A stretch of DNA of 64,000 bases from an uncultured Clostridia bacterium. Its GTDB lineage: Bacteria > Bacillota > Clostridia > TANB77 > CAG-508. Under the pieces are notes generated by a model, which had not been told where the DNA came from, did no database searches, and saw only the letters and a list, made by a program, of their open reading frames with translations. Location of the stretch: assembly GCA_944388805.1 (NCBI GenBank), contig CALXKE010000003.1:1-64000 (forward strand), in the 5' to 3' direction. Shown piece after piece: positions 1 to 64,000 of this stretch. Position 1 is the first letter of the stretch. Each line of letters starts with the position of its first letter. The position numbers were made by a program, and so were the translations under genes.

Positions 1-23
1 CTAACTATTGATATTACTGGCTT

Positions 24-2768
24 TTACTGATTTCTTCCGTGGCAGTTTTTATATTTCTTACCACTTCCACATGGGCATGGGTCATTTCTTCCTACCTTTG
101 GTCCATCATTTCTAATTGTTCTATCAACATCTGTTCCAATTTTTGAACCACCATCAACACTCTTGATTGCTTCCAGTGCTGCTCCTGTAATTCTTACAGT
201 TTCTTGTCTTCTAGCCTCACCTTGTTGACGTATATTCATTAAAATTTTAGTTACATCTACTTTAATGTCTGAAATCATTTCATCAAACATATCCATACCT
301 TCGATTCTGTATTTTACAACAGGATCTTGTTGTCCATAAGCACGAAGACCAATACCATTTTTCAATTCATCCATACTGTCTATATGGTTCATCCATTTTT
401 CGTCTACTACTTTAAGCATAACAACTCTTTCAAGTTCTCTCATCTCTTCCGAACCAATTTCTGTTTCTTTTTCTACATATTTGGCATTTGCTTGTTTAAT
501 AAGTTCTTCAGAAATTTTTTCAGGTTCAGAAACATTTTCTTTAATATATGCTAACATATCAATTCCATAAGTGTTTAGAATATCTTGATTTAATGCTTCT
601 ACATTTACTTCATTGTTTTCTGGTTCTACATACATTTGAACAGTAGCTTCTGCTACAGCATGTATCATATCCATAATGTTGTCATGAATATTTTCTCCAT
701 TTAATACTTCACGCCTTTGTGCATAAATAATTTCTCTTTGTGCATTCATAACATCATCATATTTTAAGACATTTTTACGAATGGTGAAGTTTCTTCCTTC
801 TACTTTCTTTTGAGCATTTTCAACTGCTCTAGATATAAGTTTTAATTCTATTGGCATATCTTCATCTGCACCTAATGAATTATATACTTTCGTGATAGTA
901 TCTCCACCAAAGATTTTCATTAAATCATCATCTAAAGCAATATAGAATTTAGATTCACCAATGTCTCCTTGACGTCCAGAACGTCCTCTTAACTGGTTAT
1001 CAATTCTTCTTGATTCATGTCTTTCTGTTCCTATAATTTTTAATCCACCAGCATCGATAACTTTTTGTTTTTCTTCTTTAATTTGTTCCTCATATTTGTC
1101 TACTAATTCTTTAAATTGTTTTCTAGCATTTAAAATATCTTCATTGTCTGTTTCATAATAGGTGTTTGATTCTTCTATTAGCTCATGAGGGACTTTCTTT
1201 CTTCTCATTTCCTCTTTTGCTAAAAATTCACTGTTTCCACCTAAGATAATATCTGTACCACGTCCTGCCATGTTTGTTGCAATGGTTACTGCTCCAAACT
1301 TACCAGCTTGTGCAACAATCTCTGCTTCTTTTTCATGATATTTTGCATTTAATACTTCATGGTTGATACCTTCTTGTTTTAATAATTTGCTTAATTTTTC
1401 AGATTTTTCAATTGAAACTGTACCTACTAGAACTGGTTGACCTTTTTCATGACTTTCTTTGATACTTCTTACAATTGCTCTGAATTTTGCATTTTCATTT
1501 TTATATATAACATCATTTTCATCTTTACGAATCATTGGTTTATTGGTTGGTATTTCAACAACGTCTAAGTTGTAGATTTCTTCGAATTCTGCTTCTTCTG
1601 TCATTGCTGTACCTGTCATACCAGATAATTTGTCATACATTCTAAAATAGTTTTGGAATGTGATGGTTGCCAATGTTTTTGATTCATCTGCAATTTTTAC
1701 ATGCTCTTTTGCTTCAATTGCTTGATGTAATCCATTGTTGTATCTTCTTCCATACATAATACGACCTGTAAATTCATCAACAATTAATACTTCCCCATCT
1801 TTTACGATGTAGTCAATATCTTTTTTCATAACACCATGTGCTCTTAAAGCTTGGTTAACATGATGTACTAATGTTGAGTTTTCTAGGTCATTGAAGTTCT
1901 CTAAACCAAATGCTTCTTCTGCTTTTTTGATACCTTTTTGTGTTAATGATGCAGATTTTGCTTTTAAGTCTACAATATAGTCATATTTTTCATTATCTTC
2001 TGCTTGCTCATAATCTTTTACATCTTCTTCTACAATAACTTTTGGTGTTAATCTTCTAACAAAATTGTCAGCTTTTTTATATAAATCAGATGATTGGTTT
2101 GCTCTACCTGAAATAATAAGTGGTGTTCTAGCTTCATCAATCAAAATACTATCAATCTCATCGACAATGGCATAATGTAATCCTCTTTGTACTAATTGAT
2201 CTTTGTAAATAACCATATTATCTCTTAAGTAATCAAATCCAAATTCATTATTTGTACCATATGTTACATCCGCATTATATGCTTCTTGTTTTGCCTTAGG
2301 TTCCATACCAGCGATAACTAGTCCAACAGATAGTCCTAAGAATTTATATAGTTTTCCCATCCATTCACTATCTCTTTTTGCTAAGTAATCGTTTACAGTA
2401 ATAACATGAACGCCTTTTCCTTCAAGCGCATTTAAATATACTGGTAATGTTGCAACTAAAGTTTTTCCTTCACCTGTTTTCATTTCTGCAATTCTACCTT
2501 GGTGTAATACAATACCACCAATTAATTGCACATCAAAGTGTCTCATACCTAAAACTCTTTTAGAAGCTTCTCTAACAACTGCATAAGCTTCTGGTAATAT
2601 ATCATCTAATGTTTTCCCATCTGCTAATTGTTTTTTAAAATAATCTGTTTTTCCTCTTAATTCACTATCACTTAATTTTTCCATTTCTTCTTCAAGTGCA
2701 TTAATTTTAGCAACTAATGGCTTTACTCTTTTTACTTCTTTTTCACTATATGTTTTAAATAATCCCAT
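24..2768 (-). CDS. secA: SecA preprotein translocase ATPase
   Basis: SecA is the cytosolic motor that drives unfolded preproteins through the SecYEG channel using ATP. The 914-residue product is full length. Walker A (TGEGKT) is near residues 98-103 and the DEID box near 203-206. Helicase-type motor 2 and the helical scaffold follow. The C-terminus ends in the zinc-binding SEC-C motif [14 protein letters not shown]. The ATG follows an AGGAGG ribosome site about 10 bases upstream, and a strong sigma-A promoter lies at 2808-2836, so the gene is probably transcribed alone. The family is certain. Confidence 0.98.
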
Positions 2769-2807
2769 TGTTAATCGGTCCTCCTAAGTTTATTTTTTCA
2801 CTTTGTT

Positions 2808-2836
2808 ACTATATCACTAAAATCTTTTTTTATCAA
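2808..2836 (-). promoter_or_regulatory. Sigma-A promoter of secA
   Basis: On the minus strand TTGATA (2836-2831) and TATAGT (2813-2808) are separated by exactly 17 bases and lie 40-70 bases upstream of the secA start. The family A repeat begins beyond this promoter, so it is probably not part of the secA leader. Confidence 0.7.
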
Positions 2837-2922
2837 GTGCTTTAAAGGTATTTATCTAAAAATAAAGTAAATTGCAATTAGATTTTTTTAGTCTCACATA
2901 TTTTTATATACACAACTTTAAT

Positions 2923-3066
2923 GGACAAATCTCGCTTCGCGAGAACTTTTCTCTACTTTTCTAATTTAACTATATATATTTAAGTTCTCGAAGAAGCGTA
3001 AAGATTTGTCGACGCGAAAAATTGCTATGCAATTTTTCTGTGCAACGTTGTTTTTTATTGAATAGG
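2923..3066. repeat. Family A structured intergenic repeat, copy 1
   Basis: This is one of three close copies (others at 23520-23690 and 33677-33864). It opens with GGACAAATCT, which pairs with AGATTTGTC about 85 bases later. Within that stem GAGAACTT pairs with AAGTTCTC. A short linker (GACGCG) leads to a hairpin of AAAAATTG and CAATTTTT arms, then TGTGCAACGTTG. In this copy the third, AT-rich hairpin has decayed. Together with the terminator at 3083-3116 it fills the gene-free stretch 2837-3143. No reading frame is shared among the copies. Confidence 0.8.
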
Positions 3067-3082
3067 AAAAGCAATTCGATAA

Positions 3083-3116
3083 AAAAATAAAAGCATAGTT
3101 AATGCTTTTATTTTGT
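3083..3116 (-). terminator. Intrinsic terminator after the TasA-like gene
   Basis: An AAATAAAAGCAT stem pairs with ATGCTTTTATTT around a 5-base loop. On the minus strand it is followed by a T tract. It lies about 30 bases past the stop codon of the gene at 3144-3647 and probably ends the surface-protein operon. Confidence 0.75.
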
Positions 3117-3143
3117 GTTCGATTTACTAATAAAATTCTATGC

Positions 3144-3647
3144 TTATGGTTGTTGAGGATCAGCATTTATTGTTAATCCTATTGTTGATGATTCATCTGC
3201 AGTAATTGGAGTTTTGATTAATTCTACAGTTACTGTAACTGTTGTGGTTTCTCCAGCTTGTATTGTTGATTGTTCAATATCATATGAAACATCAAAATAC
3301 TCTGTATTTGAGTTTGTAGGCTCTTCTGCTGATAATGCTGCTGCCAAATCATTGCTCGTATTTTCAATTGTATATGTTGCTGTTACTGTATCTCCCTTTG
3401 ATACTAATCCTGTAACATTCATTGTTGCTTTCAAATTATTTGATTCCGTTATTTCTGCTGTTACTTTTGATGGATCTGATACTTCTGGTGTTCCAGAAAA
3501 TATTACTGTGAAATTTGATTGTTGTGGTGTTGCTTGTGCTTGTCCAGAAATATTTAATTGTAATGTTGATATTGCTGCATATCCAATTGCTATTAATATT
3601 ATTGCTACTAATAGTACGATTCCTATTACTTTTTTATTCTTACTCAA
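3144..3647 (-). CDS. TasA/camelysin-like secreted protein with SipW-type signal
   Basis: The product is a 167-residue exported protein. A basic N-terminus is followed by a hydrophobic stretch ending IAIGYAAIS, the pattern of SipW-dependent signal peptides. The rest is a threonine-rich beta-sandwich-like domain. I chose the TTG at 3647 because AAGGAGGTGAG sits 4-5 bases upstream of it; the longer reading frame would run back into the previous gene. It is the last gene of the sipW locus, 13 bases after the DUF5305-like gene. By position it is the likely SipW substrate that could form fibres or a matrix. Naming it a TasA orthologue is inference, because the sequence is too divergent to be sure. 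Confidence 0.7.
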   Translation of the reverse strand: MSKNKKVIGIVLLVAIILIAIGYAAISTLQLNISGQAQATPQQSNFTVIFSGTPEVSDPSKVTAEITESNNLKATMNVTGLVSKGDTVTATYTIENTSNDLAAALSAEEPTNSNTEYFDVSYDIEQSTIQAGETTTVTVTVELIKTPITADESSTIGLTINADPQQP

Positions 3648-3660
3648 TTTTCTCACCTCC

Positions 3661-4791
3661 TTACTCATTGCTTTTTCTTTTTCCCTGTTTTTCTTTTCTA
3701 ATTGCACTTTCTGCTCTTAGTCTTTGTCTAATTTCTTTTGCCCCTAATATATAGGTATATAATATTCCATCTTTAATTATCATAAATTCAGTTCTATCTT
3801 CATTTTCTTCTGTGTGCATTAATATAGGTGCTTGTATTGTATCTCTTAATCCTAATATCTCATCAAATGTATTTATTTGTATTATTTTATAGTCATCTTT
3901 TCTTATTTCATCATTTGTTTTTTGAATATAATTTTTATAATTAAATAATATCATTTTTAATTGTTGGTCATACATTGTTTCTGCACTTCTTGTATCTAAT
4001 ATATATTTTATAAATCTTGCAAAAATAATTAAACCTAAAACTGCTAAAGCTATACCTACCCATAATACATATGTTATATTTTCATATTCACTTCTTTTAG
4101 AAAGTATTTCTCCTTCATTTTGAATTACATTTGCTTCGATACTTATATCTACAGTTTTTGTAGTTAATGGTATACTTAGTGTTACAACTTTGTTTTCTTT
4201 ATTTATTTGTTGTCCATCATATTGATTTGTTACATATACATATAATTCTAAGTCTAATGTGCTTGTTGTATTATTTAAATGATATAAATTAATAAATTTG
4301 TTTATTTTCTCATTATAATCATTATAGTTTATTGTTATATTTTCTGATATTTCTAAGTTTTTAGAGTTTGCTACTACTGCTTCTTTTGATACTAGTTCTT
4401 CCGATGTTTCATATATTGAGTTTGTATTTGTTCCTTCTGTTACTTTGGTTCTTGCTATTATTTTATAATTATATGTGTATTCTTGATCATTTTCTAGATT
4501 TAAATTGTATTTAAAACTTGTTTCTATGTTATCTATTAAACTGGCTATTAAATTATTATTTTCTGTTAGATATTCCTCCTCATAAAAATCATTTTCTTTC
4601 AATTTTACTTTATAATCTACTTTTGCATCTTCTGTATATTTATTATATTCGTTTTTACTTAGCATAAAGTAAGTTATTATTAATACGCCTGATAGTACTA
4701 GTAATAATAAACTCATTACTCCTAACTTTATTTTATGTTGTCTTCTCCTTTTTTGATGCATTAATATTTTTGCTTGTTCATTTTCTTCCAT
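3661..4791 (-). CDS. DUF5305-like membrane protein
   Basis: The 376-residue protein has an N-terminal membrane segment at about residues 22-43 and a second one near residues 240-262. Between them is a long extracellular region rich in beta strands and Asn/Thr. The C-terminal tail of about 110 residues is probably cytoplasmic. This resembles DUF5305 proteins, which I recall beside SipW-type signal peptidases in clostridia and archaea. It lies between sipW and the TasA-like gene, all in one direction with short gaps, so it is probably an accessory for export or assembly of the secreted partners. No catalytic residues are recognised. Confidence 0.6.
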   Translation of the reverse strand: MEENEQAKILMHQKRRRQHKIKLGVMSLLLLVLSGVLIITYFMLSKNEYNKYTEDAKVDYKVKLKENDFYEEEYLTENNNLIASLIDNIETSFKYNLNLENDQEYTYNYKIIARTKVTEGTNTNSIYETSEELVSKEAVVANSKNLEISENITINYNDYNEKINKFINLYHLNNTTSTLDLELYVYVTNQYDGQQINKENKVVTLSIPLTTKTVDISIEANVIQNEGEILSKRSEYENITYVLWVGIALAVLGLIIFARFIKYILDTRSAETMYDQQLKMILFNYKNYIQKTNDEIRKDDYKIIQINTFDEILGLRDTIQAPILMHTEENEDRTEFMIIKDGILYTYILGAKEIRQRLRAESAIRKEKQGKRKSNE

Positions 4792-4865
4792 TTAATATTC
4801 CTCCATTTCTCTAAAAAAGATATTTTTAACCTTTATTTTTCCTTTAGTTGATTCAACTAAACTAG

Positions 4866-5999
4866 CTAAACACTATTTCCTATTAAGTCGTTAATCCATA
4901 ATGTAAAGTATCCTATATATGGTATTCTTAATTTAACTTTTCCAATTATGTCTTCTCTTTTTCTATAGCCATCATCTTTTTGTTCATTCGCATCACCTTT
5001 TGTATAATATCTCATTTCTTCTCCCATTAGTCTCTGATTTTCTACTCTGTGCACTATTTTTATGCCATCTTCTATAAACACTATTATATCTCCTGTTTTT
5101 ATTTCTTCATTTTCGTCATATTTCTCATATATAATTGCATCACCTTTGTTTAGTGTGCCACTCATACTTTCTGAGCCTATTACCAATATACCTATTTTAA
5201 ATTGACATGATATTAACATGATGATTAATACTACTATTATACAAACTATTATACTTATTATGGTTTCTTTCCTTGTTTGTTTTACTGATATTATCTCTGT
5301 ATTTTTGTTATATAAATTTTCCATTAATATATATATTAAATATGGTACTAATATTTTTAATACTGACTCTAAAAAAATATATATATTGGGAGTAATAGGT
5401 ATGATATACATATATAAAGTTGTTATAATTTTATATATTATTATCGCTTTTGCATTTCTATATTTTGTTATGATATAGTTAAATAACATATTATTTGCTA
5501 TTGAAGCCATTATTATGAAACTGACTAATATAAAATAATCATTCACTGTTTTTAAATTATATATATTTGTACTTAGTATTACATCTAATATTACTAATGC
5601 TATTAAAACTATATATTTTGATATTTTATCATCTTTTAATACTATTGATTTTCTTATGATTTCTGAGGATATAATTATAACTATATATGGTATTATATAA
5701 TTTAATATCGTCCATATACTTAGTTTTACAGTGGAATAGTAAAATCCTGTAAATATTCCTAGAATATATATTCCTGCTACATAAACTATGCCTATTCCAC
5801 TTAATAAAATTGTTACTTGTCTACTATTTGTTAAACTTCTTTTATCTGTTTTTAATAATATTATGCTAACTATCATAAACATCAATAATACGATGGCTAT
5901 TATTTGTCTTGATATGACATCACTAAATATCATTGCATATATAAGAAATATTAGTAATGCTATTTCTATTACATATATTCTTAATTTTTCTTTTTTCAT
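4866..5999 (-). CDS. sipW: SipW-type signal peptidase I with multispanning N-terminal half
   Basis: The protein removes signal peptides outside the membrane. The C-terminal domain carries the signal peptidase Ser motif GSESMSGTL, with Ser278 as likely nucleophile, and IVHRV with His317 where bacterial type I enzymes usually have Lys. A conserved TKGDAN box follows. The Ser/His pair marks the SipW (ER-type) class. The first 240 residues form about seven membrane helices, much more than Bacillus SipW. Its neighbours carry SipW-like signal peptides (IGYASI and IGYAAI), which agrees with a dedicated peptidase. Confidence 0.85.
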   Translation of the reverse strand: MKKEKLRIYVIEIALLIFLIYAMIFSDVISRQIIAIVLLMFMIVSIILLKTDKRSLTNSRQVTILLSGIGIVYVAGIYILGIFTGFYYSTVKLSIWTILNYIIPYIVIIISSEIIRKSIVLKDDKISKYIVLIALVILDVILSTNIYNLKTVNDYFILVSFIIMASIANNMLFNYIITKYRNAKAIIIYKIITTLYMYIIPITPNIYIFLESVLKILVPYLIYILMENLYNKNTEIISVKQTRKETIISIIVCIIVVLIIMLISCQFKIGILVIGSESMSGTLNKGDAIIYEKYDENEEIKTGDIIVFIEDGIKIVHRVENQRLMGEEMRYYTKGDANEQKDDGYRKREDIIGKVKLRIPYIGYFTLWINDLIGNSV

Positions 6000-6051
6000 T
6001 CTCTCTTTTCCTTATTAATAATATTTTTATTATTTTGCTTTTGTTTAATTT

Positions 6052-6528
6052 TTAATTTTTGTTTGTTATATTTGTAAAATATCCTGGAGTTTCTACTGTA
6101 TCTATTCTTGCATATGTTCCATCTGTATACCCTGCATCATAGGTTGTACCATTTTCTCCTACTAATTTTGTACAGCCATTAAACATACTACCAGAATTTA
6201 TTACAGCTGATGTTGTCCAACCAGTTTTGGTTTCTTCATTATATTCACTTACATAAATTGTGGTTAGTCCACCACAACTATAAAACATATGTCCCATATC
6301 TTTTACACTACTTGTATTAAATCCACTTAAATCTAATGTAGTTAAATTATTACATCCATTAAACATAGAAGGCATATTAGTTACATTACTTGTATCAAAT
6401 CCGCTTACATCTAGTGTGCTTAATCCACTACAATTTCTAAACATATCACCCATACGAGTCACATTGCTTGTATCAAATTTGCTTACATCTAACATAGTTA
6501 AATTTACACAACCGTGAAAACATACCAC
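6052..6528 (-). CDS. C-terminal part of a BspA-like repeat protein (after a frameshift)
   Basis: This frame continues the 26-residue BspA-like repeats of 6473-8614. It holds three full repeat units and a degenerate fourth, then the typical end of the family (YARIDTVETPGYFT). Its apparent start is not preceded by a ribosome site. The repeat phase joins exactly to the upstream frame if one base is removed near 6514-6520, where a CGG interrupts the expected Ser-Gly-Cys or His-Gly-Cys codons. I read it as the detached end of one protein of about 850 residues. Sequencing error, strain-level inactivation and phase switching are all possible. Confidence 0.8.
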   Translation of the reverse strand: MVCFHGCVNLTMLDVSKFDTSNVTRMGDMFRNCSGLSTLDVSGFDTSNVTNMPSMFNGCNNLTTLDLSGFNTSSVKDMGHMFYSCGGLTTIYVSEYNEETKTGWTTSAVINSGSMFNGCTKLVGENGTTYDAGYTDGTYARIDTVETPGYFTNITNKN

Positions 6529-7770
6529 CCATGCCAGTCACATTACTTGTATCAAATCCACTTACATCTAGTGTGGTTAAACTATTACATCCAGTAAACA
6601 TACTACTCATACTAGTTACATTGCTTGTGTTCCATGAACTTACATCTAGAACTGTTAATCTATTACATCCAGCGAACATATTAGCCATAGTAGTTACATT
6701 TGTTGTATCAAATTCGCTTACTTTCAACATATTTAAACTATTACAATAATAAAACATATAACTCATATTAGTTACATTACTTGTATCAAATCCACTTACA
6801 TCCAGTGTGCTTAGTCCTCTACAGTCTACAAACATATTATTCATATAAATCACATTACTCGTATTAAATCCACTTACATCTAGTGTGCTTAGTCCACTAC
6901 AACTTTGAAACATACTACCCATAGTAGTCACATTACTTGTATCAAATCCGCCTACATCTAACACATTTAATCCACTACATCCTTGAAACATAGTACTCAT
7001 ATTAGTTACATTACTTGTATTAAACCCACTTACATCTAGTGTGCTTAATCCACTACAATTTTGAAACATAGCGTACATATCAATTACATTACTTGTATTA
7101 AATCCACTTACGTCTAGTGTACTTAGTCCATTACACCCCCTAAACATATACGCCATGTTAGTTACATTACTTGTACTAAATCCACTTACGTCTAGCATGC
7201 TTAGTTCTCTACAACCTTCAAACATATAACTCATATTATTTACATTACTTGTATTAAATCCACTTACATCTAGAACTGTTAAACTACTACAACTACCAAA
7301 CATAATAGCCATACTAGTCACGTTACTTGTATCAAATCTACTTACATCTAGTGTGCTTAATCCACTACATCCTTGAAACATAGCGTACATATTAGTCACA
7401 TTACTTGTATTAAATCCACTTACATCTAGTGTGCTTATTCCTCTACAATAGGTAAACATATTACTCATCTTGGTCACACTACTTGTATCAAATCTGCCTA
7501 CATCCAACATATTTAATCCACTACATTCTTGAAACATAGCACTCATATTAGTTACATTACTTGTATTAAACCCACTTACATCTAGTGTGCTTAATCCACT
7601 ACAATTTTGAAACATATTATCCATTAAAGTTACATTACTTGTATTAAATCCACTAACATCCAGTGTGCTTAGTCCACTACAACCGCTAAACATATAACCC
7701 ATACCAGTTACATTACTTGTATTAAATTTACTTACATCTAGAATATCTAAACTACTGCAACTATAAAACA
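6270..7770 (-). repeat. 78-bp tandem coding repeats of the BspA-like gene
   Basis: About 19 units of 78 bases (26 codons) run without spacers. Units share a core encoding LDVSGF, TSNVT and MF. Several neighbouring units differ at only a few bases, which points to recent duplication or gene conversion. Such an array can gain or lose units by slippage. Confidence 0.85.
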
Positions 7771-8614
7771 TAAACGCCATATTTGTTGTCCCTGCTGTAC
7801 TAAAATTATCAAATTCTATACTTGTTAAATTTGTTAATCCATAAAATAAATATTGCGAATTTAGATTTGTAAAAATCATTTCTTGACTTACAAATGTCAG
7901 TTCATATAAATTATTATTATCTATATCTGTATAATATCCTATAATACTTTCATCTTCTTTTTCTGAAGCATCAAATCTTGATATTATACCTTCATCTGGT
8001 TCTCTTCCTAATTTAAATGAAATTTTCTCTATTTGATTTTTGGTTTCTGCACTATTCATATATTTTCCTGTAGAATCTACACTTGTTGCCATTCTTAATC
8101 TATTTGGTTCTGAAAATTTAAAATTTATATATGATGTTAATGTATTATTTTCTGGTATTATTCCATCCTTATATTTAAATGTTATTATGATCTCTCGGCT
8201 CTCCTGTGGCCCTATTACTTGTCCTACTGTAAATCCACTGATTTCAAATTCTATGTTTGGATTATCATAAAATTCTTCATCATATAACACTCCTACAAAA
8301 GGTACACTTTCTTGGGCATTATTATATACCGTAACTTTGTATTGTATTTGTGTATTTGGATTTGTACTAGATAATTCTATTGTGCTATTCATGGTTGTTC
8401 CTATAAAATAATCTATTTGAGAAGTATTTATATTTGCATCTATATCACTTACATATTCAACATCTGTTATAAATACTCCACTTTGTACTTCTGCTACAAC
8501 TGTTCCTTTTATTTCTCCTGTAATTGAGTTTATTGATGCATATCCTATTCCTATAAACATTGTTGCTATTAATATCAAAAATAGAAATAAAATTCTTTTT
8601 CGACTTTGTTTCAT
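6473..8614 (-). CDS. BspA-like (DUF285) surface repeat protein, N-terminal part
   Basis: The protein begins with a SipW-type signal peptide (MFIGIGYASI). An N-terminal domain of about 220 residues follows, then 16 tandem 26-residue units built on LDVS, FNTSNVT and MF..C. These are the BspA/DUF285 leucine-rich-like repeats found on surface proteins of gut and oral bacteria, often linked to adhesion. The frame breaks at about 6514-6520 and ends after a short aberrant tail; the true C-terminus lies in 6052-6528. It heads the sipW locus, so its export probably depends on the neighbouring SipW. The divergent XRE gene may control it. Confidence 0.88.
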   Translation of the reverse strand: MKQSRKRILFLFLILIATMFIGIGYASINSITGEIKGTVVAEVQSGVFITDVEYVSDIDANINTSQIDYFIGTTMNSTIELSSTNPNTQIQYKVTVYNNAQESVPFVGVLYDEEFYDNPNIEFEISGFTVGQVIGPQESREIIITFKYKDGIIPENNTLTSYINFKFSEPNRLRMATSVDSTGKYMNSAETKNQIEKISFKLGREPDEGIISRFDASEKEDESIIGYYTDIDNNNLYELTFVSQEMIFTNLNSQYLFYGLTNLTSIEFDNFSTAGTTNMAFMFYSCSSLDILDVSKFNTSNVTGMGYMFSGCSGLSTLDVSGFNTSNVTLMDNMFQNCSGLSTLDVSGFNTSNVTNMSAMFQECSGLNMLDVGRFDTSSVTKMSNMFTYCRGISTLDVSGFNTSNVTNMYAMFQGCSGLSTLDVSRFDTSNVTSMAIMFGSCSSLTVLDVSGFNTSNVNNMSYMFEGCRELSMLDVSGFSTSNVTNMAYMFRGCNGLSTLDVSGFNTSNVIDMYAMFQNCSGLSTLDVSGFNTSNVTNMSTMFQGCSGLNVLDVGGFDTSNVTTMGSMFQSCSGLSTLDVSGFNTSNVIYMNNMFVDCRGLSTLDVSGFDTSNVTNMSYMFYYCNSLNMLKVSEFDTTNVTTMANMFAGCNRLTVLDVSSWNTSNVTSMSSMFTGCNSLTTLDVSGFDTSNVTGMGGMFSRLCKFNYVRCKQI

Positions 8615-8691
8615 TTACTATACTCCTTCTCCTTAGTATTTATCATGGTCTTAATTTTATTAAAAGTTGTTATTTTATAAAGTTATTGTAT

Positions 8692-8717
8692 AACAATATG
8701 TTTTAAAAAACAATATG
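8692..8717. promoter_or_regulatory. Tandem AACAATATG sites between divergent genes
   Basis: AACAATATG occurs at 8692-8700 and again at 8709-8717, 17 bases apart, inside the 187-base divergent region between the BspA-like gene and the small XRE gene. A TATTGTATAACAATA palindrome overlaps the first copy. Same-face spacing and position suggest operator sites for the XRE protein; this is inference. Confidence 0.45.
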
Positions 8718-8801
8718 CTAATTGTTTTATTTTATAATTTTTTTAGTTTTCTTTTAGTTTATGTAATTTTAAATATTTTATAAGGAAGGATCTAAAAAAA
8801 T

Positions 8802-9056
8802 ATGAAAACTCGTATAAAAAATCTTAGAGAAGATAATGATTTAACACAAAAACAATTAAGTGAATTTCTTAATATTTCACAAGTTGCATACTCTTATTAT
8901 GAACTTAATAAGAGAAATATTCCTTTGGAATTGCTATGTAAGCCAGCAGATTTTTATAATACTAGTGTTGATTATTTATTGTACAGAACCGATGAAATAA
9001 AACCTTATTTAAAAAATACCAAATATGTTGATAAAGAAATACTTACTTGTAAATAA
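8802..9056 (+). CDS. Small XRE-family transcriptional regulator
   Basis: The 84-residue protein is essentially one Cro/C1-type helix-turn-helix: IKNLREDNDLTQKQLSEFL, SQVAYSYYE and a YNTSVDYLLYRTD tail. AAGGAAGGA lies just upstream of the ATG. It is divergent from the sipW locus, with tandem 9-bp repeats between them. In Bacillus the XRE protein SinR controls the tasA-sipW operon, so a similar local regulator is plausible, but this is by analogy. A terminator follows directly. Confidence 0.85.
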   Translation: MKTRIKNLREDNDLTQKQLSEFLNISQVAYSYYELNKRNIPLELLCKPADFYNTSVDYLLYRTDEIKPYLKNTKYVDKEILTCK

Positions 9057-9102
9057 AAATAAGAACAAAAATGATTATTAAAAACAATTTTTGTTCTTAT
9101 TT
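9057..9102 (+). terminator. Terminator after the XRE gene
   Basis: AATAAGAACAAAAAT pairs with ATTTTTGTTCTTATT across an 11-base loop, and T-rich sequence follows. It begins immediately after the stop codon. Confidence 0.8.
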
Positions 9103-9179
9103 TAATTATATATTTTTAGCATAATATTTTTGCTATCACATATATTTTAATATAAATATTATCTAGAGGGGATATTTAT

Positions 9180-9728
9180 ATGTTTATATATAATTTTAAA
9201 GTAAATGGTAGTAAAATTTTTAAATATTTTTTTACAGGGATTGTAATATTAATTATTTGTATTTTAATTTTTGTTAGTATCAAACTGTTTGTTGGTGCGA
9301 AAAATGATAGAACTATTTCTAGTTGTATGCCTCAAAGTGATGTTTCTGTTATTTCTGCGAAAAACTATACCAATGTTTTGAAAGCGGTTCATGAAAATAT
9401 AGATGATTATGTTGGTGTAAAAATCCAATTTACAGGATATGTATATCGAGTATTAGATTTAACAGATACGCAATTTATATTAGCAAGAGATATGATTATT
9501 TCTTCTGATTTTCAATATGTGATTGTAGGATTTCTTTGTGAGTATGAACATGCTCAAGATTTTGCAAATGAAACATGGGTGGAATTAACAGGTGAAATTA
9601 CAAAAGGTAATTATCATGGTGATATGCCAATTGTAAAAGTAACAGAAATCAAAACAGTGGATAAACCAAATGAAGAATATGTGTATCCTCCAGATGATAC
9701 TTATATTCCTACAAGTGGTGTAATATAG
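9180..9728 (+). CDS. Membrane-anchored protein with YcgQ/DUF1980-like C-terminal domain
   Basis: The 182-residue protein has one membrane helix near residues 15-38 and an external domain. The domain reads FTGYVYR, QFILARDMI, VGFLCEY, WVELTGEI and ends EEYVYP. That string is the pattern of the C-terminal domain of YcgQ/TIGR03943 (DUF1980) proteins, usually paired with a YcgR-type permease and linked to metal handling. Here the usual N-terminal membrane half and the permease partner are missing, and the Cys pair often seen after the LAR motif is absent. A GAGGGG ribosome site precedes the ATG. Function remains unknown. Confidence 0.55.
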   Translation: MFIYNFKVNGSKIFKYFFTGIVILIICILIFVSIKLFVGAKNDRTISSCMPQSDVSVISAKNYTNVLKAVHENIDDYVGVKIQFTGYVYRVLDLTDTQFILARDMIISSDFQYVIVGFLCEYEHAQDFANETWVELTGEITKGNYHGDMPIVKVTEIKTVDKPNEEYVYPPDDTYIPTSGVI

Positions 9729-9736
9729 CTTTTATC

Positions 9737-9909
9737 AAAAGAACAGACCTATTCATATATATTATATTTTAAGCGGGTTTCGTGGGGACCGACACGCTAC
9801 ATACTGTTAATAAATCAACGACAGTCCCGTGGGAGTTGATTTATGTACAGTATGTAAAGTGTTGGGATAGCGAAAAATATAATATATATGAATAGGTCTG
9901 CTCTTTTTG
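9737..9909 (+). repeat. Family C long-hairpin element, copy 1
   Basis: A near-perfect outer stem of about 33 bp (AAAAGAACAGACCTATTC paired with GAATAGGTCTGCTCTTTT and AT-rich inner part) encloses an asymmetric internal loop (left with GGGGACCGACACGC, right with AAGTGTTGGGATAGCG). Inside is a 22-bp stem beginning TACATACTGT and a GC-containing cap (GTCCCGTGGGA). It occupies most of the gap before guaA. A relative lies at 39458-39642. It could be a structured RNA or a mobile palindrome. No ORF is present. Confidence 0.8.
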
Positions 9910-9994
9910 AATAAAGGTAATTACACTGTTTTTATTTACTTTATCGACAAATTATGATATCATATAGATATGATTTTAATTTCGGAGGTAAATA

Positions 9995-11533
9995 ATGAAA
10001 GAAAATGAATTAATTTTAATCTTAGACTTTGGTGGACAATACAATCAATTAATTGCAAGAAGAGTTAGAGAATGCAATGTATATTCTGAAGTTGTACCAT
10101 ACAACATTTCTATCGAAAAAATCAAAGAAAAAAGTCCAAAAGGAATTATCTTTACAGGTGGACCTGCTAGTGTTTATGGAAAAGACTCTCCTAAATGCGC
10201 AGAAGGGATTTTTGATTTAGGTATTCCTGTTTTAGGAATTTGTTATGGTATGCAATTAATGACTTATACTTTAGGAGGAAACGTATCAAGAGCAAATACA
10301 AGAGAATATGGAACAACAAAGGTAAATATTGATAACACCTCTTCCCTATTTCAAGGATTTGAAACAACAAATGATTTCTTAATGAGCCATACAGACTTTG
10401 TATCTGAAGTACCAAATGGTTTTAAAAATATTGGTTCAACAGACCATTGTCCAAATGCCGCAATGGAAAATGCAGAGAAAAAATTATATGGTATTCAATT
10501 CCATCCAGAAGTAAATTTATCTGTAAATGGAACACAAGTAATTAAAAACTTCTTATTTAATATTTGTGGTTGTTCTGGAGATTGGCAAATTTCTTCTTTT
10601 GTAGAAGATAGCATTAAAACTTTAAAAGAAAAAATTGGAGATAAAAAAGCATTATGTGCTCTATCTGGTGGTGTTGATTCATCTGTTGCTGCTGTATTGT
10701 TACATAAAGCAATTGGCAAAAACTTAACATGTATCTTTGTTGACCATGGTCTACTTCGTAAAAATGAAGGTGACGAAGTTGAAGAAGTTTTCAGAAATCA
10801 ATTTGATATTAATTTAATTAGAGTAAATGCAAAAGATAGATTTTTAGCAAAACTTGCTGGTGTTACAGACCCAGAAAGAAAAAGAAAAATCATTGGAGAA
10901 GAATTTATTAGAGTTTTTGAAGAAGAAGCAAAGAAAATTGGAACAGTAGACTTTTTAGTACAAGGTACTATCTACCCTGACGTTATCGAAAGTGGTTTAG
11001 GAAAAAGTTCTGTTATTAAAAGTCATCACAATGTTGGAGGTCTTCCAGACTATGTAGATTTTAAAGAAATTGTAGAACCTTTAAGAAATCTATTTAAGGA
11101 CGAAGTTAGAAAAACAGGACTAGAATTAGGGATACCAGAAAACTTAGTATTTAGACAACCATTCCCTGGACCTGGACTAGCTATCAGAGTCATTGGAGAT
11201 ATCACTGATGACAAATTAGACATCTTAAAAGAAGCAGACAGTATTTTTAGAGAAGAAATTGCAAATGCTGGCCTTCATAAATCTATCAATCAATATTTTG
11301 CTGTACTAACAAACCTAAAATCTGTTGGTGTTATGGGTGATGAAAGAACTTATGATTATACCATTGCCCTACGTGCAGTAGAAACGACAGATTTTATGAC
11401 AGGTGTTTGGAGTAAAATACCTTATGAAATATTAGAAAAGGTTTCTTCAAGAATTGTAAATGAAGTAAAGCATGTTAATAGAGTGGTTTATGATATTACT
11501 TCAAAACCACCTGCAACTATTGAATGGGAATAA
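9995..11533 (+). CDS. guaA: GMP synthase (glutamine-hydrolysing)
   Basis: GuaA converts XMP to GMP with glutamine and ATP in purine synthesis. The N-terminal class I amidotransferase has the nucleophile Cys83 in GICYGMQ and the FHPEV His/Glu pair. The ATP-pyrophosphatase domain has the P-loop ALSGGVDSS. The C-terminal dimerisation domain ends in TIEWE as is typical. The 512-residue length is normal. GGAGG lies 8 bases before the ATG. I saw no purine riboswitch in the leader; the gap upstream is filled by a family C element. Confidence 0.98.
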
Positions 11534-11549
11534 TTTGCGAGGACATTTT

Positions 11550-11578
11550 TTGACAATAAATATAAAATATGGTATAAT
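11550..11578 (+). promoter_or_regulatory. Sigma-A promoter of the alpha/beta hydrolase gene
   Basis: A perfect TTGACA (11550-11555) and TATAAT (11573-11578) are separated by 17 bases, about 70 bases before the start codon at 11646. Both boxes match consensus, so strong constitutive expression is expected. Confidence 0.85.
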
Positions 11579-11645
11579 ATTATGTAGAGTGAATAAAACA
11601 TTATAGTTCTTTTTAACTCAAGAAAAATAAAGGAGGGGTTGTATT

Positions 11646-13103
11646 ATGAAGAAAAGTTCGTTTATTTCTATGAAAAAAATATTAGCAATTTTTATTTTAG
11701 TAATTATGGTGATTACACCTATAACAAGCCAAGCAGCATTTAGTTTTTGGCCATTTGGAAACAGAGACAATGTAAACACTGCTGTAGATAATAAGTATAG
11801 CGATATTGATGATTATAAATCATTCTTAAATGATTCAAAAAATTACTTACAAGGCATTGACGAAAACACGAGTATTGAAGACATGAAAATCAATATTATT
11901 GATAAGATTACAGAACTTCAAGAAAATTATAGTGATTCAAGTGCTATTCCATATATATCAAACAAAATTTTAAATGAAACAATTTCATCAGATGAAACAG
12001 ATCCTAGTAGCTTCTTAGATTCTATTCAATCTGTAATTCAATCTGCACTAGGAGATACAAGTATAGCTTTAAACAGCTTAGAGCCAAATGTTGTTGTTGA
12101 TGATATGGTTGCAACAACTGCTGGTAAATTATCAGGAGAAGCATATGCAGTTAATCTAAGTGGTAATATCTACTATGCTAACCCAGATGCAAATGGTAAC
12201 CCAACTTCAAACAAATGGGTTGTATTAGTACATGGATTCATGATGAATGGTCAAGCTATGGCAGATGCAATTGGTAGTATGTATATTGATCAAGGATTTA
12301 ACATCTTAGCACCTGACTTAAGAGGATTCGGAAATAGTGGCGGTAACAAAGGTAAAGGTGGTATGGGATATCTAGATAGTCTTGATGTTTGGGATTGGTT
12401 AACATATCTAAATGAACACTATACATGTGATGAAGTTATTGTTCATGGTGTATCATTAGGTGGTGCTACAACATTATTCTTATCAGGACTAGAAGTAGAT
12501 GGTAAAACACTTAAAGATCAAAACATTATCGGATTAGTAGATGATTGTGGTTACACTTCTATGACAGGAATTGTAGAAGACTTATTAAATACTTTAGGAA
12601 GTAATGAATTAGTAGCAAAAATACTTGGTATATTTGATGTAACAGATTTATCACAAGTTATTAATAGAGATACCATTAAAGACATGTTAATTAATCAAGT
12701 AGATGTTGGTTTAACAGAAGAAAACTTTGATGAACATGAAAATGCATTAACAAGCTTAGAAAAATGTCAAGTACCAATACTAATTATACATGGTACAAGT
12801 GATACAACAGTACCTTTTGAAAATAGTACAAGAGTATATGAAACAGCAATGAATAATCCAAACATTCCTTATGTGCAAAGATTTGAAGCTGAAGGAGAAC
12901 AACATGCATTCATCGTCTTAGGTAACAAAGAAAATGTATACGAAGGACATGTAGATAACTTTATTATGCAAGCTGAAAAGGTTGCTAATGGTGAGCAAAT
13001 AGATAAAGTATCAGATTATCAAGAAGAAGAAGCTGGAGAAACATCTTTAATTAGCGGATTGATTAAAGCCCTAAAATTAATTAAAAATATGTTTGGCTTC
13101 TAA
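11646..13103 (+). CDS. Secreted alpha/beta hydrolase
   Basis: The 485-residue protein has an N-terminal signal peptide (hydrophobic residues 10-30, ending SQAAF). A region of about 150 residues of unknown fold follows, then an alpha/beta hydrolase domain. The oxyanion region is VLVHGF, the nucleophile elbow GVSLGG (Ser270), the acid HGTSDTTVP and the catalytic His in EQHAF. It is therefore a likely extracytoplasmic esterase or peptidase of the YqkD/BAAT-like type; the substrate cannot be told. AAAGGAGGGG precedes the ATG. It is flanked by its own promoter and terminator, so it is monocistronic. Confidence 0.85.
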   Translation: MKKSSFISMKKILAIFILVIMVITPITSQAAFSFWPFGNRDNVNTAVDNKYSDIDDYKSFLNDSKNYLQGIDENTSIEDMKINIIDKITELQENYSDSSAIPYISNKILNETISSDETDPSSFLDSIQSVIQSALGDTSIALNSLEPNVVVDDMVATTAGKLSGEAYAVNLSGNIYYANPDANGNPTSNKWVVLVHGFMMNGQAMADAIGSMYIDQGFNILAPDLRGFGNSGGNKGKGGMGYLDSLDVWDWLTYLNEHYTCDEVIVHGVSLGGATTLFLSGLEVDGKTLKDQNIIGLVDDCGYTSMTGIVEDLLNTLGSNELVAKILGIFDVTDLSQVINRDTIKDMLINQVDVGLTEENFDEHENALTSLEKCQVPILIIHGTSDTTVPFENSTRVYETAMNNPNIPYVQRFEAEGEQHAFIVLGNKENVYEGHVDNFIMQAEKVANGEQIDKVSDYQEEEAGETSLISGLIKALKLIKNMFGF

Positions 13104-13120
13104 AGTATAGAATATTTATA

Positions 13121-13160
13121 AAAGACGGTTTTCTATTTCAGGATTCCGTCTTTTCTTTCG
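13121..13160 (+). terminator. Terminator of the hydrolase gene
   Basis: AAAGACGG pairs with CCGTCTTT across a 17-base loop, followed by TTCTTTCG. It lies 17 bases after the stop codon. Confidence 0.7.
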
Positions 13161-13167
13161 ATAAATA

Positions 13168-13197
13168 TTGACATTTAATCTCTTTTTATAGTATACT
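13168..13197 (+). promoter_or_regulatory. Sigma-A promoter of the wall-type protein gene
   Basis: TTGACA (13168-13173) and TATACT (13192-13197) are 18 bases apart. The transcript would have a leader of about 140 bases before the ATG at 13342, in which I see no clear structure. Confidence 0.7.
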
Positions 13198-13341
13198 TAA
13201 TAGTAGTGAAATTAAAATTTATGCTTATCAAATATATGTATTTTGTAAATACTATTATATAGAAGAAATAGCTAATATTAAATATTAATCTATGCTTTCT
13301 ATATAATAAACTAAGGATAAATAAGAAAGGGTTCGTTTAAT

Positions 13342-13995
13342 ATGTATAAAATTTATAGAAAACTATTTATCATTATTTTTATATTTATGTTTTTATTATT
13401 TAACTTGCTCTCTCCTGTACTTGCTGTAACAGCCAGTGAAAGACAAGAATTAATAGATTTATTAAATGAATATGAAAGTGACTTAGGAAATTTAATTGAA
13501 TTTAAATTGATAGTAGATAAAACATATACAGATTTACATTCTGTATCCAGTGTAGATGATTCCTTAAAGGAAACTTTACGAGCAGACATCGATATGTTAG
13601 ATACAGTTACAGATTTAAATCCTTTAATCTTAACAGTTTTAAAAGTTGAGTTAAATTCTCAAGTGGATAAGCTAACAAATAGTAATTTACATGAAATGCA
13701 AGAAGAAATTGAAATTATAAAAGAATGGTCAGATCAAAAAGCAGCAGACCTTGGTTATACAGATACACCAAATAATAATGAAGATATAAATCAAGATCAA
13801 CCAACTGAAGAACCAAATGAAGAGGAAAATCAAAATGTACAAACAAATACTACCTTACCGCAAGAAATGCAACAAGTAATAACATCTCTTCCCTATGCAG
13901 GTACAAGTAGTATTATAATTGGGTTTATTATTTTATTAATAATAAGTGCTATTATTTCAATTATTCGATATAAACAGTTAAAAGATGCAAAATAA
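13342..13995 (+). CDS. Small exported protein with LPYAG-type C-terminal anchor
   Basis: The 217-residue protein has a signal peptide (hydrophobic stretch about 8-28), a helical, acidic middle region, and an Asn/Glu-rich linker. The end reads LPYAG, a membrane helix, then basic residues. That is the layout of sortase sorting signals, with LPYAG in place of LPxTG. The large surface protein at 36253-39339 ends in the same motif. No sortase gene is in the window. The middle region is not recognised. AAGAAAGGG lies before the ATG. Confidence 0.65.
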   Translation: MYKIYRKLFIIIFIFMFLLFNLLSPVLAVTASERQELIDLLNEYESDLGNLIEFKLIVDKTYTDLHSVSSVDDSLKETLRADIDMLDTVTDLNPLILTVLKVELNSQVDKLTNSNLHEMQEEIEIIKEWSDQKAADLGYTDTPNNNEDINQDQPTEEPNEEENQNVQTNTTLPQEMQQVITSLPYAGTSSIIIGFIILLIISAIISIIRYKQLKDAK

Positions 13996-14026
13996 AGAAC
14001 CACAAAATTGGTTCTTTATTTTTTTA
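13994..14026 (+). terminator. Terminator between convergent genes
   Basis: AAAGAACCA and TGGTTCTTT form a stem with a 6-base loop, followed by a T tract. It sits between the convergent genes ending at 13995 and 14024 and overlaps the minus-strand stop codon. Confidence 0.8.
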
Positions 14027-16369
14027 CATATTTTTATTAACATTTTTTCTTAAAGCTATATAGCTAGCAAGCATCAAAACCAGTGTCATTAATAAAATAA
14101 CTAAAATTACATGTATCATATGTTCTGATGTAAAAGTGAAATAGTCTTCTGGTTCTACTTCTGCCAACGGATTAATCGTTTGTACAATATGTGTCAAATC
14201 ATTCAAATTAGCACTTGTTCCTAATCCTTCTACAGACCACCTACATAGTATAAAATTAGAAATAAACTCTCCAATTCCTTCTAATTTAAATAACATTCCA
14301 GAAAACAATAGTTGAGGAACTAGTATTAGAGGAATAATAGACATAGCAATATTAGAATTTTTTACAATTGCAGAAATACATAATCCTAACGAAGCAGAGG
14401 ACAATATTGATAAGAAACATATAAGTTGAATATCCCAATAAGAATCTATCAATATACTATTAGAAGAACTACCTACAATCTCTTGGAATATAAATACCAT
14501 TAAAGTTGCCTGTATAAAAGCTAGTATTCCTTGCACAATAAATTTTGATAATAGGTATGTCGATAATTTCAGGTCAGACATATGTTCTTTTTGTAAAATA
14601 ACTTTTTCTTTACAAATTTCTTGAACAGAATTCATTAACCCTAACCAAATAGACGCACATCCTAAAGAAAACAAAATCGCTTTTGTATCATCATAAGTTG
14701 AATATAAATCCTCTGTGGAAACAAATGTCAATAATATAGCAACAATTGGCGCTTGGGCAAACAATAAAATTAATTGTTGTACATCATTTGCTATTAATTT
14801 GATATATCTCCTAATTAAAGTAATTAATTGTTTAAAAAATGACTTTTTCTTATGTGGTACTTTATTTCTTTTTTTCACTTCTACATGGCTAACAGTTTCT
14901 TTTCCATATATTGCTGTAAATTTTTCATACCATTCTTCCATATTTTCATTTAATAATGTATAAATATCAACAAAATCATCTACACCAAAAAAATCTAATG
15001 CTTCTTGTGGTTTTCCATAAAAACATAAATGTCCACCTTTTCCAAAAAAGGCAACTTTATCACATAAATGTAAATTTAATGTATTATGAGTAACAAGAAT
15101 AATTGTTTTTCCCATTTTGGACATTTTTTGTAATGTTTTCATAACACTTCTTTCTGTATCAGGATCTAGTCCACTTGTTGGTTCATCTAAAAAGAATAAA
15201 CTTGGATCAGCAATTAATTCCGTAGCTATACTTGCTCTTTTCCTTTGTCCACCACTTAATTGTCGAATATAGGAATTCTCAAATTCTGTTAATTGAACAA
15301 TTTCTAAAACCTCTTTTATTCTCTGTGTTCTTTCTTTTTTGGTTGAGTTATCAGGCATTCTTAGTTTAGCTGTATAATTTAACATATCATGCAATGTTAA
15401 ATTAGAATAAACAATATCTTCTTGTGGTACATAGCCAATATTATATTTTAAACTTTCATAATTCTCATAAAGATTTTCTCCATTTAAAAGCACTAATCCA
15501 GAAGAAGGTGTATCTACTCCACTTATGCATTTCATGAAAGTAGATTTTCCAGCACCAGAACCTCCAACAAAAGCTACAAATTCAGAAGGCTTCACATGCA
15601 TACTAACATGGGAAGAAATTTCTTTTGTCTTAAATCGAATGCGAACACGTTTTACAATATCAATTGCATCTAACTGTACTCCCCTTTTATATATTTGATA
15701 AATTAATTTCTGATTATATAAAATAAGTTTTGAATTTCCAATAACGATAACATCTAGATTATTCAAAGAAACGTCTTGAGATGAAAGGATTTGTGTTCCA
15801 TTGACAAATGTTCCATTTAAACTGCTTTCATCTTTGATAGATATTTTATTTCCGATTTTTGTAACTGTAGCATGTTTTTTTGCCACTCCACTAGGAGGTA
15901 ATACAAGATCACAACCTCCCCCGCTTCCTAATGTATTACTACCTAATTGCAAAGGATAGCTTTTCCATTCATCTAAATTTTGAGCAATAGACATTATAAA
16001 TAATATACTATGAGACATATCAGAAGAAGAAGGATTCACAATTTTTATAAATCCGCCTTCAGATAAGTATATATCGTTAAATGGTTTATTATTATTACTA
16101 ACCATTGCATATTCTTTACTAGTATTAACAGCTAAGACCCCATATTCTGTTATTTCAAAATATCCTTGTTCAAAATCAATTTCATCTGATTGAATCACAA
16201 TATCATTGTCTTCATCTCTTCCAAATGTAAAGAAAGTTTTTTTATATTCAGAAAGATTAATCGTTGTTATATTATCTTCATAAAATATCGTTAAATAATA
16301 ATTATCTTCTGTTTGTGCTTTTCTCTTAAAGCTTTCAAAATCGCTGTATTCCTCATTTCTATTTTTCAT
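14024..16369 (-). CDS. ABC transporter with two FHA domains fused to ATPase and permease
   Basis: The 781-residue protein carries, in order, two forkhead-associated domains (about residues 28-110 with FGRDEDNDI, and 140-220 with LGSGGGCDLVL and SSLNGTFVNG), an ABCG-type ATPase (Walker A GGSGAGKS near 269, signature LSGGQRKR, Walker B LFFLDEPTSGLD), and an ABC-2 type membrane domain with about six helices. FHA domains bind phosphothreonine, so export may be tied to Ser/Thr kinase signalling. The first FHA domain lacks the usual SSxN core and may be degenerate. The substrate is unknown. No kinase gene is adjacent. Confidence 0.88.
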   Translation of the reverse strand: MKNRNEEYSDFESFKRKAQTEDNYYLTIFYEDNITTINLSEYKKTFFTFGRDEDNDIVIQSDEIDFEQGYFEITEYGVLAVNTSKEYAMVSNNNKPFNDIYLSEGGFIKIVNPSSSDMSHSILFIMSIAQNLDEWKSYPLQLGSNTLGSGGGCDLVLPPSGVAKKHATVTKIGNKISIKDESSLNGTFVNGTQILSSQDVSLNNLDVIVIGNSKLILYNQKLIYQIYKRGVQLDAIDIVKRVRIRFKTKEISSHVSMHVKPSEFVAFVGGSGAGKSTFMKCISGVDTPSSGLVLLNGENLYENYESLKYNIGYVPQEDIVYSNLTLHDMLNYTAKLRMPDNSTKKERTQRIKEVLEIVQLTEFENSYIRQLSGGQRKRASIATELIADPSLFFLDEPTSGLDPDTERSVMKTLQKMSKMGKTIILVTHNTLNLHLCDKVAFFGKGGHLCFYGKPQEALDFFGVDDFVDIYTLLNENMEEWYEKFTAIYGKETVSHVEVKKRNKVPHKKKSFFKQLITLIRRYIKLIANDVQQLILLFAQAPIVAILLTFVSTEDLYSTYDDTKAILFSLGCASIWLGLMNSVQEICKEKVILQKEHMSDLKLSTYLLSKFIVQGILAFIQATLMVFIFQEIVGSSSNSILIDSYWDIQLICFLSILSSASLGLCISAIVKNSNIAMSIIPLILVPQLLFSGMLFKLEGIGEFISNFILCRWSVEGLGTSANLNDLTHIVQTINPLAEVEPEDYFTFTSEHMIHVILVILLMTLVLMLASYIALRKNVNKNM

Positions 16370-16446
16370 ATGTGTAATTTACTCCCATATATTTTTCTAT
16401 ATTTTATCATTTCTACTAAATGATTTCAATATTAAAATGTGAACTT

Positions 16447-17544
16447 TTATTTTTTATCAAAAATTGTTTTAAATACACCTTGATCAATTAAATTAGCAAA
16501 TATATTTTTAATAACAATTAAAGCAATCGGTCCTAGTAATAATCCAATAACTCCTGTTATTTTAAAACCTGTATACATAGCAATCAGCGTAAATATAGGA
16601 TGAACACCAATATTTTTACTAACCAATTTGGGTTCTAAAAATTGTCTGACCACAGACATAATAATAAATAAAGTCACAATGGCGATTCCTAGTGATAAGT
16701 CACCATTCAGCCCAGAGATAATCGCCCATGGTATCATAACTGTTCCAGAACCTAAAATAGGAAGAGCATCTACAAAACCAATAAATAATGCCATTAATAA
16801 AGGATATTGTATATTAAATTTTAAAAAAGATAATATATATAATCCTATTAAAGAAATAACAAAAGATACTAAAATCAATGTTGCTTCTGCTTTTAAATAC
16901 CCTCCTAAAGTTTGTATCAAATCTTTTAAATGTGTACTTAATTTTTTTACCCAAATTTTGGGTAAATGATATTCTATTTGATCTAAGATATAGATTTTAT
17001 CAACACAAATAAAATATAAAGCTAATATTGTAATTCCCACACATATTGCTATCTCAGGTATTTTTGTGACTACATTAATCAAACCATTTAATGCATTTCT
17101 TAGCCAATTCGATATGTTTTGTAAAAAATCACCACTTGATTCTTGAACAATGGTTAATATTTCATCTGATAATTTGATTTTATCAAAATGAAATTGTTCT
17201 ATAAATCCTTGTATTTGAGTAGATGCTTTATCCACATAATCATTTAATCCTTGTAATAAACTAGAAGATTCTGAAAATAGTGTGACAATAATCCATGCCA
17301 AAATCCCTAAAATAATAGCAGATACAAGGATAAAGATAATAATAGAGCTAGTCCTTCTGGTTAATTTTGTTTTTCGCATGATAAATTTTATGAGAGGTTC
17401 TATGATTAATGAAATGATAAACGCAACTAAAAAGGGCATATAAAAAATGGATAATTTAAGCGCTATATATAAGCCTACGATTAATAAAACTACATATCCT
17501 ATATTTTTCAATACTCTTGTCCAGTATGGTATGTTTACAATCAT
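16447..17544 (-). CDS. AI-2E family transporter (PerM/YtvI-like)
   Basis: The 365-residue membrane protein has the family layout. Two N-terminal helices come first, then a periplasm-like helical segment (residues about 95-160) and a C-terminal helical bundle containing GFVDALPILGSG and FLEPKLVSKNIGVHP. The last two are the family signature. Members export small molecules or act as Na+/H+ antiporters; the Bacillus relatives YtvI and YueF belong here. AAAGGAGGGG lies 4 bases before the ATG. Upstream is a nested hairpin (17565-17612). The substrate cannot be inferred. Confidence 0.85.
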   Translation of the reverse strand: MIVNIPYWTRVLKNIGYVVLLIVGLYIALKLSIFYMPFLVAFIISLIIEPLIKFIMRKTKLTRRTSSIIIFILVSAIILGILAWIIVTLFSESSSLLQGLNDYVDKASTQIQGFIEQFHFDKIKLSDEILTIVQESSGDFLQNISNWLRNALNGLINVVTKIPEIAICVGITILALYFICVDKIYILDQIEYHLPKIWVKKLSTHLKDLIQTLGGYLKAEATLILVSFVISLIGLYILSFLKFNIQYPLLMALFIGFVDALPILGSGTVMIPWAIISGLNGDLSLGIAIVTLFIIMSVVRQFLEPKLVSKNIGVHPIFTLIAMYTGFKITGVIGLLLGPIALIVIKNIFANLIDQGVFKTIFDKK

Positions 17545-17564
17545 CTCTCCCCTCCTTTATCTTT

Positions 17565-17612
17565 CAGTAAAATATAAAATTTTTATACTAGAAAGTATAA
17601 GTGATTTTACTG
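17565..17612. other. Nested inverted repeat upstream of the AI-2E gene
   Basis: CAGTAAAAT (17565-17573) pairs with ATTTTACTG (17604-17612). Inside them TTATACT pairs with AAGTATAA around a 3-base loop. It lies 20 bases upstream of the start at 17544. It may be an operator or a leader hairpin. Confidence 0.45.
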
Positions 17613-17677
17613 TAATTGCTTTCCTGCTCATTACTTTATTATTATATGTATCTTTTAAAATTAATATACTTAGATAA

Positions 17678-17713
17678 AAGTCAGGTTCTTATATATTATA
17701 AGAACCTGACTTA
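17678..17713 (-). terminator. Terminator after the CBS gene
   Basis: AAGTCAGGTTCTTATA and its exact complement form a 16-bp stem with a 4-base loop. On the minus strand TTTTATCT follows. It separates the CBS gene (ends 17794) from the AI-2E gene; the stem would work on either strand. Confidence 0.75.
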
Positions 17714-17793
17714 ACAAGTATTAATTTTTTTATTTTATAGAAAACATCAACTTTCATCTTTACCACATATAAGATTTTTCTTATAAATTTATT

Positions 17794-18240
17794 TTATTCT
17801 GCATTTTTATTTGTATCACAATCACAAACATCTTCAAATGTAATACAAATTTCTCTATCATCTAATTTTGCTCTATTTTGTGCAATATCTCCTAATGTTA
17901 AAATACCAATTACTTTTTTATTATTATCACAAACAGGTAGTCTTCTTACTTTGTTTGTTCCCATTTTATTTTCAGCATTTGCCATATCTTCATCTTCTTC
18001 ACAAGTACATACATTTGTTGACATGATATCACTAACAGGTGTTGTTTTAACATCTTTATCACAAGCAATTGATCTTAAAATAATATCTCTATCTGTCACA
18101 ATTCCACATAAGCAATTATTTGTATCACAAACTGGTATTGAACCAATATGATTTCGACTCATTAGTTTTGCAACATCACATATTGTTGTTTCTGGTTTCA
18201 CACAGCAAACGTCTGTACACATACAATCTTTAACTTTCAT
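17794..18240 (-). CDS. Cys-rich twin CBS domain protein
   Basis: The 148-residue protein is a pair of CBS domains with the usual VSDIMS core, HIGSIPVCD and DRDIILR, and a matching second copy (RRLPVCDNNKKVIGILTLGDIA). Such proteins sense adenine nucleotides. It has an unusual number of Cys residues (CMCTDVCCV at the N-terminus, several CD pairs, CDCD near the end), which suggests metal or redox sensing. I place the start at the ATG at 18240, because AAAGGTGG is 8 bases upstream; a GTG four codons earlier lies inside that ribosome site. Confidence 0.85.
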   Translation of the reverse strand: MKVKDCMCTDVCCVKPETTICDVAKLMSRNHIGSIPVCDTNNCLCGIVTDRDIILRSIACDKDVKTTPVSDIMSTNVCTCEEDEDMANAENKMGTNKVRRLPVCDNNKKVIGILTLGDIAQNRAKLDDREICITFEDVCDCDTNKNAE

Positions 18241-18461
18241 TTTCTTTACCACCTTTCAAAATTTCTCATCTTTATTTTTTACATTTTTAAAATTTTTATT
18301 CAGACGTTTGTGAAGTGTGAAAAAAATTTTCAAATTCATATATAATTTTTTTGTTTTGAAGTTTTATATTTTGAAAAAATGGTAAAATTTTCTTTTTTAA
18401 TATATTAGAAAATCAGCCTTTTTCTATACATTTAAATTTTTTCTATATAGTAAACTTATTT

Positions 18462-19070
18462 TTAATATTCATAAATATCATATAAAGGTTGATAGTTTCT
18501 AGGCATAATTGGTGGTCTCATTGGTGGACGTGGATTATGTGGTGGTCTTGGTGGAAAATTGTTATGACGCCTTCTCAATAATTCCCTAATTAATAATATT
18601 TTGATTAAATCTCTTAAATTATTATTTCTAGGACTTATTCTACTTTCTTCTGTATTTCTATTTTCTACTTCTTGTTTTTCAGAACTTTTCTTTTGAACTT
18701 CTTCCTTATGTTGCTCATTTCGTTTTTGAGTATTTGAATTTGTTGTAGAAACTGTATTTCCTAAATTGATATTGACATTTATCTGGTTGTTATCTTCTAT
18801 TGCTGAATAAATTTCATCTGTCATTTGTTCAATCTCTTCCCTGCTATTTGCTCCCATATTTCCATCACAGGCTTTTTGAACCATTGGATATATAATTTTA
18901 TATATCTCAGGATAAAAGTTTTCTAAATCATTTCTCATGTTTATTTGAGATGGATTTGGATATTCATTTTGATACATCTGATTTTGATTCATATGGTTTT
19001 GGTTCATAGTTGCTGTACTTGGATATCCTAAAACACTTCTTATGTACTCTTCGTATTGGTTATCATACAT
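18462..19070 (-). CDS. Conserved-looking Pro/Asn-rich protein of unknown function
   Basis: The 202-residue product starts YDNQYEEYIRSVLGYP. It contains a short globular segment (FYPEIYKIIYPMVQKACD), a charged Gln/Glu/Lys-rich linker, and a C-terminal Arg/Pro tail (PPRPPHNPRPPMRPP). I do not recognise a domain. The composition resembles spore-coat or surface accessory proteins, but that is a guess. AAGGAGG lies 8 bases before the ATG at 19070; an earlier in-frame ATG at 19178 has no ribosome site and runs through the divergent promoter. Confidence 0.6.
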   Translation of the reverse strand: MYDNQYEEYIRSVLGYPSTATMNQNHMNQNQMYQNEYPNPSQINMRNDLENFYPEIYKIIYPMVQKACDGNMGANSREEIEQMTDEIYSAIEDNNQINVNINLGNTVSTTNSNTQKRNEQHKEEVQKKSSEKQEVENRNTEESRISPRNNNLRDLIKILLIRELLRRRHNNFPPRPPHNPRPPMRPPIMPRNYQPLYDIYEY

Positions 19071-19134
19071 TTCTAATTCCTCCTTATTTATTTTATACAA
19101 GATATGTTGATAACTTCTAAAAGGTGCATGAAAT

Positions 19135-19163
19135 TTCACTTTTTCATGATTTTGTGGTATAAT
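19135..19163 (+). promoter_or_regulatory. Probable promoter of the 57-residue gene
   Basis: TTCACT (19135-19140) and a consensus TATAAT (19158-19163) are 17 bases apart, 50 bases upstream of the start at 19212. The -35 box matches four of six bases. Confidence 0.5.
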
Positions 19164-19211
19164 TATATTGATACACAAAAAAGGCTACTTTAACTAAAAA
19201 GGAGGTATACT

Positions 19212-19385
19212 ATGCCAACAGTTGAAAATATTTTTGAAAACTGGAAAGTACAAAAAATGTCAGACAAGACGAAGATACAACAGGCAGAATTAATTCTTAA
19301 ACTTGCAGAGAGTTTGAAAAATGCAACTCCTGAAGAAGAGAGAATTATAAAAGAAGCAGAAGATTTTTTGCTTCAACGTGATTAA
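19212..19385 (+). CDS. 57-residue helical protein, unknown function
   Basis: A short gene encodes MPTVENIFENWKVQK followed by a charged helical segment with AELILKLAESLKNATPEEE and an end in LLQRD. AAGGAGGTATACT lies directly before the ATG. A consensus -10 box lies upstream and a strong terminator 15 bases downstream, so this is a complete small transcription unit. I see no membrane segment and no known domain. It is the only plus-strand gene in this stretch. Confidence 0.7.
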   Translation: MPTVENIFENWKVQKMSDKTKIQQAELILKLAESLKNATPEEERIIKEAEDFLLQRD

Positions 19386-19399
19386 GTAGCCTGTAGAAA

Positions 19400-19432
19400 A
19401 AGGCGACCTAGTTCTTAGGTCGCCTGATTTCT
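19400..19432 (+). terminator. Terminator of the 57-residue gene
   Basis: AGGCGACCTA and TAGGTCGCCT form a perfect 10-bp GC-rich stem with a 5-base loop, followed by GATTTCTTC. Confidence 0.85.
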
Positions 19433-19492
19433 TCGCTATACATAAAAATCAACTTTTTATAATATTCTAATGTTCAAAATCTTTTTGATTGA

Positions 19493-19561
19493 TTAGTTGT
19501 TTCTGAATATATTTATCAATAATGGTGTTAATGTTCCATCAAAATCATATATAATTATCAT
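19493..19561 (-). pseudogene. Remnant of a HAD-type phosphatase gene
   Basis: Two bases after the murD stop codon an ATG opens a 22-residue frame reading MIIIYDFDGTLTPLL, then stops. DFDGTLTP is motif I of HAD phosphatases and normally begins a protein of over 200 residues. Nothing recognisable follows. AGAGAGG lies upstream. I read it as the stub of a gene once coupled to murD and lost by deletion. Confidence 0.55.
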
Positions 19562-19563
19562 GT

Positions 19564-20976
19564 TTAACCTCTCTCTTTTAAATTTCTTACTAAATTTTTA
19601 AATTGATTTCCTCTATCTGCAAAATTTTTAAACATGTCAAAACTTGCACTGGCAGGAGAAAATAAAACAATATCTCCACTTTTAGCATTCTTTTTTGCAA
19701 GTGGAATTGTTTCTTCTAATGTCTCACACATATAAATGTCTAGGGTTTTATTTTCTTTTTCCAATTCTTCTTTTACAGCATCATAAATTTTTCCAGCTGT
19801 TTGACCAATTAAAATTAATGTTTTTACTTTATCAATAATTGGTTTTGCAAGAGGTGTATAGTCTAAATTTTTGTCATATCCGCCTGCAATTAAAACAATC
19901 TTTTCTTTAAAAGCATTTAATCCAGATAAAGTTCTAGAAGGTGAAGAGCTTGCAGAATCATTATACCATTTTACTCCATCGATTTCTTCTACAAATTCAA
20001 TTCTATGTTCTACAGGTTTAAATTCTTTGATTGCTTTTACAGCAGTTTCGATATCTACTAAACTTGCTGTTGCTGCAATAGCTGTTGCAATATTTTGATA
20101 GTTATGATTTCCTCTTAAAATCACATCATCTGTATTTAAAATATGTTTTCTAACTTTGTCATCACATTCTTTTATCACATCTTCATCAACAATATATCCA
20201 TTATCTAATTTGGTTTGACTACTAAAGAAAATGACTTTTCCATTTGCCTCTTTTGCACATTCTCTTGTAATTTCATTATCATAATTTAAAACCAAAATTC
20301 CATTCTCATCTTGATATTTGAAAATATTTTTCTTAGCGTCAATATATTCTTGATAATCTTTATGAATATTTAAATGATTTGGTGTTATATTAGTAATAAT
20401 AGCGATTTGTGGACTTACTTCCATTCCCATTAATTGAAAACTACTTAATTCTAATACAACCATATCTTCAGGTGTGATTTCTGGTAGTTTTGTAAATAAT
20501 GGTGTACCAATATTTCCTCCTAAAAATGTTTTATATCCTGCTTTTTGCAAAATGTGATTGATTAAACTTGTTGTTGTTGTTTTACCATCACTTCCAGTTA
20601 CACCAATCATTTTTGCTGGACACATTTGCATTAGTAATTCTACTTCTGTTGTTACTAATGCCCCTCTATTTGCTTCTTCTACTAATTCTGGTTTGGTTGG
20701 TAAACAACTAGGCGAACGAAAGATGACATTAAAATTTTTTAAATATTGCATACAATCTTTTCCAAAATGCATCATAAATCCATAATTGGTAATTTTTTCA
20801 ATATTATTTCTAGGGATTTGATCATATTCTCTTTCATCAAATATGGTTACATTTGCTTTTTTCTCATACAAATAATCTAAAAGTGGTAAATTACTAACAC
20901 CTAATCCTATAATGGCCACTTTTCTGTATCTTATGTAATCATTGAATTCATTTAATTTTTCATTGTTATAACTCAT
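19564..20976 (-). CDS. murD: UDP-N-acetylmuramoylalanine--D-glutamate ligase
   Basis: MurD adds D-glutamate to UDP-MurNAc-L-Ala in the cytoplasmic stage of peptidoglycan synthesis. The 470-residue protein has the N-terminal UDP-binding domain (IGLGVSNLPLLDYL), the central ATPase with GVTGSDGKTTTTSLI near residues 120-135, the EHR segment (KPVEHRIEFVEE) and the C-terminal domain with NDSASSSPSRTLSGL. GGAGG precedes the ATG. It is isolated from other mur genes here. A hairpin lies 55 bases upstream. Confidence 0.97.
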   Translation of the reverse strand: MSYNNEKLNEFNDYIRYRKVAIIGLGVSNLPLLDYLYEKKANVTIFDEREYDQIPRNNIEKITNYGFMMHFGKDCMQYLKNFNVIFRSPSCLPTKPELVEEANRGALVTTEVELLMQMCPAKMIGVTGSDGKTTTTSLINHILQKAGYKTFLGGNIGTPLFTKLPEITPEDMVVLELSSFQLMGMEVSPQIAIITNITPNHLNIHKDYQEYIDAKKNIFKYQDENGILVLNYDNEITRECAKEANGKVIFFSSQTKLDNGYIVDEDVIKECDDKVRKHILNTDDVILRGNHNYQNIATAIAATASLVDIETAVKAIKEFKPVEHRIEFVEEIDGVKWYNDSASSSPSRTLSGLNAFKEKIVLIAGGYDKNLDYTPLAKPIIDKVKTLILIGQTAGKIYDAVKEELEKENKTLDIYMCETLEETIPLAKKNAKSGDIVLFSPASASFDMFKNFADRGNQFKNLVRNLKERG

Positions 20977-21028
20977 TTGTCAATCCTCCATAATTTTCAT
21001 ATTATTGATTATGATATTAATTTCTTTT

Positions 21029-21087
21029 GATTGTATAGAAAAAATTGCCTTTTATTTCTTATCTATGTGAATTTTTCCTATACAATC
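21029..21087. other. Inverted repeat upstream of murD
   Basis: GATTGTATAG (21029-21038) with an adjoining AAAAATT pairs with AATTTTT and CTATACAATC (21078-21087) around a loop of about 20 bases. It lies 53 bases before the murD start and may be a leader hairpin or attenuator. Nothing else is seen in the 20977-21210 gap. Confidence 0.45.
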
Positions 21088-21210
21088 ATATGAATCTATT
21101 TTATATATCTGCTATTATATATCAATTATATAAAAAAAACAAATTCTGGGTGAATATTTTTCTATAGATTCGTACAAAATAGTAATATACTTTGAGGAGG
21201 TGCTTTGTAT

Positions 21211-21303
21211 ATGAGTAAGAAAAATAAAGAAAACAAAAACAATAATAACAATTCAAATAATCAAAACAACAATAATGAAAGACAAAATAATAATAACAAA
21301 TAA
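21211..21303 (+). CDS. 30-residue Asn/Lys-rich small protein
   Basis: The frame reads MSKKNKENKNNNNNSNNQ and continues as Asn, Gln, Arg and Glu to a stop after 30 residues. GAGGAGGTGC lies 8 bases before the ATG and a terminator begins 7 bases after the stop, so it is a complete unit despite low complexity. Short, disordered, Asn-rich proteins of this kind occur in spore-formers; no function can be assigned. Confidence 0.6.
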   Translation: MSKKNKENKNNNNNSNNQNNNNERQNNNNK

Positions 21304-21310
21304 CAAGTTA

Positions 21311-21353
21311 AAGAGACAATTTGAACATACTTCAGATTGTCTCTTTATTTTCT
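21311..21353 (+). terminator. Terminator of the Asn-rich small gene
   Basis: AAGAGACAAT pairs with ATTGTCTCTT across a 15-base loop, followed by TATTTTCTT. Confidence 0.8.
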
Positions 21354-21447
21354 TATAACAAGGTTGCTTCATAATATTCATGTAATATACAAAATGATTT
21401 TACACATTTGTACATTGAAATATTCTATATCGTTGATACACCCTATG

Positions 21448-23481
21448 TTATTTTGTTCCAAATATTCTGTCTCCAGCATCACCTAATCCTGGAACAATAT
21501 ATCCTTTATCATTTAATTTTTCATCAATACATGCTGTATAAATTTTCACATCAGGATGTTCTTTTTTTAATCTTTCAATTCCTTCTGGTGCAGAAATGAT
21601 ACATAAGAATTTAATTTTCTTAACGCCGTCTTTTTTAAGCATTTGAATCGTATCTGCAGCTGAACCTCCTGTTGCAAGCATTGGGTCTAAGATAATGGCT
21701 TCTCTTTTAGCAATATCTTTTGGCATTTTATAATAATATTGTACTGGCTCTAAAGTTTCTTCATTTCTATATAATCCAATATGTCCAATTTTTGCATTTG
21801 GTACAATTTTTAATAATCCATCTAACATACCTGTTCCTGCTCTTAAAATTGGTACAAAAGCGTAATTATCTTCGTCTAATACTCTTGCTTTTGTTTTACA
21901 AATTGGTGTTTCGATTTCAATTTCTTTTAATTTTGCATCTTCTAATGCATGATAGCATAATAGTGTAGCTATCTCCCCTATAATTTCTCTAAATTCTTTT
22001 GTACCTGTATTTTTGTTTCTTATAATAGATAATTTATGTTCCACTAAAGGATTACTTAATACAGTTACTTGATTTATTTCATCATTTTTTATTTCTTCCA
22101 CTACATTTGCCTCACTTTCATATTTGATTTCTTTTTTATCCTCATTTTTTTCTTCTGTCACTTCTGTTTTTTTATCTTCTGGTTCATTACTCTCTTCTTC
22201 TTTTTCATCTGGTAATAATAAATTTAATAAGATACCAATAATTGCTGCTAAACTCATTCCTGAAATGGTTACAGATAAATCTCCATGAATAATAGAGATA
22301 GCTGCTCCTCCTAATCCTAGTACTAACATAGTAGATGCAACAACAATATTTTTAGATTTTCCAAAATCAATTTTATTTTCAATTAGTACTTTTAAACCAT
22401 TTACTGAAATAAATCCATATAATAGTAAAGATACTCCACCTAAAACAGCATCAGGAATGGTTGATACCAATGCAGTAAATTTTCCCAAAAATCCTAAACA
22501 GATAGCAATAACTGCTGCTAATCCAATTACCCATACAGATGCTACTTTTGTCATTCCTACAACAGATGTGTTTTCACCATAAGTTGTATTGGCTGGTCCT
22601 CCTAAAAATCCTGCAACAAATGTTGCTAAACCATCACCTAATAAAGTTCTATCTAATCCTGGATCTTTTAATAAATTTTTTCCGATAATGGTACTTAATG
22701 CTGTATGGTCACCAATATGTTCTGCAATGGTTACTAAAGAAATTGGTACAATCGTTAATAATGCTGAAAAATTAGGTGCATAATTTAAGAATGGGACTAC
22801 AAAGCTTGGCATACTAAAGAAGCTAGCTTCTAATACTGGTGCAAAATCAACCAATCCAAAACAGATTGCTGAAATATAACCAACAACAATTCCAACTAGA
22901 AATGGAATAATTTTTAAAAATCCCTTTCCTCTAACCATTACAATTGCTGTTGTTAAAAAGGTAATTAAAGCAACTGCAATACATCTCCAATCAATTTGTG
23001 TTCCAGTTCCTAATCCTACTTGAGAAATTGCACTTGGTGCTAAACTTAATCCGATGATCATAATCATTGGCCCAATAACAACTGGTGGTAATAATTTGTC
23101 TATCCATTTTTTACCTATAAAATGAATAATAGTTGCAAAAATGACATAAACAAGACCTACTGCCATAACACCAACCATGGCACCTGAAATACCACCTTTT
23201 ACATAAGCTGCTGCTAGTGGTGCAATAAATGCAAAAGAGCTTCCTAAGTATACAGGTGATCTTCCTTTTGTACATAAGATGTAAATTAATGTTCCAATTC
23301 CTGATGTTACTAATGCTACTGGAATGGTAAGAACTTCTTCGCCTGCTGCTGTATTTACCATGATAGGAACTAAAATGGTTGCTCCAAACATAGCAAAAAC
23401 ATGTTGTAGTGCAAGGATTATCCATTTTGCAACAGTTGGCTTTTCATTTACATCTAATAGTAATTTTTTTGTTTGTTCCAT
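21448..23481 (-). CDS. Uracil permease fused to uracil phosphoribosyltransferase
   Basis: The 677-residue protein is two enzymes in one frame. Residues 1 to about 417 are an NCS2 uracil/H+ symporter (UraA type) with AEHIGDH, NTTYGEN and about 14 membrane helices. Residues about 418-468 are a Glu/Lys-rich linker. Residues about 469-677 are a complete uracil phosphoribosyltransferase, with the PRPP loop ILDPMLATGGSA and the C-terminal PGLGDAGDRIFG uracil-binding motif. The second part would sit on the cytoplasmic side and convert imported uracil with PRPP to UMP. AAAGGAGG precedes the ATG and there is no stop or ribosome site at the joint. A family A repeat lies 39 bases upstream. Confidence 0.93.
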   Translation of the reverse strand: MEQTKKLLLDVNEKPTVAKWIILALQHVFAMFGATILVPIMVNTAAGEEVLTIPVALVTSGIGTLIYILCTKGRSPVYLGSSFAFIAPLAAAYVKGGISGAMVGVMAVGLVYVIFATIIHFIGKKWIDKLLPPVVIGPMIMIIGLSLAPSAISQVGLGTGTQIDWRCIAVALITFLTTAIVMVRGKGFLKIIPFLVGIVVGYISAICFGLVDFAPVLEASFFSMPSFVVPFLNYAPNFSALLTIVPISLVTIAEHIGDHTALSTIIGKNLLKDPGLDRTLLGDGLATFVAGFLGGPANTTYGENTSVVGMTKVASVWVIGLAAVIAICLGFLGKFTALVSTIPDAVLGGVSLLLYGFISVNGLKVLIENKIDFGKSKNIVVASTMLVLGLGGAAISIIHGDLSVTISGMSLAAIIGILLNLLLPDEKEEESNEPEDKKTEVTEEKNEDKKEIKYESEANVVEEIKNDEINQVTVLSNPLVEHKLSIIRNKNTGTKEFREIIGEIATLLCYHALEDAKLKEIEIETPICKTKARVLDEDNYAFVPILRAGTGMLDGLLKIVPNAKIGHIGLYRNEETLEPVQYYYKMPKDIAKREAIILDPMLATGGSAADTIQMLKKDGVKKIKFLCIISAPEGIERLKKEHPDVKIYTACIDEKLNDKGYIVPGLGDAGDRIFGTK

Positions 23482-23519
23482 TAGAACGCCTCCTTTTATT
23501 TTCTAAGTAAGCATTTAGT

Positions 23520-23690
23520 GGGACAAATCTCGCTTTGAGAGAACTTTTTTCTGTTTTTCTCATTTAACTATATAAATTAAGTTCTTGAAAAAGCGTAAAG
23601 ATTTGTCGACGTGAAAAATTGCAAGCAATTTTTCTGTGCAATATTATTTTTTATTATATAGAACATAAAATGTTCTATATAATAAAAAAT
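23520..23690. repeat. Family A structured intergenic repeat, copy 2
   Basis: It shares the order of parts with copies 1 and 3: GGGACAAATCT, a loop with ACTATATAAATTAAG, AGATTTGTCGACGTG, a hairpin (AAAAATTG and CAATTTTT arms), TGTGCAAT and an AT-rich third hairpin (ATTATATAGAACA with its complement). Stems differ from copy 1 by paired changes. It lies directly upstream of the permease-UPRT gene, with no evident promoter between them. Confidence 0.8.
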
Positions 23691-23713
23691 ATCAATTCGA
23701 AAAGAATTGATAT
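23689..23713 (-). terminator. Terminator after the 32-residue gene
   Basis: ATATCAATTC and GAATTGATAT form a 10-bp stem with a 5-base loop. On the minus strand TTTTTTATT follows. It lies 7 bases past the stop of the small frame at 23720-23818. Confidence 0.75.
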
Positions 23714-23719
23714 AAACAC

Positions 23720-23818
23720 TTACTTTATTAATTTAAAAATTGGGAACGCAAAATAAACAATATTTCTATTGATATTACTTACTTTTAATCTTGTAATATT
23801 TTCTACAAATTTTGTCAT
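23720..23818 (-). CDS. 32-residue small protein, unknown function
   Basis: A short frame encodes MTKFVENITRLKVSN followed by a hydrophobic half containing IVYFAFPIFKLIK. AAAGGGTG lies 7 bases before the ATG. It is bounded upstream by the hydrogenase terminator (23886-23915) and downstream by its own terminator, so it looks like a tiny independent unit. A possible -10 (TATATA) lies about 25 bases upstream of the start. The amphipathic, basic and hydrophobic composition would fit a membrane-active peptide, but no family is recognised. Confidence 0.45.
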   Translation of the reverse strand: MTKFVENITRLKVSNINRNIVYFAFPIFKLIK

Positions 23819-23885
23819 TCTTCTACACCCTTTCTTACTATATACCATTCATTCAAAAGTTGCAATAGAAAATGATTAAATTTAT

Positions 23886-23915
23886 ACAAAAAATCCCTCT
23901 TTTTTCAGAGGAATC
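23886..23915 (-). terminator. Terminator of the hydrogenase operon
   Basis: On the minus strand ATTCCTCT pairs with AGAGGGAT across a 6-base loop, followed by TTTTTTG. It lies 25 bases after the hydA stop codon. Confidence 0.75.
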
Positions 23916-23938
23916 TTGTTATTATAAGGTCATTTTTC

Positions 23939-25690
23939 TTATATATTATATTTTTCTCTTTTGGTATAAGTCGTATGTAATAATCTTTCAGCGATTTCAC
24001 TACCTGGTTTTTCTAAGAAATCCTTATATAATTTTTTCATAAATGGATTTTCATGTGATTTTCTAACAATACTTCTTTCATCTATGGTATATAAAGCATC
24101 TGCTCTTAGCTTTCTAACATCCACTTCTGCTCTTACCTTAGAACTCTTAATTGGTTGACCACCACCCATGATACAACCTCCTGGGCAAGCCATAATTTCA
24201 ACAAATTGATAATTGGCTTTACCTGATTTGATTTCTTCTAATATAGTTCTTGCATTTGCTAATCCGCTTGCTGCAACAACATTAATATCTTTCCCTGCAA
24301 TATTAATTGTTGCTCTTTTGATACCTTCTCCTCCTCTTACTTGTTCAAAATCAATTTTAGGTAAATCTTTTCCTGTTAAGGTATCTTGTGCTGTTCTTAA
24401 AGCTGCCTCCATAACACCACCAGTTGTTCCAAAGATAGCTCCTGCACCACTTGCTTCTCCAATAGGACTATCAAAATTGCTATCTTCCAATTTTTCGAAT
24501 TCAATGTTAGCTTGTTTTATCATTCTTGCTAATTCTCTAGTAGTAATAACATTATCTACATCATATAAGTTATCTTCTTTCATTTCTGGTCTTTGTCTTT
24601 CAAATTTCTTTGCAATACATGGCATAACAGAAACTACATAGATTTTTTCTGGGTCTAGACCTTCTCTGTTGGCATAATATGTTTTCAGAATAGCGCCAAA
24701 CATTTCATGAGGAGATTTGCAACTAGATAGATGTGGTAATAATTCTGGATAATTCATTTCTATATATTTTACCCATCCTGGGCTACAAGATGTAATCATT
24801 GGTAAATTATCATTTTTTGTAAATCTTTCTATAAATTCATTTGCTTCTTCCATAATGGTAAGGTCTGCACCTGTATTGGTATCAAATACTTTGTCAAATC
24901 CTAAACGTTTTAATGCAGTTACCATTTTTCCGACTACATTTGTACCAATTGGCATACCAAATTCTTCTCCAAGAGCAACTCTAACTGCTGGAGCAGTTTG
25001 CACAATAACAGTTGTGTCTGGGTCTTTTAATTTTACCCATACATCATTAATAGTTTCTTTTTCATGTAAAGCACCTGTTGGACAAGCTTCTATACATTGA
25101 CCACAAAATGTACAGTTAACATCATTTAAACTATGGTCTCCAACAGTTGATATACATGATTCAAACCCTCTATTAATACAATCAATGGCACCAATTTTTT
25201 GTACATTTTTACATGCTGCTACACATCTTCTACATAAAATACATTTATTAAAATCTCTTACAATTGATGGTGATAAATCATCAATTTTGTGTTCTGTTCT
25301 TTCTCCTTCAAATTCAATATTTAGAACATTAAATTTTGTAGCTAATGTTTGTAATTCACAATTTCCTGAACGTGTACAAGTTAAACAATCTTTCGCATGA
25401 TTTGAAATTATTAAATCTAGAATCACATGACGTGCTTCTAATACATTTTGTGTATGTGTATGAACAACCATACCTTCTTCTACGGTTTGTATACATGAAG
25501 TAGCAAATCCTCTTCTGCCTTCTACTTCAACAATACACATTCTACAATCTCCCACTTCATTAATGTCTTTTAAAAAGCATAATGTTGGGATATCAATTCC
25601 TGCTGTTTTTGCAGCTTCTAGTATTGTTGTTCCTTTCGGTACTGTTACTTTTTGATTATCAATTGTTAAATTAACCATTTCTTTTTCCAT
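23939..25690 (-). CDS. hydA: [FeFe]-hydrogenase catalytic subunit (HydA/HndD type)
   Basis: This is the H2-forming subunit of an NAD-linked, probably electron-bifurcating hydrogenase. In order: an N-terminal [2Fe-2S] domain (CxxxxxxxxxxCxMC-type, CRMCIVEV), a His-Cys cluster segment (HAKDCLTC), two [4Fe-4S] motifs (CILCRRCVAACK and CTFCGQCIEACP), and the H-cluster domain. P1 reads TSCSPGW rather than TSCCPGW, P2 MPCIAKKFE, and P3 MACPGGCIMGGG. The 58-residue C-terminal end is usual for HndD. The ATG at 25690 is preferred over a GTG two codons earlier, but no strong ribosome site decides. It is the last gene after hydC, hydB and pepC. Confidence 0.93.
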   Translation of the reverse strand: MEKEMVNLTIDNQKVTVPKGTTILEAAKTAGIDIPTLCFLKDINEVGDCRMCIVEVEGRRGFATSCIQTVEEGMVVHTHTQNVLEARHVILDLIISNHAKDCLTCTRSGNCELQTLATKFNVLNIEFEGERTEHKIDDLSPSIVRDFNKCILCRRCVAACKNVQKIGAIDCINRGFESCISTVGDHSLNDVNCTFCGQCIEACPTGALHEKETINDVWVKLKDPDTTVIVQTAPAVRVALGEEFGMPIGTNVVGKMVTALKRLGFDKVFDTNTGADLTIMEEANEFIERFTKNDNLPMITSCSPGWVKYIEMNYPELLPHLSSCKSPHEMFGAILKTYYANREGLDPEKIYVVSVMPCIAKKFERQRPEMKEDNLYDVDNVITTRELARMIKQANIEFEKLEDSNFDSPIGEASGAGAIFGTTGGVMEAALRTAQDTLTGKDLPKIDFEQVRGGEGIKRATINIAGKDINVVAASGLANARTILEEIKSGKANYQFVEIMACPGGCIMGGGQPIKSSKVRAEVDVRKLRADALYTIDERSIVRKSHENPFMKKLYKDFLEKPGSEIAERLLHTTYTKREKYNI

Positions 25691-25719
25691 ATCCACATCT
25701 CTCTTTCTTTTAACTATTA

Positions 25720-27060
25720 TTAAACTTCGTCTTCCATATCCATGTCATACTCAATTGGTTCTTGGTTTAGCAATTCTCTTTGTTCTTCAGTCAAGTATCT
25801 TTTGTTTATAATGATATCTATTGTAAATTTGTTAAAATAATTATCATTCATTGTATAATATCCATTTGGTTTTTCATCTGGACCTGCACCATAACTATCT
25901 TCTACTTTCCATCGTTCGATATGATCATCTATTATGTTTACACCTGTAATTGCCATGGAATGTGATGAATGAAATTCTGAAAGGTCTAATCCTTCTCTTT
26001 TATCTAATGAATGCATATCTAAAGTTTTTTCATAATTATAAATTCTTGTATCTAAAATTCCTTGTTTTTCATACACATACTTATTTGAAATATCAAGGCT
26101 AATATATACAGGCATTCCGTCTTTCAATTGTTCTATAGCACATCTCTTTAAGTCTTCTATTGGTAAATTTAAAAATTGTCTGTAGCTATTTTTATATATA
26201 TTTCCAAAATGTTTTAATCGATATACTTTGTTATATTCTTTGTTGTACATTGGCGTATTGGCAATTGATACAAAATCATCTAAATTTAATGTTAGATATT
26301 GATTTTTAAAATCAATTGGTGTTATTTGCTTTTGTGATATGTATGTTCCATTTTTATCTTTATATTCTAAATCAAATATCATTGGTGGTTCGCCCAAGAT
26401 TTTTGATAAAAATATGTAATTTTGTTTTGCATATAATTTTGTTAGATTTCTTAGTTCTTCTTCATTTTTACCTTCCTTTTTCTCTTCTATTAAAGAAATT
26501 ACATCTTTCTTTACTTTTTCTCTAAAGATACGAGAAATTTTTTCACCATCTTCTCCTTCTTTTGGGTTGGGCATATAAGAATATGGCACAATTCCATATT
26601 TTTTTATAATACTTGCAAACCATTCATAAAATCCTGCTTCAGTAACACAATCTTTTAAAAGTCTTTCTTGCTTTATATATTTTAAACTTGTATTTTCAAT
26701 AGATAAATTGATAATATTTTCATAAACATTATTTGCTTTTTCTAATTTATCGAAGAAAGCAATATAATTACTTGATAGTTCAAAATTCATTAAGTCCATA
26801 TTTAAATTTTCTGCCATATTATATTGAATCATATTAAATCCTGCATATATCCAACATTTCCAACTTTCCTTTTGGTCATATCGTTTGGTATCAGGAAGTT
26901 CGATATTAAAAACGGGTTGATTTTCTCTAACAATATCTCTGTCTAAGCAGGCATTTTCTAATCCATTTGTTGTAATGGCATTTTCAATAATTTTATTGTT
27001 GGGATTATCATTGTATTCTTTTGAAAATGCTTTTATATCTGCTAATGTTAGTTCTAACAT
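25720..27060 (-). CDS. pepC: C1-type aminopeptidase (bleomycin hydrolase/PepC family)
   Basis: The 446-residue protein is a papain-fold peptidase of family C1B. The active Cys69 lies in DQKESWKCW, the His in HSSHSMAITG and the Asn in WKVEDSYG. These cytosolic enzymes trim peptides from the N-terminus and usually assemble as hexameric cages. Length is normal. Its Gln-x-x-x-x-x-Cys region (usually NQxxSGRCW) is diverged, with WK before the Cys. AAGGAGG lies before the ATG. It is placed between hydB and hydA, 30 bases from hydA, which is unusual for a hydrogenase operon. Confidence 0.9.
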   Translation of the reverse strand: MLELTLADIKAFSKEYNDNPNNKIIENAITTNGLENACLDRDIVRENQPVFNIELPDTKRYDQKESWKCWIYAGFNMIQYNMAENLNMDLMNFELSSNYIAFFDKLEKANNVYENIINLSIENTSLKYIKQERLLKDCVTEAGFYEWFASIIKKYGIVPYSYMPNPKEGEDGEKISRIFREKVKKDVISLIEEKKEGKNEEELRNLTKLYAKQNYIFLSKILGEPPMIFDLEYKDKNGTYISQKQITPIDFKNQYLTLNLDDFVSIANTPMYNKEYNKVYRLKHFGNIYKNSYRQFLNLPIEDLKRCAIEQLKDGMPVYISLDISNKYVYEKQGILDTRIYNYEKTLDMHSLDKREGLDLSEFHSSHSMAITGVNIIDDHIERWKVEDSYGAGPDEKPNGYYTMNDNYFNKFTIDIIINKRYLTEEQRELLNQEPIEYDMDMEDEV

Positions 27061-27148
27061 AATTCCTCCTTAATTTATTATCCATTCAATTAATATTTCG
27101 CGCTATTAATATTGATTAAAAACAATTTTCTCGCATATATATTTTCAT

Positions 27149-27200
27149 AGGTCTGTCCCTTTCGTTCCATTTTGAAACGATTTGGAACGTCCCTAACGTT
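27149..27200. other. Short inverted repeats after hydB, including a GGTCTGTCCC motif
   Basis: Between hydB and pepC are GGTCTGTCCCTTT, a TCGTT/AACGA hairpin and a GGAACG/CGTTCC hairpin. The same 13-base motif occurs inverted at about 29250-29262, just upstream of hydB. These may be remnants of a repeat that flanks the gene. Confidence 0.4.
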
Positions 27201-27201
27201 C

Positions 27202-29061
27202 CTAATTGCCGATTGCATGAAATGGGCAACTTGTAATACATGTACCACATTTGATACATTTTTCTTGATTAATAACTCTTTTATCTCTTCCTGAACCATC
27301 GATTGCATTGACTGGACAGTGTTTTTGACATAAGCCACAACCTTTACATTTTTCTTCATTGACTGTGATTTTTGCCATTGCTTTACATTCTAATGTTCTA
27401 CATTCTTTTTGAATCGCATGTTGTCTAAATTCTTCTCTAAAGTATTTTAATGTACTAATAACTGGATTTGGCGCACTTTGCCCAAGTCCACATATACTTG
27501 ATTTTTGTATATTTGCTGCTAATTTTTCTAGTTTATATATGTCAAGTTCTTCTCCTTCTCCATTGCATAATCTTTCTAATATCTCTAACATTCTTTTTGT
27601 ACCAATTCTACATGGTGTACATTTACCACAACTTTCACTAACTGTAAATTCAAGGTAAAATTTTGCTAAACAAACCATACATTTTGTATCGTCCATAACA
27701 ATTAATCCCCCAGATCCCATCATAGAACCAATTTCTTTTAAAGATTCATAATCGATTGGGGTATCTAAGTGTTCTTTTGGAATACAACCTCCTGAAGGTC
27801 CTCCTGTTTGTGCAGCTTTAAATTCTCTACCATTTGGAATTCCGCCACCAATATCATAAATAATTTCTCTTAAAGTCGTTCCCATAGGTACTTCTACTAA
27901 TCCAATGTTATTGACATTTCCACCTAAAGCAAATACTTTTGTTCCTTTTGAGGTTTCTGTTCCAATAGAAGAATACCATTTTGCTCCTTTTAATATGATT
28001 TGTGCAATATTTGCATAAGTTTCTACATTGTTAATTAAAGTTGGTTTTCCCCATAATCCTGATTGTGCTGGATATGGTGGTTTTACTCTTGGTTGCCCTC
28101 TTTTTCCCTCAATAGATTCTAATAATGCTGTTTCTTCACCACAAACAAAAGCACCTGCTCCTAATCGAATTTCAATATCAAAACTAAAGTCTGTTCCAAA
28201 AATGTTTTCTCCTAATAATCCATAATCTCTTGCTTGGTCAATGGCAATCTTTAATCTTTGAACTGCAATTGGATATTCTGCTCTAACATAAATATATCCT
28301 TTATTAGCTCCAATGCTATATCCTGCAATTTCCATAGCTTCTAATACAGAATGTGGATCACCTTCTAGAATACTTCTATCCATAAATGCACCTGGGTCAC
28401 CTTCATCTGCATTACAAACAACATATTTTTGGTTTCCTTCTGATGCCTTTGTAAGTTCCCATTTCTTACCTGTAGGGAAACCAGCGCCTCCTCTACCTCT
28501 TAAGCCTGATTCTTTTATGACATCAATAACCTCATCTGGTGTCATTTCTTTTAATACTTTTTCCAATGCTTTATATCCATCAAATGCTATGTATTCATCA
28601 ATTTCCTCAGGATTTACAACACCACAATTTTTAAGAGCAATTCTCTTTTGCTTTTTATAAAAGTTTAATTCATCTAAACTATTAACAACCGTTCCATCAA
28701 TATCTTTGCAAAGTAGTCTTTCTACTCTTTCACCTTTTACAATATGTGTATCAATAATTTCTTCACAATCATCTGGTGTTACCATTGCATAGAAAGTATC
28801 TTCAGGTCTAATGATAACGATAGGTCCTTTAGCGCAAAGACCAAAACAACCTGTTTTAATAACTCTTACATTATCTATATGTTTTTCTTTCAAAATTCTT
28901 CTAAAATTTTCTAGAATCTCAGGTGATTTTGAAGAAGTACAACCTGTACCATGACAAACTAAAATATGTTTTTCTCTGGTATCTGCTTTAGTATTAACTC
29001 TTAAATCTAATTCTTTTCTTTTTTCTTCTCTTATTTTGTGAATTTCTTCTAGACTTTTCAT
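27202..29061 (-). CDS. hydB: NADH-oxidising flavoprotein subunit of hydrogenase (HydB/NuoF type)
   Basis: This subunit binds FMN and NAD(H) and passes electrons between NAD and the iron-sulfur chain. The 619-residue protein has an N-terminal thioredoxin-like [2Fe-2S] domain (CHGTGCTSSKS and KTGCFGLCAKGP), the NuoF core (GRGGAGFPTGKKW, NADEGDPGAFMDR), a [4Fe-4S] motif (CGKCTPCRIGTKR) and two C-terminal ferredoxin motifs (CKGCGLCQKHCPV and CIKCGTCITSCPF). This is the fused layout of Thermotoga HydB. I start at the ATG at 29061, preceded by AAAGGAGG, rather than a frame reaching 29109. hydC is upstream, separated by a diverged family A repeat. Confidence 0.94.
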   Translation of the reverse strand: MKSLEEIHKIREEKRKELDLRVNTKADTREKHILVCHGTGCTSSKSPEILENFRRILKEKHIDNVRVIKTGCFGLCAKGPIVIIRPEDTFYAMVTPDDCEEIIDTHIVKGERVERLLCKDIDGTVVNSLDELNFYKKQKRIALKNCGVVNPEEIDEYIAFDGYKALEKVLKEMTPDEVIDVIKESGLRGRGGAGFPTGKKWELTKASEGNQKYVVCNADEGDPGAFMDRSILEGDPHSVLEAMEIAGYSIGANKGYIYVRAEYPIAVQRLKIAIDQARDYGLLGENIFGTDFSFDIEIRLGAGAFVCGEETALLESIEGKRGQPRVKPPYPAQSGLWGKPTLINNVETYANIAQIILKGAKWYSSIGTETSKGTKVFALGGNVNNIGLVEVPMGTTLREIIYDIGGGIPNGREFKAAQTGGPSGGCIPKEHLDTPIDYESLKEIGSMMGSGGLIVMDDTKCMVCLAKFYLEFTVSESCGKCTPCRIGTKRMLEILERLCNGEGEELDIYKLEKLAANIQKSSICGLGQSAPNPVISTLKYFREEFRQHAIQKECRTLECKAMAKITVNEEKCKGCGLCQKHCPVNAIDGSGRDKRVINQEKCIKCGTCITSCPFHAIGN

Positions 29062-29112
29062 ATTTTCCTCCTTTGGGGACATGTCAAATTGGACATTTAA
29101 CAAGAACAATAG

Positions 29113-29262
29113 CGGGCTTTTTTAACATTTCTCTGTTTATAACATTTTTTGAAGCCCGTGTCATTGTTCGGCGCCAATTTTACGTAAGTAAAATTGTGTG
29201 CAATGTTTGCAGTTTTAGAAAAATCTTTGATTTTTCTAAAATTGTCCAAAAGGGACAGACCT
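29113..29262. repeat. Diverged family A element between hydC and hydB
   Basis: It keeps the family A order. A stem (CGGGCTT and AAGCCCG) encloses a loop with CATTTCTCTGTTTAT, matching the family loop CTTTTCTCTACTTTT in outline. A linker containing CGGCGCC follows, then a hairpin (AATTTTAC and GTAAAATT), the GTGTGCAATGTTTGC linker and a third hairpin (TTTTAGAAAAATC with its complement). It ends in TTGTCCAAAAGGGACAGACC. It fills the 200-base gap inside the hydrogenase gene group. Confidence 0.6.
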
Positions 29263-29312
29263 CTATTTTTCTTTTATCATTTCTGACAATTTTGCTAGAT
29301 TTTTAGATACCC

Positions 29313-29828
29313 CTATGAATTTTCATTTACTTTTTCTTTGTTGTTTATAATTTCATCTAAAACTTCATCCAACTTTTTAACAGTTGCTTTTCCATATACT
29401 TCACCATTTACAGTAAATACTGGTGCTAAACCACATGCTCCAACACATCTTGTTTCTTCAATAGAAAACAATCCATCTTTTGTTGTTTCACCTGATTCAA
29501 TTTGTAATCTTTCTTTTAATCTATCCATAATTTTTTGAGAACCTTTTACATAACATGCCGTTCCCAAGCATACTGCAACATTATATTTTCCTTTTGGTTT
29601 TAGGGTAAATCTCGAATAAAAAGTTATGACTCCATAAATCTCTGCCATTGGAATATTTAAAAATTCCGAAAGTTCTATTTGTGCATTTTGTGGAATATAT
29701 CCATAATGCTCTTGTACCTCATTTAACATTTGAATTAAATTATCTTTAATAGGTAAATACTCATCAAACAATTTTTGCATAAATTCGTCCCTTTTAGGAC
29801 TACCACATTGACATTTGTTTTCGCTCAT
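29313..29828 (-). CDS. hydC: Hydrogenase [2Fe-2S] subunit (HydC/NuoE type)
   Basis: The 171-residue thioredoxin-like ferredoxin holds one [2Fe-2S] cluster ligated by Cys in CLGTACYVKG and CVGACG. It has the usual N-terminal helical part (EVQEHYGYIPQ, SEFLNIPMAEIYGV, FYSRF). It feeds electrons to HydB in trimeric HydABC or HndABCD hydrogenases. GAGGAGG lies 7 bases before the ATG. It is the first gene of the group. Confidence 0.94.
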   Translation of the reverse strand: MSENKCQCGSPKRDEFMQKLFDEYLPIKDNLIQMLNEVQEHYGYIPQNAQIELSEFLNIPMAEIYGVITFYSRFTLKPKGKYNVAVCLGTACYVKGSQKIMDRLKERLQIESGETTKDGLFSIEETRCVGACGLAPVFTVNGEVYGKATVKKLDEVLDEIINNKEKVNENS

Positions 29829-29977
29829 TTCAATACCTCCTCGTATATATTATTGCGTAACTACATAGATTATATCAGACTAACATTTTTTATACAAGTT
29901 TTTTTTGTTTTTATATTGACATTTTTGTCGAAAAATGTGAAAATTTAATTATGAAAACATGAAAGGGGGATTAATTT

Positions 29978-30553
29978 ATGGGGTATTATGATTATTACTC
30001 TTCTTATCCAAGTTATTATGATTATTATGATTATGGATATGCAACAGATACAGCTGCTGCTACAGGATTAGGAGCAATTTTAGGAGCTTTTTTAGGTATT
30101 ATCCTTGTTATTGGATTAGTTGTTGCTATCATACAATTAGCTGGAATGTGGAAAGTTTTTACAAAGGCTGGTGAAAAAGGATGGAAATGTATTATACCAA
30201 TTTATAACTTGGTTATATTATTCAGAATTTCTGGACTTTCACCATGGATTATATTTGGATATTTAGCAAGTATTATTCCATTCGTTGGATGGATTGTATG
30301 TTTAGGTATTACTATCTACCAATGTAATTCTTTAGCAAAAGCTTTTGGAAAAGATGTTGGTTATACAATTGGACTATTATTCTTACCAACTATTTTCTAT
30401 ATGATTTTAGGATTTGGTAAAGCAGAGTATGTTGGAAAAGGAAATGTTTCAACTGCAAGTAGTACATATCAAGGTGATGGTGTTGTCAATATTTCTGAAA
30501 AACCACAAGATGAGCCACCAACAAATAATGATGAAGATAATGCGAATTTATAA
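29978..30553 (+). CDS. DUF5684-like membrane protein
   Basis: The 191-residue protein begins with a Tyr/Asp-rich cytoplasmic or surface segment (DYYSSYPSYYDYYDYGY). About four membrane helices follow, with the family motif KAGEKGWKCIIPIYN and LAKAFGKD. The hydrophilic tail is Asn/Asp-rich. DUF5684 proteins are common in clostridia and have no proven function. AAAGGGGG lies 8 bases before the ATG. It is transcribed convergently toward uvrB, with a shared terminator. Confidence 0.7.
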   Translation: MGYYDYYSSYPSYYDYYDYGYATDTAAATGLGAILGAFLGIILVIGLVVAIIQLAGMWKVFTKAGEKGWKCIIPIYNLVILFRISGLSPWIIFGYLASIIPFVGWIVCLGITIYQCNSLAKAFGKDVGYTIGLLFLPTIFYMILGFGKAEYVGKGNVSTASSTYQGDGVVNISEKPQDEPPTNNDEDNANL

Positions 30554-30609
30554 TGAGAAACATGCATAATTTTATGCATGTTTCAACAAGTATTAAATCA
30601 AATACATTA

Positions 30610-30650
30610 GCCAAAAAAATAGCAAGGAAACTTGCTATTTTTTGGCTTTA
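30610..30650. terminator. Bidirectional terminator between convergent genes
   Basis: GCCAAAAAAATAGCAAG and CTTGCTATTTTTTGGC form a long stem with a GAAA loop. It serves the plus-strand membrane gene and uvrB. A second stem (GAAACATGCATA and complement) lies at 30556-30583. Confidence 0.8.
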
Positions 30651-30693
30651 GACTCTTTATATCTTAAGATACTTTATAAAATATCAAAAGTTT

Positions 30694-32655
30694 TTATTCT
30701 GTAATCAACTTTTCTAATTCTTTTATCTTATCACGTAATTCTGCTGCTTTTTCAAATTCCATCTCAGCTGCATATTTTAACATTTCATCAGTTAATTTTG
30801 TGATAGTCTCTTTGATATCCTCTTCTTTTTCTAATTTATATTCTACTCCTATATCATCTGTAATGGTTACTTTAATAGAATCACGTACAGATTTTCTAAT
30901 GGTTTTTGGTGTTATATGATGTTCTTTGTTATATGCTTCTTGAATTCTTCTTCTTCTGTTTGTTTCTGAAATGGCTTTTTCCATGCTTTCTGTTAATTCA
31001 TCTGCATACATAATAACGGTACCATCTGTATTTCTTGCTGCCCTTCCGATGGTTTGTATTAAAGACCTCTCTGAACGTAAGAAGCCTTCTTTATCTGCAT
31101 CTAATATTGCAACTAAAGATACTTCTGGAATATCTAATCCTTCCCTTAATAAGTTAATACCAACTAAAACATCAAATTCACCCAATCTTAAATTTCGAAT
31201 AATTTCCATTCTTTCTAGTGTTTTTGTATCAGAATGCATATAGGTAACTTTAATATCTAATCCTTTTAAATAATCTGTTAAATCTTCTGCCATTTTTTTC
31301 GTTAAAGTCGTTACTAAAACTCTTTCATTTTTTTCTATTCTGATACGAATTTGTTCTAATAAATCATCTATTTGATTGGTTACTGGTTTTACTTCTATTT
31401 TAGGATCTAATAATCCAGTTGGCCTGATAATTTGTTCAACAACATTTTCTTTACTATGTTCTTTTTCATAATCACCTGGCGTAGCACTAACAAACACTAC
31501 TTGATTTAATTTTTTCTCAAATTCTTCAAATGTTAAAGGTCTATTATCAAATGCAGAAGGTAATCTAAATCCATAGTTTACTAAAGATTCTTTTCTTGAA
31601 TGATCTCCATTATACATAGCTCTTACTTGTGGAATAGTTGCATGAGATTCATCTATTAATAACAAGAAATCTTTAGGAAAATAATCAAATAAGGTATATG
31701 GTGGGCTTCCTGGTTTTCTTCCACTAATATGTCTAGAATAGTTTTCAATCCCTGAGCAAAATCCTGTTTCTTTCATCATTTCAATATCAAAATTTGTTCT
31801 CTCTTCTATTCTTTGTGCCTCAATCAATTTGTTATGATCTTTGAAATATTTAATTCTTTCTTCTAATTCCTCTTCTATGGTAACAATTGCTCTTTCCATT
31901 TTACTTTTGGTTGTTACATAGTGAGATGCTGGAGAAATTAAAACATGTCTTCTCGTTCCAATCGTTTTTCCTGTTAATGGATTAATTTCTACTAATTTTT
32001 CAATTTCATCTCCCCAAAATTCTACTCTAATAGCAGATTCCGATTGGTCAGATGGATAAATCTCAACAATATCTCCTTTAGCTCTAAAAGTTCCTCTTTG
32101 AAAATCAATTTCATTTCTAGTATATTGCATGGTAATTAATTTTCTTAAAACTTCATCTCTTCCCTTTTGCATACCTGGTCTTAAAGATAACATCATTTCT
32201 TGATAATCTTCTGGATCTCCTAAGCCATAAATACAAGAAACAGAAGCCACAATAATGACATCTCTGGTTTCAAATAAAGATAATGTGGCTGAATGTCTAA
32301 GTTTATCAATTTCATCATTGACAGAAGAATCTTTTTCTATATAGGTATCTGATTGAGGAATATAGCTTTCTGGTTGATAATAATCATAATAAGATACAAA
32401 ATATTCCACATTGTTTTCTGGAAAAAACTCTTTAAATTCGGAATAAAGTTGTCCTGCTAACGTTTTATTGTGCGCCAAAACAAGTGTCGGCTTTTGTACT
32501 TTTTGAATGATATTTGCCATAGTAAATGTTTTTCCAGAACCTGTAACCCCTAGTAATGTTTGAAACTTCTTTCCCTCTTCTATTCCTTTTGATAAATATT
32601 CAATTGCTTTTGGTTGATCTCCTGTTGGTTTATATTCTGAATGTAATTTGAACAT
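30694..32655 (-). CDS. uvrB: Excinuclease ABC subunit B
   Basis: UvrB verifies DNA damage after UvrA loading and forms the incision complex with UvrC. The 653-residue protein has Walker A ([10 protein letters not shown]), the [12 protein letters not shown] beta-hairpin, the DEAD-type box LLIDESHA, helicase motifs V and VI ([21 protein letters not shown]) and a C-terminal UVR domain ([14 protein letters not shown]). I start at the ATG at 32655, which follows AGGAGGAGG; a frame 11 codons longer includes that ribosome site. uvrA is not adjacent. I saw no LexA box upstream. Confidence 0.97.
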
Positions 32656-32792
32656 ATATCCTCCTCCTTCTAGCTTCTTCCACATCATTTTAATACATTA
32701 TTTAAAAAACACTTTATTTTTTAATTTTGTTTTATTTCTTTTTACTAATAAGTTTAACATATTATTTATATCATATTTTATGTCAAAATACA

Positions 32793-32840
32793 ATAAATAA
32801 AAAAATCCAAATTATTAATCTCAATAATAATTTGAATTTT
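32793..32840 (-). terminator. Terminator of the Yip1-like gene
   Basis: AAATTCAAATTATTA and TAATAATTTGGATTT (minus strand) form a stem with a 6-base loop and a long T tract. It lies 30 bases after the stop at 32871. Confidence 0.75.
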
Positions 32841-32870
32841 CTATTTTTGTTAATATATGATTTTCTCATT

Positions 32871-33560
32871 TTATAAAGAAATTCCTAAGAAACTAAATGC
32901 AAATGCAACAATATAATAGATAACTTCAACTTTTACAAATAATTTTAAAGCTTTTTCATTTTCTTGTTCTTTAAACATTTCTTTTACAACAAAGAACATT
33001 AATACTATTGATATCACACTTAGTAATGAAGATATTGGGTTTGTAATATATCTTACATTAGAGCTAATATATGTTAAATACCCTAAAATTGTAGAAAATA
33101 CTAAAGGTATTTTGGCAATAGACACTGTAGTAATTGATTTTGTTAATGGTTGTTTATTGTCCTTATTTAATACATGTATAATAATTGCCATTACTAATAT
33201 TTCTAATACTGGTGATAATATTGCTTTAATTGTTGCTAGTACATTAAATTTATAATAGTCATAGACAATAAAATCTATAATCCTATTAATTAGAATAAGT
33301 ACTGCCCATGCAATAATAATGATTAATGCCGTTTTATAAAATTGATTTTTGTTGTCTTCTACAATTTCCTTAATTGTTTCTACTGGTTTTCCCAATAATT
33401 TACTTAATAACCCTTTTCCTTTTTCAGCCTCTTCTTTGAAGTTTATGTTTTTCATTTGCTCTTTTGTCTCTTTTAGCGTTTCAGCAGCTTGTTTTTTTAA
33501 TTCTCCATCATTGTTTACTTGTTTCTCATTTTGTTCATTTACTTTTTCATTTTCATCCAT
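32871..33560 (-). CDS. Yip1-like membrane protein with charged N-terminus
   Basis: The 229-residue protein has a hydrophilic, Lys/Glu-rich N-terminal third (predicted helical), a short KGLLSKLLGKPVETIKE segment and five membrane helices from about residue 75. The layout matches Yip1/YIPF-domain bacterial proteins of unknown role. It stands alone between a family A repeat and uvrB. No residues suggest an enzyme. Confidence 0.55.
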   Translation of the reverse strand: MDENEKVNEQNEKQVNNDGELKKQAAETLKETKEQMKNINFKEEAEKGKGLLSKLLGKPVETIKEIVEDNKNQFYKTALIIIIAWAVLILINRIIDFIVYDYYKFNVLATIKAILSPVLEILVMAIIIHVLNKDNKQPLTKSITTVSIAKIPLVFSTILGYLTYISSNVRYITNPISSLLSVISIVLMFFVVKEMFKEQENEKALKLFVKVEVIYYIVAFAFSFLGISL

Positions 33561-33676
33561 TATTTTTTCCTCCCCTTATCATATATATTTTACTACATTT
33601 GAATTATATCAAAAAAGATGGATTTTGTGAATATTTTATAAAAATCTTTTATGATAGCTTTTATATATTGCCTAAT

Positions 33677-33864
33677 GGGACAAATCTCGCTTCGCGAGAA
33701 CTTTTCTCTACTTTTCTAATTTAACTACATTTTAACTACATGTATTTAAGTTCTCGAAGAAGCGTAAAGATTTGTCGACGCGAAAAATTGCGTAGCAATT
33801 TTTCTGTGCAACGTTGTTTTTTTATTGAATAGGAAAAATCGATTTTTCCTATTCAATAAAAAAG
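33677..33864. repeat. Family A structured intergenic repeat, copy 3
   Basis: This is the most complete copy. GGGACAAATCT pairs with AGATTTGTC, GAGAACTT with AAGTTCTC, AAAAATTG with CAATTTTT, and the third hairpin (TTTATTGAATAGG and its complement) is intact. Relative to copy 1 the apical loop carries an internal duplication of TTTAACTACA. It starts 117 bases upstream of the Yip1-like gene and ends 50 bases from the truncated flavodoxin frame. With that hairpin it explains the gap 33561-33913. Confidence 0.82.
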
Positions 33865-33913
33865 CATGCATGATTTCTATGCATACTTAAACAATTCTTA
33901 TTTTTCTTTTATT

Positions 33914-34105
33914 TTATCCAATTTTGTACTCTACCTTTTCTACCTTAAACAAATCTGCTCCTGTTAATTCTTGTATATACTCTGCAATAACCTCTGTATT
34001 TCCTTTTTCAATATTTCCAACTGCATAATTCTCATCTGCTCTTGAAAAATAAATCACTAAACTTTTCTTTCCTTTTACAGTTTCTTTATTTCCAAACAAA
34101 GACAT
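33914..34105 (-). pseudogene. Truncated flavodoxin
   Basis: The 63-residue frame has a good ribosome site (AAGGAGGG) and the FMN-binding start of a flavodoxin (LVIYFSRADENYAVG, then NTEVIAEYIQELTGADLF). It stops after KVEYKIG, where a flavodoxin would continue for about 100 residues. The rest, including the second and third FMN loops, is absent. A family A repeat follows 50 bases later, so the loss may be linked to it. Confidence 0.7.
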
Positions 34106-34173
34106 GTTTTTCCCTCCTTATTTCTTATCTTTAATTCCATTTTTAGAAATGTGTTTCATCTATATACAAAATT

Positions 34174-34719
34174 TTAGTTGTTTTCTGTTTTTAATGGTCC
34201 ATAGAAATATGATGCTGTTGCTCCACCATCAATCAAGAAGTCAGCTCCTGTGATAAAAGCTCCTTTGTCTGTCATTAGCAATTCTGCTACATTTGCCACT
34301 TCATCTGCTGTTCCTGGTCTACCTGCTGGACATTTGGCAAACATATTCTTATAAAAGTCTCCACGAATTCCATTAAACTCATCAATAGCAAGAGGTGTTA
34401 CGATAATTCCTGGTGATATAGAGTTTATTCTTGCTCCTCTTTCACCCCATTTTACAGATTCTGCCATAACTCTTTTTTCATTACATCTTTTTGCTAATTG
34501 ATAAGCATGTAATGTATCTTTTATATTTTCTGGTTGTAATACATCTAACTTTAATAATTCTTCTGTTGGTGTAGTTGCTAATTGTTCATCAATAAATGCT
34601 CCTAATTGCTCCATTCTATGTCCTGATTGAGATGAAATGGTTACACCTGTTCCACCTTTTTTAATTACCCTTCCTACTTCTTCTAATAATACAGCTGTTC
34701 CGTATAAGTCAACATGCAA
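34174..34719 (-). pseudogene. N-terminally truncated short-chain dehydrogenase
   Basis: The frame covers only the second half of an SDR protein: the Ser strand (VTISSQSGHRM), the active-site YQLAK, the SPGIIVTPLA segment and the closing FITGADFLIDGGA. The Rossmann nucleotide-binding start is missing. Upstream the same frame opens after a TGA with a few SDR-like residues. The first residue of the frame is a TTG without a ribosome site. It lies 69 bases before the truncated flavodoxin, so both are probably decayed parts of an oxidoreductase operon. Confidence 0.75.
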
Positions 34720-34801
34720 AATTCTTTCTATTGGTGCTAATGGAAATAAAATATTGCATTTGTTTGAAAATCATATTCTTTTTCTCCAATTCTAAAAATT
34801 C

Positions 34802-36163
34802 TTACTTTATTCCATAAAAATTAGCTATGCTATTGGTAATCGCTTGTGCATATAGGTTACCATTTTCTAAAATATTATCTAAATCTTCATCCACATTGAT
34901 ATATCCAAGTTCTACTAAATAGCCTTCTATACCTACATTTGAATTTCGATATTCATTAACACCATAGGCTTTATTGGTTCCATCCACATAGGCTCCTGTT
35001 GCAATTCCTCCAATCTCTCTTATGATATACAAGTATGGAATAGAATCAAATATTCCTTTATAATTTTCTCTTGAAAAAGAAGCTTCATTTTTTTGATCTT
35101 CAACTTCTATAGTTCTAACATAAACTCCGTCTTCTATTTTATCTGTTTGATTAGTAGAATATTCTGTTTTTGCTGTTTCAACAATATCATCTGCCAACTT
35201 TTTTGCTAATGTTAAATCACTATTAGGAGAGGCATAAATTTCAACACCACCATCTACATTATCTGAAAGATTACTATTTAAATGTAAAGATATAAGAATT
35301 TTTGCATGAGATTCATTTGCCATGGTTACTCTTCCATCTTTATCATAAATATTGTACATAGTATATTCTTCTTCTGATTCTGTACCATCTCTTGTTAGTA
35401 ACACCTTTAATCCAATATCTTCTAACTGTTTTTTTAATTCAAGAGCACAATCTAAAGCTATTTCTGATTCCATATATCTACCATTGACAGCTCCTACATC
35501 ACTTCCTCCATGTCCTGGATCAATTACTACATCATACACATCATCTGGCAATTCCTTTACAGTTGTTATATGAAATCCTAAAATAGGCATATTATCAATT
35601 GTAGTAAAATCAATATTTATTCTATTGTTGGAATGGTTTCTTGTTAAGGTATAATATTCTATATTTCCATATTCTGTATCATTCGTTAAAGAATAGTATT
35701 TTGTTTCATTGTTTGAAAATTCAACTTTTAACAAAATATAATAATCCTCAACTTTTAAACTTTCTAAATCTAATCCTGTATTAATTTCTTTTAGAGTAGA
35801 AAAAGAAATCTGATTATTTTCATATGTATATTCTGTATCTATACCAATTTCTTCCCCTGATGCTGTTTTCGCTACTACTTTTGCAGACTCTATTGAATTG
35901 TTTCCAGAAATGTCCATATCTCCTTCTATATTGAAATGGGTTCCATATACAATATAGCGATTTATGTTTGCATATGTACCAGTTTCGATTTCATCAACAA
36001 TTTCATTAATAGAAGAAAAAGCATTAACAGAGGCATTTTCCTTGTTTTTATTTGCACTAGTAAAATAGATAAGTGCTATAATAGCTATGATAACTATAAA
36101 CATAATCATTCTTTTTGAAATCAATTCATTTTTCTTATATCTTCTTTTCTTTTTTCTTTTCAT
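34802..36163 (-). CDS. N-acetylmuramoyl-L-alanine amidase, membrane-anchored
   Basis: The 453-residue protein has a basic N-terminus, one membrane helix (about residues 18-35), an external beta-rich domain to about residue 210, and an Amidase_3 domain. The zinc and catalytic residues are visible in DPGHGGSDVGA, the Glu of YMESEIALD, the His of LISLHLNSN and the Glu of LVELGYINVDED. It cleaves the amide bond between MurNAc and the stem peptide. AAGGAG lies before the ATG. It may be involved in sporulation or division; context does not say which. Confidence 0.9.
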   Translation of the reverse strand: MKRKKKRRYKKNELISKRMIMFIVIIAIIALIYFTSANKNKENASVNAFSSINEIVDEIETGTYANINRYIVYGTHFNIEGDMDISGNNSIESAKVVAKTASGEEIGIDTEYTYENNQISFSTLKEINTGLDLESLKVEDYYILLKVEFSNNETKYYSLTNDTEYGNIEYYTLTRNHSNNRINIDFTTIDNMPILGFHITTVKELPDDVYDVVIDPGHGGSDVGAVNGRYMESEIALDCALELKKQLEDIGLKVLLTRDGTESEEEYTMYNIYDKDGRVTMANESHAKILISLHLNSNLSDNVDGGVEIYASPNSDLTLAKKLADDIVETAKTEYSTNQTDKIEDGVYVRTIEVEDQKNEASFSRENYKGIFDSIPYLYIIREIGGIATGAYVDGTNKAYGVNEYRNSNVGIEGYLVELGYINVDEDLDNILENGNLYAQAITNSIANFYGIK

Positions 36164-36252
36164 AGGTTTCTCCTTAAATTCTTCCTGTTTTTTCTTACTA
36201 ATTATATATCATTTTCCTAATATTGTTTTCATTCGAACTTTTTCTCTTTATT

Positions 36253-39200
36253 TTATATCTTATATTTTCTATATTTTATATATGTAAATATAGAAACACC
36301 ACCTGCAATAATTATGCCAATCATTAATATATTTCTAAGTCCTGCATAAGGTAATTTTGAATTACTCGTAGAAATGTTATTTTTTTCTGAATTGTTAATT
36401 ATATTTTGTTGATTATTATTAGAATTATCACTTATATTGTTGTTATTTGCACTTCCATTATTGTTTGTATTATCTATGGTGTTATTGTCATTATCATTAT
36501 TATCTGTATTGGTAGCATTGTCATCTGTGCTTGTATTGTTATTTGTGTTGGTGTTCGTATTTGTATTAGTGTTTGTATTCGTGTTTGTATTGGTATTATC
36601 ATTATCATCATTGTTATTGTCATCATCGTTGTCTTCTTTAATATCTATCACAAATTCTACAACTGTTCGATTTCCTGCCTCATCTGTTGCTGTCAAGACA
36701 TATGTACCATTTTCAGATATAGTATCTCCGCTTTGATAGTTTCCAACAATATTACCATCTTTTGTTAATGTCACACTTTCTAAATTTTCATCCTCTATTC
36801 TAGGTGTTACCTCAGTTCCATATGTCATACCATCTTCTACACCCGAAATTGTAGGTGGTGTAGTATCATCTGGTTCAGGTTCAGGTTCAGGTTCTGGTTC
36901 TGGATCTGGTGTTGGTTCTGGTGTTACAATTTCTGTAATCGTAATCACTTTTACTGTACTGTTTCCTTGTTCATCTTCTGCATAAATGGTATATGTTCCA
37001 TTTTTTGTAAACATAACTGCTGCCTCTGCTGATTTATCATCAGTTATCATTTGAAGTGAATTTCCTTCATTTTCAAAATAATCTGTATTTTGTTCTCCGT
37101 TCGCTATTTTTATTGTCTTAATTTGAGACTCTGTATCTGTTACATGAATCGTTAATTTTATAGATTCATTTTCATTAATACTTTCCTCCGTTGTTTGTAT
37201 TTCTGGAGGTGTTATATCATCAATTTCTGGTTCTTCTGTAATGGTTGTTACTTCAAATACTTCTATTTTAGCATTTCCTGCTTCATCTTCAACATATACC
37301 GTGTAGGTTCCATTCTCTATAACATTAATAGCTGCTAATGCAGAATTTCCTTCTTTTTGAAGATTTAATTCTTGTCCTTCGTTTTCAAAATATTCTATTG
37401 TTTGTTCTCCTTTTGCTACCTTTACTAAGTTAATGTTTGTAAGGTTATCTAAAAGATTGATAGACACTTTCACATTTTTATTATCTGTATTTTCTTGATT
37501 GATTGTAATTACAGGTGCTGTTTTATCGATCACAAATTTTACGACTACTTCATTTCCTGTTTCATCCACTGCATTTAAAACATATGCACCTTCATCTTCA
37601 ATTACATCACCATTTTGGTAATCTTCTACGTCGATACCATCTTTTGTTAAATATATTTCTGCCAAGTGTTCATCTGTAATGATTGGTGTAACAGATTGAT
37701 TATAGATACCATTATCTTGAACATTATTCACTTCTGGTGGAGTTTTATCTTCTTCTGTTGGTGGAGTATCATCTATATTCGTAATTTCTATTGTTTTAAC
37801 CGTTTCATTACCATTTTCATCTTTTGCATATACGGTATATGTTCCAATAGAATCAATTGTAAATTCTGTGCGAATAGATACACCTACTTTGCCTTGTCCA
37901 ATACGCGTTCCATTTGTTGCAAAATATGCTATGTCTTCTTCCCCTTTTGCCCATTTCACTTCATCAACATTAGAATTATGTGCTTGAACATCTACATCAA
38001 TTTGTTTTGGATTTTCTGTATTTTGTGTAAGGGTAATCGTTGGTGCCTCACTTGGTTCTGGTTCTGGTTCTGGAGTATTGATTCCTATAAGTGTTTTTGT
38101 ATAGATGTGTGAATATCCTTGTTCATCTTTAACATATACATGAATTGTACAATTTTCTTGAACTGTATATTTTCCAACAACTTCTTTTCCTGGTGTAATT
38201 GAAATAGACTCTCCATTATTTTCAAAATAGTCATCAGCAATGTCATCACCTATCGCTACTTTCATTTCAACAATATTACATATTGTATTTGCAGCAGTAA
38301 TTGTTAAATTACCTGGAGCATTTTCGTCTTGTTCAATTGATATATTCATGACATTTTTCTGCGCAGTGATTCTACTTTGTGTAAATAATCTATATCCTGC
38401 TTCGTCTTCTATACAAAACATATATGTATCATCTGCTGGTGCTGTATAACTTAAATTAACTGTTTGCCCTTCTGTAATTGGTAGTCCTTCAATTGTGTCA
38501 AATTTATCATAATCTTCTCCTATTTCAGAAAGTTTTGCTACCTTCACAGAAACAATATTGCAAATCGCATCTGTTATATGTAAATTCACTTCTCTTGTAT
38601 TTGTTCCATTTGTGATTTCAACTGATATTGGCGTATTTTGTTTTGCTACATACATTTGACGAGTTGCTTTATTTCCTTCACTATCTTCTGCATAAATGAC
38701 ATATAAGCCTTCCTCTGTAATTTCTGTATATCTTACAGATACATGATTATTTTCTATGAATTTTATATCTGTTCCTTCAGTACTAAAATCAATATTATCA
38801 TTTATATTATCTTTTTTGGCAATTTTTAATTTTGTTATTGTATTCTTATTACTTGTTACCTCAATATTTAAATTTAATGAATCTTTTTCTTTTGTTAATG
38901 AAATTTGTGGCATATCATTTGGGTCATTTACGGTTAATCTTGCTAAAAATGCATTTTTATTTTCATCTTTCGCAAATACTGTGTAACTTCCATAACCATC
39001 TAATTTGAATGTTTCTTCAACTGTTGGTGCTGGTGTTATATCAAATGTATAGATATCCTCATGGTCTTCTTCGAAATAAGAAGCATTATTTGTATCTATA
39101 TATTGTTTTACATATTTCAACTCTATAATATTCCCCTCTGTACTTGTTGCCATTATATGAATTATATCAGGATTAGTTTCATCTCTTTTTAATTCTACAT

Positions 39201-39339
39201 TAACTGGATAATCTTGTTTTGAAGTTGATGATGTTCCACTATCTACCGCTTTTGATACAATTGGCAAACTAATTGATAATATCATTATCATAATAATTAA
39301 AATAGATATGATTTTTTCAACTACATTTTTCATTTTCAT
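36253..39339 (-). CDS. Large repeat surface protein with LPYAG-type anchor
   Basis: The 1028-residue exported protein has a signal peptide (residues about 8-32). Nine tandem immunoglobulin-like domains follow: seven of about 90 residues that end in patterns such as TVYAKDENGN, and two of about 75 residues with EAGNRTVVEFVID. A Glu/Pro linker occurs twice, and an Asn/Asp/Thr-rich stalk of over 100 residues precedes LPYAG, a membrane helix and a basic tail. It looks wall-attached or membrane-attached and adhesive. GAAAGGA lies before the ATG. A plus-strand-type hairpin and a family C element lie upstream. Confidence 0.8.
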   Translation of the reverse strand: MKMKNVVEKIISILIIMIMILSISLPIVSKAVDSGTSSTSKQDYPVNVELKRDETNPDIIHIMATSTEGNIIELKYVKQYIDTNNASYFEEDHEDIYTFDITPAPTVEETFKLDGYGSYTVFAKDENKNAFLARLTVNDPNDMPQISLTKEKDSLNLNIEVTSNKNTITKLKIAKKDNINDNIDFSTEGTDIKFIENNHVSVRYTEITEEGLYVIYAEDSEGNKATRQMYVAKQNTPISVEITNGTNTREVNLHITDAICNIVSVKVAKLSEIGEDYDKFDTIEGLPITEGQTVNLSYTAPADDTYMFCIEDEAGYRLFTQSRITAQKNVMNISIEQDENAPGNLTITAANTICNIVEMKVAIGDDIADDYFENNGESISITPGKEVVGKYTVQENCTIHVYVKDEQGYSHIYTKTLIGINTPEPEPEPSEAPTITLTQNTENPKQIDVDVQAHNSNVDEVKWAKGEEDIAYFATNGTRIGQGKVGVSIRTEFTIDSIGTYTVYAKDENGNETVKTIEITNIDDTPPTEEDKTPPEVNNVQDNGIYNQSVTPIITDEHLAEIYLTKDGIDVEDYQNGDVIEDEGAYVLNAVDETGNEVVVKFVIDKTAPVITINQENTDNKNVKVSINLLDNLTNINLVKVAKGEQTIEYFENEGQELNLQKEGNSALAAINVIENGTYTVYVEDEAGNAKIEVFEVTTITEEPEIDDITPPEIQTTEESINENESIKLTIHVTDTESQIKTIKIANGEQNTDYFENEGNSLQMITDDKSAEAAVMFTKNGTYTIYAEDEQGNSTVKVITITEIVTPEPTPDPEPEPEPEPEPDDTTPPTISGVEDGMTYGTEVTPRIEDENLESVTLTKDGNIVGNYQSGDTISENGTYVLTATDEAGNRTVVEFVIDIKEDNDDDNNNDDNDNTNTNTNTNTNTNTNTNTNNNTSTDDNATNTDNNDNDNNTIDNTNNNGSANNNNISDNSNNNQQNIINNSEKNNISTSNSKLPYAGLRNILMIGIIIAGGVSIFTYIKYRKYKI
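36541..36596 (-). repeat. Hexanucleotide repeat coding for Thr-Asn
   Basis: About nine Thr-Asn units are encoded by variants of AATACN plus AAC, in 6-base steps. Slippage here would change stalk length and keep the reading frame. Confidence 0.7.
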
Positions 39340-39371
39340 TCACGTTCCTTTCATAAGTATATAAAGTATTA

Positions 39372-39401
39372 TACCATTGCCAAAATATTTTAGCAATGGT
39401 A
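39372..39401 (+). terminator. Hairpin with T tract upstream of the surface protein gene
   Basis: TACCATTGC and GCAATGGTA form a stem with a 12-base loop. On the plus strand ATTTTTATTTC follows, so it is terminator-like in the direction opposite to the genes. On the minus strand it would be a leader hairpin 30 bases before the surface protein start. Confidence 0.4.
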
Positions 39402-39457
39402 ATTTTTATTTCTTTTTATAACTTCCAATAAACTAAGAATATTAGTTGATGTATTCT

Positions 39458-39642
39458 GAAAAGAGCTAATATATAAATATTTTTTAATTCTCGGTTATCC
39501 TACATTACGTTTAACAAATTCTAAAAATAAAACTGTAACAATACCCGGAAACAGGACCCTTTACAGTTTTATTTTAAGAATTTATAAAACTATTTCGGTC
39601 ACATTCGAATTTTAAAAAATATTTATGTATTAGCTCTTTTCG
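39458..39642 (-). repeat. Family C long-hairpin element, copy 2
   Basis: Outer arms of about 33 bases (GAAAAGAGCTAATA with complement) enclose an internal loop. Read on the minus strand the left loop contains GTGACCGA and the right loop GTAGGATAACCG, matching GGGGACCGA and TTGGGATAGCG of copy 1. An inner stem of 23 bp (AAATTCT and TAAAACTGTAA) and a GC-containing cap follow. It occupies the gap 39402-39664, in sense orientation to the flanking genes as in copy 1. Confidence 0.75.
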
Positions 39643-39664
39643 ATGGATAATTCATTCGGATTAT

Positions 39665-40606
39665 CTATTCTCCTCTAATATCTGCTTCTACTTCTTCATT
39701 ATTTTTATTATTTTTATCATGCACTTTCAAATAATATGGCTGTATATCAAGTAGACTATCCATGTAGACAATATTTCCATTTTTATCATTTATTTTTAAG
39801 TTTGGAAATGTTCTTATCATCTTTTTATCTCCCCAAAATCGATAAATAAATTTTGATAATTTTTCATTTTCATAAATTTTATCATATTGTTCTATTACTA
39901 ATTCTTTATTATCAATATCAATATCATTTTGAACAATCATTCTTACTAAAAAGAATTCAATTGCAAAACCTGTAGATACACAATCTATCATAAGTAAAAT
40001 AAATACTGTCATAACAAATGTCTTTAAACCTTTATAGGTTTTAAATTTGCTTTTTATCCAATCAATGATTTTATCTACTTTAGGATTTAAAGAAGCTATT
40101 AAATAAATTCCTAAAAATCCCCAGAAAACAGAGAAATACACGCAAATTCTTCCATTAAGATTTAATGGCATGCTAGAATAATCCCACCATTTTACACCTA
40201 ATAACATTTCTCCAACAAGACTTACTACATATTCAACAATTGAACCTACAATAAATCCGCCTATAAATAACGTATTAAATTTTCTAGGAAACTTGTGTAA
40301 GCAAATAATCATAACAACAGCACCTAAACCATAAATACCACAAAATGGTCCATATAAAAAGCTTTGTCTACTTTCCCATACCCCTTTTGTTATCATACCA
40401 TATATAGTTTCTATAATATATCCTAATACACTATAAATAATAAAATATGCCAAAATTCTCCATATACTAATTCCATTAATTGTTCTTTTTTTCTTTACTT
40501 TTGGTTGGTTTTGTGTTTCATTATTTTCTTCACATTGATTTTTTTCTACTGGCACATTGATTTCTTCATCTTTTATTTCTTCTTTTTTCATTTTTTTATT
40601 TTCCAT
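39665..40606 (-). CDS. CmpB-family membrane protein, paralogue 1
   Basis: This protein belongs to the family annotated as putative ABC transporter permease (PF06541, CmpB). The core reads FIIYSVLGYIIETIYG, FLYGPFCGIYGLGAV, and WWDYS followed by NLNGRICVYFSVFWG. It has a charged Glu/Lys N-terminus and an extra C-terminal hydrophilic domain of about 100 residues not present in paralogue 3. I prefer the ATG at 40606; a TTG three codons earlier is only 3-4 bases from the GAAAGGA ribosome site. No ATPase partner is adjacent. True transport function is unproven for the family. Confidence 0.8.
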   Translation of the reverse strand: MENKKMKKEEIKDEEINVPVEKNQCEENNETQNQPKVKKKRTINGISIWRILAYFIIYSVLGYIIETIYGMITKGVWESRQSFLYGPFCGIYGLGAVVMIICLHKFPRKFNTLFIGGFIVGSIVEYVVSLVGEMLLGVKWWDYSSMPLNLNGRICVYFSVFWGFLGIYLIASLNPKVDKIIDWIKSKFKTYKGLKTFVMTVFILLMIDCVSTGFAIEFFLVRMIVQNDIDIDNKELVIEQYDKIYENEKLSKFIYRFWGDKKMIRTFPNLKINDKNGNIVYMDSLLDIQPYYLKVHDKNNKNNEEVEADIRGE

Positions 40607-40624
40607 ATATTGCAAAAATCCTTT

Positions 40625-42400
40625 CTATAGCAAACTTTTTAACTCTTCAATTTTATTTTTATAAAATTGAACAATCACTTCATAAGTGTGTATATCTTCT
40701 AAATCAACATCTACCATTTTCAAAAGATCTATTGATTTTTTAGTACAACCTTGACTTAACATATGAATATATTTTTCTACATATCCTTCTTCTTTATTCA
40801 AGATTTTTGTTGCAATACAAACAGCTGCTGATATTCCCGTTGCATATTTATATACATAAAAATCTCTATAAAAATGAGGAATTCTAGCCCATTCATATTG
40901 TATTTGACTATCAATAATAATATCTTTTCCAAAATATTTTTGATTTAATGCATAATACATTTTATTTAAGTCTTCTGCTGATAACATTTCTCCATTTTCA
41001 ATCTTTTCATGAACTTCCTTTTCAAACTCTGCAAACATTGCTTGTCTATAAAAAGTTGCTCTTACCATCTCCAAAAGTTCATAAATATATTCTGCCTTTT
41101 TCTTTTTATCTTTCTCATGTTGTATTTGATATTCATTAAGTAAAATTTCGTTCACTGTTGAGGCTACTTCTGCTACCATAATTGTATAATTCGCATTAAT
41201 TATATTTTGATTTTTATTAGAATAGTATGAATGGATACTGTGTCCTAATTCATGAGCAATAGTTCCAACATCTCTCTTATTTTCTGTAAAACTCATCAAC
41301 ACAAATGGATGAACTCCATATACTCCAGAACTATATGCTCCACCTCTTTTATTGGGTTTTTCATATACATCTATCCAACGGTTTTCAAAAGCCTTATTTA
41401 ATATATCACCATATTCTTTACCTAATACAGCTAATGCATCTTTTACTTCTTTTTTTGCCTCTTCAAAAGAAATTTGGTCTTTTTCTACTTGAAATGGATT
41501 AACATAGATATCATATATATGCATTTCATCCATATGTAACAATTTTCTTTTTAAAGATATAAATTCATGATTAATTTCTAGTCCATCATTAACACCTTTC
41601 ATCAATGCTTCATATACCTTAATTGTTGCATCATCATGAATAGTTGCTTGTTCTAAAGAAGAGGTGTATTTTCTTAATCTTGAAGTAATAACCGTTTGCT
41701 TTACATTTGATAAATACATTTCTGTTATGGTATTAATATATTCACTATATTTCTTATACATTAAATAAAAAGCTTGTTTTCTCACTTCTATATTTGAACT
41801 TTTTAAATATGTTGTATATGTTGCATCTGTTAATTCTACTTCTTTTCCCTCTTCATTTGTTAGTTTTCCAAATTTAAATTCTGCATTTGTTAAAATATCA
41901 TATATATTTTCTGGTCCAGAAAACACTTCTGAATAATTAGCAAGTAAACTTTCTTCTTCTTTACTCAAAACATGTTTTTTCTTTTCTAAAATATCTTCTA
42001 TATCTCTTTCATATGGTTTTAATCTTTTATCTTCAGATAAATATGTACGAATTGTTTTTTCATCTGTAAATGTAATTTCAGGTGTGATAAAAGAAGTGAT
42101 TGTACTGAATTCTGATGATAGATTTTCCACCTCTTTAAATAACTTGATTCCTTCTTGATCTGCCATATTTAAATGATAAGAAAACATTCCATAAGAATAA
42201 ATTTTGTCAAAACTCATTAATAGCTTTTCATATAAAGCATAACATTGATATAAATTTTCTGAACTATTACATAATATTCCTTTATAGTTTTCTATTTGTT
42301 TTAATTTATCCTTTACATTTTTTATTTCTTCATAAAATTCTTCTTTATTTTTAAATAAATCTGTTAAATCCCAACTATATTTGTCTTGTACTTTTTCCAT
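40625..42400 (-). CDS. pepF: Oligoendopeptidase F (M3 family)
   Basis: PepF is a cytosolic zinc metallopeptidase that cuts oligopeptides of about 7-17 residues. The 591-residue protein has the M3 active site HELGHSIHSYYS, preceded by the GAYSSGVYG segment. I start at the ATG at 42400, directly after AAGGAGGAAGAAAAA and followed by MEKVQDKYSWDLTDLF, the usual PepF start; a longer frame lacks a ribosome site. The next gene (CmpB paralogue 1) starts about 20 bases downstream, so the two may be co-transcribed. Confidence 0.95.
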   Translation of the reverse strand: MEKVQDKYSWDLTDLFKNKEEFYEEIKNVKDKLKQIENYKGILCNSSENLYQCYALYEKLLMSFDKIYSYGMFSYHLNMADQEGIKLFKEVENLSSEFSTITSFITPEITFTDEKTIRTYLSEDKRLKPYERDIEDILEKKKHVLSKEEESLLANYSEVFSGPENIYDILTNAEFKFGKLTNEEGKEVELTDATYTTYLKSSNIEVRKQAFYLMYKKYSEYINTITEMYLSNVKQTVITSRLRKYTSSLEQATIHDDATIKVYEALMKGVNDGLEINHEFISLKRKLLHMDEMHIYDIYVNPFQVEKDQISFEEAKKEVKDALAVLGKEYGDILNKAFENRWIDVYEKPNKRGGAYSSGVYGVHPFVLMSFTENKRDVGTIAHELGHSIHSYYSNKNQNIINANYTIMVAEVASTVNEILLNEYQIQHEKDKKKKAEYIYELLEMVRATFYRQAMFAEFEKEVHEKIENGEMLSAEDLNKMYYALNQKYFGKDIIIDSQIQYEWARIPHFYRDFYVYKYATGISAAVCIATKILNKEEGYVEKYIHMLSQGCTKKSIDLLKMVDVDLEDIHTYEVIVQFYKNKIEELKSLL

Positions 42401-42471
42401 TTTTTCTTCCTCCTTGTCCCCTATTCTACCATACCTGAATTTTATATACAAGGAATTCATCACTCTTTTTT

Positions 42472-42538
42472 CTAAATAAAAAAACACCTTTATTCATGTA
42501 TAATTTCTATTACCAGATTATACAAATAAAAGTGTTTC
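42472..42538 (-). terminator. Terminator of yneA
   Basis: On the minus strand AAACACTTTTATT and GAATAAAGGTGTTT form the outer stem, with an inner GTATAAT/ATTATAC stem, followed by TTTTTATTT. Confidence 0.65.
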
Positions 42539-42553
42539 TATATTACATATTCA

Positions 42554-42859
42554 TTAATAGACAGGAATTTTTATTTCCATCCCTTCCGATAAATTACTAG
42601 TTGTCATATGGTTAACTTTTTTTAATTCTAATATAACATTTTGAATATCTGCATTTTCAAAATATGCATTTTCTTGTATTTCCTTTTCTGCAATTTCCCA
42701 TAATGTTTCTCCTTTTACAACATATTCTGTTTTATATTTTGTTTCACTATTAGAATATGTTTTATGGCTTGCAATACATATGATAGCAATTACTATACAT
42801 GTTAGAATTGTCATTGTTCTTATAAATTTATATTTATTAATAATTTTTATATGTTTCAT
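42554..42859 (-). CDS. yneA: YneA-like SOS cell-division inhibitor with LysM domain
   Basis: The 101-residue protein has a short cytoplasmic start, one membrane helix (about residues 15-32) and a C-terminal LysM domain (EYVVKGETLWEIAEKE and MEIKIPVY). Size and layout match YneA, which halts division during DNA damage by acting at the septum. The upstream region supports this: a sigma-A promoter carries two LexA-type boxes (42877-42890 and 42907-42920), one inside the promoter spacer. AAAGGAGG precedes the ATG. A general LysM protein is the alternative, but SOS control makes YneA the better reading. Confidence 0.75.
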   Translation of the reverse strand: MKHIKIINKYKFIRTMTILTCIVIAIICIASHKTYSNSETKYKTEYVVKGETLWEIAEKEIQENAYFENADIQNVILELKKVNHMTTSNLSEGMEIKIPVY

Positions 42860-42876
42860 AACAGTCCTCCTTTAAG

Positions 42877-42927
42877 AATATATGTTCGGTATGTTTGTAT
42901 TATATACGAACATTTATTCTTTGTCAA
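42877..42927 (-). promoter_or_regulatory. LexA-controlled promoter of yneA
   Basis: TTGACA (42927-42922) is followed after 17 bases by a TATAA-type -10 box. CGAACATTTATTCT (42907-42920) matches 11 of 14 bases of the Gram-positive LexA palindrome CGAACATATGTTCG and lies in the spacer; AGAATATATGTTCG (42877-42890) matches 12 of 14 and lies downstream. Binding would block polymerase. Confidence 0.75.
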
Positions 42928-42957
42928 TACTTGTTGCAAAAAAATGTTTGTTTTTTC

Positions 42958-43536
42958 TTAAATCAATATTGGACTGATTTGTTCTCCCTCTAGGGCATAT
43001 TCTATTGTTTTTATGATGTATTCTGCATCAAATACAATTGATCTTGGTTTTGTTATGGGATTATCTTGTCTAAATGGTACAAAATAATAATTTTTTCTAT
43101 TCAATAATTTTCCTATGTTTTCAGCATTACCACTTAATCCATTATTCGTAGATGGTGCAATCACTAATGGTCTATTATTTCTTAAATGCGATTTTGCTGC
43201 CATAGTGGCTGGCGTATCTATAATATCACAGGCTAACTTTGACATTGTATTTCCAGAACAAGGTGCAATAATCATCACATCTGTCATTTTTTTAGGACCA
43301 ATTGGTTCTGCATCTACAATAGTATGAATAATTTTCCTTCCTGTCATTTCTTCTATTTCATCAATAAAATCTTCTGCTTTTCCAAATTTTGTGTCTAATT
43401 GATAGCTATTAAAAGACATGATGGGTACAATTTCTGCTTCTCTTTTTATTAATTCTTTCATTTTTGGTAACACTTTTCGAAATGTACAAAATGAACCTGT
43501 TAATACAAATCCTATCTTTTTTCCCTTTACTTCCAA
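42958..43536 (-). CDS. dpaB: Dipicolinate synthase subunit B
   Basis: DpaB (SpoVFB) is the flavoprotein-fold partner of DpaA in making dipicolinic acid for spore cores. The 192-residue protein shows the family pattern GFVLTGSFCTF, IVPIMS, IIAPCSGNTMSKLA and PLVIAPSTNNGL. The start codon is TTG at 43536, seven bases after AGGAGG. Bacteria usually keep dpaA directly upstream; here the upstream neighbour is a CmpB paralogue, so dpaA must lie elsewhere or another enzyme replaces it. The gene marks the organism as a spore-former. Confidence 0.92.
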   Translation of the reverse strand: MEVKGKKIGFVLTGSFCTFRKVLPKMKELIKREAEIVPIMSFNSYQLDTKFGKAEDFIDEIEEMTGRKIIHTIVDAEPIGPKKMTDVMIIAPCSGNTMSKLACDIIDTPATMAAKSHLRNNRPLVIAPSTNNGLSGNAENIGKLLNRKNYYFVPFRQDNPITKPRSIVFDAEYIIKTIEYALEGEQISPILI

Positions 43537-43621
43537 AAAAATTCCTCCTTTCTTTTTATCTTTTATATAATATGATTTTATGTAAATATTGCTTGCTATT
43601 TTTTATAATATCTAACATAAA

Positions 43622-43652
43622 AATAGAACAGTATATAAATACTGTTCTATTT
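43622..43652 (-). terminator. Terminator of CmpB paralogue 2
   Basis: AATAGAACAGTAT and ATACTGTTCTATT form a stem with a 4-base loop, followed on the minus strand by TTTATG. It separates the paralogue from dpaB. Confidence 0.75.
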
Positions 43653-43672
43653 TGGTTAATTTTATTTTTTCT

Positions 43673-44317
43673 CTATCTCTTTACTTCTATTTTGTTTTCG
43701 TAAATCACATCCATCACTTCATCAGAATAATATTTGTCAAAAAACATATCTATATTGCTTGTTGCTGCTATTTCACGATTTCTTTCATCTTGTCTAATGG
43801 CTGCCATTGAAGATACAGATATATTAAATAACATAAATATAGCAAATAAAGCAGTTATCGTTCTAAAATATTGATTTTTTATTATATTGTCAATATGATT
43901 AATTAATGGCATAACATATTTCATAAATAATACTCCTCCTATTCCCCAATATGTGCAATGTAACAAACTTGTCCTTCCATTTATATTAAACCATAGATTT
44001 GAATAATCCCATGATATGGTGCCAAATAAAAGCTCTTGAAAATAAGAACATAAATATTCTACAATTCCTCCTAATACCATTGTTACAAAAAATATTTTTA
44101 GATATCCTCCTTTTATTTTAGGAACAACAAAATAGTAAGCTAATATTCCTAATCCATAGACCTGTGCAAATGGCCCAAATAGTAATCCCTGTCTTGATAC
44201 AAAATGTCCATTTTGAACCAATCCTACAATCATTTCTACTACATATCCAATAAGACTTCCTATAATAAACACCCAAAATATTTTTATGAATTGATTAACT
44301 AATTTTTCTTTCTTCAT
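43673..44317 (-). CDS. CmpB-family membrane protein, paralogue 2
   Basis: The 214-residue protein has the PF06541 core: GSLIGYVVEMIVG, GLLFGPFAQVYGLGIL, and SWDYSNLWFNINGRTSLLHCTYWG. Five or six membrane helices are followed by a hydrophilic tail of about 50 residues. I start at the ATG at 44317, which follows AAGGGG by 8 bases; the alternative is a GTG three codons earlier. It lies with paralogues 1 and 3 within 6 kb, each with its own gap, which suggests local duplication. Confidence 0.8.
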   Translation of the reverse strand: MKKEKLVNQFIKIFWVFIIGSLIGYVVEMIVGLVQNGHFVSRQGLLFGPFAQVYGLGILAYYFVVPKIKGGYLKIFFVTMVLGGIVEYLCSYFQELLFGTISWDYSNLWFNINGRTSLLHCTYWGIGGVLFMKYVMPLINHIDNIIKNQYFRTITALFAIFMLFNISVSSMAAIRQDERNREIAATSNIDMFFDKYYSDEVMDVIYENKIEVKR

Positions 44318-44442
44318 TTGCTTCACCCCTTATATTATTTTTGTAATTTTACTATATCATGTAAATCTTAATAATATTTTTAGGGATTCTTAAATTTACT
44401 TGAATAATTTCTTAAGAAAAATTAATGTCCAATTGAAGGCAT

Positions 44443-44755
44443 TTTGAGGGAAATTGGGGACGGACTCATTTTTCCCTTTTTCAAGTTTGATTAAAACGAA
44501 AAATATAGAATATAAAAAAATGAAACGATTTTGCGTATCTAAATTTGAAATTAGAAATTCTAAAGAAAAGCATGAGGACTGCTCATTTTGCTTAAGATTT
44601 ATAGCAACAATGAGAGAGGCGCATGTTTTTCTTGTAGAAATTTCTATGAAAATTTAGCTTATACAAAATTGTGTAATGGCTTTATATTCTATATTTTTTT
44701 ATAGTTTCTCAATTTAAAAAAGGGAAAAATGAGTCCGTCCCCAATTTCCCTCAAA
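44443..44755. mobile_element. MITE-like element with 39-bp perfect terminal inverted repeats
   Basis: TTTGAGGGAAATTGGGGACG begins a 39-base arm at 44443-44481 that is matched exactly in reverse at 44717-44755. The 235-base centre is AT-rich and has no convincing gene (the only sizable frame, 67 codons, has no ribosome site). AAATTAATGT occurs as a direct repeat at 44419-44428 and 44753-44762 and may be a target duplication; the right copy contains the stop codon of the next gene. The GGGGACGGAC core resembles palindromes I know near REP-associated Y1 transposases. No transposase is present. Confidence 0.8.
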
Positions 44756-45307
44756 TTAATGTAAATATTTTAATACTGAAAAAACTGTGTCTGCTATTAA
44801 TATGCCTATAAATACAAAGCAAACAATTTTCTGAATATTATTGGTATTTCCTTTTGTTATCTTTTGGATTTTATCTTGTATGTATGGGTGTAACTTTTCT
44901 AATAATATCAATCCTATAACACCCCAAAATATAGAATATAATAAACTAACTCTTCCTTGAATATTTAAGAAATCATTAGAATAATCCCACCATCTTAATC
45001 CAAATAACATTTCTAATATAAAAGAAACCATATATTCAAATAATGTAAATGCAATTGTAGCAATTAGAAATTTTAGAAGAGGCTTTTTATATAGTTTTTT
45101 TGTTGCCATTAATAATAAGACTGCTCCAAAACCATATATCGGACAAATTGGTCCAAATAAAAATCCTCTTTTTACAAAATAACCATGTACAAACATAGCA
45201 TAAATGGTTTCAATTAACCAGCCTAAAAAAGAATATATGAAAAAGTAGGTTATATATTCGATTATTTTATCTTTTGTTGTTTTGGCTAAGACTATTTTCT
45301 TTTCCAT
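44756..45307 (-). CDS. CmpB-family membrane protein, paralogue 3
   Basis: The 183-residue protein is nearly only the PF06541 core: FFIYSFLGWLIETIYAM, GFLFGPICPIYGFGAVLL, LRWWDYSNDFLNIQGRVSLLYSIFWG and a final helix. It is closest to paralogue 1 by the WWDYS motif. GAGGGAAG lies before the ATG. Its stop codon touches the MITE-like element. It starts 23 bases after the stop of the TVP38-like gene, so the two may form an operon. Confidence 0.82.
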   Translation of the reverse strand: MEKKIVLAKTTKDKIIEYITYFFIYSFLGWLIETIYAMFVHGYFVKRGFLFGPICPIYGFGAVLLLMATKKLYKKPLLKFLIATIAFTLFEYMVSFILEMLFGLRWWDYSNDFLNIQGRVSLLYSIFWGVIGLILLEKLHPYIQDKIQKITKGNTNNIQKIVCFVFIGILIADTVFSVLKYLH

Positions 45308-45329
45308 AAACTTCCCTCTTATTTCCTTT

Positions 45330-46061
45330 CTATTTTATATCTTCTTGTATTGATTTTAAAGCTTCTTCTGTGGTTTTACTTTTATCAAACTTATTGATGA
45401 TAAACACAACTACACCAACTAATAAAAATGTAATTGCATATATGACTAAGCTTGATTTCCAATCACCTTTCATCAATGTATTTCCTGCAAATGTTGATGA
45501 AACTACTGATGGTAATCTAGCAAATGTAGATATTAATATCAAATGCAATGGTTTGATTGGTAACAATCCTGAAATATATACCAACAAATCTTTTGGTGTT
45601 CCTGGTATCATAAATAATATAATTAATATCCACTCAACTTTCTTTGGATTTTTAAATATTTTACTATTTTCAATTTTCTTTACTTTTTCTTCATCACAAA
45701 AGTCATATACAAATTTTCTCCCTAATTTTCTTACTAAGAAAAAGATTATTGTTGTAATAATACATACAGATATGGTAATAAATAATAATCCACCCCAGCC
45801 ACCATAGCACATACCTGCTAATATTTCTATTGGCTCTCCGGGTAATATAAATAAAAATATTTGCGCCACCTGAAGGCCAAATAACATTAATAACCCAATA
45901 AATCCTGAGTCGTTCACTTTATTTTTAAAAGCTTCTTGCCCTTCTACTGTACTTAGATTTTTCATCACTGGTATTAAATAAACTAACATTCCTATAATAA
46001 TTGCTACTGCAATGATTGTTAATATAATTCTAAATATTTTTACCTTTGCTTTTCTACTCAT
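45330..46061 (-). CDS. TVP38/TMEM64 family membrane protein
   Basis: The 243-residue protein has an N-terminal helix, then the VTT domain: FILPGEPIEILAGMCYGGWGG, a glycine-rich re-entrant segment, and FMIPGTPKDLLVYISGLLP. Related DedA/TVP38 proteins are linked to lipid flipping and membrane homeostasis. GAAAGGA lies before the ATG. The 260-base gap upstream holds only the terminator of the next gene. Confidence 0.88.
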   Translation of the reverse strand: MSRKAKVKIFRIILTIIAVAIIIGMLVYLIPVMKNLSTVEGQEAFKNKVNDSGFIGLLMLFGLQVAQIFLFILPGEPIEILAGMCYGGWGGLLFITISVCIITTIIFFLVRKLGRKFVYDFCDEEKVKKIENSKIFKNPKKVEWILIILFMIPGTPKDLLVYISGLLPIKPLHLILISTFARLPSVVSSTFAGNTLMKGDWKSSLVIYAITFLLVGVVVFIINKFDKSKTTEEALKSIQEDIK

Positions 46062-46279
46062 TTTTATCCTTTCTGTTTATGTTAAAATAAACCATGACAT
46101 ATATATTATACCACATTTTTCCTAAAATGTATGCATTTTGCTATATTTTTGTCTTACATTTTTGTCACTTTTAGTATATCAGCTATTTATTAAGTATTTT
46201 TTTACGAAATATTAAAATTTTCTTAAGATAGTTAACACTCATATTTTTAATTTATAAGAGTATTTTTTTCTATAGGATG

Positions 46280-46315
46280 AAAAAGGATAAAGTACCTGCA
46301 TACTCTATCCTTTTT
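46280..46315 (-). terminator. Terminator of the GNAT gene
   Basis: AAAAAGGATA and TATCCTTTTT form a stem that continues through AGT and ACT, with an 8-base loop. It starts 10 bases after the stop codon. Confidence 0.8.
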
Positions 46316-46324
46316 ATAGATTTG

Positions 46325-46762
46325 TTATTCTTTTTTCCAAGTCATAACATATTCTTTCTCATTAAATTGTTCATTTAGCTGAATCTTGGTATTTCTAAAT
46401 TGTAGATTTGAGAAAAATAGAATACCATTCATATTTTTTTCAAACACCTTCACAAAAAGTTCTGCATTTTCTTCTAAATTATTTCTGTAATAATTTAGCA
46501 ATTTTGTTCCAATTTCATGTCCTCTGTTTTCTTCTTTTACAAATATAGCCTTGATTTCATTCTCATTAACAGAAATAAATCCTAAGACTTCATCATTTTC
46601 TACATAGACATAAGTTTTAAAATTTTCCAAGAAATCCACTTTTACTTGATTATAAATTTCTAACCAATAATCTTTCTCAATAAAGCTATTAGCTTTGAAA
46701 TTTCCTTTTACCCATATGGTCATGACTTTTGTTAAGTCTTCTTCTTTTATTTTTCTTATCAT
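46325..46762 (-). CDS. GNAT family N-acetyltransferase
   Basis: The 145-residue protein has the GNAT fold pattern: MIRKIKEEDLTKVMTIW at the start, VENDEVLGFISVNENEIKAIFV in the central strands, and the acetyl-CoA loop ENRGHEIGTKLL. A related enzyme type is YjaB/PhnO-like. The substrate is unknown. I start at the ATG at 46762, after AAAGGTGATG; a frame 19 codons longer has no ribosome site. Confidence 0.88.
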   Translation of the reverse strand: MIRKIKEEDLTKVMTIWVKGNFKANSFIEKDYWLEIYNQVKVDFLENFKTYVYVENDEVLGFISVNENEIKAIFVKEENRGHEIGTKLLNYYRNNLEENAELFVKVFEKNMNGILFFSNLQFRNTKIQLNEQFNEKEYVMTWKKE

Positions 46763-46829
46763 ATCATCACCTTTTTCCTTTGTTTTCCTTAATGTAACAG
46801 AAAAATGTGTATTTTTCAATATATTTTTG

Positions 46830-47651
46830 TTAAAATTTGGTGATTTCTATATTATGTTTTTTTATATTTGGTATATCCATAAACCTTCCAATCCCATATC
46901 CTAAAATACTTTCTCCAGCTACTAATACTATTGAAATGATTACATTGAATTCCATTATAGCTCCCCATGAAATCATATATATACTATATACTGCTAAAAG
47001 GACAATATAATTTACGAGTAAGAATTTTAAAAAATCAGAAGAGGATTTTTGTATTGTTTTTTCTTTTTCGATATAATAGCTAATTAATCCCACTAATCCT
47101 GTTCCTCCAAATACAACTAATATCATTACAGGAATCATTAGAAAAGGAGTTGTTAAAGTAAATACAATATTGCAAATAATCATAAAAGTAAAAATAATCT
47201 TGTTCATAATAGAAATATTTGTATTTTTCCTATCTTTTTTAAAGTCTTTCCTTATTTTAATTGTATTTAGAATAAAAATGATAATAAGAACAAATGTAAT
47301 CCCTAAGTTTCTTATAGGAATATAAATGCCCTCTTCTTTTATTAAATTATCCTGCCAAGGAATACCTTCCAAATATAAGACTTCTTTTTCTCCATCTTCA
47401 TAATAAACTTCATAATGATTATTATCCCAGACTTCTTCATATATAATTTTCTTTACTTCACTATCTGTTTTAAAATTTTCCTCTCCTATATATGTATAAA
47501 TCCTATCTTTATTACTCTTGTTTATATACAATTCATATTCTCCTGAATATCTTAATGTATAAGTTGAAAATACAAGTATAAAAATGGCTAAAATCGAATT
47601 TAGTATTCCATATATGCTTCTCAAAGATTTCTCTTTTTTATTTTCTTCCAT
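46830..47651 (-). CDS. Membrane protein of unknown function
   Basis: The 273-residue protein has about six membrane helices: one near residue 20, an extracellular stretch of about 85 charged residues, and five helices from residue 115 on. I recognise no domain. GGAGG precedes the ATG. It stands alone between the GNAT gene and the transglycosylase gene. Confidence 0.6.
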   Translation of the reverse strand: MEENKKEKSLRSIYGILNSILAIFILVFSTYTLRYSGEYELYINKSNKDRIYTYIGEENFKTDSEVKKIIYEEVWDNNHYEVYYEDGEKEVLYLEGIPWQDNLIKEEGIYIPIRNLGITFVLIIIFILNTIKIRKDFKKDRKNTNISIMNKIIFTFMIICNIVFTLTTPFLMIPVMILVVFGGTGLVGLISYYIEKEKTIQKSSSDFLKFLLVNYIVLLAVYSIYMISWGAIMEFNVIISIVLVAGESILGYGIGRFMDIPNIKKHNIEITKF

Positions 47652-47784
47652 AAACTCCTCCTTTATCCGTTATATATTATTATTTTATGTTTGTCAATAT
47701 TTTTTTGTTGTTTTTCAATAATTGTAATTTTACAAAGTAATTAAGAAGTCCTAAACATATATTTAGGAATAATTATAATTAGTT

Positions 47785-47820
47785 ATAAAAAAAAGAAGAT
47801 ATGCAAAAATATATCTTCTT
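47785..47820 (-). terminator. Terminator of the transglycosylase operon
   Basis: AAGAAGATAT and ATATCTTCTT form a stem with a short loop, followed on the minus strand by TTTTTTTTATAA. It lies directly after the stop at 47827. Confidence 0.8.
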
Positions 47821-47826
47821 AAAATT

Positions 47827-48522
47827 CTATTTTTCTTCATATATTGTATCTGCTTCTTCTTGTGTTAAATATTTATATTTCACCATTTTATTTAATACTT
47901 GTTTTTGTCTTTGTTTTGCAAGCTTTGGATTAACAGTTGGTGCATATACACTTGGTGCATTTGGTATTCCTGCAAGCATAACACATTCTCCATCTGTCAT
48001 TTCATTTGGCTCTTTTCCAAAATATCCTCTTGAAGCCTCTTTTACCGTATCATATCCATCACCAAAATAGCTAGTATTTAAGTACAATTCTAAAATTTCT
48101 TCCTTACTTAAATTTCTTTCTAAATTAAATGCCATAAACATTTCTGCAATTTTTCTAGTCATCTTTTTTTCTTGTGTAAAATATATATTTTTTGCCAATT
48201 GTTGTGTAATGGTACTTCCACCTTCTACATAACTCATTGCTTTGATATCATTGATAAATGCTCTTCCAATGGCAATGACATCAATTCCTGGATGTTGATA
48301 AAATCTATGATCTTCTACACTAATAACAGCATCTAAATAAATTTGTGGTAGTTCTGAAAGTTCTGTATAATTTTCTTTTTCTTGTATTTGTTCTATTTTT
48401 TCTTCAAGTGGTGTATTTTCTATTGCTTCCTTATACATGCTATATCCATTTCCTACAAACAATAAGGCAATACTTAATAAGATTAATACTATCAAAAATA
48501 CAACTTTAAAAAATACTTTCAT
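47827..48522 (-). CDS. Monofunctional peptidoglycan glycosyltransferase
   Basis: The 231-residue protein has one N-terminal membrane helix and a GT51 domain with all signatures: SVEDHRFYQHPGID (catalytic Glu), GGSTITQQLAKN and SKEEILELYLN. It polymerises lipid II into glycan strands on the outer face. It lacks a transpeptidase domain. It is 40 bases after the YxeA-like gene and before the operon terminator, so it seems to belong to the antimicrobial-peptide response operon, where making wall polymer from lipid II would be sensible. Confidence 0.9.
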   Translation of the reverse strand: MKVFFKVVFLIVLILLSIALLFVGNGYSMYKEAIENTPLEEKIEQIQEKENYTELSELPQIYLDAVISVEDHRFYQHPGIDVIAIGRAFINDIKAMSYVEGGSTITQQLAKNIYFTQEKKMTRKIAEMFMAFNLERNLSKEEILELYLNTSYFGDGYDTVKEASRGYFGKEPNEMTDGECVMLAGIPNAPSVYAPTVNPKLAKQRQKQVLNKMVKYKYLTQEEADTIYEEK

Positions 48523-48561
48523 TTTACCACCCCATTTCTTTTTACATTTATTTTTTCATAT

Positions 48562-48915
48562 TTATTCTACATTCATTGCTGTTTTAACTTCATCTGGTAA
48601 ATCATCTGTTTGAACTTCTCTCCAGTTTACTACTCCTCTCATTTGCATTACATCTAATTCTAAATATGCTCCTTCTCTTAATTCTCTACTAGTTTTAAAT
48701 TGTACTTCTTTTTCTTTTCCATTTTTATTATAAGCTGTTAATGTATATTGGTATTTCATATCATCTGTTCCAGAAACTTCTTCCATTTTCGTATTATCTA
48801 TTTGCGTATAATATTGGTCTTTATGTACTACTAAGAAGTAATATGTTCCAATCATCAAAGCAATTATAATAATGACTGCAATAATAATCGGTAATTTTTC
48901 TTTAAAATCTTCCAT
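48562..48915 (-). CDS. yxeA: YxeA-like membrane-anchored protein
   Basis: The 117-residue protein has one membrane helix (about residues 8-28) and an external domain with DQYYTQI, YQYTLTAYNKNGKEKEV and YLELDVM. This is the YxeA family (DUF1093), found beside YxdLM-type transporters as here. AGGAGG precedes the ATG and the gene begins 3 bases after the permease gene. Its role in antimicrobial-peptide response is unproven. Confidence 0.8.
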   Translation of the reverse strand: MEDFKEKLPIIIAVIIIIALMIGTYYFLVVHKDQYYTQIDNTKMEEVSGTDDMKYQYTLTAYNKNGKEKEVQFKTSRELREGAYLELDVMQMRGVVNWREVQTDDLPDEVKTAMNVE

Positions 48916-48918
48916 CTT

Positions 48919-51015
48919 TTATTCCTCCTCTTTAATAATGTTCTTGCTACCAATATATGTTGCTAAGAAATATAAACCATAGATAACACCAATAATAACT
49001 GCTGTTGCTATTACAGAAGGTAATAAATCACTTGGAGAGGCTAATGCAGCAAGCATTGATAATATAAATTTAATTCCAAATATAGAATGTATAATCGCAA
49101 GAGCTAATGGTAACATGAAAAATATAAATATTTGTCTAAATAATGCTTGATTGATCATCTTTTCATCACAACCAATTTTTCTTAAAATTGTATATCTTTG
49201 TTTGTTATCAGAACTTTCTGTCAATTGTTTTAATGCTAAAATGGCAGAACTTGCAATTAAGAAGATAACTCCTAGATAAATGGCAATAAATATAATAATC
49301 GTTGCTAATCCTTTACTTGCTTCTATTAAACTAATTTTTGTCATGCCCTCTAGTTCTATACCTTTTTGTTCTAAGTTTTCCAAAAAGGTATTGTTATTTG
49401 TTTCTGATAATGTTTTTTCTATTTCTTCTTTTTCTTCATCAGTTTTAGCATTATAATTTGCTGCTAAAAATTCTTCTTCTTTCCATTCTTCTTTTAATTC
49501 AAAATTATCTGGAACTAATATAATTCCTGTATTTACATGACTTGCAGACATTTCAATAAATCCACTCTTACATTCATTATATTTAGCATGTAAAGTTTTT
49601 CCTTCAATTTGTACTGTTGAATTTTGTTTTAATGCTTGATTTCTTAATTCTGTCATATTATCAAAATCGCAAAGGACAATATATTCATCTTCGTTTAAGC
49701 TATATTGTTCTTGTCCATAAAGTTCTGCAATTTTATTATAATCAGATACTTTGATAATTTCTTCTGGTAAATCATACATAAGCATTGAAAATTGTGCTTT
49801 TGCTTGTTCATAATAAGTTCCTAAACTATATTTTAAAGTCCATTCTGGAATTGTATAAACTGAAATTTCTACTATATCTTTTAAATTATTCATATCATAA
49901 CCATTGGTTTCTAATGTGTAACTAACTGGTTGTTTTGAATCTTCAATTTGCTCTTCTGTAGGATATATCATCTGACCTGTATAAGAATCTTCATAACTTT
50001 GTGGTAAATTTGCTGTTTTATATAAATTGACATCTACTGGTGTCATTTCTTGCAATTCTGAATCCATTGTTGTTTGGATAGATAAACTACTAGATAAGAC
50101 ACTTATGGTCATAAATAGCATTAAGCAAATTACAGACATACTAATAACGGTTGTATTAATCTTATTATTCAATTGTCTTAATACAAACATATTGGTTCCT
50201 TTAAGATATATTTTTTTACTTGTTTGTATCATTCTTAGTATAAATCCTGATAAAGACCAAAATACGCCTATTGTTCCTACAATTCCCATTAAAATTGGTA
50301 CTAACATTTTTTCTTCTGTATTTAATTCATAGATGCCACCTGTAACTATATAATATGCATATCCTAATAATCCTGCTGAAATTAAGAATACAATAATAGA
50401 AATGATTGGATTTTTTATTTTTACCTTTTCATTTTTTCTAACAGCTGTTAATAAATTAATTAATTTGTATCTTGAAATAGTAAGTGTATTAAATATCATA
50501 ACTGCTAAATACATAACGGCAAAATAAATACATGTTTTAATACAAGCATCTTTTGAAAATACAAAGGTAAATTCACTCATATCTGCTTGAAAAAGTTTGG
50601 CTACTAGTATAGACATAAATTGTGAGCCAAATACACCTATAAAAATACCAACAATTAATGAAATGATTCCTACTAATATGGTTTCTATCAATATAATTTT
50701 GGATATTTGTCTTCTTCCCATTCCTAATGTCATATAAACACCAAATTCTCTTTTTCTTCTATTTACTAAGAAATTATTGGCATATACAATTAAAAATCCA
50801 AGTACAATGGCAATAAATACAGATACCATTCCTAACATACTAATCATGAGTTTTATCATATCTCTTGTAGATTCAGATACTTCTAACATAGCTTGTTGAC
50901 TATCTAAAGAGTTAAACATATAAAAGATTGCTACACCTAATACTAATGTTAAAAAATAAATGGCATAATCTTTAAAACTCTTTTTCATGTTTTTAACAGA
51001 TAATTTAAATAACAT
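48919..51015 (-). CDS. BceB/YxdM-like ABC transporter permease
   Basis: The 698-residue permease has ten membrane helices with FtsX-type ends and a large extracellular domain of about 220 residues between helices 7 and 8. That domain is the hallmark of BceAB-type detoxification modules that recognise lipid II-binding peptides such as bacitracin. The start overlaps the ATPase gene by 11 bases. It works with the ATPase and the two-component system further upstream. Its exact peptide ligand cannot be predicted. Confidence 0.92.
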   Translation of the reverse strand: MLFKLSVKNMKKSFKDYAIYFLTLVLGVAIFYMFNSLDSQQAMLEVSESTRDMIKLMISMLGMVSVFIAIVLGFLIVYANNFLVNRRKREFGVYMTLGMGRRQISKIILIETILVGIISLIVGIFIGVFGSQFMSILVAKLFQADMSEFTFVFSKDACIKTCIYFAVMYLAVMIFNTLTISRYKLINLLTAVRKNEKVKIKNPIISIIVFLISAGLLGYAYYIVTGGIYELNTEEKMLVPILMGIVGTIGVFWSLSGFILRMIQTSKKIYLKGTNMFVLRQLNNKINTTVISMSVICLMLFMTISVLSSSLSIQTTMDSELQEMTPVDVNLYKTANLPQSYEDSYTGQMIYPTEEQIEDSKQPVSYTLETNGYDMNNLKDIVEISVYTIPEWTLKYSLGTYYEQAKAQFSMLMYDLPEEIIKVSDYNKIAELYGQEQYSLNEDEYIVLCDFDNMTELRNQALKQNSTVQIEGKTLHAKYNECKSGFIEMSASHVNTGIILVPDNFELKEEWKEEEFLAANYNAKTDEEKEEIEKTLSETNNNTFLENLEQKGIELEGMTKISLIEASKGLATIIIFIAIYLGVIFLIASSAILALKQLTESSDNKQRYTILRKIGCDEKMINQALFRQIFIFFMLPLALAIIHSIFGIKFILSMLAALASPSDLLPSVIATAVIIGVIYGLYFLATYIGSKNIIKEEE

Positions 51016-51772
51016 CGTTCAAATCACCTCCAAGAAGTGTTTGTACTTCAATTATCTTTTCAAAGAATTGTTTTCTAGTATCTTCTCCTTTTACTAGTTC
51101 ATTAAAGATTTTTCCATCTTTAATGAAAATAATTCTATCTGCATAACTTGCTGTAAAGGCATCATGTGTAACCATTAAAATGGTTGCTCCTAGATTTTGA
51201 TTTAAATGTTCAAATGTTTCCAATAATTGTCTTGCGGATTTACTATCTAATGCACCTGTTGGTTCATCTGCCAAGACCATTTTAGGATTTGTAATAATGG
51301 CCCTTGCTGATGCTACTCTTTGTTTTTGTCCTCCTGATATTTGATATGGATATTTATTTAAAATATTTGAAATTTCTAATTTTTCCGCTACTTCTTTTAC
51401 TTTTTTATCAATTTCATGTGCATTTACTTTTTGAATAGTTAATGCCAAAGCTATATTTTCATAAGCAGTTAATGTATCTAATAAGTTAAAATCTTGAAAT
51501 ATAAATCCTAATTCCTCTCTTCTAAATTTGTTTAACTTATTTCCTTTTAGTTTGGTAATATCTTGATGATTGATGATAATGTTTCCTGCTGTTACTCTAT
51601 CAATTGTTGAAATACAATTTAAAAGTGTTGTTTTTCCTGATCCTGATGCGCCCATGATTCCAACAAATTCTCCTTCTTCTACATTAAAGCTAATTCCTGC
51701 AATGGCTTTTGTTAAATTTGATTTGTTTCCATAGTATTTTTCTATGTTTTTGACTTCTAATACATGACTCAT
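51005..51772 (-). CDS. BceA/YxdL-like ABC transporter ATPase
   Basis: The 255-residue ATPase has Walker A (GASGSGKTT), Q-loop, signature YQISGGQKQRVASARA, Walker B MVLADEPTGALD and H-loop MVTHD. It energises the adjacent BceB-like permease. The ribosome site AAGAAAGGAAT lies 8 bases upstream. A family B hairpin (51805-51925) lies immediately before that, so translation or transcript stability may be controlled there. Confidence 0.94.
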   Translation of the reverse strand: MSHVLEVKNIEKYYGNKSNLTKAIAGISFNVEEGEFVGIMGASGSGKTTLLNCISTIDRVTAGNIIINHQDITKLKGNKLNKFRREELGFIFQDFNLLDTLTAYENIALALTIQKVNAHEIDKKVKEVAEKLEISNILNKYPYQISGGQKQRVASARAIITNPKMVLADEPTGALDSKSARQLLETFEHLNQNLGATILMVTHDAFTASYADRIIFIKDGKIFNELVKGEDTRKQFFEKIIEVQTLLGGDLNDVI

Positions 51773-51804
51773 TTAATTTCATTCCTTTCTTTAGGCACAA
51801 ATTA

Positions 51805-51925
51805 CTTGGAAAAGAATTGTGCTTTTGGCTAGGCAGACAAGTCCAAAATCAATGAGGCGTGCTTTTGCACGTTGATTTGATTTTGGATGAAGTCTAACAA
51901 CGCCAAAACGCAATTATTTTTCAAG
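51805..51925 (-). repeat. Family B RBS-proximal hairpin element, copy 1
   Basis: The element is an almost closed hairpin of 121 nt. Outer stem: CTTGGAAAAGAATTG with CAATTATTTTTCAAG. Then TTTTGGC with GCCAAAA, inner TCCAAAATCA with TGATTTTGGA, tip CGTGC with GCACG. Internal loops on the plus strand are TAGGCAGACAAG and TGAAGTCTAACAAC. It ends 14 bases from the AAGAAAGGAAT ribosome site of the ABC ATPase. The second copy at 63236 keeps the loops and changes the stems in step. Confidence 0.85.
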
Positions 51926-52031
51926 CTTGTAAACCTCCATTTATCTTTTATTCTATATTTATTATACGGCTTATTCTTTTTTCTTTCCATTGTTTAATCT
52001 TACATTTATCTTACATTTTTGTAAGGTAATT

Positions 52032-52094
52032 GTGCGTTAACGAAATCAAAGATTTCGACGCACACATGTGAAGACTGCTTCGCAGTACTTCACA
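52032..52094. other. Pair of adjacent strong hairpins
   Basis: GTGCGT with ACGCAC encloses CGAAATC with GATTTCG (52032-52063). Directly after it TGTGAAGACTGC pairs with GCAGTACTTCACA (52067-52094). Further on TATAGGAA pairs with TTCCTATA (about 52097-52165). The gap 51926-52231 has no gene. The GCGTCGA-AAATCTTT string on the minus strand recalls family A, so it may be a distant member. Confidence 0.5.
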
Positions 52095-52174
52095 AATATA
52101 GGAAGCCTACCTTGTTGTATACGAAAAAATCCACATAGGGTCAAGATAAAAGTCGATTTCCTATACAATAAAGA

Positions 52175-52205
52175 AAAGGTAAGATATTTTTTGTATCTTA
52201 CCTTT
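52175..52205 (-). terminator. Terminator of the toxin-antitoxin operon
   Basis: AAAGGTAAGATA and TATCTTACCTTT form a 12-bp stem with a 7-base loop, followed on the minus strand by TCTTTATT. Confidence 0.85.
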
Positions 52206-52231
52206 AAACAATCTATCTCTTTTTTATTAAT

Positions 52232-53323
52232 TTATTCTTTCCATTTATATCTTGTTTTTAAATTACTATATTTATCATATGGTAAAAGATTATCATTTTG
52301 TAATCTTCCTATTAACACAAATTCTTTTATCTTATTTTGTTGACTAAATTCTTTTATACTTTCTATTGAAAAGTCTTTTTTCTGTATATATTCCTCATAT
52401 TTATCACTACTTATTAAAAAATCTTTGGCAAAATTATCTGCTATATCTTCTGCCTTCGTATTTTCAATATAATAATCCAATTTATTTTCTTTGATATCAT
52501 CATTTAATATATGTCCTATTTCATGAAATAATGTAAACCAAAAAATATCAGCATATGATTGTCTTATTGTCATACATAATATAATTCTGTCATTTTTATT
52601 CTCTATAAATCCCTGTATAGGCGCTCCTTGAAAATTCTTTACTAACTCAAATATAATTCCACACTTCTTAAATATTTCCTTTAATTTTTGTATCATCATA
52701 TTAGGATTTTCTTCAAACATTAATTGTTTAATATCTTGTAAATAATTCTTTAATTTTTTACTATCATATGCATCTTCAACACTTTCTTTTTCAGCTATTA
52801 ATTCACATACTCTTTGCCATGCATATAATACATATTCATCGACTTGTATATTTTTTGCAGCTCGATAAGCCACTTTTGTTATTAATAGTTTTTCTATATT
52901 TAACAAATTATTTGTTTTACAAAGATTTCTAGCTATAATGACTTCTTCAGTAGTATTATTATATTTATTTATTAAATTTAATAAGATAGCATATTCTAAA
53001 ATAGGTTCTATTCTTTTTGTAATCTCTATTTCTCTTTTATCAATATTATTTTTTTCTTGATATTCAATAATTTCTTTGTCATATATTGCTTGTAAATTTA
53101 ACCAAAATGTAAATTTTACTCCAAAGACATATTCCAATGCCTTAGCAAATTTGGGTGAAATTCCTTTTTTCCCGTTTATCACTTCACTAATATGTTTGGC
53201 AGAAAAACCTGTTCTTTCTGCCAACTCTTCTTGATTCATATTATTTTCTTCTAATTTTTCTTTTATACTTATTCCTGGATGTATAATAAAATCAAGGGAT
53301 AAGCCAGTTATACTTGTCTCCAT
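52232..53323 (-). CDS. HigA-type antitoxin fused to ImmA/IrrE metalloprotease domain
   Basis: The 363-residue protein has an XRE-type DNA-binding domain at about residues 14-70 (NMNQEELAERTGFSAKHISEVINGKKGI) and a C-terminal ImmA/IrrE domain with the zinc motif FHEIGHILND. It overlaps the toxin gene by 32 bases, the usual coupling in HigBA pairs. The N-terminal part would bind the toxin and the operator; the protease domain is an unusual addition that might cut a regulator or the antitoxin itself. Calling it an antitoxin rests on context and the HigA-like domain. Confidence 0.82.
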   Translation of the reverse strand: METSITGLSLDFIIHPGISIKEKLEENNMNQEELAERTGFSAKHISEVINGKKGISPKFAKALEYVFGVKFTFWLNLQAIYDKEIIEYQEKNNIDKREIEITKRIEPILEYAILLNLINKYNNTTEEVIIARNLCKTNNLLNIEKLLITKVAYRAAKNIQVDEYVLYAWQRVCELIAEKESVEDAYDSKKLKNYLQDIKQLMFEENPNMMIQKLKEIFKKCGIIFELVKNFQGAPIQGFIENKNDRIILCMTIRQSYADIFWFTLFHEIGHILNDDIKENKLDYYIENTKAEDIADNFAKDFLISSDKYEEYIQKKDFSIESIKEFSQQNKIKEFVLIGRLQNDNLLPYDKYSNLKTRYKWKE

Positions 53324-53609
53324 GATAATCTATCACTCCTCTCACAATTATTTTTTGGTTACCCTTAGGCATTACTACCAATCTATAATTTCCTGTAATC
53401 CCAACACCAAAATATCTTTTCAGGTTGCCTTTTAAAGGATGTGGTTTTCCAAAACCATATTTCATAAATTCTTGGAAATTTTCTGTTGCTTCTATTTGAT
53501 TAAATCTTAATTTAACCATCTTAGCTAATTCTATGCCTATTATTTTTCTTAATTCTTCCATATTTGACATTTTCTTTTGTATCTCATGATTATGCCATTC
53601 TATTTCCAA
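53292..53609 (-). CDS. higB: HigB/RelE-type toxin
   Basis: The 105-residue protein has the RelE/HigB fold pattern: a helical first half, HPLKGNLKRYFGVGITGNYRLVVMP and a final strand with VIDYHGDKYNW. Such toxins cleave mRNA on the ribosome. The first codon is TTG, 8 bases after AGGAGG. It has a strong promoter with a palindromic operator (53637-53684). The order is toxin first, antitoxin second, as in higBA. Confidence 0.82.
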   Translation of the reverse strand: MEIEWHNHEIQKKMSNMEELRKIIGIELAKMVKLRFNQIEATENFQEFMKYGFGKPHPLKGNLKRYFGVGITGNYRLVVMPKGNQKIIVRGVIDYHGDKYNWLIP

Positions 53610-53636
53610 GTTCTTTCCTCCTTTTGTATCTTGTTG

Positions 53637-53684
53637 TTACCTATTAGGTAATTAAATTCTATCATATACTTATATATATGTCAA
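53637..53684 (-). promoter_or_regulatory. Promoter and palindromic operator of the toxin-antitoxin pair
   Basis: TTGACA (53684-53679) and TAGAAT (53661-53656) are 17 bases apart. Just downstream TTACCTATTAGGTAA (53637-53651) is a perfect 6-bp inverted repeat around 3 bases. That position fits autorepression by the HigA-like protein. Confidence 0.75.
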
Positions 53685-53742
53685 TGCTATAGAATTTTTT
53701 CTTTAAAAAATAAAACTATTTATGTTGTCCTTGACAAAAAAA

Positions 53743-53769
53743 GATAAGACATTCTTTATATCTTACCTT
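53743..53769 (-). terminator. Terminator of the two-component system genes
   Basis: On the minus strand GGTAAGA pairs with TCTTATC (one G-T), followed by TTTTTTTG. The arm TATCTTACCTTT matches the terminator at 52175-52205. Confidence 0.65.
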
Positions 53770-53803
53770 TTAAATATATACAATTTAAAAATCTATTTTT
53801 CAA

Positions 53804-54820
53804 CTACTTCAAATTTGTATAACTATTTTTAGGAAATATAATCCTTACTTCTGTTCCTTTATCTTTTTCTGAATTCAATTCTATTCCAAGACTTAATTTA
53901 TCACATAATTTTTTGCACAAGTATAAACCAATTCCAGTAGATTTTTGTCCTATTAATCTTCCATTTTCTCCTGTAAAACCTCTTTCAAATACTCTTGTGA
54001 TTTCTCCTTTTTTTATTCCAATTCCATTATCTTGTATGTATAAAATGACTTTATCGTTTTTGGATTTTGCAAATATCTCTATTTTCTTATTTTCATCTTT
54101 AGAATACTTGATTGCATTTTGTATAATTTGGTTAATAATAAAAGTTGCCCATTTACTATCTGTATAAACTTCATGTTCTAAATCTTTTAATTCCAAAGCT
54201 ACTTTTTCATTTAGTAATGTAGTTTTATTTTTTAATATAGCATTATTTACAATTTCTTTTAGATTGTTTTTGGTAATAATATAGTCTTTTTCAACGGCAT
54301 TGCTTCTTGCATAAAATAAGGCTTGTTCTGTATAATTTTCTACCTTATCTAGTTCTTCATCTATACTTTTGGTTACTTCATTTTTATGGTTTTCAATAAT
54401 CATTTTACTTGCCGCAATTGGTATTTTTACTTCATGGATCCATAATTCTATATATTCTTTATAATCTTCCTGAATACGTTTATAGTAATTTACATTTTCA
54501 AGCATAGACTTTCCTGCATCTAGCATGACTTCTTTTAAAATTTTGCCTTCTGTAAAATTAGCGTTTTTTATAATTTCAGAAATCAAATACTTTTCATGTA
54601 ATTCTTCCATATTATTTTTTAATTGATTATAAAAATGTTGTTTTCTTTTATATTCAACAAATATGGAAATGGATACAACGATAATGATAATAGCAGCTAT
54701 GTAAATTTGTGCAATAATTCCGATTTGATAAGCCAATAATAATATTTCTATACTAATTAAGGCTAATAGAACACTTACAATTAACAATACTTTATCTTTT
54801 ATAAAATCACTAAATTTCAT
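53804..54820 (-). CDS. BceS/YxdK-like intramembrane-sensing histidine kinase
   Basis: The 338-residue kinase has two N-terminal membrane helices with almost no external loop, typical of Bce-type kinases that sense through their ABC transporter. The phosphoacceptor His is in ELWIHEVKIPIAA, the N-box in NQIIQNAIKYS, and ATP-lid motifs DNGIGI and GIGLYLCKKL. It overlaps the response regulator gene by 4 bases. Its natural partner is the transporter at 48919-51772, though a toxin-antitoxin pair now lies between. Confidence 0.92.
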   Translation of the reverse strand: MKFSDFIKDKVLLIVSVLLALISIEILLLAYQIGIIAQIYIAAIIIIVVSISIFVEYKRKQHFYNQLKNNMEELHEKYLISEIIKNANFTEGKILKEVMLDAGKSMLENVNYYKRIQEDYKEYIELWIHEVKIPIAASKMIIENHKNEVTKSIDEELDKVENYTEQALFYARSNAVEKDYIITKNNLKEIVNNAILKNKTTLLNEKVALELKDLEHEVYTDSKWATFIINQIIQNAIKYSKDENKKIEIFAKSKNDKVILYIQDNGIGIKKGEITRVFERGFTGENGRLIGQKSTGIGLYLCKKLCDKLSLGIELNSEKDKGTEVRIIFPKNSYTNLK

Positions 54821-55488
54821 TTTAATATATACCCCTGTCCTCTTTTGGTTTCTATTCTATCATGTAATCCTAATTCTTCTAGTTTTGTTCTTAGTCTTTT
54901 TATATTGACATTTAATGTATTATCATCAATAAATTCTTCACTTTCCCATAAATAATCCATGATTTCATCTCTTGATACCACTTCATTTTTATGAGTACTT
55001 AAATAGTATAAAATAGTATATTCATTTTTTGTTAAGCCCATTTTCTGATTATCTTTTTCTATAGTTCTTTCTGCTATATTTAATACAAAATCATGACAGT
55101 CAATTTTTTCTGGATTTCTTCCTGCATTTTGATTTCTTTTTAATAAACCATTTATTTTTGCAAGTAATATTTGTATATTATATGGTTTTGTAACATATTG
55201 GTCTGCTCCATAATTTAGACTCATTAATTCATCAATTTCATTATCTCTACTTGTTACCATAATAATTGGCACATTAGATACTTTTCTTACTTCTTTGCAG
55301 ACAAATTCTCCATCTGTATATGGTAAATTAATATCTAGTAATACCAAATCTGCATTTTCATCTAATATATCTTGTATTGTATTATCAAAATTTTCTAATC
55401 CTTTTGCTTCAAATCCATTTTTATTTAAAAATGTTTCTAATTCTTGTCTTAGTTTTTTATCATCTTCAACAATTAATATTTTACTCAC
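54817..55488 (-). CDS. BceR/YxdJ-like OmpR-family response regulator
   Basis: The 223-residue protein has a receiver domain with acidic pocket VEDD, phosphoacceptor Asp in LVLLDINLPYTDG, the switch Thr/Ser (MVTSRD) and Lys (YVTKPYN), and a C-terminal winged helix (DDNTLNVNIKRLRTKL). It would activate the downstream transporter and yxeA genes. The start codon is GTG, after GAAAGGA. It is the first gene of this part of the operon. Confidence 0.94.
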   Translation of the reverse strand: MSKILIVEDDKKLRQELETFLNKNGFEAKGLENFDNTIQDILDENADLVLLDINLPYTDGEFVCKEVRKVSNVPIIMVTSRDNEIDELMSLNYGADQYVTKPYNIQILLAKINGLLKRNQNAGRNPEKIDCHDFVLNIAERTIEKDNQKMGLTKNEYTILYYLSTHKNEVVSRDEIMDYLWESEEFIDDNTLNVNIKRLRTKLEELGLHDRIETKRGQGYILK

Positions 55489-55615
55489 TTTTTAATGATT
55501 CCTTTCTCAATATTATATTTACTAAATAGAAAATCAATTTTTCTATTTAGCAGAATACATTAAACTTTTCAATCTTTTTCTTTTTTCATTTCATTGTTAT
55601 TATACGAATTTTTAT

Positions 55616-57202
55616 TTATTTCGTCAAATGTTTTAATTTTATGAGTTCATTAAATTCTTCCTCAAGCTCTTTTTTTCTTTTCTCATCTTTTGTCATTGCT
55701 AATTCTGAAGTAATTTGTGATATCTTAAAATCTAATAATAGTTTATCATTTTCATTTTTACTTTGTTGTTTTTTACTTCTTTCTTTTTCATATTGTAGAT
55801 AAGAAGAATAATTTCCTTCATATTCTATAATTTTATGGTTTTTTATAACTAAAATATCTGTTGCAATATGATCAATAAATGTTTTATCATGTGTAACAAA
55901 TAAAATCGTTCCATTATATTCTTTTAACAATTCTTCTAAACTTTCAATGGATTCTATATCCAAGAAATTAGTAGGCTCATCTAATATCAGTAAATTATTG
56001 TCTGATACCAATATCTTAGCAATCGATACTTTTACTCTTTCTCCACCACTTAAATCTTTTATGTTTTTTTCTAAGTCTTTATCTTTGAATAACAAATTTG
56101 CTAATATATTTTTTACAATCATTTCTGATTGATTCGTATCTTGCATGACATTTTGTAATACATTTTTACTAAAATCTAAGTTTGAAAAATCCTGCGAAAA
56201 ATATCCTATTTTTATATTCGGATTTACTCTTATATGACAATTTCCATTTATGATTTGATTGATCAGTGTTGTCTTTCCTGCTCCATTTTCTCCTATTAAA
56301 GCTGTTTTTCGATTGGTTTTGATAACACAACTTGCATGTTCAAATAATTGTTTTTCTCCTAATTGGATATTTAAATTTTCAATACGGATTGCTATTTTAT
56401 TTTTTGTATTTTCTTTTGTTTGATATTTCATATATATTTTTTGATTGTTTTGTGGTTTTTCTTTTACTTCTAGTTTTTCTAATCTAGTTTGCAAGGCATT
56501 TGTGTGTCCTTCCAATTTTTCTCTTATGTTTTCAACACCTCTTTTATGCAATCTTGCTTCAGAATTTCCCATTCTTTTGGGCGTTTTTCGAATTTCTTTT
56601 GCTGTATTTTTTGAAACATGAATCGCTTTTTCTAATCTTTGTTTTTCATTTATATATTGTATATATTCCAATTCTTTTCTTTTCGTTTCAGCCTCTTTTT
56701 GTAACTTATATTTTGAATAATTTCCTTCATATCTTTTTACTTTTCCATCTTTTATTTCTATAATGGCTGAACAAATTTCATCTAATAGACTTCTATCATG
56801 AGATATGATTAATATTGTTCCTTGATATTTTTTTAATTCTTTTTCAATATGACTAATCCCATTCCTATCTAAATTGCTTGACGGTTCATCTAGTAATAGG
56901 ATGCCATTTTGATGTAATACTTTTTGATGAAATGCTTCTTTCTTCTTCTCTCCGCCGCTTAAACTCTTATTTTCATAATTAATTTCTTCAAATTGCTCCA
57001 TATATATGATATTTTGCTTACGAATAATTTCTCCTGTATCTGGCTCTATTCTTCCAGCTATGATGTTCAATAAAGTAGTTTTTCCTGATCCGTTTTGTCC
57101 TACTATTCCTATTTTTTCATTTTCATATACTTTTAAATCTTCAATTTCTAATATCTTTCTATCACCATAATATTTTGATATATTTTTTAATTCTAATACC
57201 AT
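55616..57202 (-). CDS. ABC-F ATPase, probably ribosomal-protection type
   Basis: The 528-residue protein has two ABC domains and no membrane part: VGQNGSGKTT and GENGAGKTT Walker A motifs, two LSGGE signatures, DEPSSNLD and DEPTNFLD Walker B motifs. The first domain has a short arm, and the interdomain linker is long (about residues 180-280) and basic. This fits the resistance subgroup (Lsa/Vga/Msr-like) that displaces drugs from the ribosome, rather than EttA. The ATG at 57202 is used: it follows the ribosome site AGGAGG in a hairpin, and the leader of about 235 bases looks regulatory. The drug class is not determinable. Confidence 0.85.
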   Translation of the reverse strand: MVLELKNISKYYGDRKILEIEDLKVYENEKIGIVGQNGSGKTTLLNIIAGRIEPDTGEIIRKQNIIYMEQFEEINYENKSLSGGEKKKEAFHQKVLHQNGILLLDEPSSNLDRNGISHIEKELKKYQGTILIISHDRSLLDEICSAIIEIKDGKVKRYEGNYSKYKLQKEAETKRKELEYIQYINEKQRLEKAIHVSKNTAKEIRKTPKRMGNSEARLHKRGVENIREKLEGHTNALQTRLEKLEVKEKPQNNQKIYMKYQTKENTKNKIAIRIENLNIQLGEKQLFEHASCVIKTNRKTALIGENGAGKTTLINQIINGNCHIRVNPNIKIGYFSQDFSNLDFSKNVLQNVMQDTNQSEMIVKNILANLLFKDKDLEKNIKDLSGGERVKVSIAKILVSDNNLLILDEPTNFLDIESIESLEELLKEYNGTILFVTHDKTFIDHIATDILVIKNHKIIEYEGNYSSYLQYEKERSKKQQSKNENDKLLLDFKISQITSELAMTKDEKRKKELEEEFNELIKLKHLTK

Positions 57203-57204
57203 AA

Positions 57205-57239
57205 AAACTCCTCCTTTAATCATATTAAAGAAGGAGTTT
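57205..57239 (-). promoter_or_regulatory. Hairpin hiding the ABC-F ribosome site (also terminator-like)
   Basis: AAACTCCTTCTTTAAT pairs with ATTAAAGGAGGAGTTT around a 3-base loop, with one G-T pair, and TTTTT follows just before the ATG. The ribosome site AGGAGG lies entirely inside the 3-prime arm. The same structure therefore can block translation and can act as an intrinsic terminator. Confidence 0.75.
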
Positions 57240-57444
57240 ATTATCTATTATTTTAAATCTCATCTCATTTTCGCATTTATATTCTTATATATGTTCACTT
57301 ATTTAATAGTTTTGTACATAAATTTTAAAATTTGCATTATTAATAAACCATTCTAAAATATGATTACCTCTTATTTTATTTGTTGTAGTTTATTAATAAT
57401 AATCATTTTCCCACCATTTTAACCTTTCTTTTTAATTCCTTTTT

Positions 57445-57473
57445 ATTTTACCATATGTTTATTTATTTTTCAA
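57445..57473 (-). promoter_or_regulatory. Promoter of the ABC-F gene
   Basis: TTGAAA (57473-57468) and TAAAAT (57450-57445) are 17 bases apart. The leader between it and the ATG contains mini-frames such as MVGK and MIIINKLQQIK. Confidence 0.6.
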
Positions 57474-57500
57474 TAAAAACTTTCCTTATATTTAAGTAAT

Positions 57501-57531
57501 AAAATAGCGTACCATATGATACACTATTTTG
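57501..57531 (-). terminator. Terminator of the DedA gene
   Basis: AAAATAGTGTA and TACGCTATTTT form a stem (one G-T type mismatch) with a short loop, about 27 bases after the stop codon. Confidence 0.6.
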
Positions 57532-57557
57532 TTATTAAATTTATTATTGAATAACTA

Positions 57558-58214
57558 CTAATCTGTTGAATCTCCCAAATAATATATTTTTTTCTTGAAA
57601 ATAAACTTGTTTGTTTTTTTCCAATAGAATAATAAACAACCAATAACAAAAGCAATTGCTAATACGGTTAATGTAATATGAGAATATTGATCAAAAATTG
57701 CAAGCATATTTGCCCAATTTTCTCCTACGATATTTCCAATTGTTAATAGAACTGTATTCCAAACAGCAGATCCTGATATAGTATACATTAAAAATTTCCC
57801 CATAGACATTTCACTCATTCCTGCTGGTATAGAAATTAAACTTCTAACAATAGGAATAAATCTGCAGAAAAACACCGTTTTGTTTCCTTTTTCATCAAAC
57901 CACTTATCTGCTTTATCAATGTCTTCTGTTTTTAATCTAAGTATTTTTCCCACTTTTCCTGAAACTAATTTTTTTAGTCTTTCTTTATTTAATATTCTTC
58001 CTACATAATATAGCACAATGGCACCAACTAATGATCCCAAAGTTGCTGATATAATCATGATAACAATATTTAATCCTGTATAAGTAGTCATAAATCCACC
58101 AAATAATAAAACTGCTTCTGACGGAATTGGTGGAAAAATATTTTCTACCGCTATTAATAAAAATACACCTAGATATCCAAATTGTTCCATTATAGATAAC
58201 ATGATTTCTTGCAT
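57558..58214 (-). CDS. DedA family membrane protein
   Basis: The 218-residue protein has the DedA pattern: GVFLLIAVENIFPPIPSE, the glycine-rich half-helix SLVGAIVLYYVG, and FFCRFIPIVRSLISIPAGM with the conserved Arg residues, then WNTVLLTIG. These proteins recycle lipid carriers such as undecaprenyl phosphate or flip phospholipids. AAGGAG lies 6 bases before the ATG. It is next to an MFS gene and the surface-sugar cluster. Confidence 0.92.
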   Translation of the reverse strand: MQEIMLSIMEQFGYLGVFLLIAVENIFPPIPSEAVLLFGGFMTTYTGLNIVIMIISATLGSLVGAIVLYYVGRILNKERLKKLVSGKVGKILRLKTEDIDKADKWFDEKGNKTVFFCRFIPIVRSLISIPAGMSEMSMGKFLMYTISGSAVWNTVLLTIGNIVGENWANMLAIFDQYSHITLTVLAIAFVIGCLLFYWKKTNKFIFKKKIYYLGDSTD

Positions 58215-58276
58215 ATGTTTTCTCCTTTTTATTCATAACATGAATATACTATGATTATATTCCATTCGTTAAATTT

Positions 58277-59581
58277 TTAACTATTTTTTTGTTTTTCTGG
58301 TCTATTAATACTATATCGTATATCTTCATCATTATATTCTTCTGGCTTCAAACCTACTTTATCTCTCATATAGTCTAACAATAATATGATTCCAATTGTT
58401 GTAACACATCCTATGATAATAAATGTATTTGCAGTTGTGGTTATCGCTAATAATCCAGAGGAGATTAATGATAAAATAGCTGTTGCTAAATTGGCTGTTA
58501 AATATCTTAAAGCAGATATTTTAGGTCGTATGCTTCTATTGGTAAAATTATTTAAATATCTTGTAATTAGTCCTACATATGGTCCTTTAATAGCATATTG
58601 AATTGCAAATAAGACTACAATTAGGATTAAAGATGACCTTGATAATTGGTCTTGTCCTATAAATCCTATAACAATACATGACATTACCATAGGAATTCCT
58701 AACCATGCTAATGTTTTATTTCCAAAATTTTCTTGTATTTTTTCTGTATTTCTAGTAGAAATTGCCGCAATAATTTGTAATATAGCAAATATAACGCCAA
58801 AATACTGTTCAGGAACATGTATTTCTTCTAATATACTACTTCTTAAATTAACAATTGCCGTTATAGTTCCCATTAACAATGCATTAAACATAATTAATGA
58901 ACGAATCCTTTTTGACTTTAAGAAATACCTAAAAGACGTTTTTAATTGTACCATATATTCTGTAAACTTAATTGGTTTTACCTTGTTTTGTGCAATTGCT
59001 GTATGCCTGAATTTAAAAGATAAAATCGTTGCAAGTGTACAACATATAAAACATAAAACCATAGGAATATATCCATTGATAACAAATGTAAAACCTGCTG
59101 TTGTAGAAGCAATGGCTTCCAATATATAGAAATAAGATGTAGATTTCCCATCTATTTTTGAGAATATCTTTCCTCTTCTATATCCTTTTGGTAAAGAATC
59201 ATATAATATATTTGCTTCACATATTCCTTTTATAGAATATCCTAGTGCATATATAAATTGAATAATTAGTAATTCATAATATTCCTGCATAAATATCATA
59301 GATAATATGCTTAATGTATATAATACATTTCCAACAATTAATGCATTTTTCTTTCCCACTCTATCTACTAATCTTGTTACTGGTATCTGCCATAAAGTAT
59401 TGGATAATGTATAAAAGGCGTCAGAAAATAATACTTGTGCTGCTGAAAATCCCTTTACTTGTGTCAGAAATAAAAATATAATTGGGTAATAAAATAATAG
59501 GTCCCATGATACCATTTTGTATAATGGGAATAACCTAACATTTTTCTTTTTATGTCTGATTAATTTTTCCTTTGTACTCAA
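58277..59581 (-). CDS. MFS transporter
   Basis: The 434-residue protein has 12 membrane helices and the family pattern (NTLWQIPVTRLVDRVGKKNALI between helices 2 and 3). The start codon is TTG after GAGGAG, 16 bases past the stop of the GtrB-like gene, so it may be translated from the same transcript. Substrate is unknown; the related genes nearby suggest a lipid or sugar export role but this is only context. Confidence 0.85.
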   Translation of the reverse strand: MSTKEKLIRHKKKNVRLFPLYKMVSWDLLFYYPIIFLFLTQVKGFSAAQVLFSDAFYTLSNTLWQIPVTRLVDRVGKKNALIVGNVLYTLSILSMIFMQEYYELLIIQFIYALGYSIKGICEANILYDSLPKGYRRGKIFSKIDGKSTSYFYILEAIASTTAGFTFVINGYIPMVLCFICCTLATILSFKFRHTAIAQNKVKPIKFTEYMVQLKTSFRYFLKSKRIRSLIMFNALLMGTITAIVNLRSSILEEIHVPEQYFGVIFAILQIIAAISTRNTEKIQENFGNKTLAWLGIPMVMSCIVIGFIGQDQLSRSSLILIVVLFAIQYAIKGPYVGLITRYLNNFTNRSIRPKISALRYLTANLATAILSLISSGLLAITTTANTFIIIGCVTTIGIILLLDYMRDKVGLKPEEYNDEDIRYSINRPEKQKNS

Positions 59582-59596
59582 CTGTTTCTCCTCTTT

Positions 59597-60541
59597 TTAA
59601 TCATTCATTTCTTTTTCTCCATTATACTCATTTACCAAATATAATGGTCTATCTTTACTTTCATTAAATATTCTTCCTAAATATTCTCCTATAATTCCAA
59701 ATAATAATATTTGTACGCCAGAGAAAAATAGAATCAATAATATAATTGCTTGATATGCTTGGATCATTGTACTTGTTATAATACATTTTGCAATTACATA
59801 TACAAAATATACAAATAAAATAATAAATGTTGGTATACTAATATATGTTGATATTCTAAGTGGTGATGTCGTAAATGATGTAATTCCATCTATTGCTAAA
59901 TCTATTAGCTTTTTATAATTCCATTTTGTTTGCCCTGCAATTCTTGGGTCTCTATCATATAGTACTTCTTTTTTCTTGTATCCTATCCAACTAAACATAC
60001 TTTTTGAATTTCTTTGAGATTCTCTCATTTTTCTCAAGGCATTCACACATCTTCTGTCTAATAATCTAAAATCTCCTGTGTCTTGTTGAATTGGTACATT
60101 TGTTAAATGTTGCAAAACTCTATAATACATTTTTGATGTAAATTTCTTTAGCCAAGTTTCTCCTTTTCTTGAACTTCTTTTGGCATAAACGTCATCATAT
60201 CCTTCTTCCCAGTATTTTACCAATTCAGGAATCAATTCTGGTGGATCTTGTAAATCGGCATCCATAAAAATAACACAATCTCCTGTTGCATAATCTAATC
60301 CTGCAATCATAGCAATTTCTTTTCCAAAGTTTCTAGAAAAATCAACATAGCATATTCTATTATCTTTTTCTCTATATTCTTTTATTAAATTAATGGTATT
60401 ATCTTTACTTCCATCATTTACAAATAAAATTTCAAATTCATAATGCTCCATAGAACTCATTAATTTTTCTAATCTTTCATATAAATGTGGTAATGATTCT
60501 TCTTCATTATATGCTGGTATAATTATGGTTATTTTTTTCAT
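59597..60541 (-). CDS. GtrB-like family 2 glycosyltransferase
   Basis: The 314-residue protein has a GT2 domain (IIIPAYNEEESLPHLY, VNDGSKDNT, DADLQDPPE) and two C-terminal membrane helices. It matches the DPM1/GtrB class that charges undecaprenyl phosphate with a sugar. A GtrA-like flippase gene lies 70 bases upstream, the usual pairing. GAAAGGAAT lies upstream of the ATG, following a collapsed family B element. Confidence 0.92.
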   Translation of the reverse strand: MKKITIIIPAYNEEESLPHLYERLEKLMSSMEHYEFEILFVNDGSKDNTINLIKEYREKDNRICYVDFSRNFGKEIAMIAGLDYATGDCVIFMDADLQDPPELIPELVKYWEEGYDDVYAKRSSRKGETWLKKFTSKMYYRVLQHLTNVPIQQDTGDFRLLDRRCVNALRKMRESQRNSKSMFSWIGYKKKEVLYDRDPRIAGQTKWNYKKLIDLAIDGITSFTTSPLRISTYISIPTFIILFVYFVYVIAKCIITSTMIQAYQAIILLILFFSGVQILLFGIIGEYLGRIFNESKDRPLYLVNEYNGEKEMND

Positions 60542-60573
60542 TTTATTCTCATTCCTTTCTTAAGGTCAAAATT

Positions 60574-60599
60574 GGTTAAAAAAGAATTATTTCTCAACC
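60574..60599 (-). repeat. Collapsed family B element
   Basis: GGTTAAAAAAGAATT joins directly to ATTTCTCAACC, the two outer arms of family B, with all inner parts missing. The joint is at AATT, which occurs in both arms of full copies, so a deletion between those short repeats explains it. The flank CTTTCTTAAGGT toward the ribosome site is kept. Confidence 0.65.
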
Positions 60600-60610
60600 C
60601 TTTCACTTTT

Positions 60611-61036
60611 CTACCCATTTACTTCTTTCTTTGTTTTAAATGCAAAAAATTTACTTATAAAAAAGTTTAGAATGACAACAATCACTGTAATGGTTACTTT
60701 TGTGATGACATATTCTACATGTAAGACTGTATAAAGTAAAAATACACCTGCCATTTCTAATACCATCGTAAACAATCTACCTAATATAAATTTAAAAAAT
60801 TCTGTCCATTTTTCTTTTGCAGTTTCCGCTGTAGAATTAAATACCATTTTACGATTGGTAAAATAAGCAAACAAAATAGAAATAATAATTCCTATTGTAC
60901 TTGCTATATTTCCTTCAACCTGAAATGCTTTTACTAATATTGTTGAAACTCCTATATTAATGAGTGTTGTTAATACACCAAATATTAAATATGATATGGT
61001 TTCTCTTGTACATAATTTTTTTATAATTTTTTCCAT
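60611..61036 (-). CDS. GtrA-like membrane protein
   Basis: The 141-residue protein has four membrane helices in the GtrA pattern (YLIFGVLTTLINIGVSTIL, YFTNRKMVFN, FKFILGRLFTMVLEM). GtrA proteins flip lipid-linked sugars made by GtrB across the membrane for wall or surface-polymer modification. It lies directly before the GtrB-like gene. Confidence 0.9.
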   Translation of the reverse strand: MEKIIKKLCTRETISYLIFGVLTTLINIGVSTILVKAFQVEGNIASTIGIIISILFAYFTNRKMVFNSTAETAKEKWTEFFKFILGRLFTMVLEMAGVFLLYTVLHVEYVITKVTITVIVVILNFFISKFFAFKTKKEVNG

Positions 61037-61181
61037 TTTTCTTCACTTTCTTATTATTTTCTTTATTAAATTTAAAGTTCATTCCATATTTTTTTATTTG
61101 TATCTTCTTTATATTTTTCATTATCATTCGTTAAAATCGTTACTATTATATCAATAAATATATTTCTTGTAAAGCATATGA

Positions 61182-61679
61182 TTATTGCTTATTCTTAAAA
61201 TAATAACTTTTTATCATTCCTGGAATGAATAATAATATATATAATATTTTGTTTTCTATTCCTTTTATGTTTCCTATGTTATATTGTTTTGTTAAATAAC
61301 CAAATAAAATATAATGTTTCATAACATATAACCTCTTTTTTAGAGAAATTCCTCGCATATCCTGTTGTTCTAAAATCTCTTTGAAATATGCAAAATGTCC
61401 ATATGGATTTTCTTTAAAAACTTTTCTAATATTTTTGGTATATCCATCTTCTTTGTAATCGCATATCATAAGTGGTTTATTGATACATTTCATTTTATAT
61501 TTCAAATCCATTTCATGATACATCCTGGCTTCTGTTGAAAACTTTTCATGATTTTCAATTTTATACTGATACTGTTTTCGGATATCTGCAAAAAATACAA
61601 TTGCTTTTTCTCCAGTTTCTCCGCTCTTTAAAATATAAATCAAACATGGTGGTCTCTTCTTTTCGAAATAAGTTTCCAA
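61182..61679 (-). CDS. C-terminal part of a family 2 glycosyltransferase (after a frameshift)
   Basis: This frame is the second half of the glycosyltransferase that begins at 62091. From about 61623 downward it continues with GETGEKAIVFFADI and conserved tail helices. Its apparent start codon lacks a ribosome site and lies inside the other frame. Removing one base near 61621-61627 (GAGCGGAGA to GAGGGAGA) joins the two into one protein of about 300 residues. It is either an error in the sequence or a recent inactivation. Confidence 0.75.
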   Translation of the reverse strand: METYFEKKRPPCLIYILKSGETGEKAIVFFADIRKQYQYKIENHEKFSTEARMYHEMDLKYKMKCINKPLMICDYKEDGYTKNIRKVFKENPYGHFAYFKEILEQQDMRGISLKKRLYVMKHYILFGYLTKQYNIGNIKGIENKILYILLFIPGMIKSYYFKNKQ

Positions 61680-62091
61680 TATTATTTCCGTTTAAATCAT
61701 ATTTTAAAAAGCACAAACCATATAAATCATTTCTCTCTCTTGTTTCATAATAAGCTTGTAAAATATCATAAAATGCATTATCTGAAAATATATCATCAGA
61801 GTCACACTCTACAATTAAATCTCCATTAGCATATTGAACAACATTGTTAATAGCTGACATTTTTCCTTGATTTTTTTGTTTATGATATTGTATTTCTATC
61901 TTTTTTTCATTTATGTACTGATGGATTACTTCTTCTGTATTATCTGTTGAACCATCATCTATAACAAGCCATTGTACTTGTACACTTTGCCTTACTTCAT
62001 CATTTAGTTCTAAGTTTTTCACAATGCTGTTGTATAAATTACCAAGCATATTGGCCCTATTATATGTTGGTGTAATAATAGATAATTTCAT
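61561..62091 (-). CDS. Family 2 glycosyltransferase, N-terminal part (frameshifted)
   Basis: The frame starts as a GT2 enzyme (IITPTYNRANMLGNLY, VIDDGSTDNTEEV, ECDSDD as metal-binding DxD). After MFDLYFKE it runs into an unrelated tail of about 22 residues because of a one-base insertion near 61623. The ATG is 3 bases from the stop of the preceding glycosyltransferase gene, so translation is coupled. It is a probable surface-polysaccharide enzyme. Confidence 0.85.
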   Translation of the reverse strand: MKLSIITPTYNRANMLGNLYNSIVKNLELNDEVRQSVQVQWLVIDDGSTDNTEEVIHQYINEKKIEIQYHKQKNQGKMSAINNVVQYANGDLIVECDSDDIFSDNAFYDILQAYYETRERNDLYGLCFLKYDLNGNNIGNLFRKEETTMFDLYFKERRNWRKSNCIFCRYPKTVSV

Positions 62092-62093
62092 AA

Positions 62094-63200
62094 TTATTCT
62101 TCCTTTAATAATTTTTCTAATTTTTTGATGATATGCTGATTATCATAAGTTTGTTTCTTCTCATCAAAAGTTTTTATATTATTTTCAATGATATATTTTA
62201 ATTTATTATAAATTTCATGTTCATCGTTTTCTACAATCACTGTATTTCTATAATTTTCAACAGCTTCTCTTGCTGCTGTATTGGTAATAATAATTGGCTT
62301 ATTCAAAATTTTTGCTTCTTCTAGCACCATACCATATCCTTCAAATTTAGAAAGTAAGCAAAAAATATCTGCTTGTTTCATATATGGATATGGATTTTCT
62401 TTGGCACCTAATAAGAAAAATGTTTCTTGTAAATGTTCGTCTTTTATTAATTTTTCCAATTTTTCTTTTTCTGGTCCATCACCAATAATATAAAATTTAT
62501 TCATATAATGATTTGCAATTAATTCTCTATGAATACGAATTAATCTATCAATTCCTTTTTGTTCTACTAATCTTGCTACTGTCAAGAAATTGATTTGGTG
62601 ATTATCAAAAGAAAAGTCTATTTTTTCTTCTGCTTTTTCTATTACTTTCTGTGCATTTATATAATTATAGATAACCTCTTCTGTTGGTTTCATATTCGGA
62701 TATCGTATGTCAAACACTTCTTGATTATCTTTACTAACAAATATCAGTTTTTGATATTTGTTATAAATCCTTCTATCTATGAGTAATTTTAGTTTTGCTT
62801 TTAATCCATTTCCATATACTTTTGAAATATCATTATGAATCCAAGCTATTTTCTTTGTATTTTTATTTTTTGTGCTAAATAGCCTTGTAATTGGTCCTTC
62901 TAAGAAAGCGATTTCTATATCATAATTACCTTGAATATATTTTTTATAATATTGTTTTTGGAAGCATAAAATCTTTAATGGTATTTTTATTTTTTCAAAC
63001 TGACTAAATCTCTTGTATGGTTTGTCAAATATTCTTTTTACTTTTATCTTATCATTTAAACTTTTTTCTAACTCACCTTTTCCATAAATCGTAAATATCG
63101 TAATGTCAAATGTATCACATAAACGATTTGCCATATCAACCAATACTCTCTCTGCTCCGCCTAACGTTAAACTCGTTATTCCCAATATTATCTTTTTCAT
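62094..63200 (-). CDS. Family 4 glycosyltransferase
   Basis: The 368-residue protein has a GT-B fold of the GT4 type: SLTLGGAERVLVDMANRL at the acceptor side, LTVARLVEQKGIDRLI and the nucleotide-sugar motif FCLLSKFEGYGMVLEEAKILN with the two conserved Glu residues. It transfers a sugar in surface polymer synthesis. AAGAAAGGAAT lies before the ATG, just after a family B element. Confidence 0.92.
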   Translation of the reverse strand: MKKIILGITSLTLGGAERVLVDMANRLCDTFDITIFTIYGKGELEKSLNDKIKVKRIFDKPYKRFSQFEKIKIPLKILCFQKQYYKKYIQGNYDIEIAFLEGPITRLFSTKNKNTKKIAWIHNDISKVYGNGLKAKLKLLIDRRIYNKYQKLIFVSKDNQEVFDIRYPNMKPTEEVIYNYINAQKVIEKAEEKIDFSFDNHQINFLTVARLVEQKGIDRLIRIHRELIANHYMNKFYIIGDGPEKEKLEKLIKDEHLQETFFLLGAKENPYPYMKQADIFCLLSKFEGYGMVLEEAKILNKPIIITNTAAREAVENYRNTVIVENDEHEIYNKLKYIIENNIKTFDEKKQTYDNQHIIKKLEKLLKEE

Positions 63201-63235
63201 ATTTTCATGTATTCCTTTCTTAATGCTTCAAACAT

Positions 63236-63360
63236 GGTTAGGAAAGAATTAAATTTTGGCTAGGAAAACAAGTTTGAAATTTATGAGACGTACTTATTTG
63301 TACGTTGATTAAATTTCAAATGAAGTTTGACAACGCCAAAATTCTAATTATTTTCTAACC
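63236..63360 (-). repeat. Family B RBS-proximal hairpin element, copy 2
   Basis: Outer GGTTAGGAAAGAATT pairs with AATTATTTTCTAACC, AATTTTGGC with GCCAAAATT, inner TTTGAAATTT with AAATTTCAAA, tip ACGTAC with GTACGT. Plus-strand internal loops are TAGGAAAACAAG and TGAAGTTTGACAAC, nearly those of copy 1. It begins at the stop codon of the upstream gene and ends 17 bases before the AAGAAAGGAAT ribosome site, so it fills the whole gap. Confidence 0.85.
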
Positions 63361-64000
63361 TAAACAAATTTTTCTTGTAACTTATCTCTTATAAATTTAA
63401 TTCTCGCTAAACTTGTATAAATTTTTAATGTAATTGTATTTACAGATCTCATATATAAATTCTTTAACCCTTTTTCCTTTAAATAGGTATTTTCCTTCCA
63501 ATTTGTAAATTGTGTATTCAACGATTTCCATGCCATATGAATCATTTCTTTTCTTTCTTTTTTATTTTCAATCATTACCATTCTAAGCATAGAACTACAT
63601 AAAATATATCTTGCATAAGTGTATTCTATTTCTTCTTTGTATTCTTCAAACAAATTATTTGCTTTGTAATATTCAATAACATGTCCTAAAACATCAATAA
63701 TTTCTTTTGTTCTTGTATTTTGTACATTTGAGATAGAGTCTTCTCTTTGTACATAATGAATGAATGGTTTTTGAACAATTCCATAATCATGTATCAATGG
63801 CAATAGTTTATAGAAAAACTCTACATCTTCATATCGATATCCTTTGGGAAATTCTAAATGGTTATCTTGTACAATTTCTCTTTTAATTAGTTTATTCCAT
63901 GCAACAACTCTTGTATGGATAAACATTTCTTTTTTATTACTATATTGTTTTCCTTTGCTTTCTAATGTCTTATCTGGATATTCCCATAGAAAATTACATT
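63360..64000 (-). CDS. C-terminal part of a glycosyltransferase, cut by the window edge
   Basis: The frame is open to the right end of the window; residues before the first internal Met read LWEYPDKTLESKGKQYSN. The visible part has WNKLIKREIV, the RYEDVEFFYKLLP and HYVQREDSIS motifs of family 2 glycosyltransferases (CgeB/WcaA-like second half). The catalytic first half lies outside. It is the first visible member of the surface-sugar cluster. Confidence 0.8.
   Translation of the reverse strand, partial: CNFLWEYPDKTLESKGKQYSNKKEMFIHTRVVAWNKLIKREIVQDNHLEFPKGYRYEDVEFFYKLLPLIHDYGIVQKPFIHYVQREDSISNVQNTRTKEIIDVLGHVIEYYKANNLFEEYKEEIEYTYARYILCSSMLRMVMIENKKERKEMIHMAWKSLNTQFTNWKENTYLKEKGLKNLYMRSVNTITLKIYTSLARIKFIRDKLQEKFV

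Follow-up and report, generated by a model that had tools for sequence, protein, structure and literature searches.

Two long hairpins lie on the minus strand of the window, the whole 64,000-nucleotide stretch of an uncultured Clostridia bacterium that was analysed, one ahead of an ABC transporter ATPase gene and the other ahead of a group 1 glycosyltransferase gene (Table 1). An earlier note, made from the sequence alone, had placed them there and had quoted shared internal loop strings and a stem exchange between them; both hairpins were recovered by sequence and by covariance model, and the strings and the exchange were both found in the sequence. Throughout, the sense strand of the element is the strand of the downstream gene. 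Copies 1 and 2 fold as a single long hairpin on both strands (z of -6.8 to -8.5 versus shuffles), and copy 2 begins at the stop codon of an upstream ORF (63360-63926 in the ORF list). In a third, relic copy the outer stem ends are joined (GGTTGAGAAATAATTCTTTTTTAACC) and the hairpin core is gone, with the Shine-Dalgarno (SD) tail retained and a further SD-like GAAAGG at the left edge.

Table 1 Hairpin copies, their parts and the genes behind them in the window
Feature	Position	Strand	Evidence
Copy 1 hairpin	51803..51927	-	model match 128.1 bits; folds; site empty in G040 and G060, filled in G049
Copy 1 3-prime tail with its own SD (AAGAAAGGAATGA)	51773..51802	-	missing at empty sites; tail motif found behind other copies
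Native GGAGG site (SD) of the ABC ATPase gene, displaced to the upstream side of the element	51934..51938	-	in G040 and G060 this GGAGG immediately precedes the start codon
Promoter-like site TGGAAA-17-TATAAT upstream of the insertion	51961..51989	-	consensus match only
ABC transporter ATPase gene behind copy 1	51005..51772	-	PF00005, E 4.6e-35
Copy 2 hairpin	63235..63361	-	model match 116.7 bits
Copy 2 SD-bearing region (TTAAGAAAGGAATACATGAAAAT), like a diverged tail	63201..63234	-	sequence likeness only
Group 1 glycosyltransferase gene behind copy 2	62094..63200	-	PF00534, E 1.9e-26
Relic copy, third in the window	about 60542..60600	-	repeat D13 and sequence, not model score
Family 2 glycosyltransferase gene behind the relic	59597..60541	-	PF00535, E 8e-40

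The promoter-like site upstream of copy 1 has closely similar letters in the related genomes G049, G040 and G060. Such sites are not above chance by count, with two in the copy 1 region versus 3.1 expected in shuffles. If the site were active, the element would fall in a transcribed leader, transcription in this case being predicted from the letters.

Other repeats occur in the window. A 45-nt inverted repeat with GGGGACGG (44443-44487 and 44711-44755) is perhaps another hairpin repeat family. A further family (GGACAAATCTCGCTTCGCGAGAACTTTTCTC...) has three copies (2904-3056, 23502-23653 and 33659-33822), and a piece like it stands upstream of the ABC gene in G049. Repeat D1 (6205-7909) comprises 17 in-register copies, mostly at 78 nt spacing, inside minus-strand ORFs.

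Covarying stems and conserved loops

Five more copies from the window genome, found with a short pattern, were added to give a seven-copy alignment with both-sided changes in 19 of 44 predicted pairs, and covariance model R1 was built from it. The element is one long hairpin of about 125 nt whose interruptions are conserved and whose outer, inner and tip stems vary. Read on the sense strand, the common letters run in the order GCGTTGTTAAACTTCAT, AATCAACGTAC, tip loop, GTACGCCTCAT and ACTTGTTTGCCTAGC, and at least three tip types were distinguished by eye from the alignment.

In alignment A5 (76 distinct rows from 84 loci, one row being antisense), which was fitted to the model and therefore leans toward structure, pairing held in 95.5% of 3248 pair cells across the 76 distinct copies versus 74.8% in shuffles, and fell to 31-47% when partners were slid; compensatory (double) changes numbered 606 cells versus 148 in shuffles, and the covariation score was 0.535 versus 0.155 in shuffles (0 of 500 reached 0.535) and 0.04-0.10 in slid structures. 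The covariation that the earlier note had described between two copies extends to the family, with 38 of 43 pairs changed on both sides, and conserved loops with changing stems are likewise general in the model-fitted alignment. Covariation is no less free in the outermost stem than in the others (terminal column pair 3-197: UA 41, GC 18, AU 12, CG 5), so the element has no fixed terminal sequence.

Stem cells are almost all Watson-Crick. After removal of exact repeats (73 of 78 A6 rows were new) and with six mostly unpaired column pairs omitted, 5483 cells were Watson-Crick versus 117 G.T and 68 A.C, the excess of G.T over A.C being on the sense strand of the variable stems, where cells are not independent. 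The antisense strand was the better fold in 74 of 75 distinct elements, by a mean of 11.6 kcal.

A stem-loop of about 50 nt (GCTAAAGCTTACT...AACAGCC...AGC) is nested in the element stem at L063:1501-1675 (G000:C1:51683-51857) and L295:3193-3366. The orthologous L061 has the element without this stem-loop, and a similar piece was seen by eye in L088.

Distribution among genomes and placement before genes

The covariance-model search that the earlier note had proposed as a check found matches at E 0.1 or better in 24 of 36 related genomes, and many matches in one genome were common. In 21 of these the match was 1e-11 or better, the three weak ones being G003, G015 and G031. The positive genomes include 18 of the 23 in the genus (the window's own among them) and 6 of the 13 from other families of the order. 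Scoring was limited to the 98 best first-look candidates of each genome, which makes the copy numbers lower bounds, and raw match numbers include antisense echoes of strong copies. The window genome had 11 matches of at least 60 bits. With stricter filters, a class-wide sample that doubles as a negative control gave matches in 3 of 148 genomes (the window's own, one of the genus and one of the order), which suggests that the element probably does not extend beyond one order. When named genomes were scanned with a pattern, at least 118 stretches were returned. Among the 118 listed, 103 were titled Clostridia, Clostridium, Clostridiaceae, Clostridiales or Eubacteriales, and the 15 with other titles gave no model match at the limits used and thus look like chance. 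Several record titles of matching stretches name animal guts.

A phage or plasmid origin was considered and rejected, as copy 1 had no match among plasmids and phages, and viral contigs were empty for one exact pattern that is blind to diverged copies. Membership of a known RNA family was also rejected. Against 4227 Rfam families the window had no match at gathering score, and the matches below threshold at both copies were to eukaryotic miRNA and snoRNA families and one Plasmodium RNA. The published literature searched contained no account of such an element. PMC8040213, in excerpt, reports thousands of candidate RNAs from human microbiomes, and the hairpin may stand in its supplements as an unnamed candidate.

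Placement was scored in 138 of 146 copies that were distinct with their flanks, leaving out 8 near contig ends. Named-record loci partly duplicate the related genomes, and exact repeats were dropped before the frame and placement counts. A same-strand start with an SD lay within 150 nt downstream in 104 of 138 copies (nearest SD-backed start; median 34 nt, quartiles 30 and 49), an opposite-strand start lay upstream in 7 (3 have both orientations), and 30 had neither; choosing the start by best SD instead of nearest gave 104, 6 and 30. The start was within 60 nt in 86 copies and at 27-38 nt in 54 of the 104. Placement ahead of start codons, which the earlier note had described for two copies, is therefore general. 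Selection for function is another possible source of the same-strand bias. Just 3 of 10 scored copies had a same-strand start with an SD nearby in G027, which belongs to another family.

No copy was spanned by a long ORF (0 of 138), and in 102 of 138 an open frame of at least 80 codons ended within 80 nt upstream or inside the element. Copies positioned in this manner, as inside transcription units, would suit a domesticated hairpin that processes or stabilizes mRNA, by analogy with ERIC and Correia repeats, for which RNase effects are published (PMC10969869, in excerpt). The existence of core-less relics weighs against such a role, as does the expectation that its effects would vary by site, and we consider it improbable.

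An SD of -8 kcal or better was found in the left 24 nt of 28 of 144 copies and in 10, 10 and 1 in the next three intervals, with 6.2% in shuffles. Behind the hairpin, TTTGTGCCTTAAGAAAGGAATGA or close forms followed in 22 of 144 copies from several genomes, L042 and L107 being odd. This tail of about 30 nt with an SD is present in at least one subfamily. Eight of the 24 listed genes behind tailed copies were scanned by Pfam and were of eight different kinds: formyltransferase, GMP synthase, protein kinase, carbamoyltransferase, AAA/DUF4143, PTS, queuosine synthesis and triosephosphate isomerase. With a looser tail motif, and among copies with a start within 60 nt, a left-edge SD of -6 kcal or better occurred in 16 of 24 tailed and 21 of 62 untailed copies (19.4% in shuffles), and one of -4.5 kcal or better in 20 of 24 and 26 of 62.

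Orthologous sites and changes in the stems

At the ABC ATPase gene behind copy 1, G040 and G060 are without the insert and read GGAGG(T/G)TTATATATG. The empty leader in both is ...AAATGGAGG(T/G)TTATATATGAGTCATG, and the filled leader in the window genome and G049 is ...AAATGGAGGTTTACA(hairpin)...AATTTGT(G/A)CCTAAAGAAAGGAATGAAATTAAATGAGTCATG. In the latter two genomes the insert sits between the native SD and the ATG, and the tail holds a new SD. The earlier note had assigned both copies to positions before the ribosome sites of the two genes. An SD and start indeed follow the modelled ends by 30 and 34 nt, but at copy 1 the AAGAAAGGAAT site arrived as part of the insert and belongs to the repeat, because empty relatives lack it. 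In G047 the ends and tail are retained and the core is lost, with a junction of the same kind as that of the window relic, and no element was seen by eye in the more diverged G058, G001, G018, G010 and G061. At an ABC paralogue (L188), the filled leader AAAGGAGA(insert)...AAAAGGAGGAAATAAAAATG corresponds to AAAGGAGAGATGAAAGATG in G049; again, the insert displaced the native SD and supplied a new one.

The gene for rsmD (PF03602) was inspected by eye at 30 loci. It was filled in G000 and G049, carried a core-deleted relic in G051, and showed no element in 27, one of them with a leader of only 73 nt. The insert comes after AAAGGTTTA, between SD and ATG, and in G000 (L055) no SD-backed start was found behind the copy, so that the insert brought no detectable SD. 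The best rsmD matches in G002, G037 and G062 have in-frame TAG and TAA codons, for which broken genes, assembly errors or a recoded stop are possible. For a pseudouridine synthase gene (PF00849), 14 of 24 loci were anchored. Three were filled (G000, G007 and G020), at least four were relic-like (G047, G049, G058 and G060), and the rest had no full element by eye; here the insert is close to the stop codon on its upstream side and precedes an SD. A GGGGACG-type inverted repeat was present in one pseudouridine synthase leader (L177). At another gene (L031, second copy), the inserts of G000 and G047 seem to be separate ones in the same leader, which is empty elsewhere. No target-site duplication is clear by eye; TA at both edges is possible at rsmD, and none is visible at the G047 insertion. 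Taken as sequence comparisons, these sites show insertion between SD and ATG at three and a new SD at two, and they show neither for all copies.

In a leader-peptide reading, translation would begin from the native SD at a TTG in the hairpin and continue in frame into the gene. One subfamily has an open sense frame, for example in several G020 copies, and a stop-free sense frame occurs in 42 of 143 distinct copies versus 18 of 143 for antisense. However, all three sense frames contain stops in 101 of 143, window copies 1 and 2 included. The leader-peptide reading was rejected as a general one, and we think it highly improbable.

Stem changes were compared in same-site pairs defined by flank similarity, of which 55 of 63 were kept after dropping 8 with L218 or L245 (repeats of L033 and L057); individual sequences recur in several pairs, which are not independent. 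Where element identity was at least 0.90 (37 pairs), 58 changes were one-sided (pairing was absent from at least one copy in 39, and 19 were by wobble), 8 double-kept and 1 double-lost. The corresponding counts were 27 one-sided, 43 double-kept and 9 double-lost in 10 pairs at 0.80-0.90, and 10, 84 and 5 in 8 pairs below 0.80, which indicates that recent changes are mostly uncompensated and older differences mostly compensated. One site with six orthologues gave 52 one-sided changes (pairwise cells) and no double change, and a seventh orthologue, L265, differs from five of the six also by 3-4 double-kept changes. A single insertion is common to seven records of different named Clostridia genomes (L181, L184, L195, L211, L248, L252 and L265), and is a good site for studying stem change.

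Covariation might also be mutational in origin, if template switching between the long inverted-repeat arms, or conversion between copies, rewrote one arm from the other. Template switching of this kind is a published mechanism (PMC8794818, in excerpt). It agrees with the nearly complete Watson-Crick pairing and with sites that have double-kept changes only, namely L056 with L227, L192 and L256 (7 each, no one-sided change) and L061 with L295 (4, no one-sided, flanks 92-96% identical), the last being the pattern that a rewriting event would leave. The internal loops, conserved and unpaired across subfamilies, do not agree with it, and because recent changes are mostly uncompensated (58 one-sided versus 8 double-kept), such correction is not fast. 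We regard it as possible but rather unlikely. The overall pattern fits constraint on active elements combined with copy turnover at hot sites, and at the L033 site a newer copy stands, by eye, beside letters like the left end of an older one. It also fits slow compensation in place or template switching. In the earlier note's phrase, this was a "selected structure"; the covariation is real, but one-sided recent and compensated older changes do not separate selection in place from replacement or template switching.

A candidate mobile hairpin and known repeats

The earlier note had suggested, as a possibility, a 5-prime regulatory RNA or a translational control module. In a dedicated cis-regulatory RNA, riboswitch-like or of that kind, the hairpin would sense something or bind a protein and control the adjacent start. 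The genes scanned behind the copies argue otherwise, belonging to different families without a common functional class, and the element varies in presence at orthologous genes, including close relatives that lack it; a riboswitch would be expected to accompany one functional class of genes and to persist at orthologues. Relics without a core keep the SD tail, recent changes are seldom compensated, and Rfam gave no match. The covariation around conserved internal loops, the same-strand placement (104 versus 7 of 138), the compensated differences at older same-site pairs and the promoter-like site upstream of copy 1 are in keeping with regulation. We consider a cis-regulatory RNA quite unlikely. 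A dedicated regulatory RNA is the less likely account, and the hairpins look more like copies of an element that travels, and that may affect expression, than like a switch dedicated to a gene.

The element is probably a MITE-like mobile hairpin, non-autonomous and restricted to its lineage, with gene leaders as its insertion sites. It would enter a leader with its 3-prime end mostly facing the gene and, as at the three compared sites, could land between native SD and start codon. At copy 1 and L188, the native SD lies upstream of the insert and the new SD stands before the gene, which would then start from it. The hairpin may be needed for the spread of the element itself and may be recognised as a folded single strand by some enzyme, because the terminal stems covary too and no terminal sequence is fixed. 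Copies would later shed the hairpin core and could leave the SD tail, and regulation of the downstream gene would be a side effect at most. A bolder proposal is that the element represents a new mobile class, which moves as folded RNA or single-stranded DNA, is recognised by shape, targets the spacer between SD and start and replaces the native ribosome-binding site with its own, spreading while the host gene stays translatable and rewiring initiation gene by gene. We put this forward as tentative and, in its entirety, unlikely.

Like a MITE, the element is short, non-coding, multi-copy and present or absent at orthologous sites; its termini are inverted repeats, but they covary freely and are not a conserved terminal inverted repeat matching an autonomous transposon. 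A search for a transposase or autonomous partner that covered Y1 transposases (PF01797) found none. Y1 genes are present in 30 of 36 genomes with no relation to element copy number by eye (G006 has no Y1 and 15 element matches, G005 four Y1 and no element), and Y1 was rejected as mobiliser since its counts do not follow copy number. In G027, about 230 nt separate one Y1 match from a copy of the element, but three other Y1 loci (L308, L309 and L311) have no copy. Integron attC sites and REP or IS200-type hairpins are DNA recognised by folded shape. They share with the element this idea only, no enzyme being linked to the element, and the attC box order presumably does not fit it, as judged by eye.

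Several known repeats resemble the element in part, as compared here with excerpts of their descriptions. ERIC repeats are intergenic 127-bp units (PMC2759123), multi-copy, with transcripts that contain long stem-loops (PMC10969869, PMC2229807), and so resemble, by description only, a multi-copy intergenic hairpin on the scale of 125 nt. Unlike ERIC as described, the element has covarying terminal stems, a bias to gene starts and a tail able to bring an SD; ERIC occurs in enterobacteria and vibrios, whereas the element was found in one order and in Clostridia-titled records. Correia elements (NEMIS) are also small, stand mostly immediately upstream of genes and supply expression signals. In their case, these are promoters (PMC10969869), accompanied by a 24-bp terminal inverted repeat (PMC2229807), whereas the element brings an SD and has no fixed-sequence terminal repeat. 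Pneumococcal BOX, RUP and SPRITE, which are likewise small and interspersed and have been interpreted as mobile and parasitic repeats (PMC3049150), are over-represented between convergent genes, whereas the element lies just before same-strand starts. Rickettsia palindromic elements, repeats of about 150 bp that tolerate unusual sites (PMC10969869), insert in frame within genes, in contrast to the element, which no long ORF spans.

Some known intergenic repeats bring in promoters or RNase sites. If the mobile reading is true, insertion between SD and start with a ribosome site of its own would give a parasite a new, non-lethal route into essential genes, and the element would be a natural source of variation in translation rate. 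The family also gives a caution, in that conserved loops and covarying stems before ribosome sites need not indicate a riboswitch. Its many filled, empty and decayed orthologous sites allow the origin of covariation to be tested among selection in place, copy turnover and template switching.
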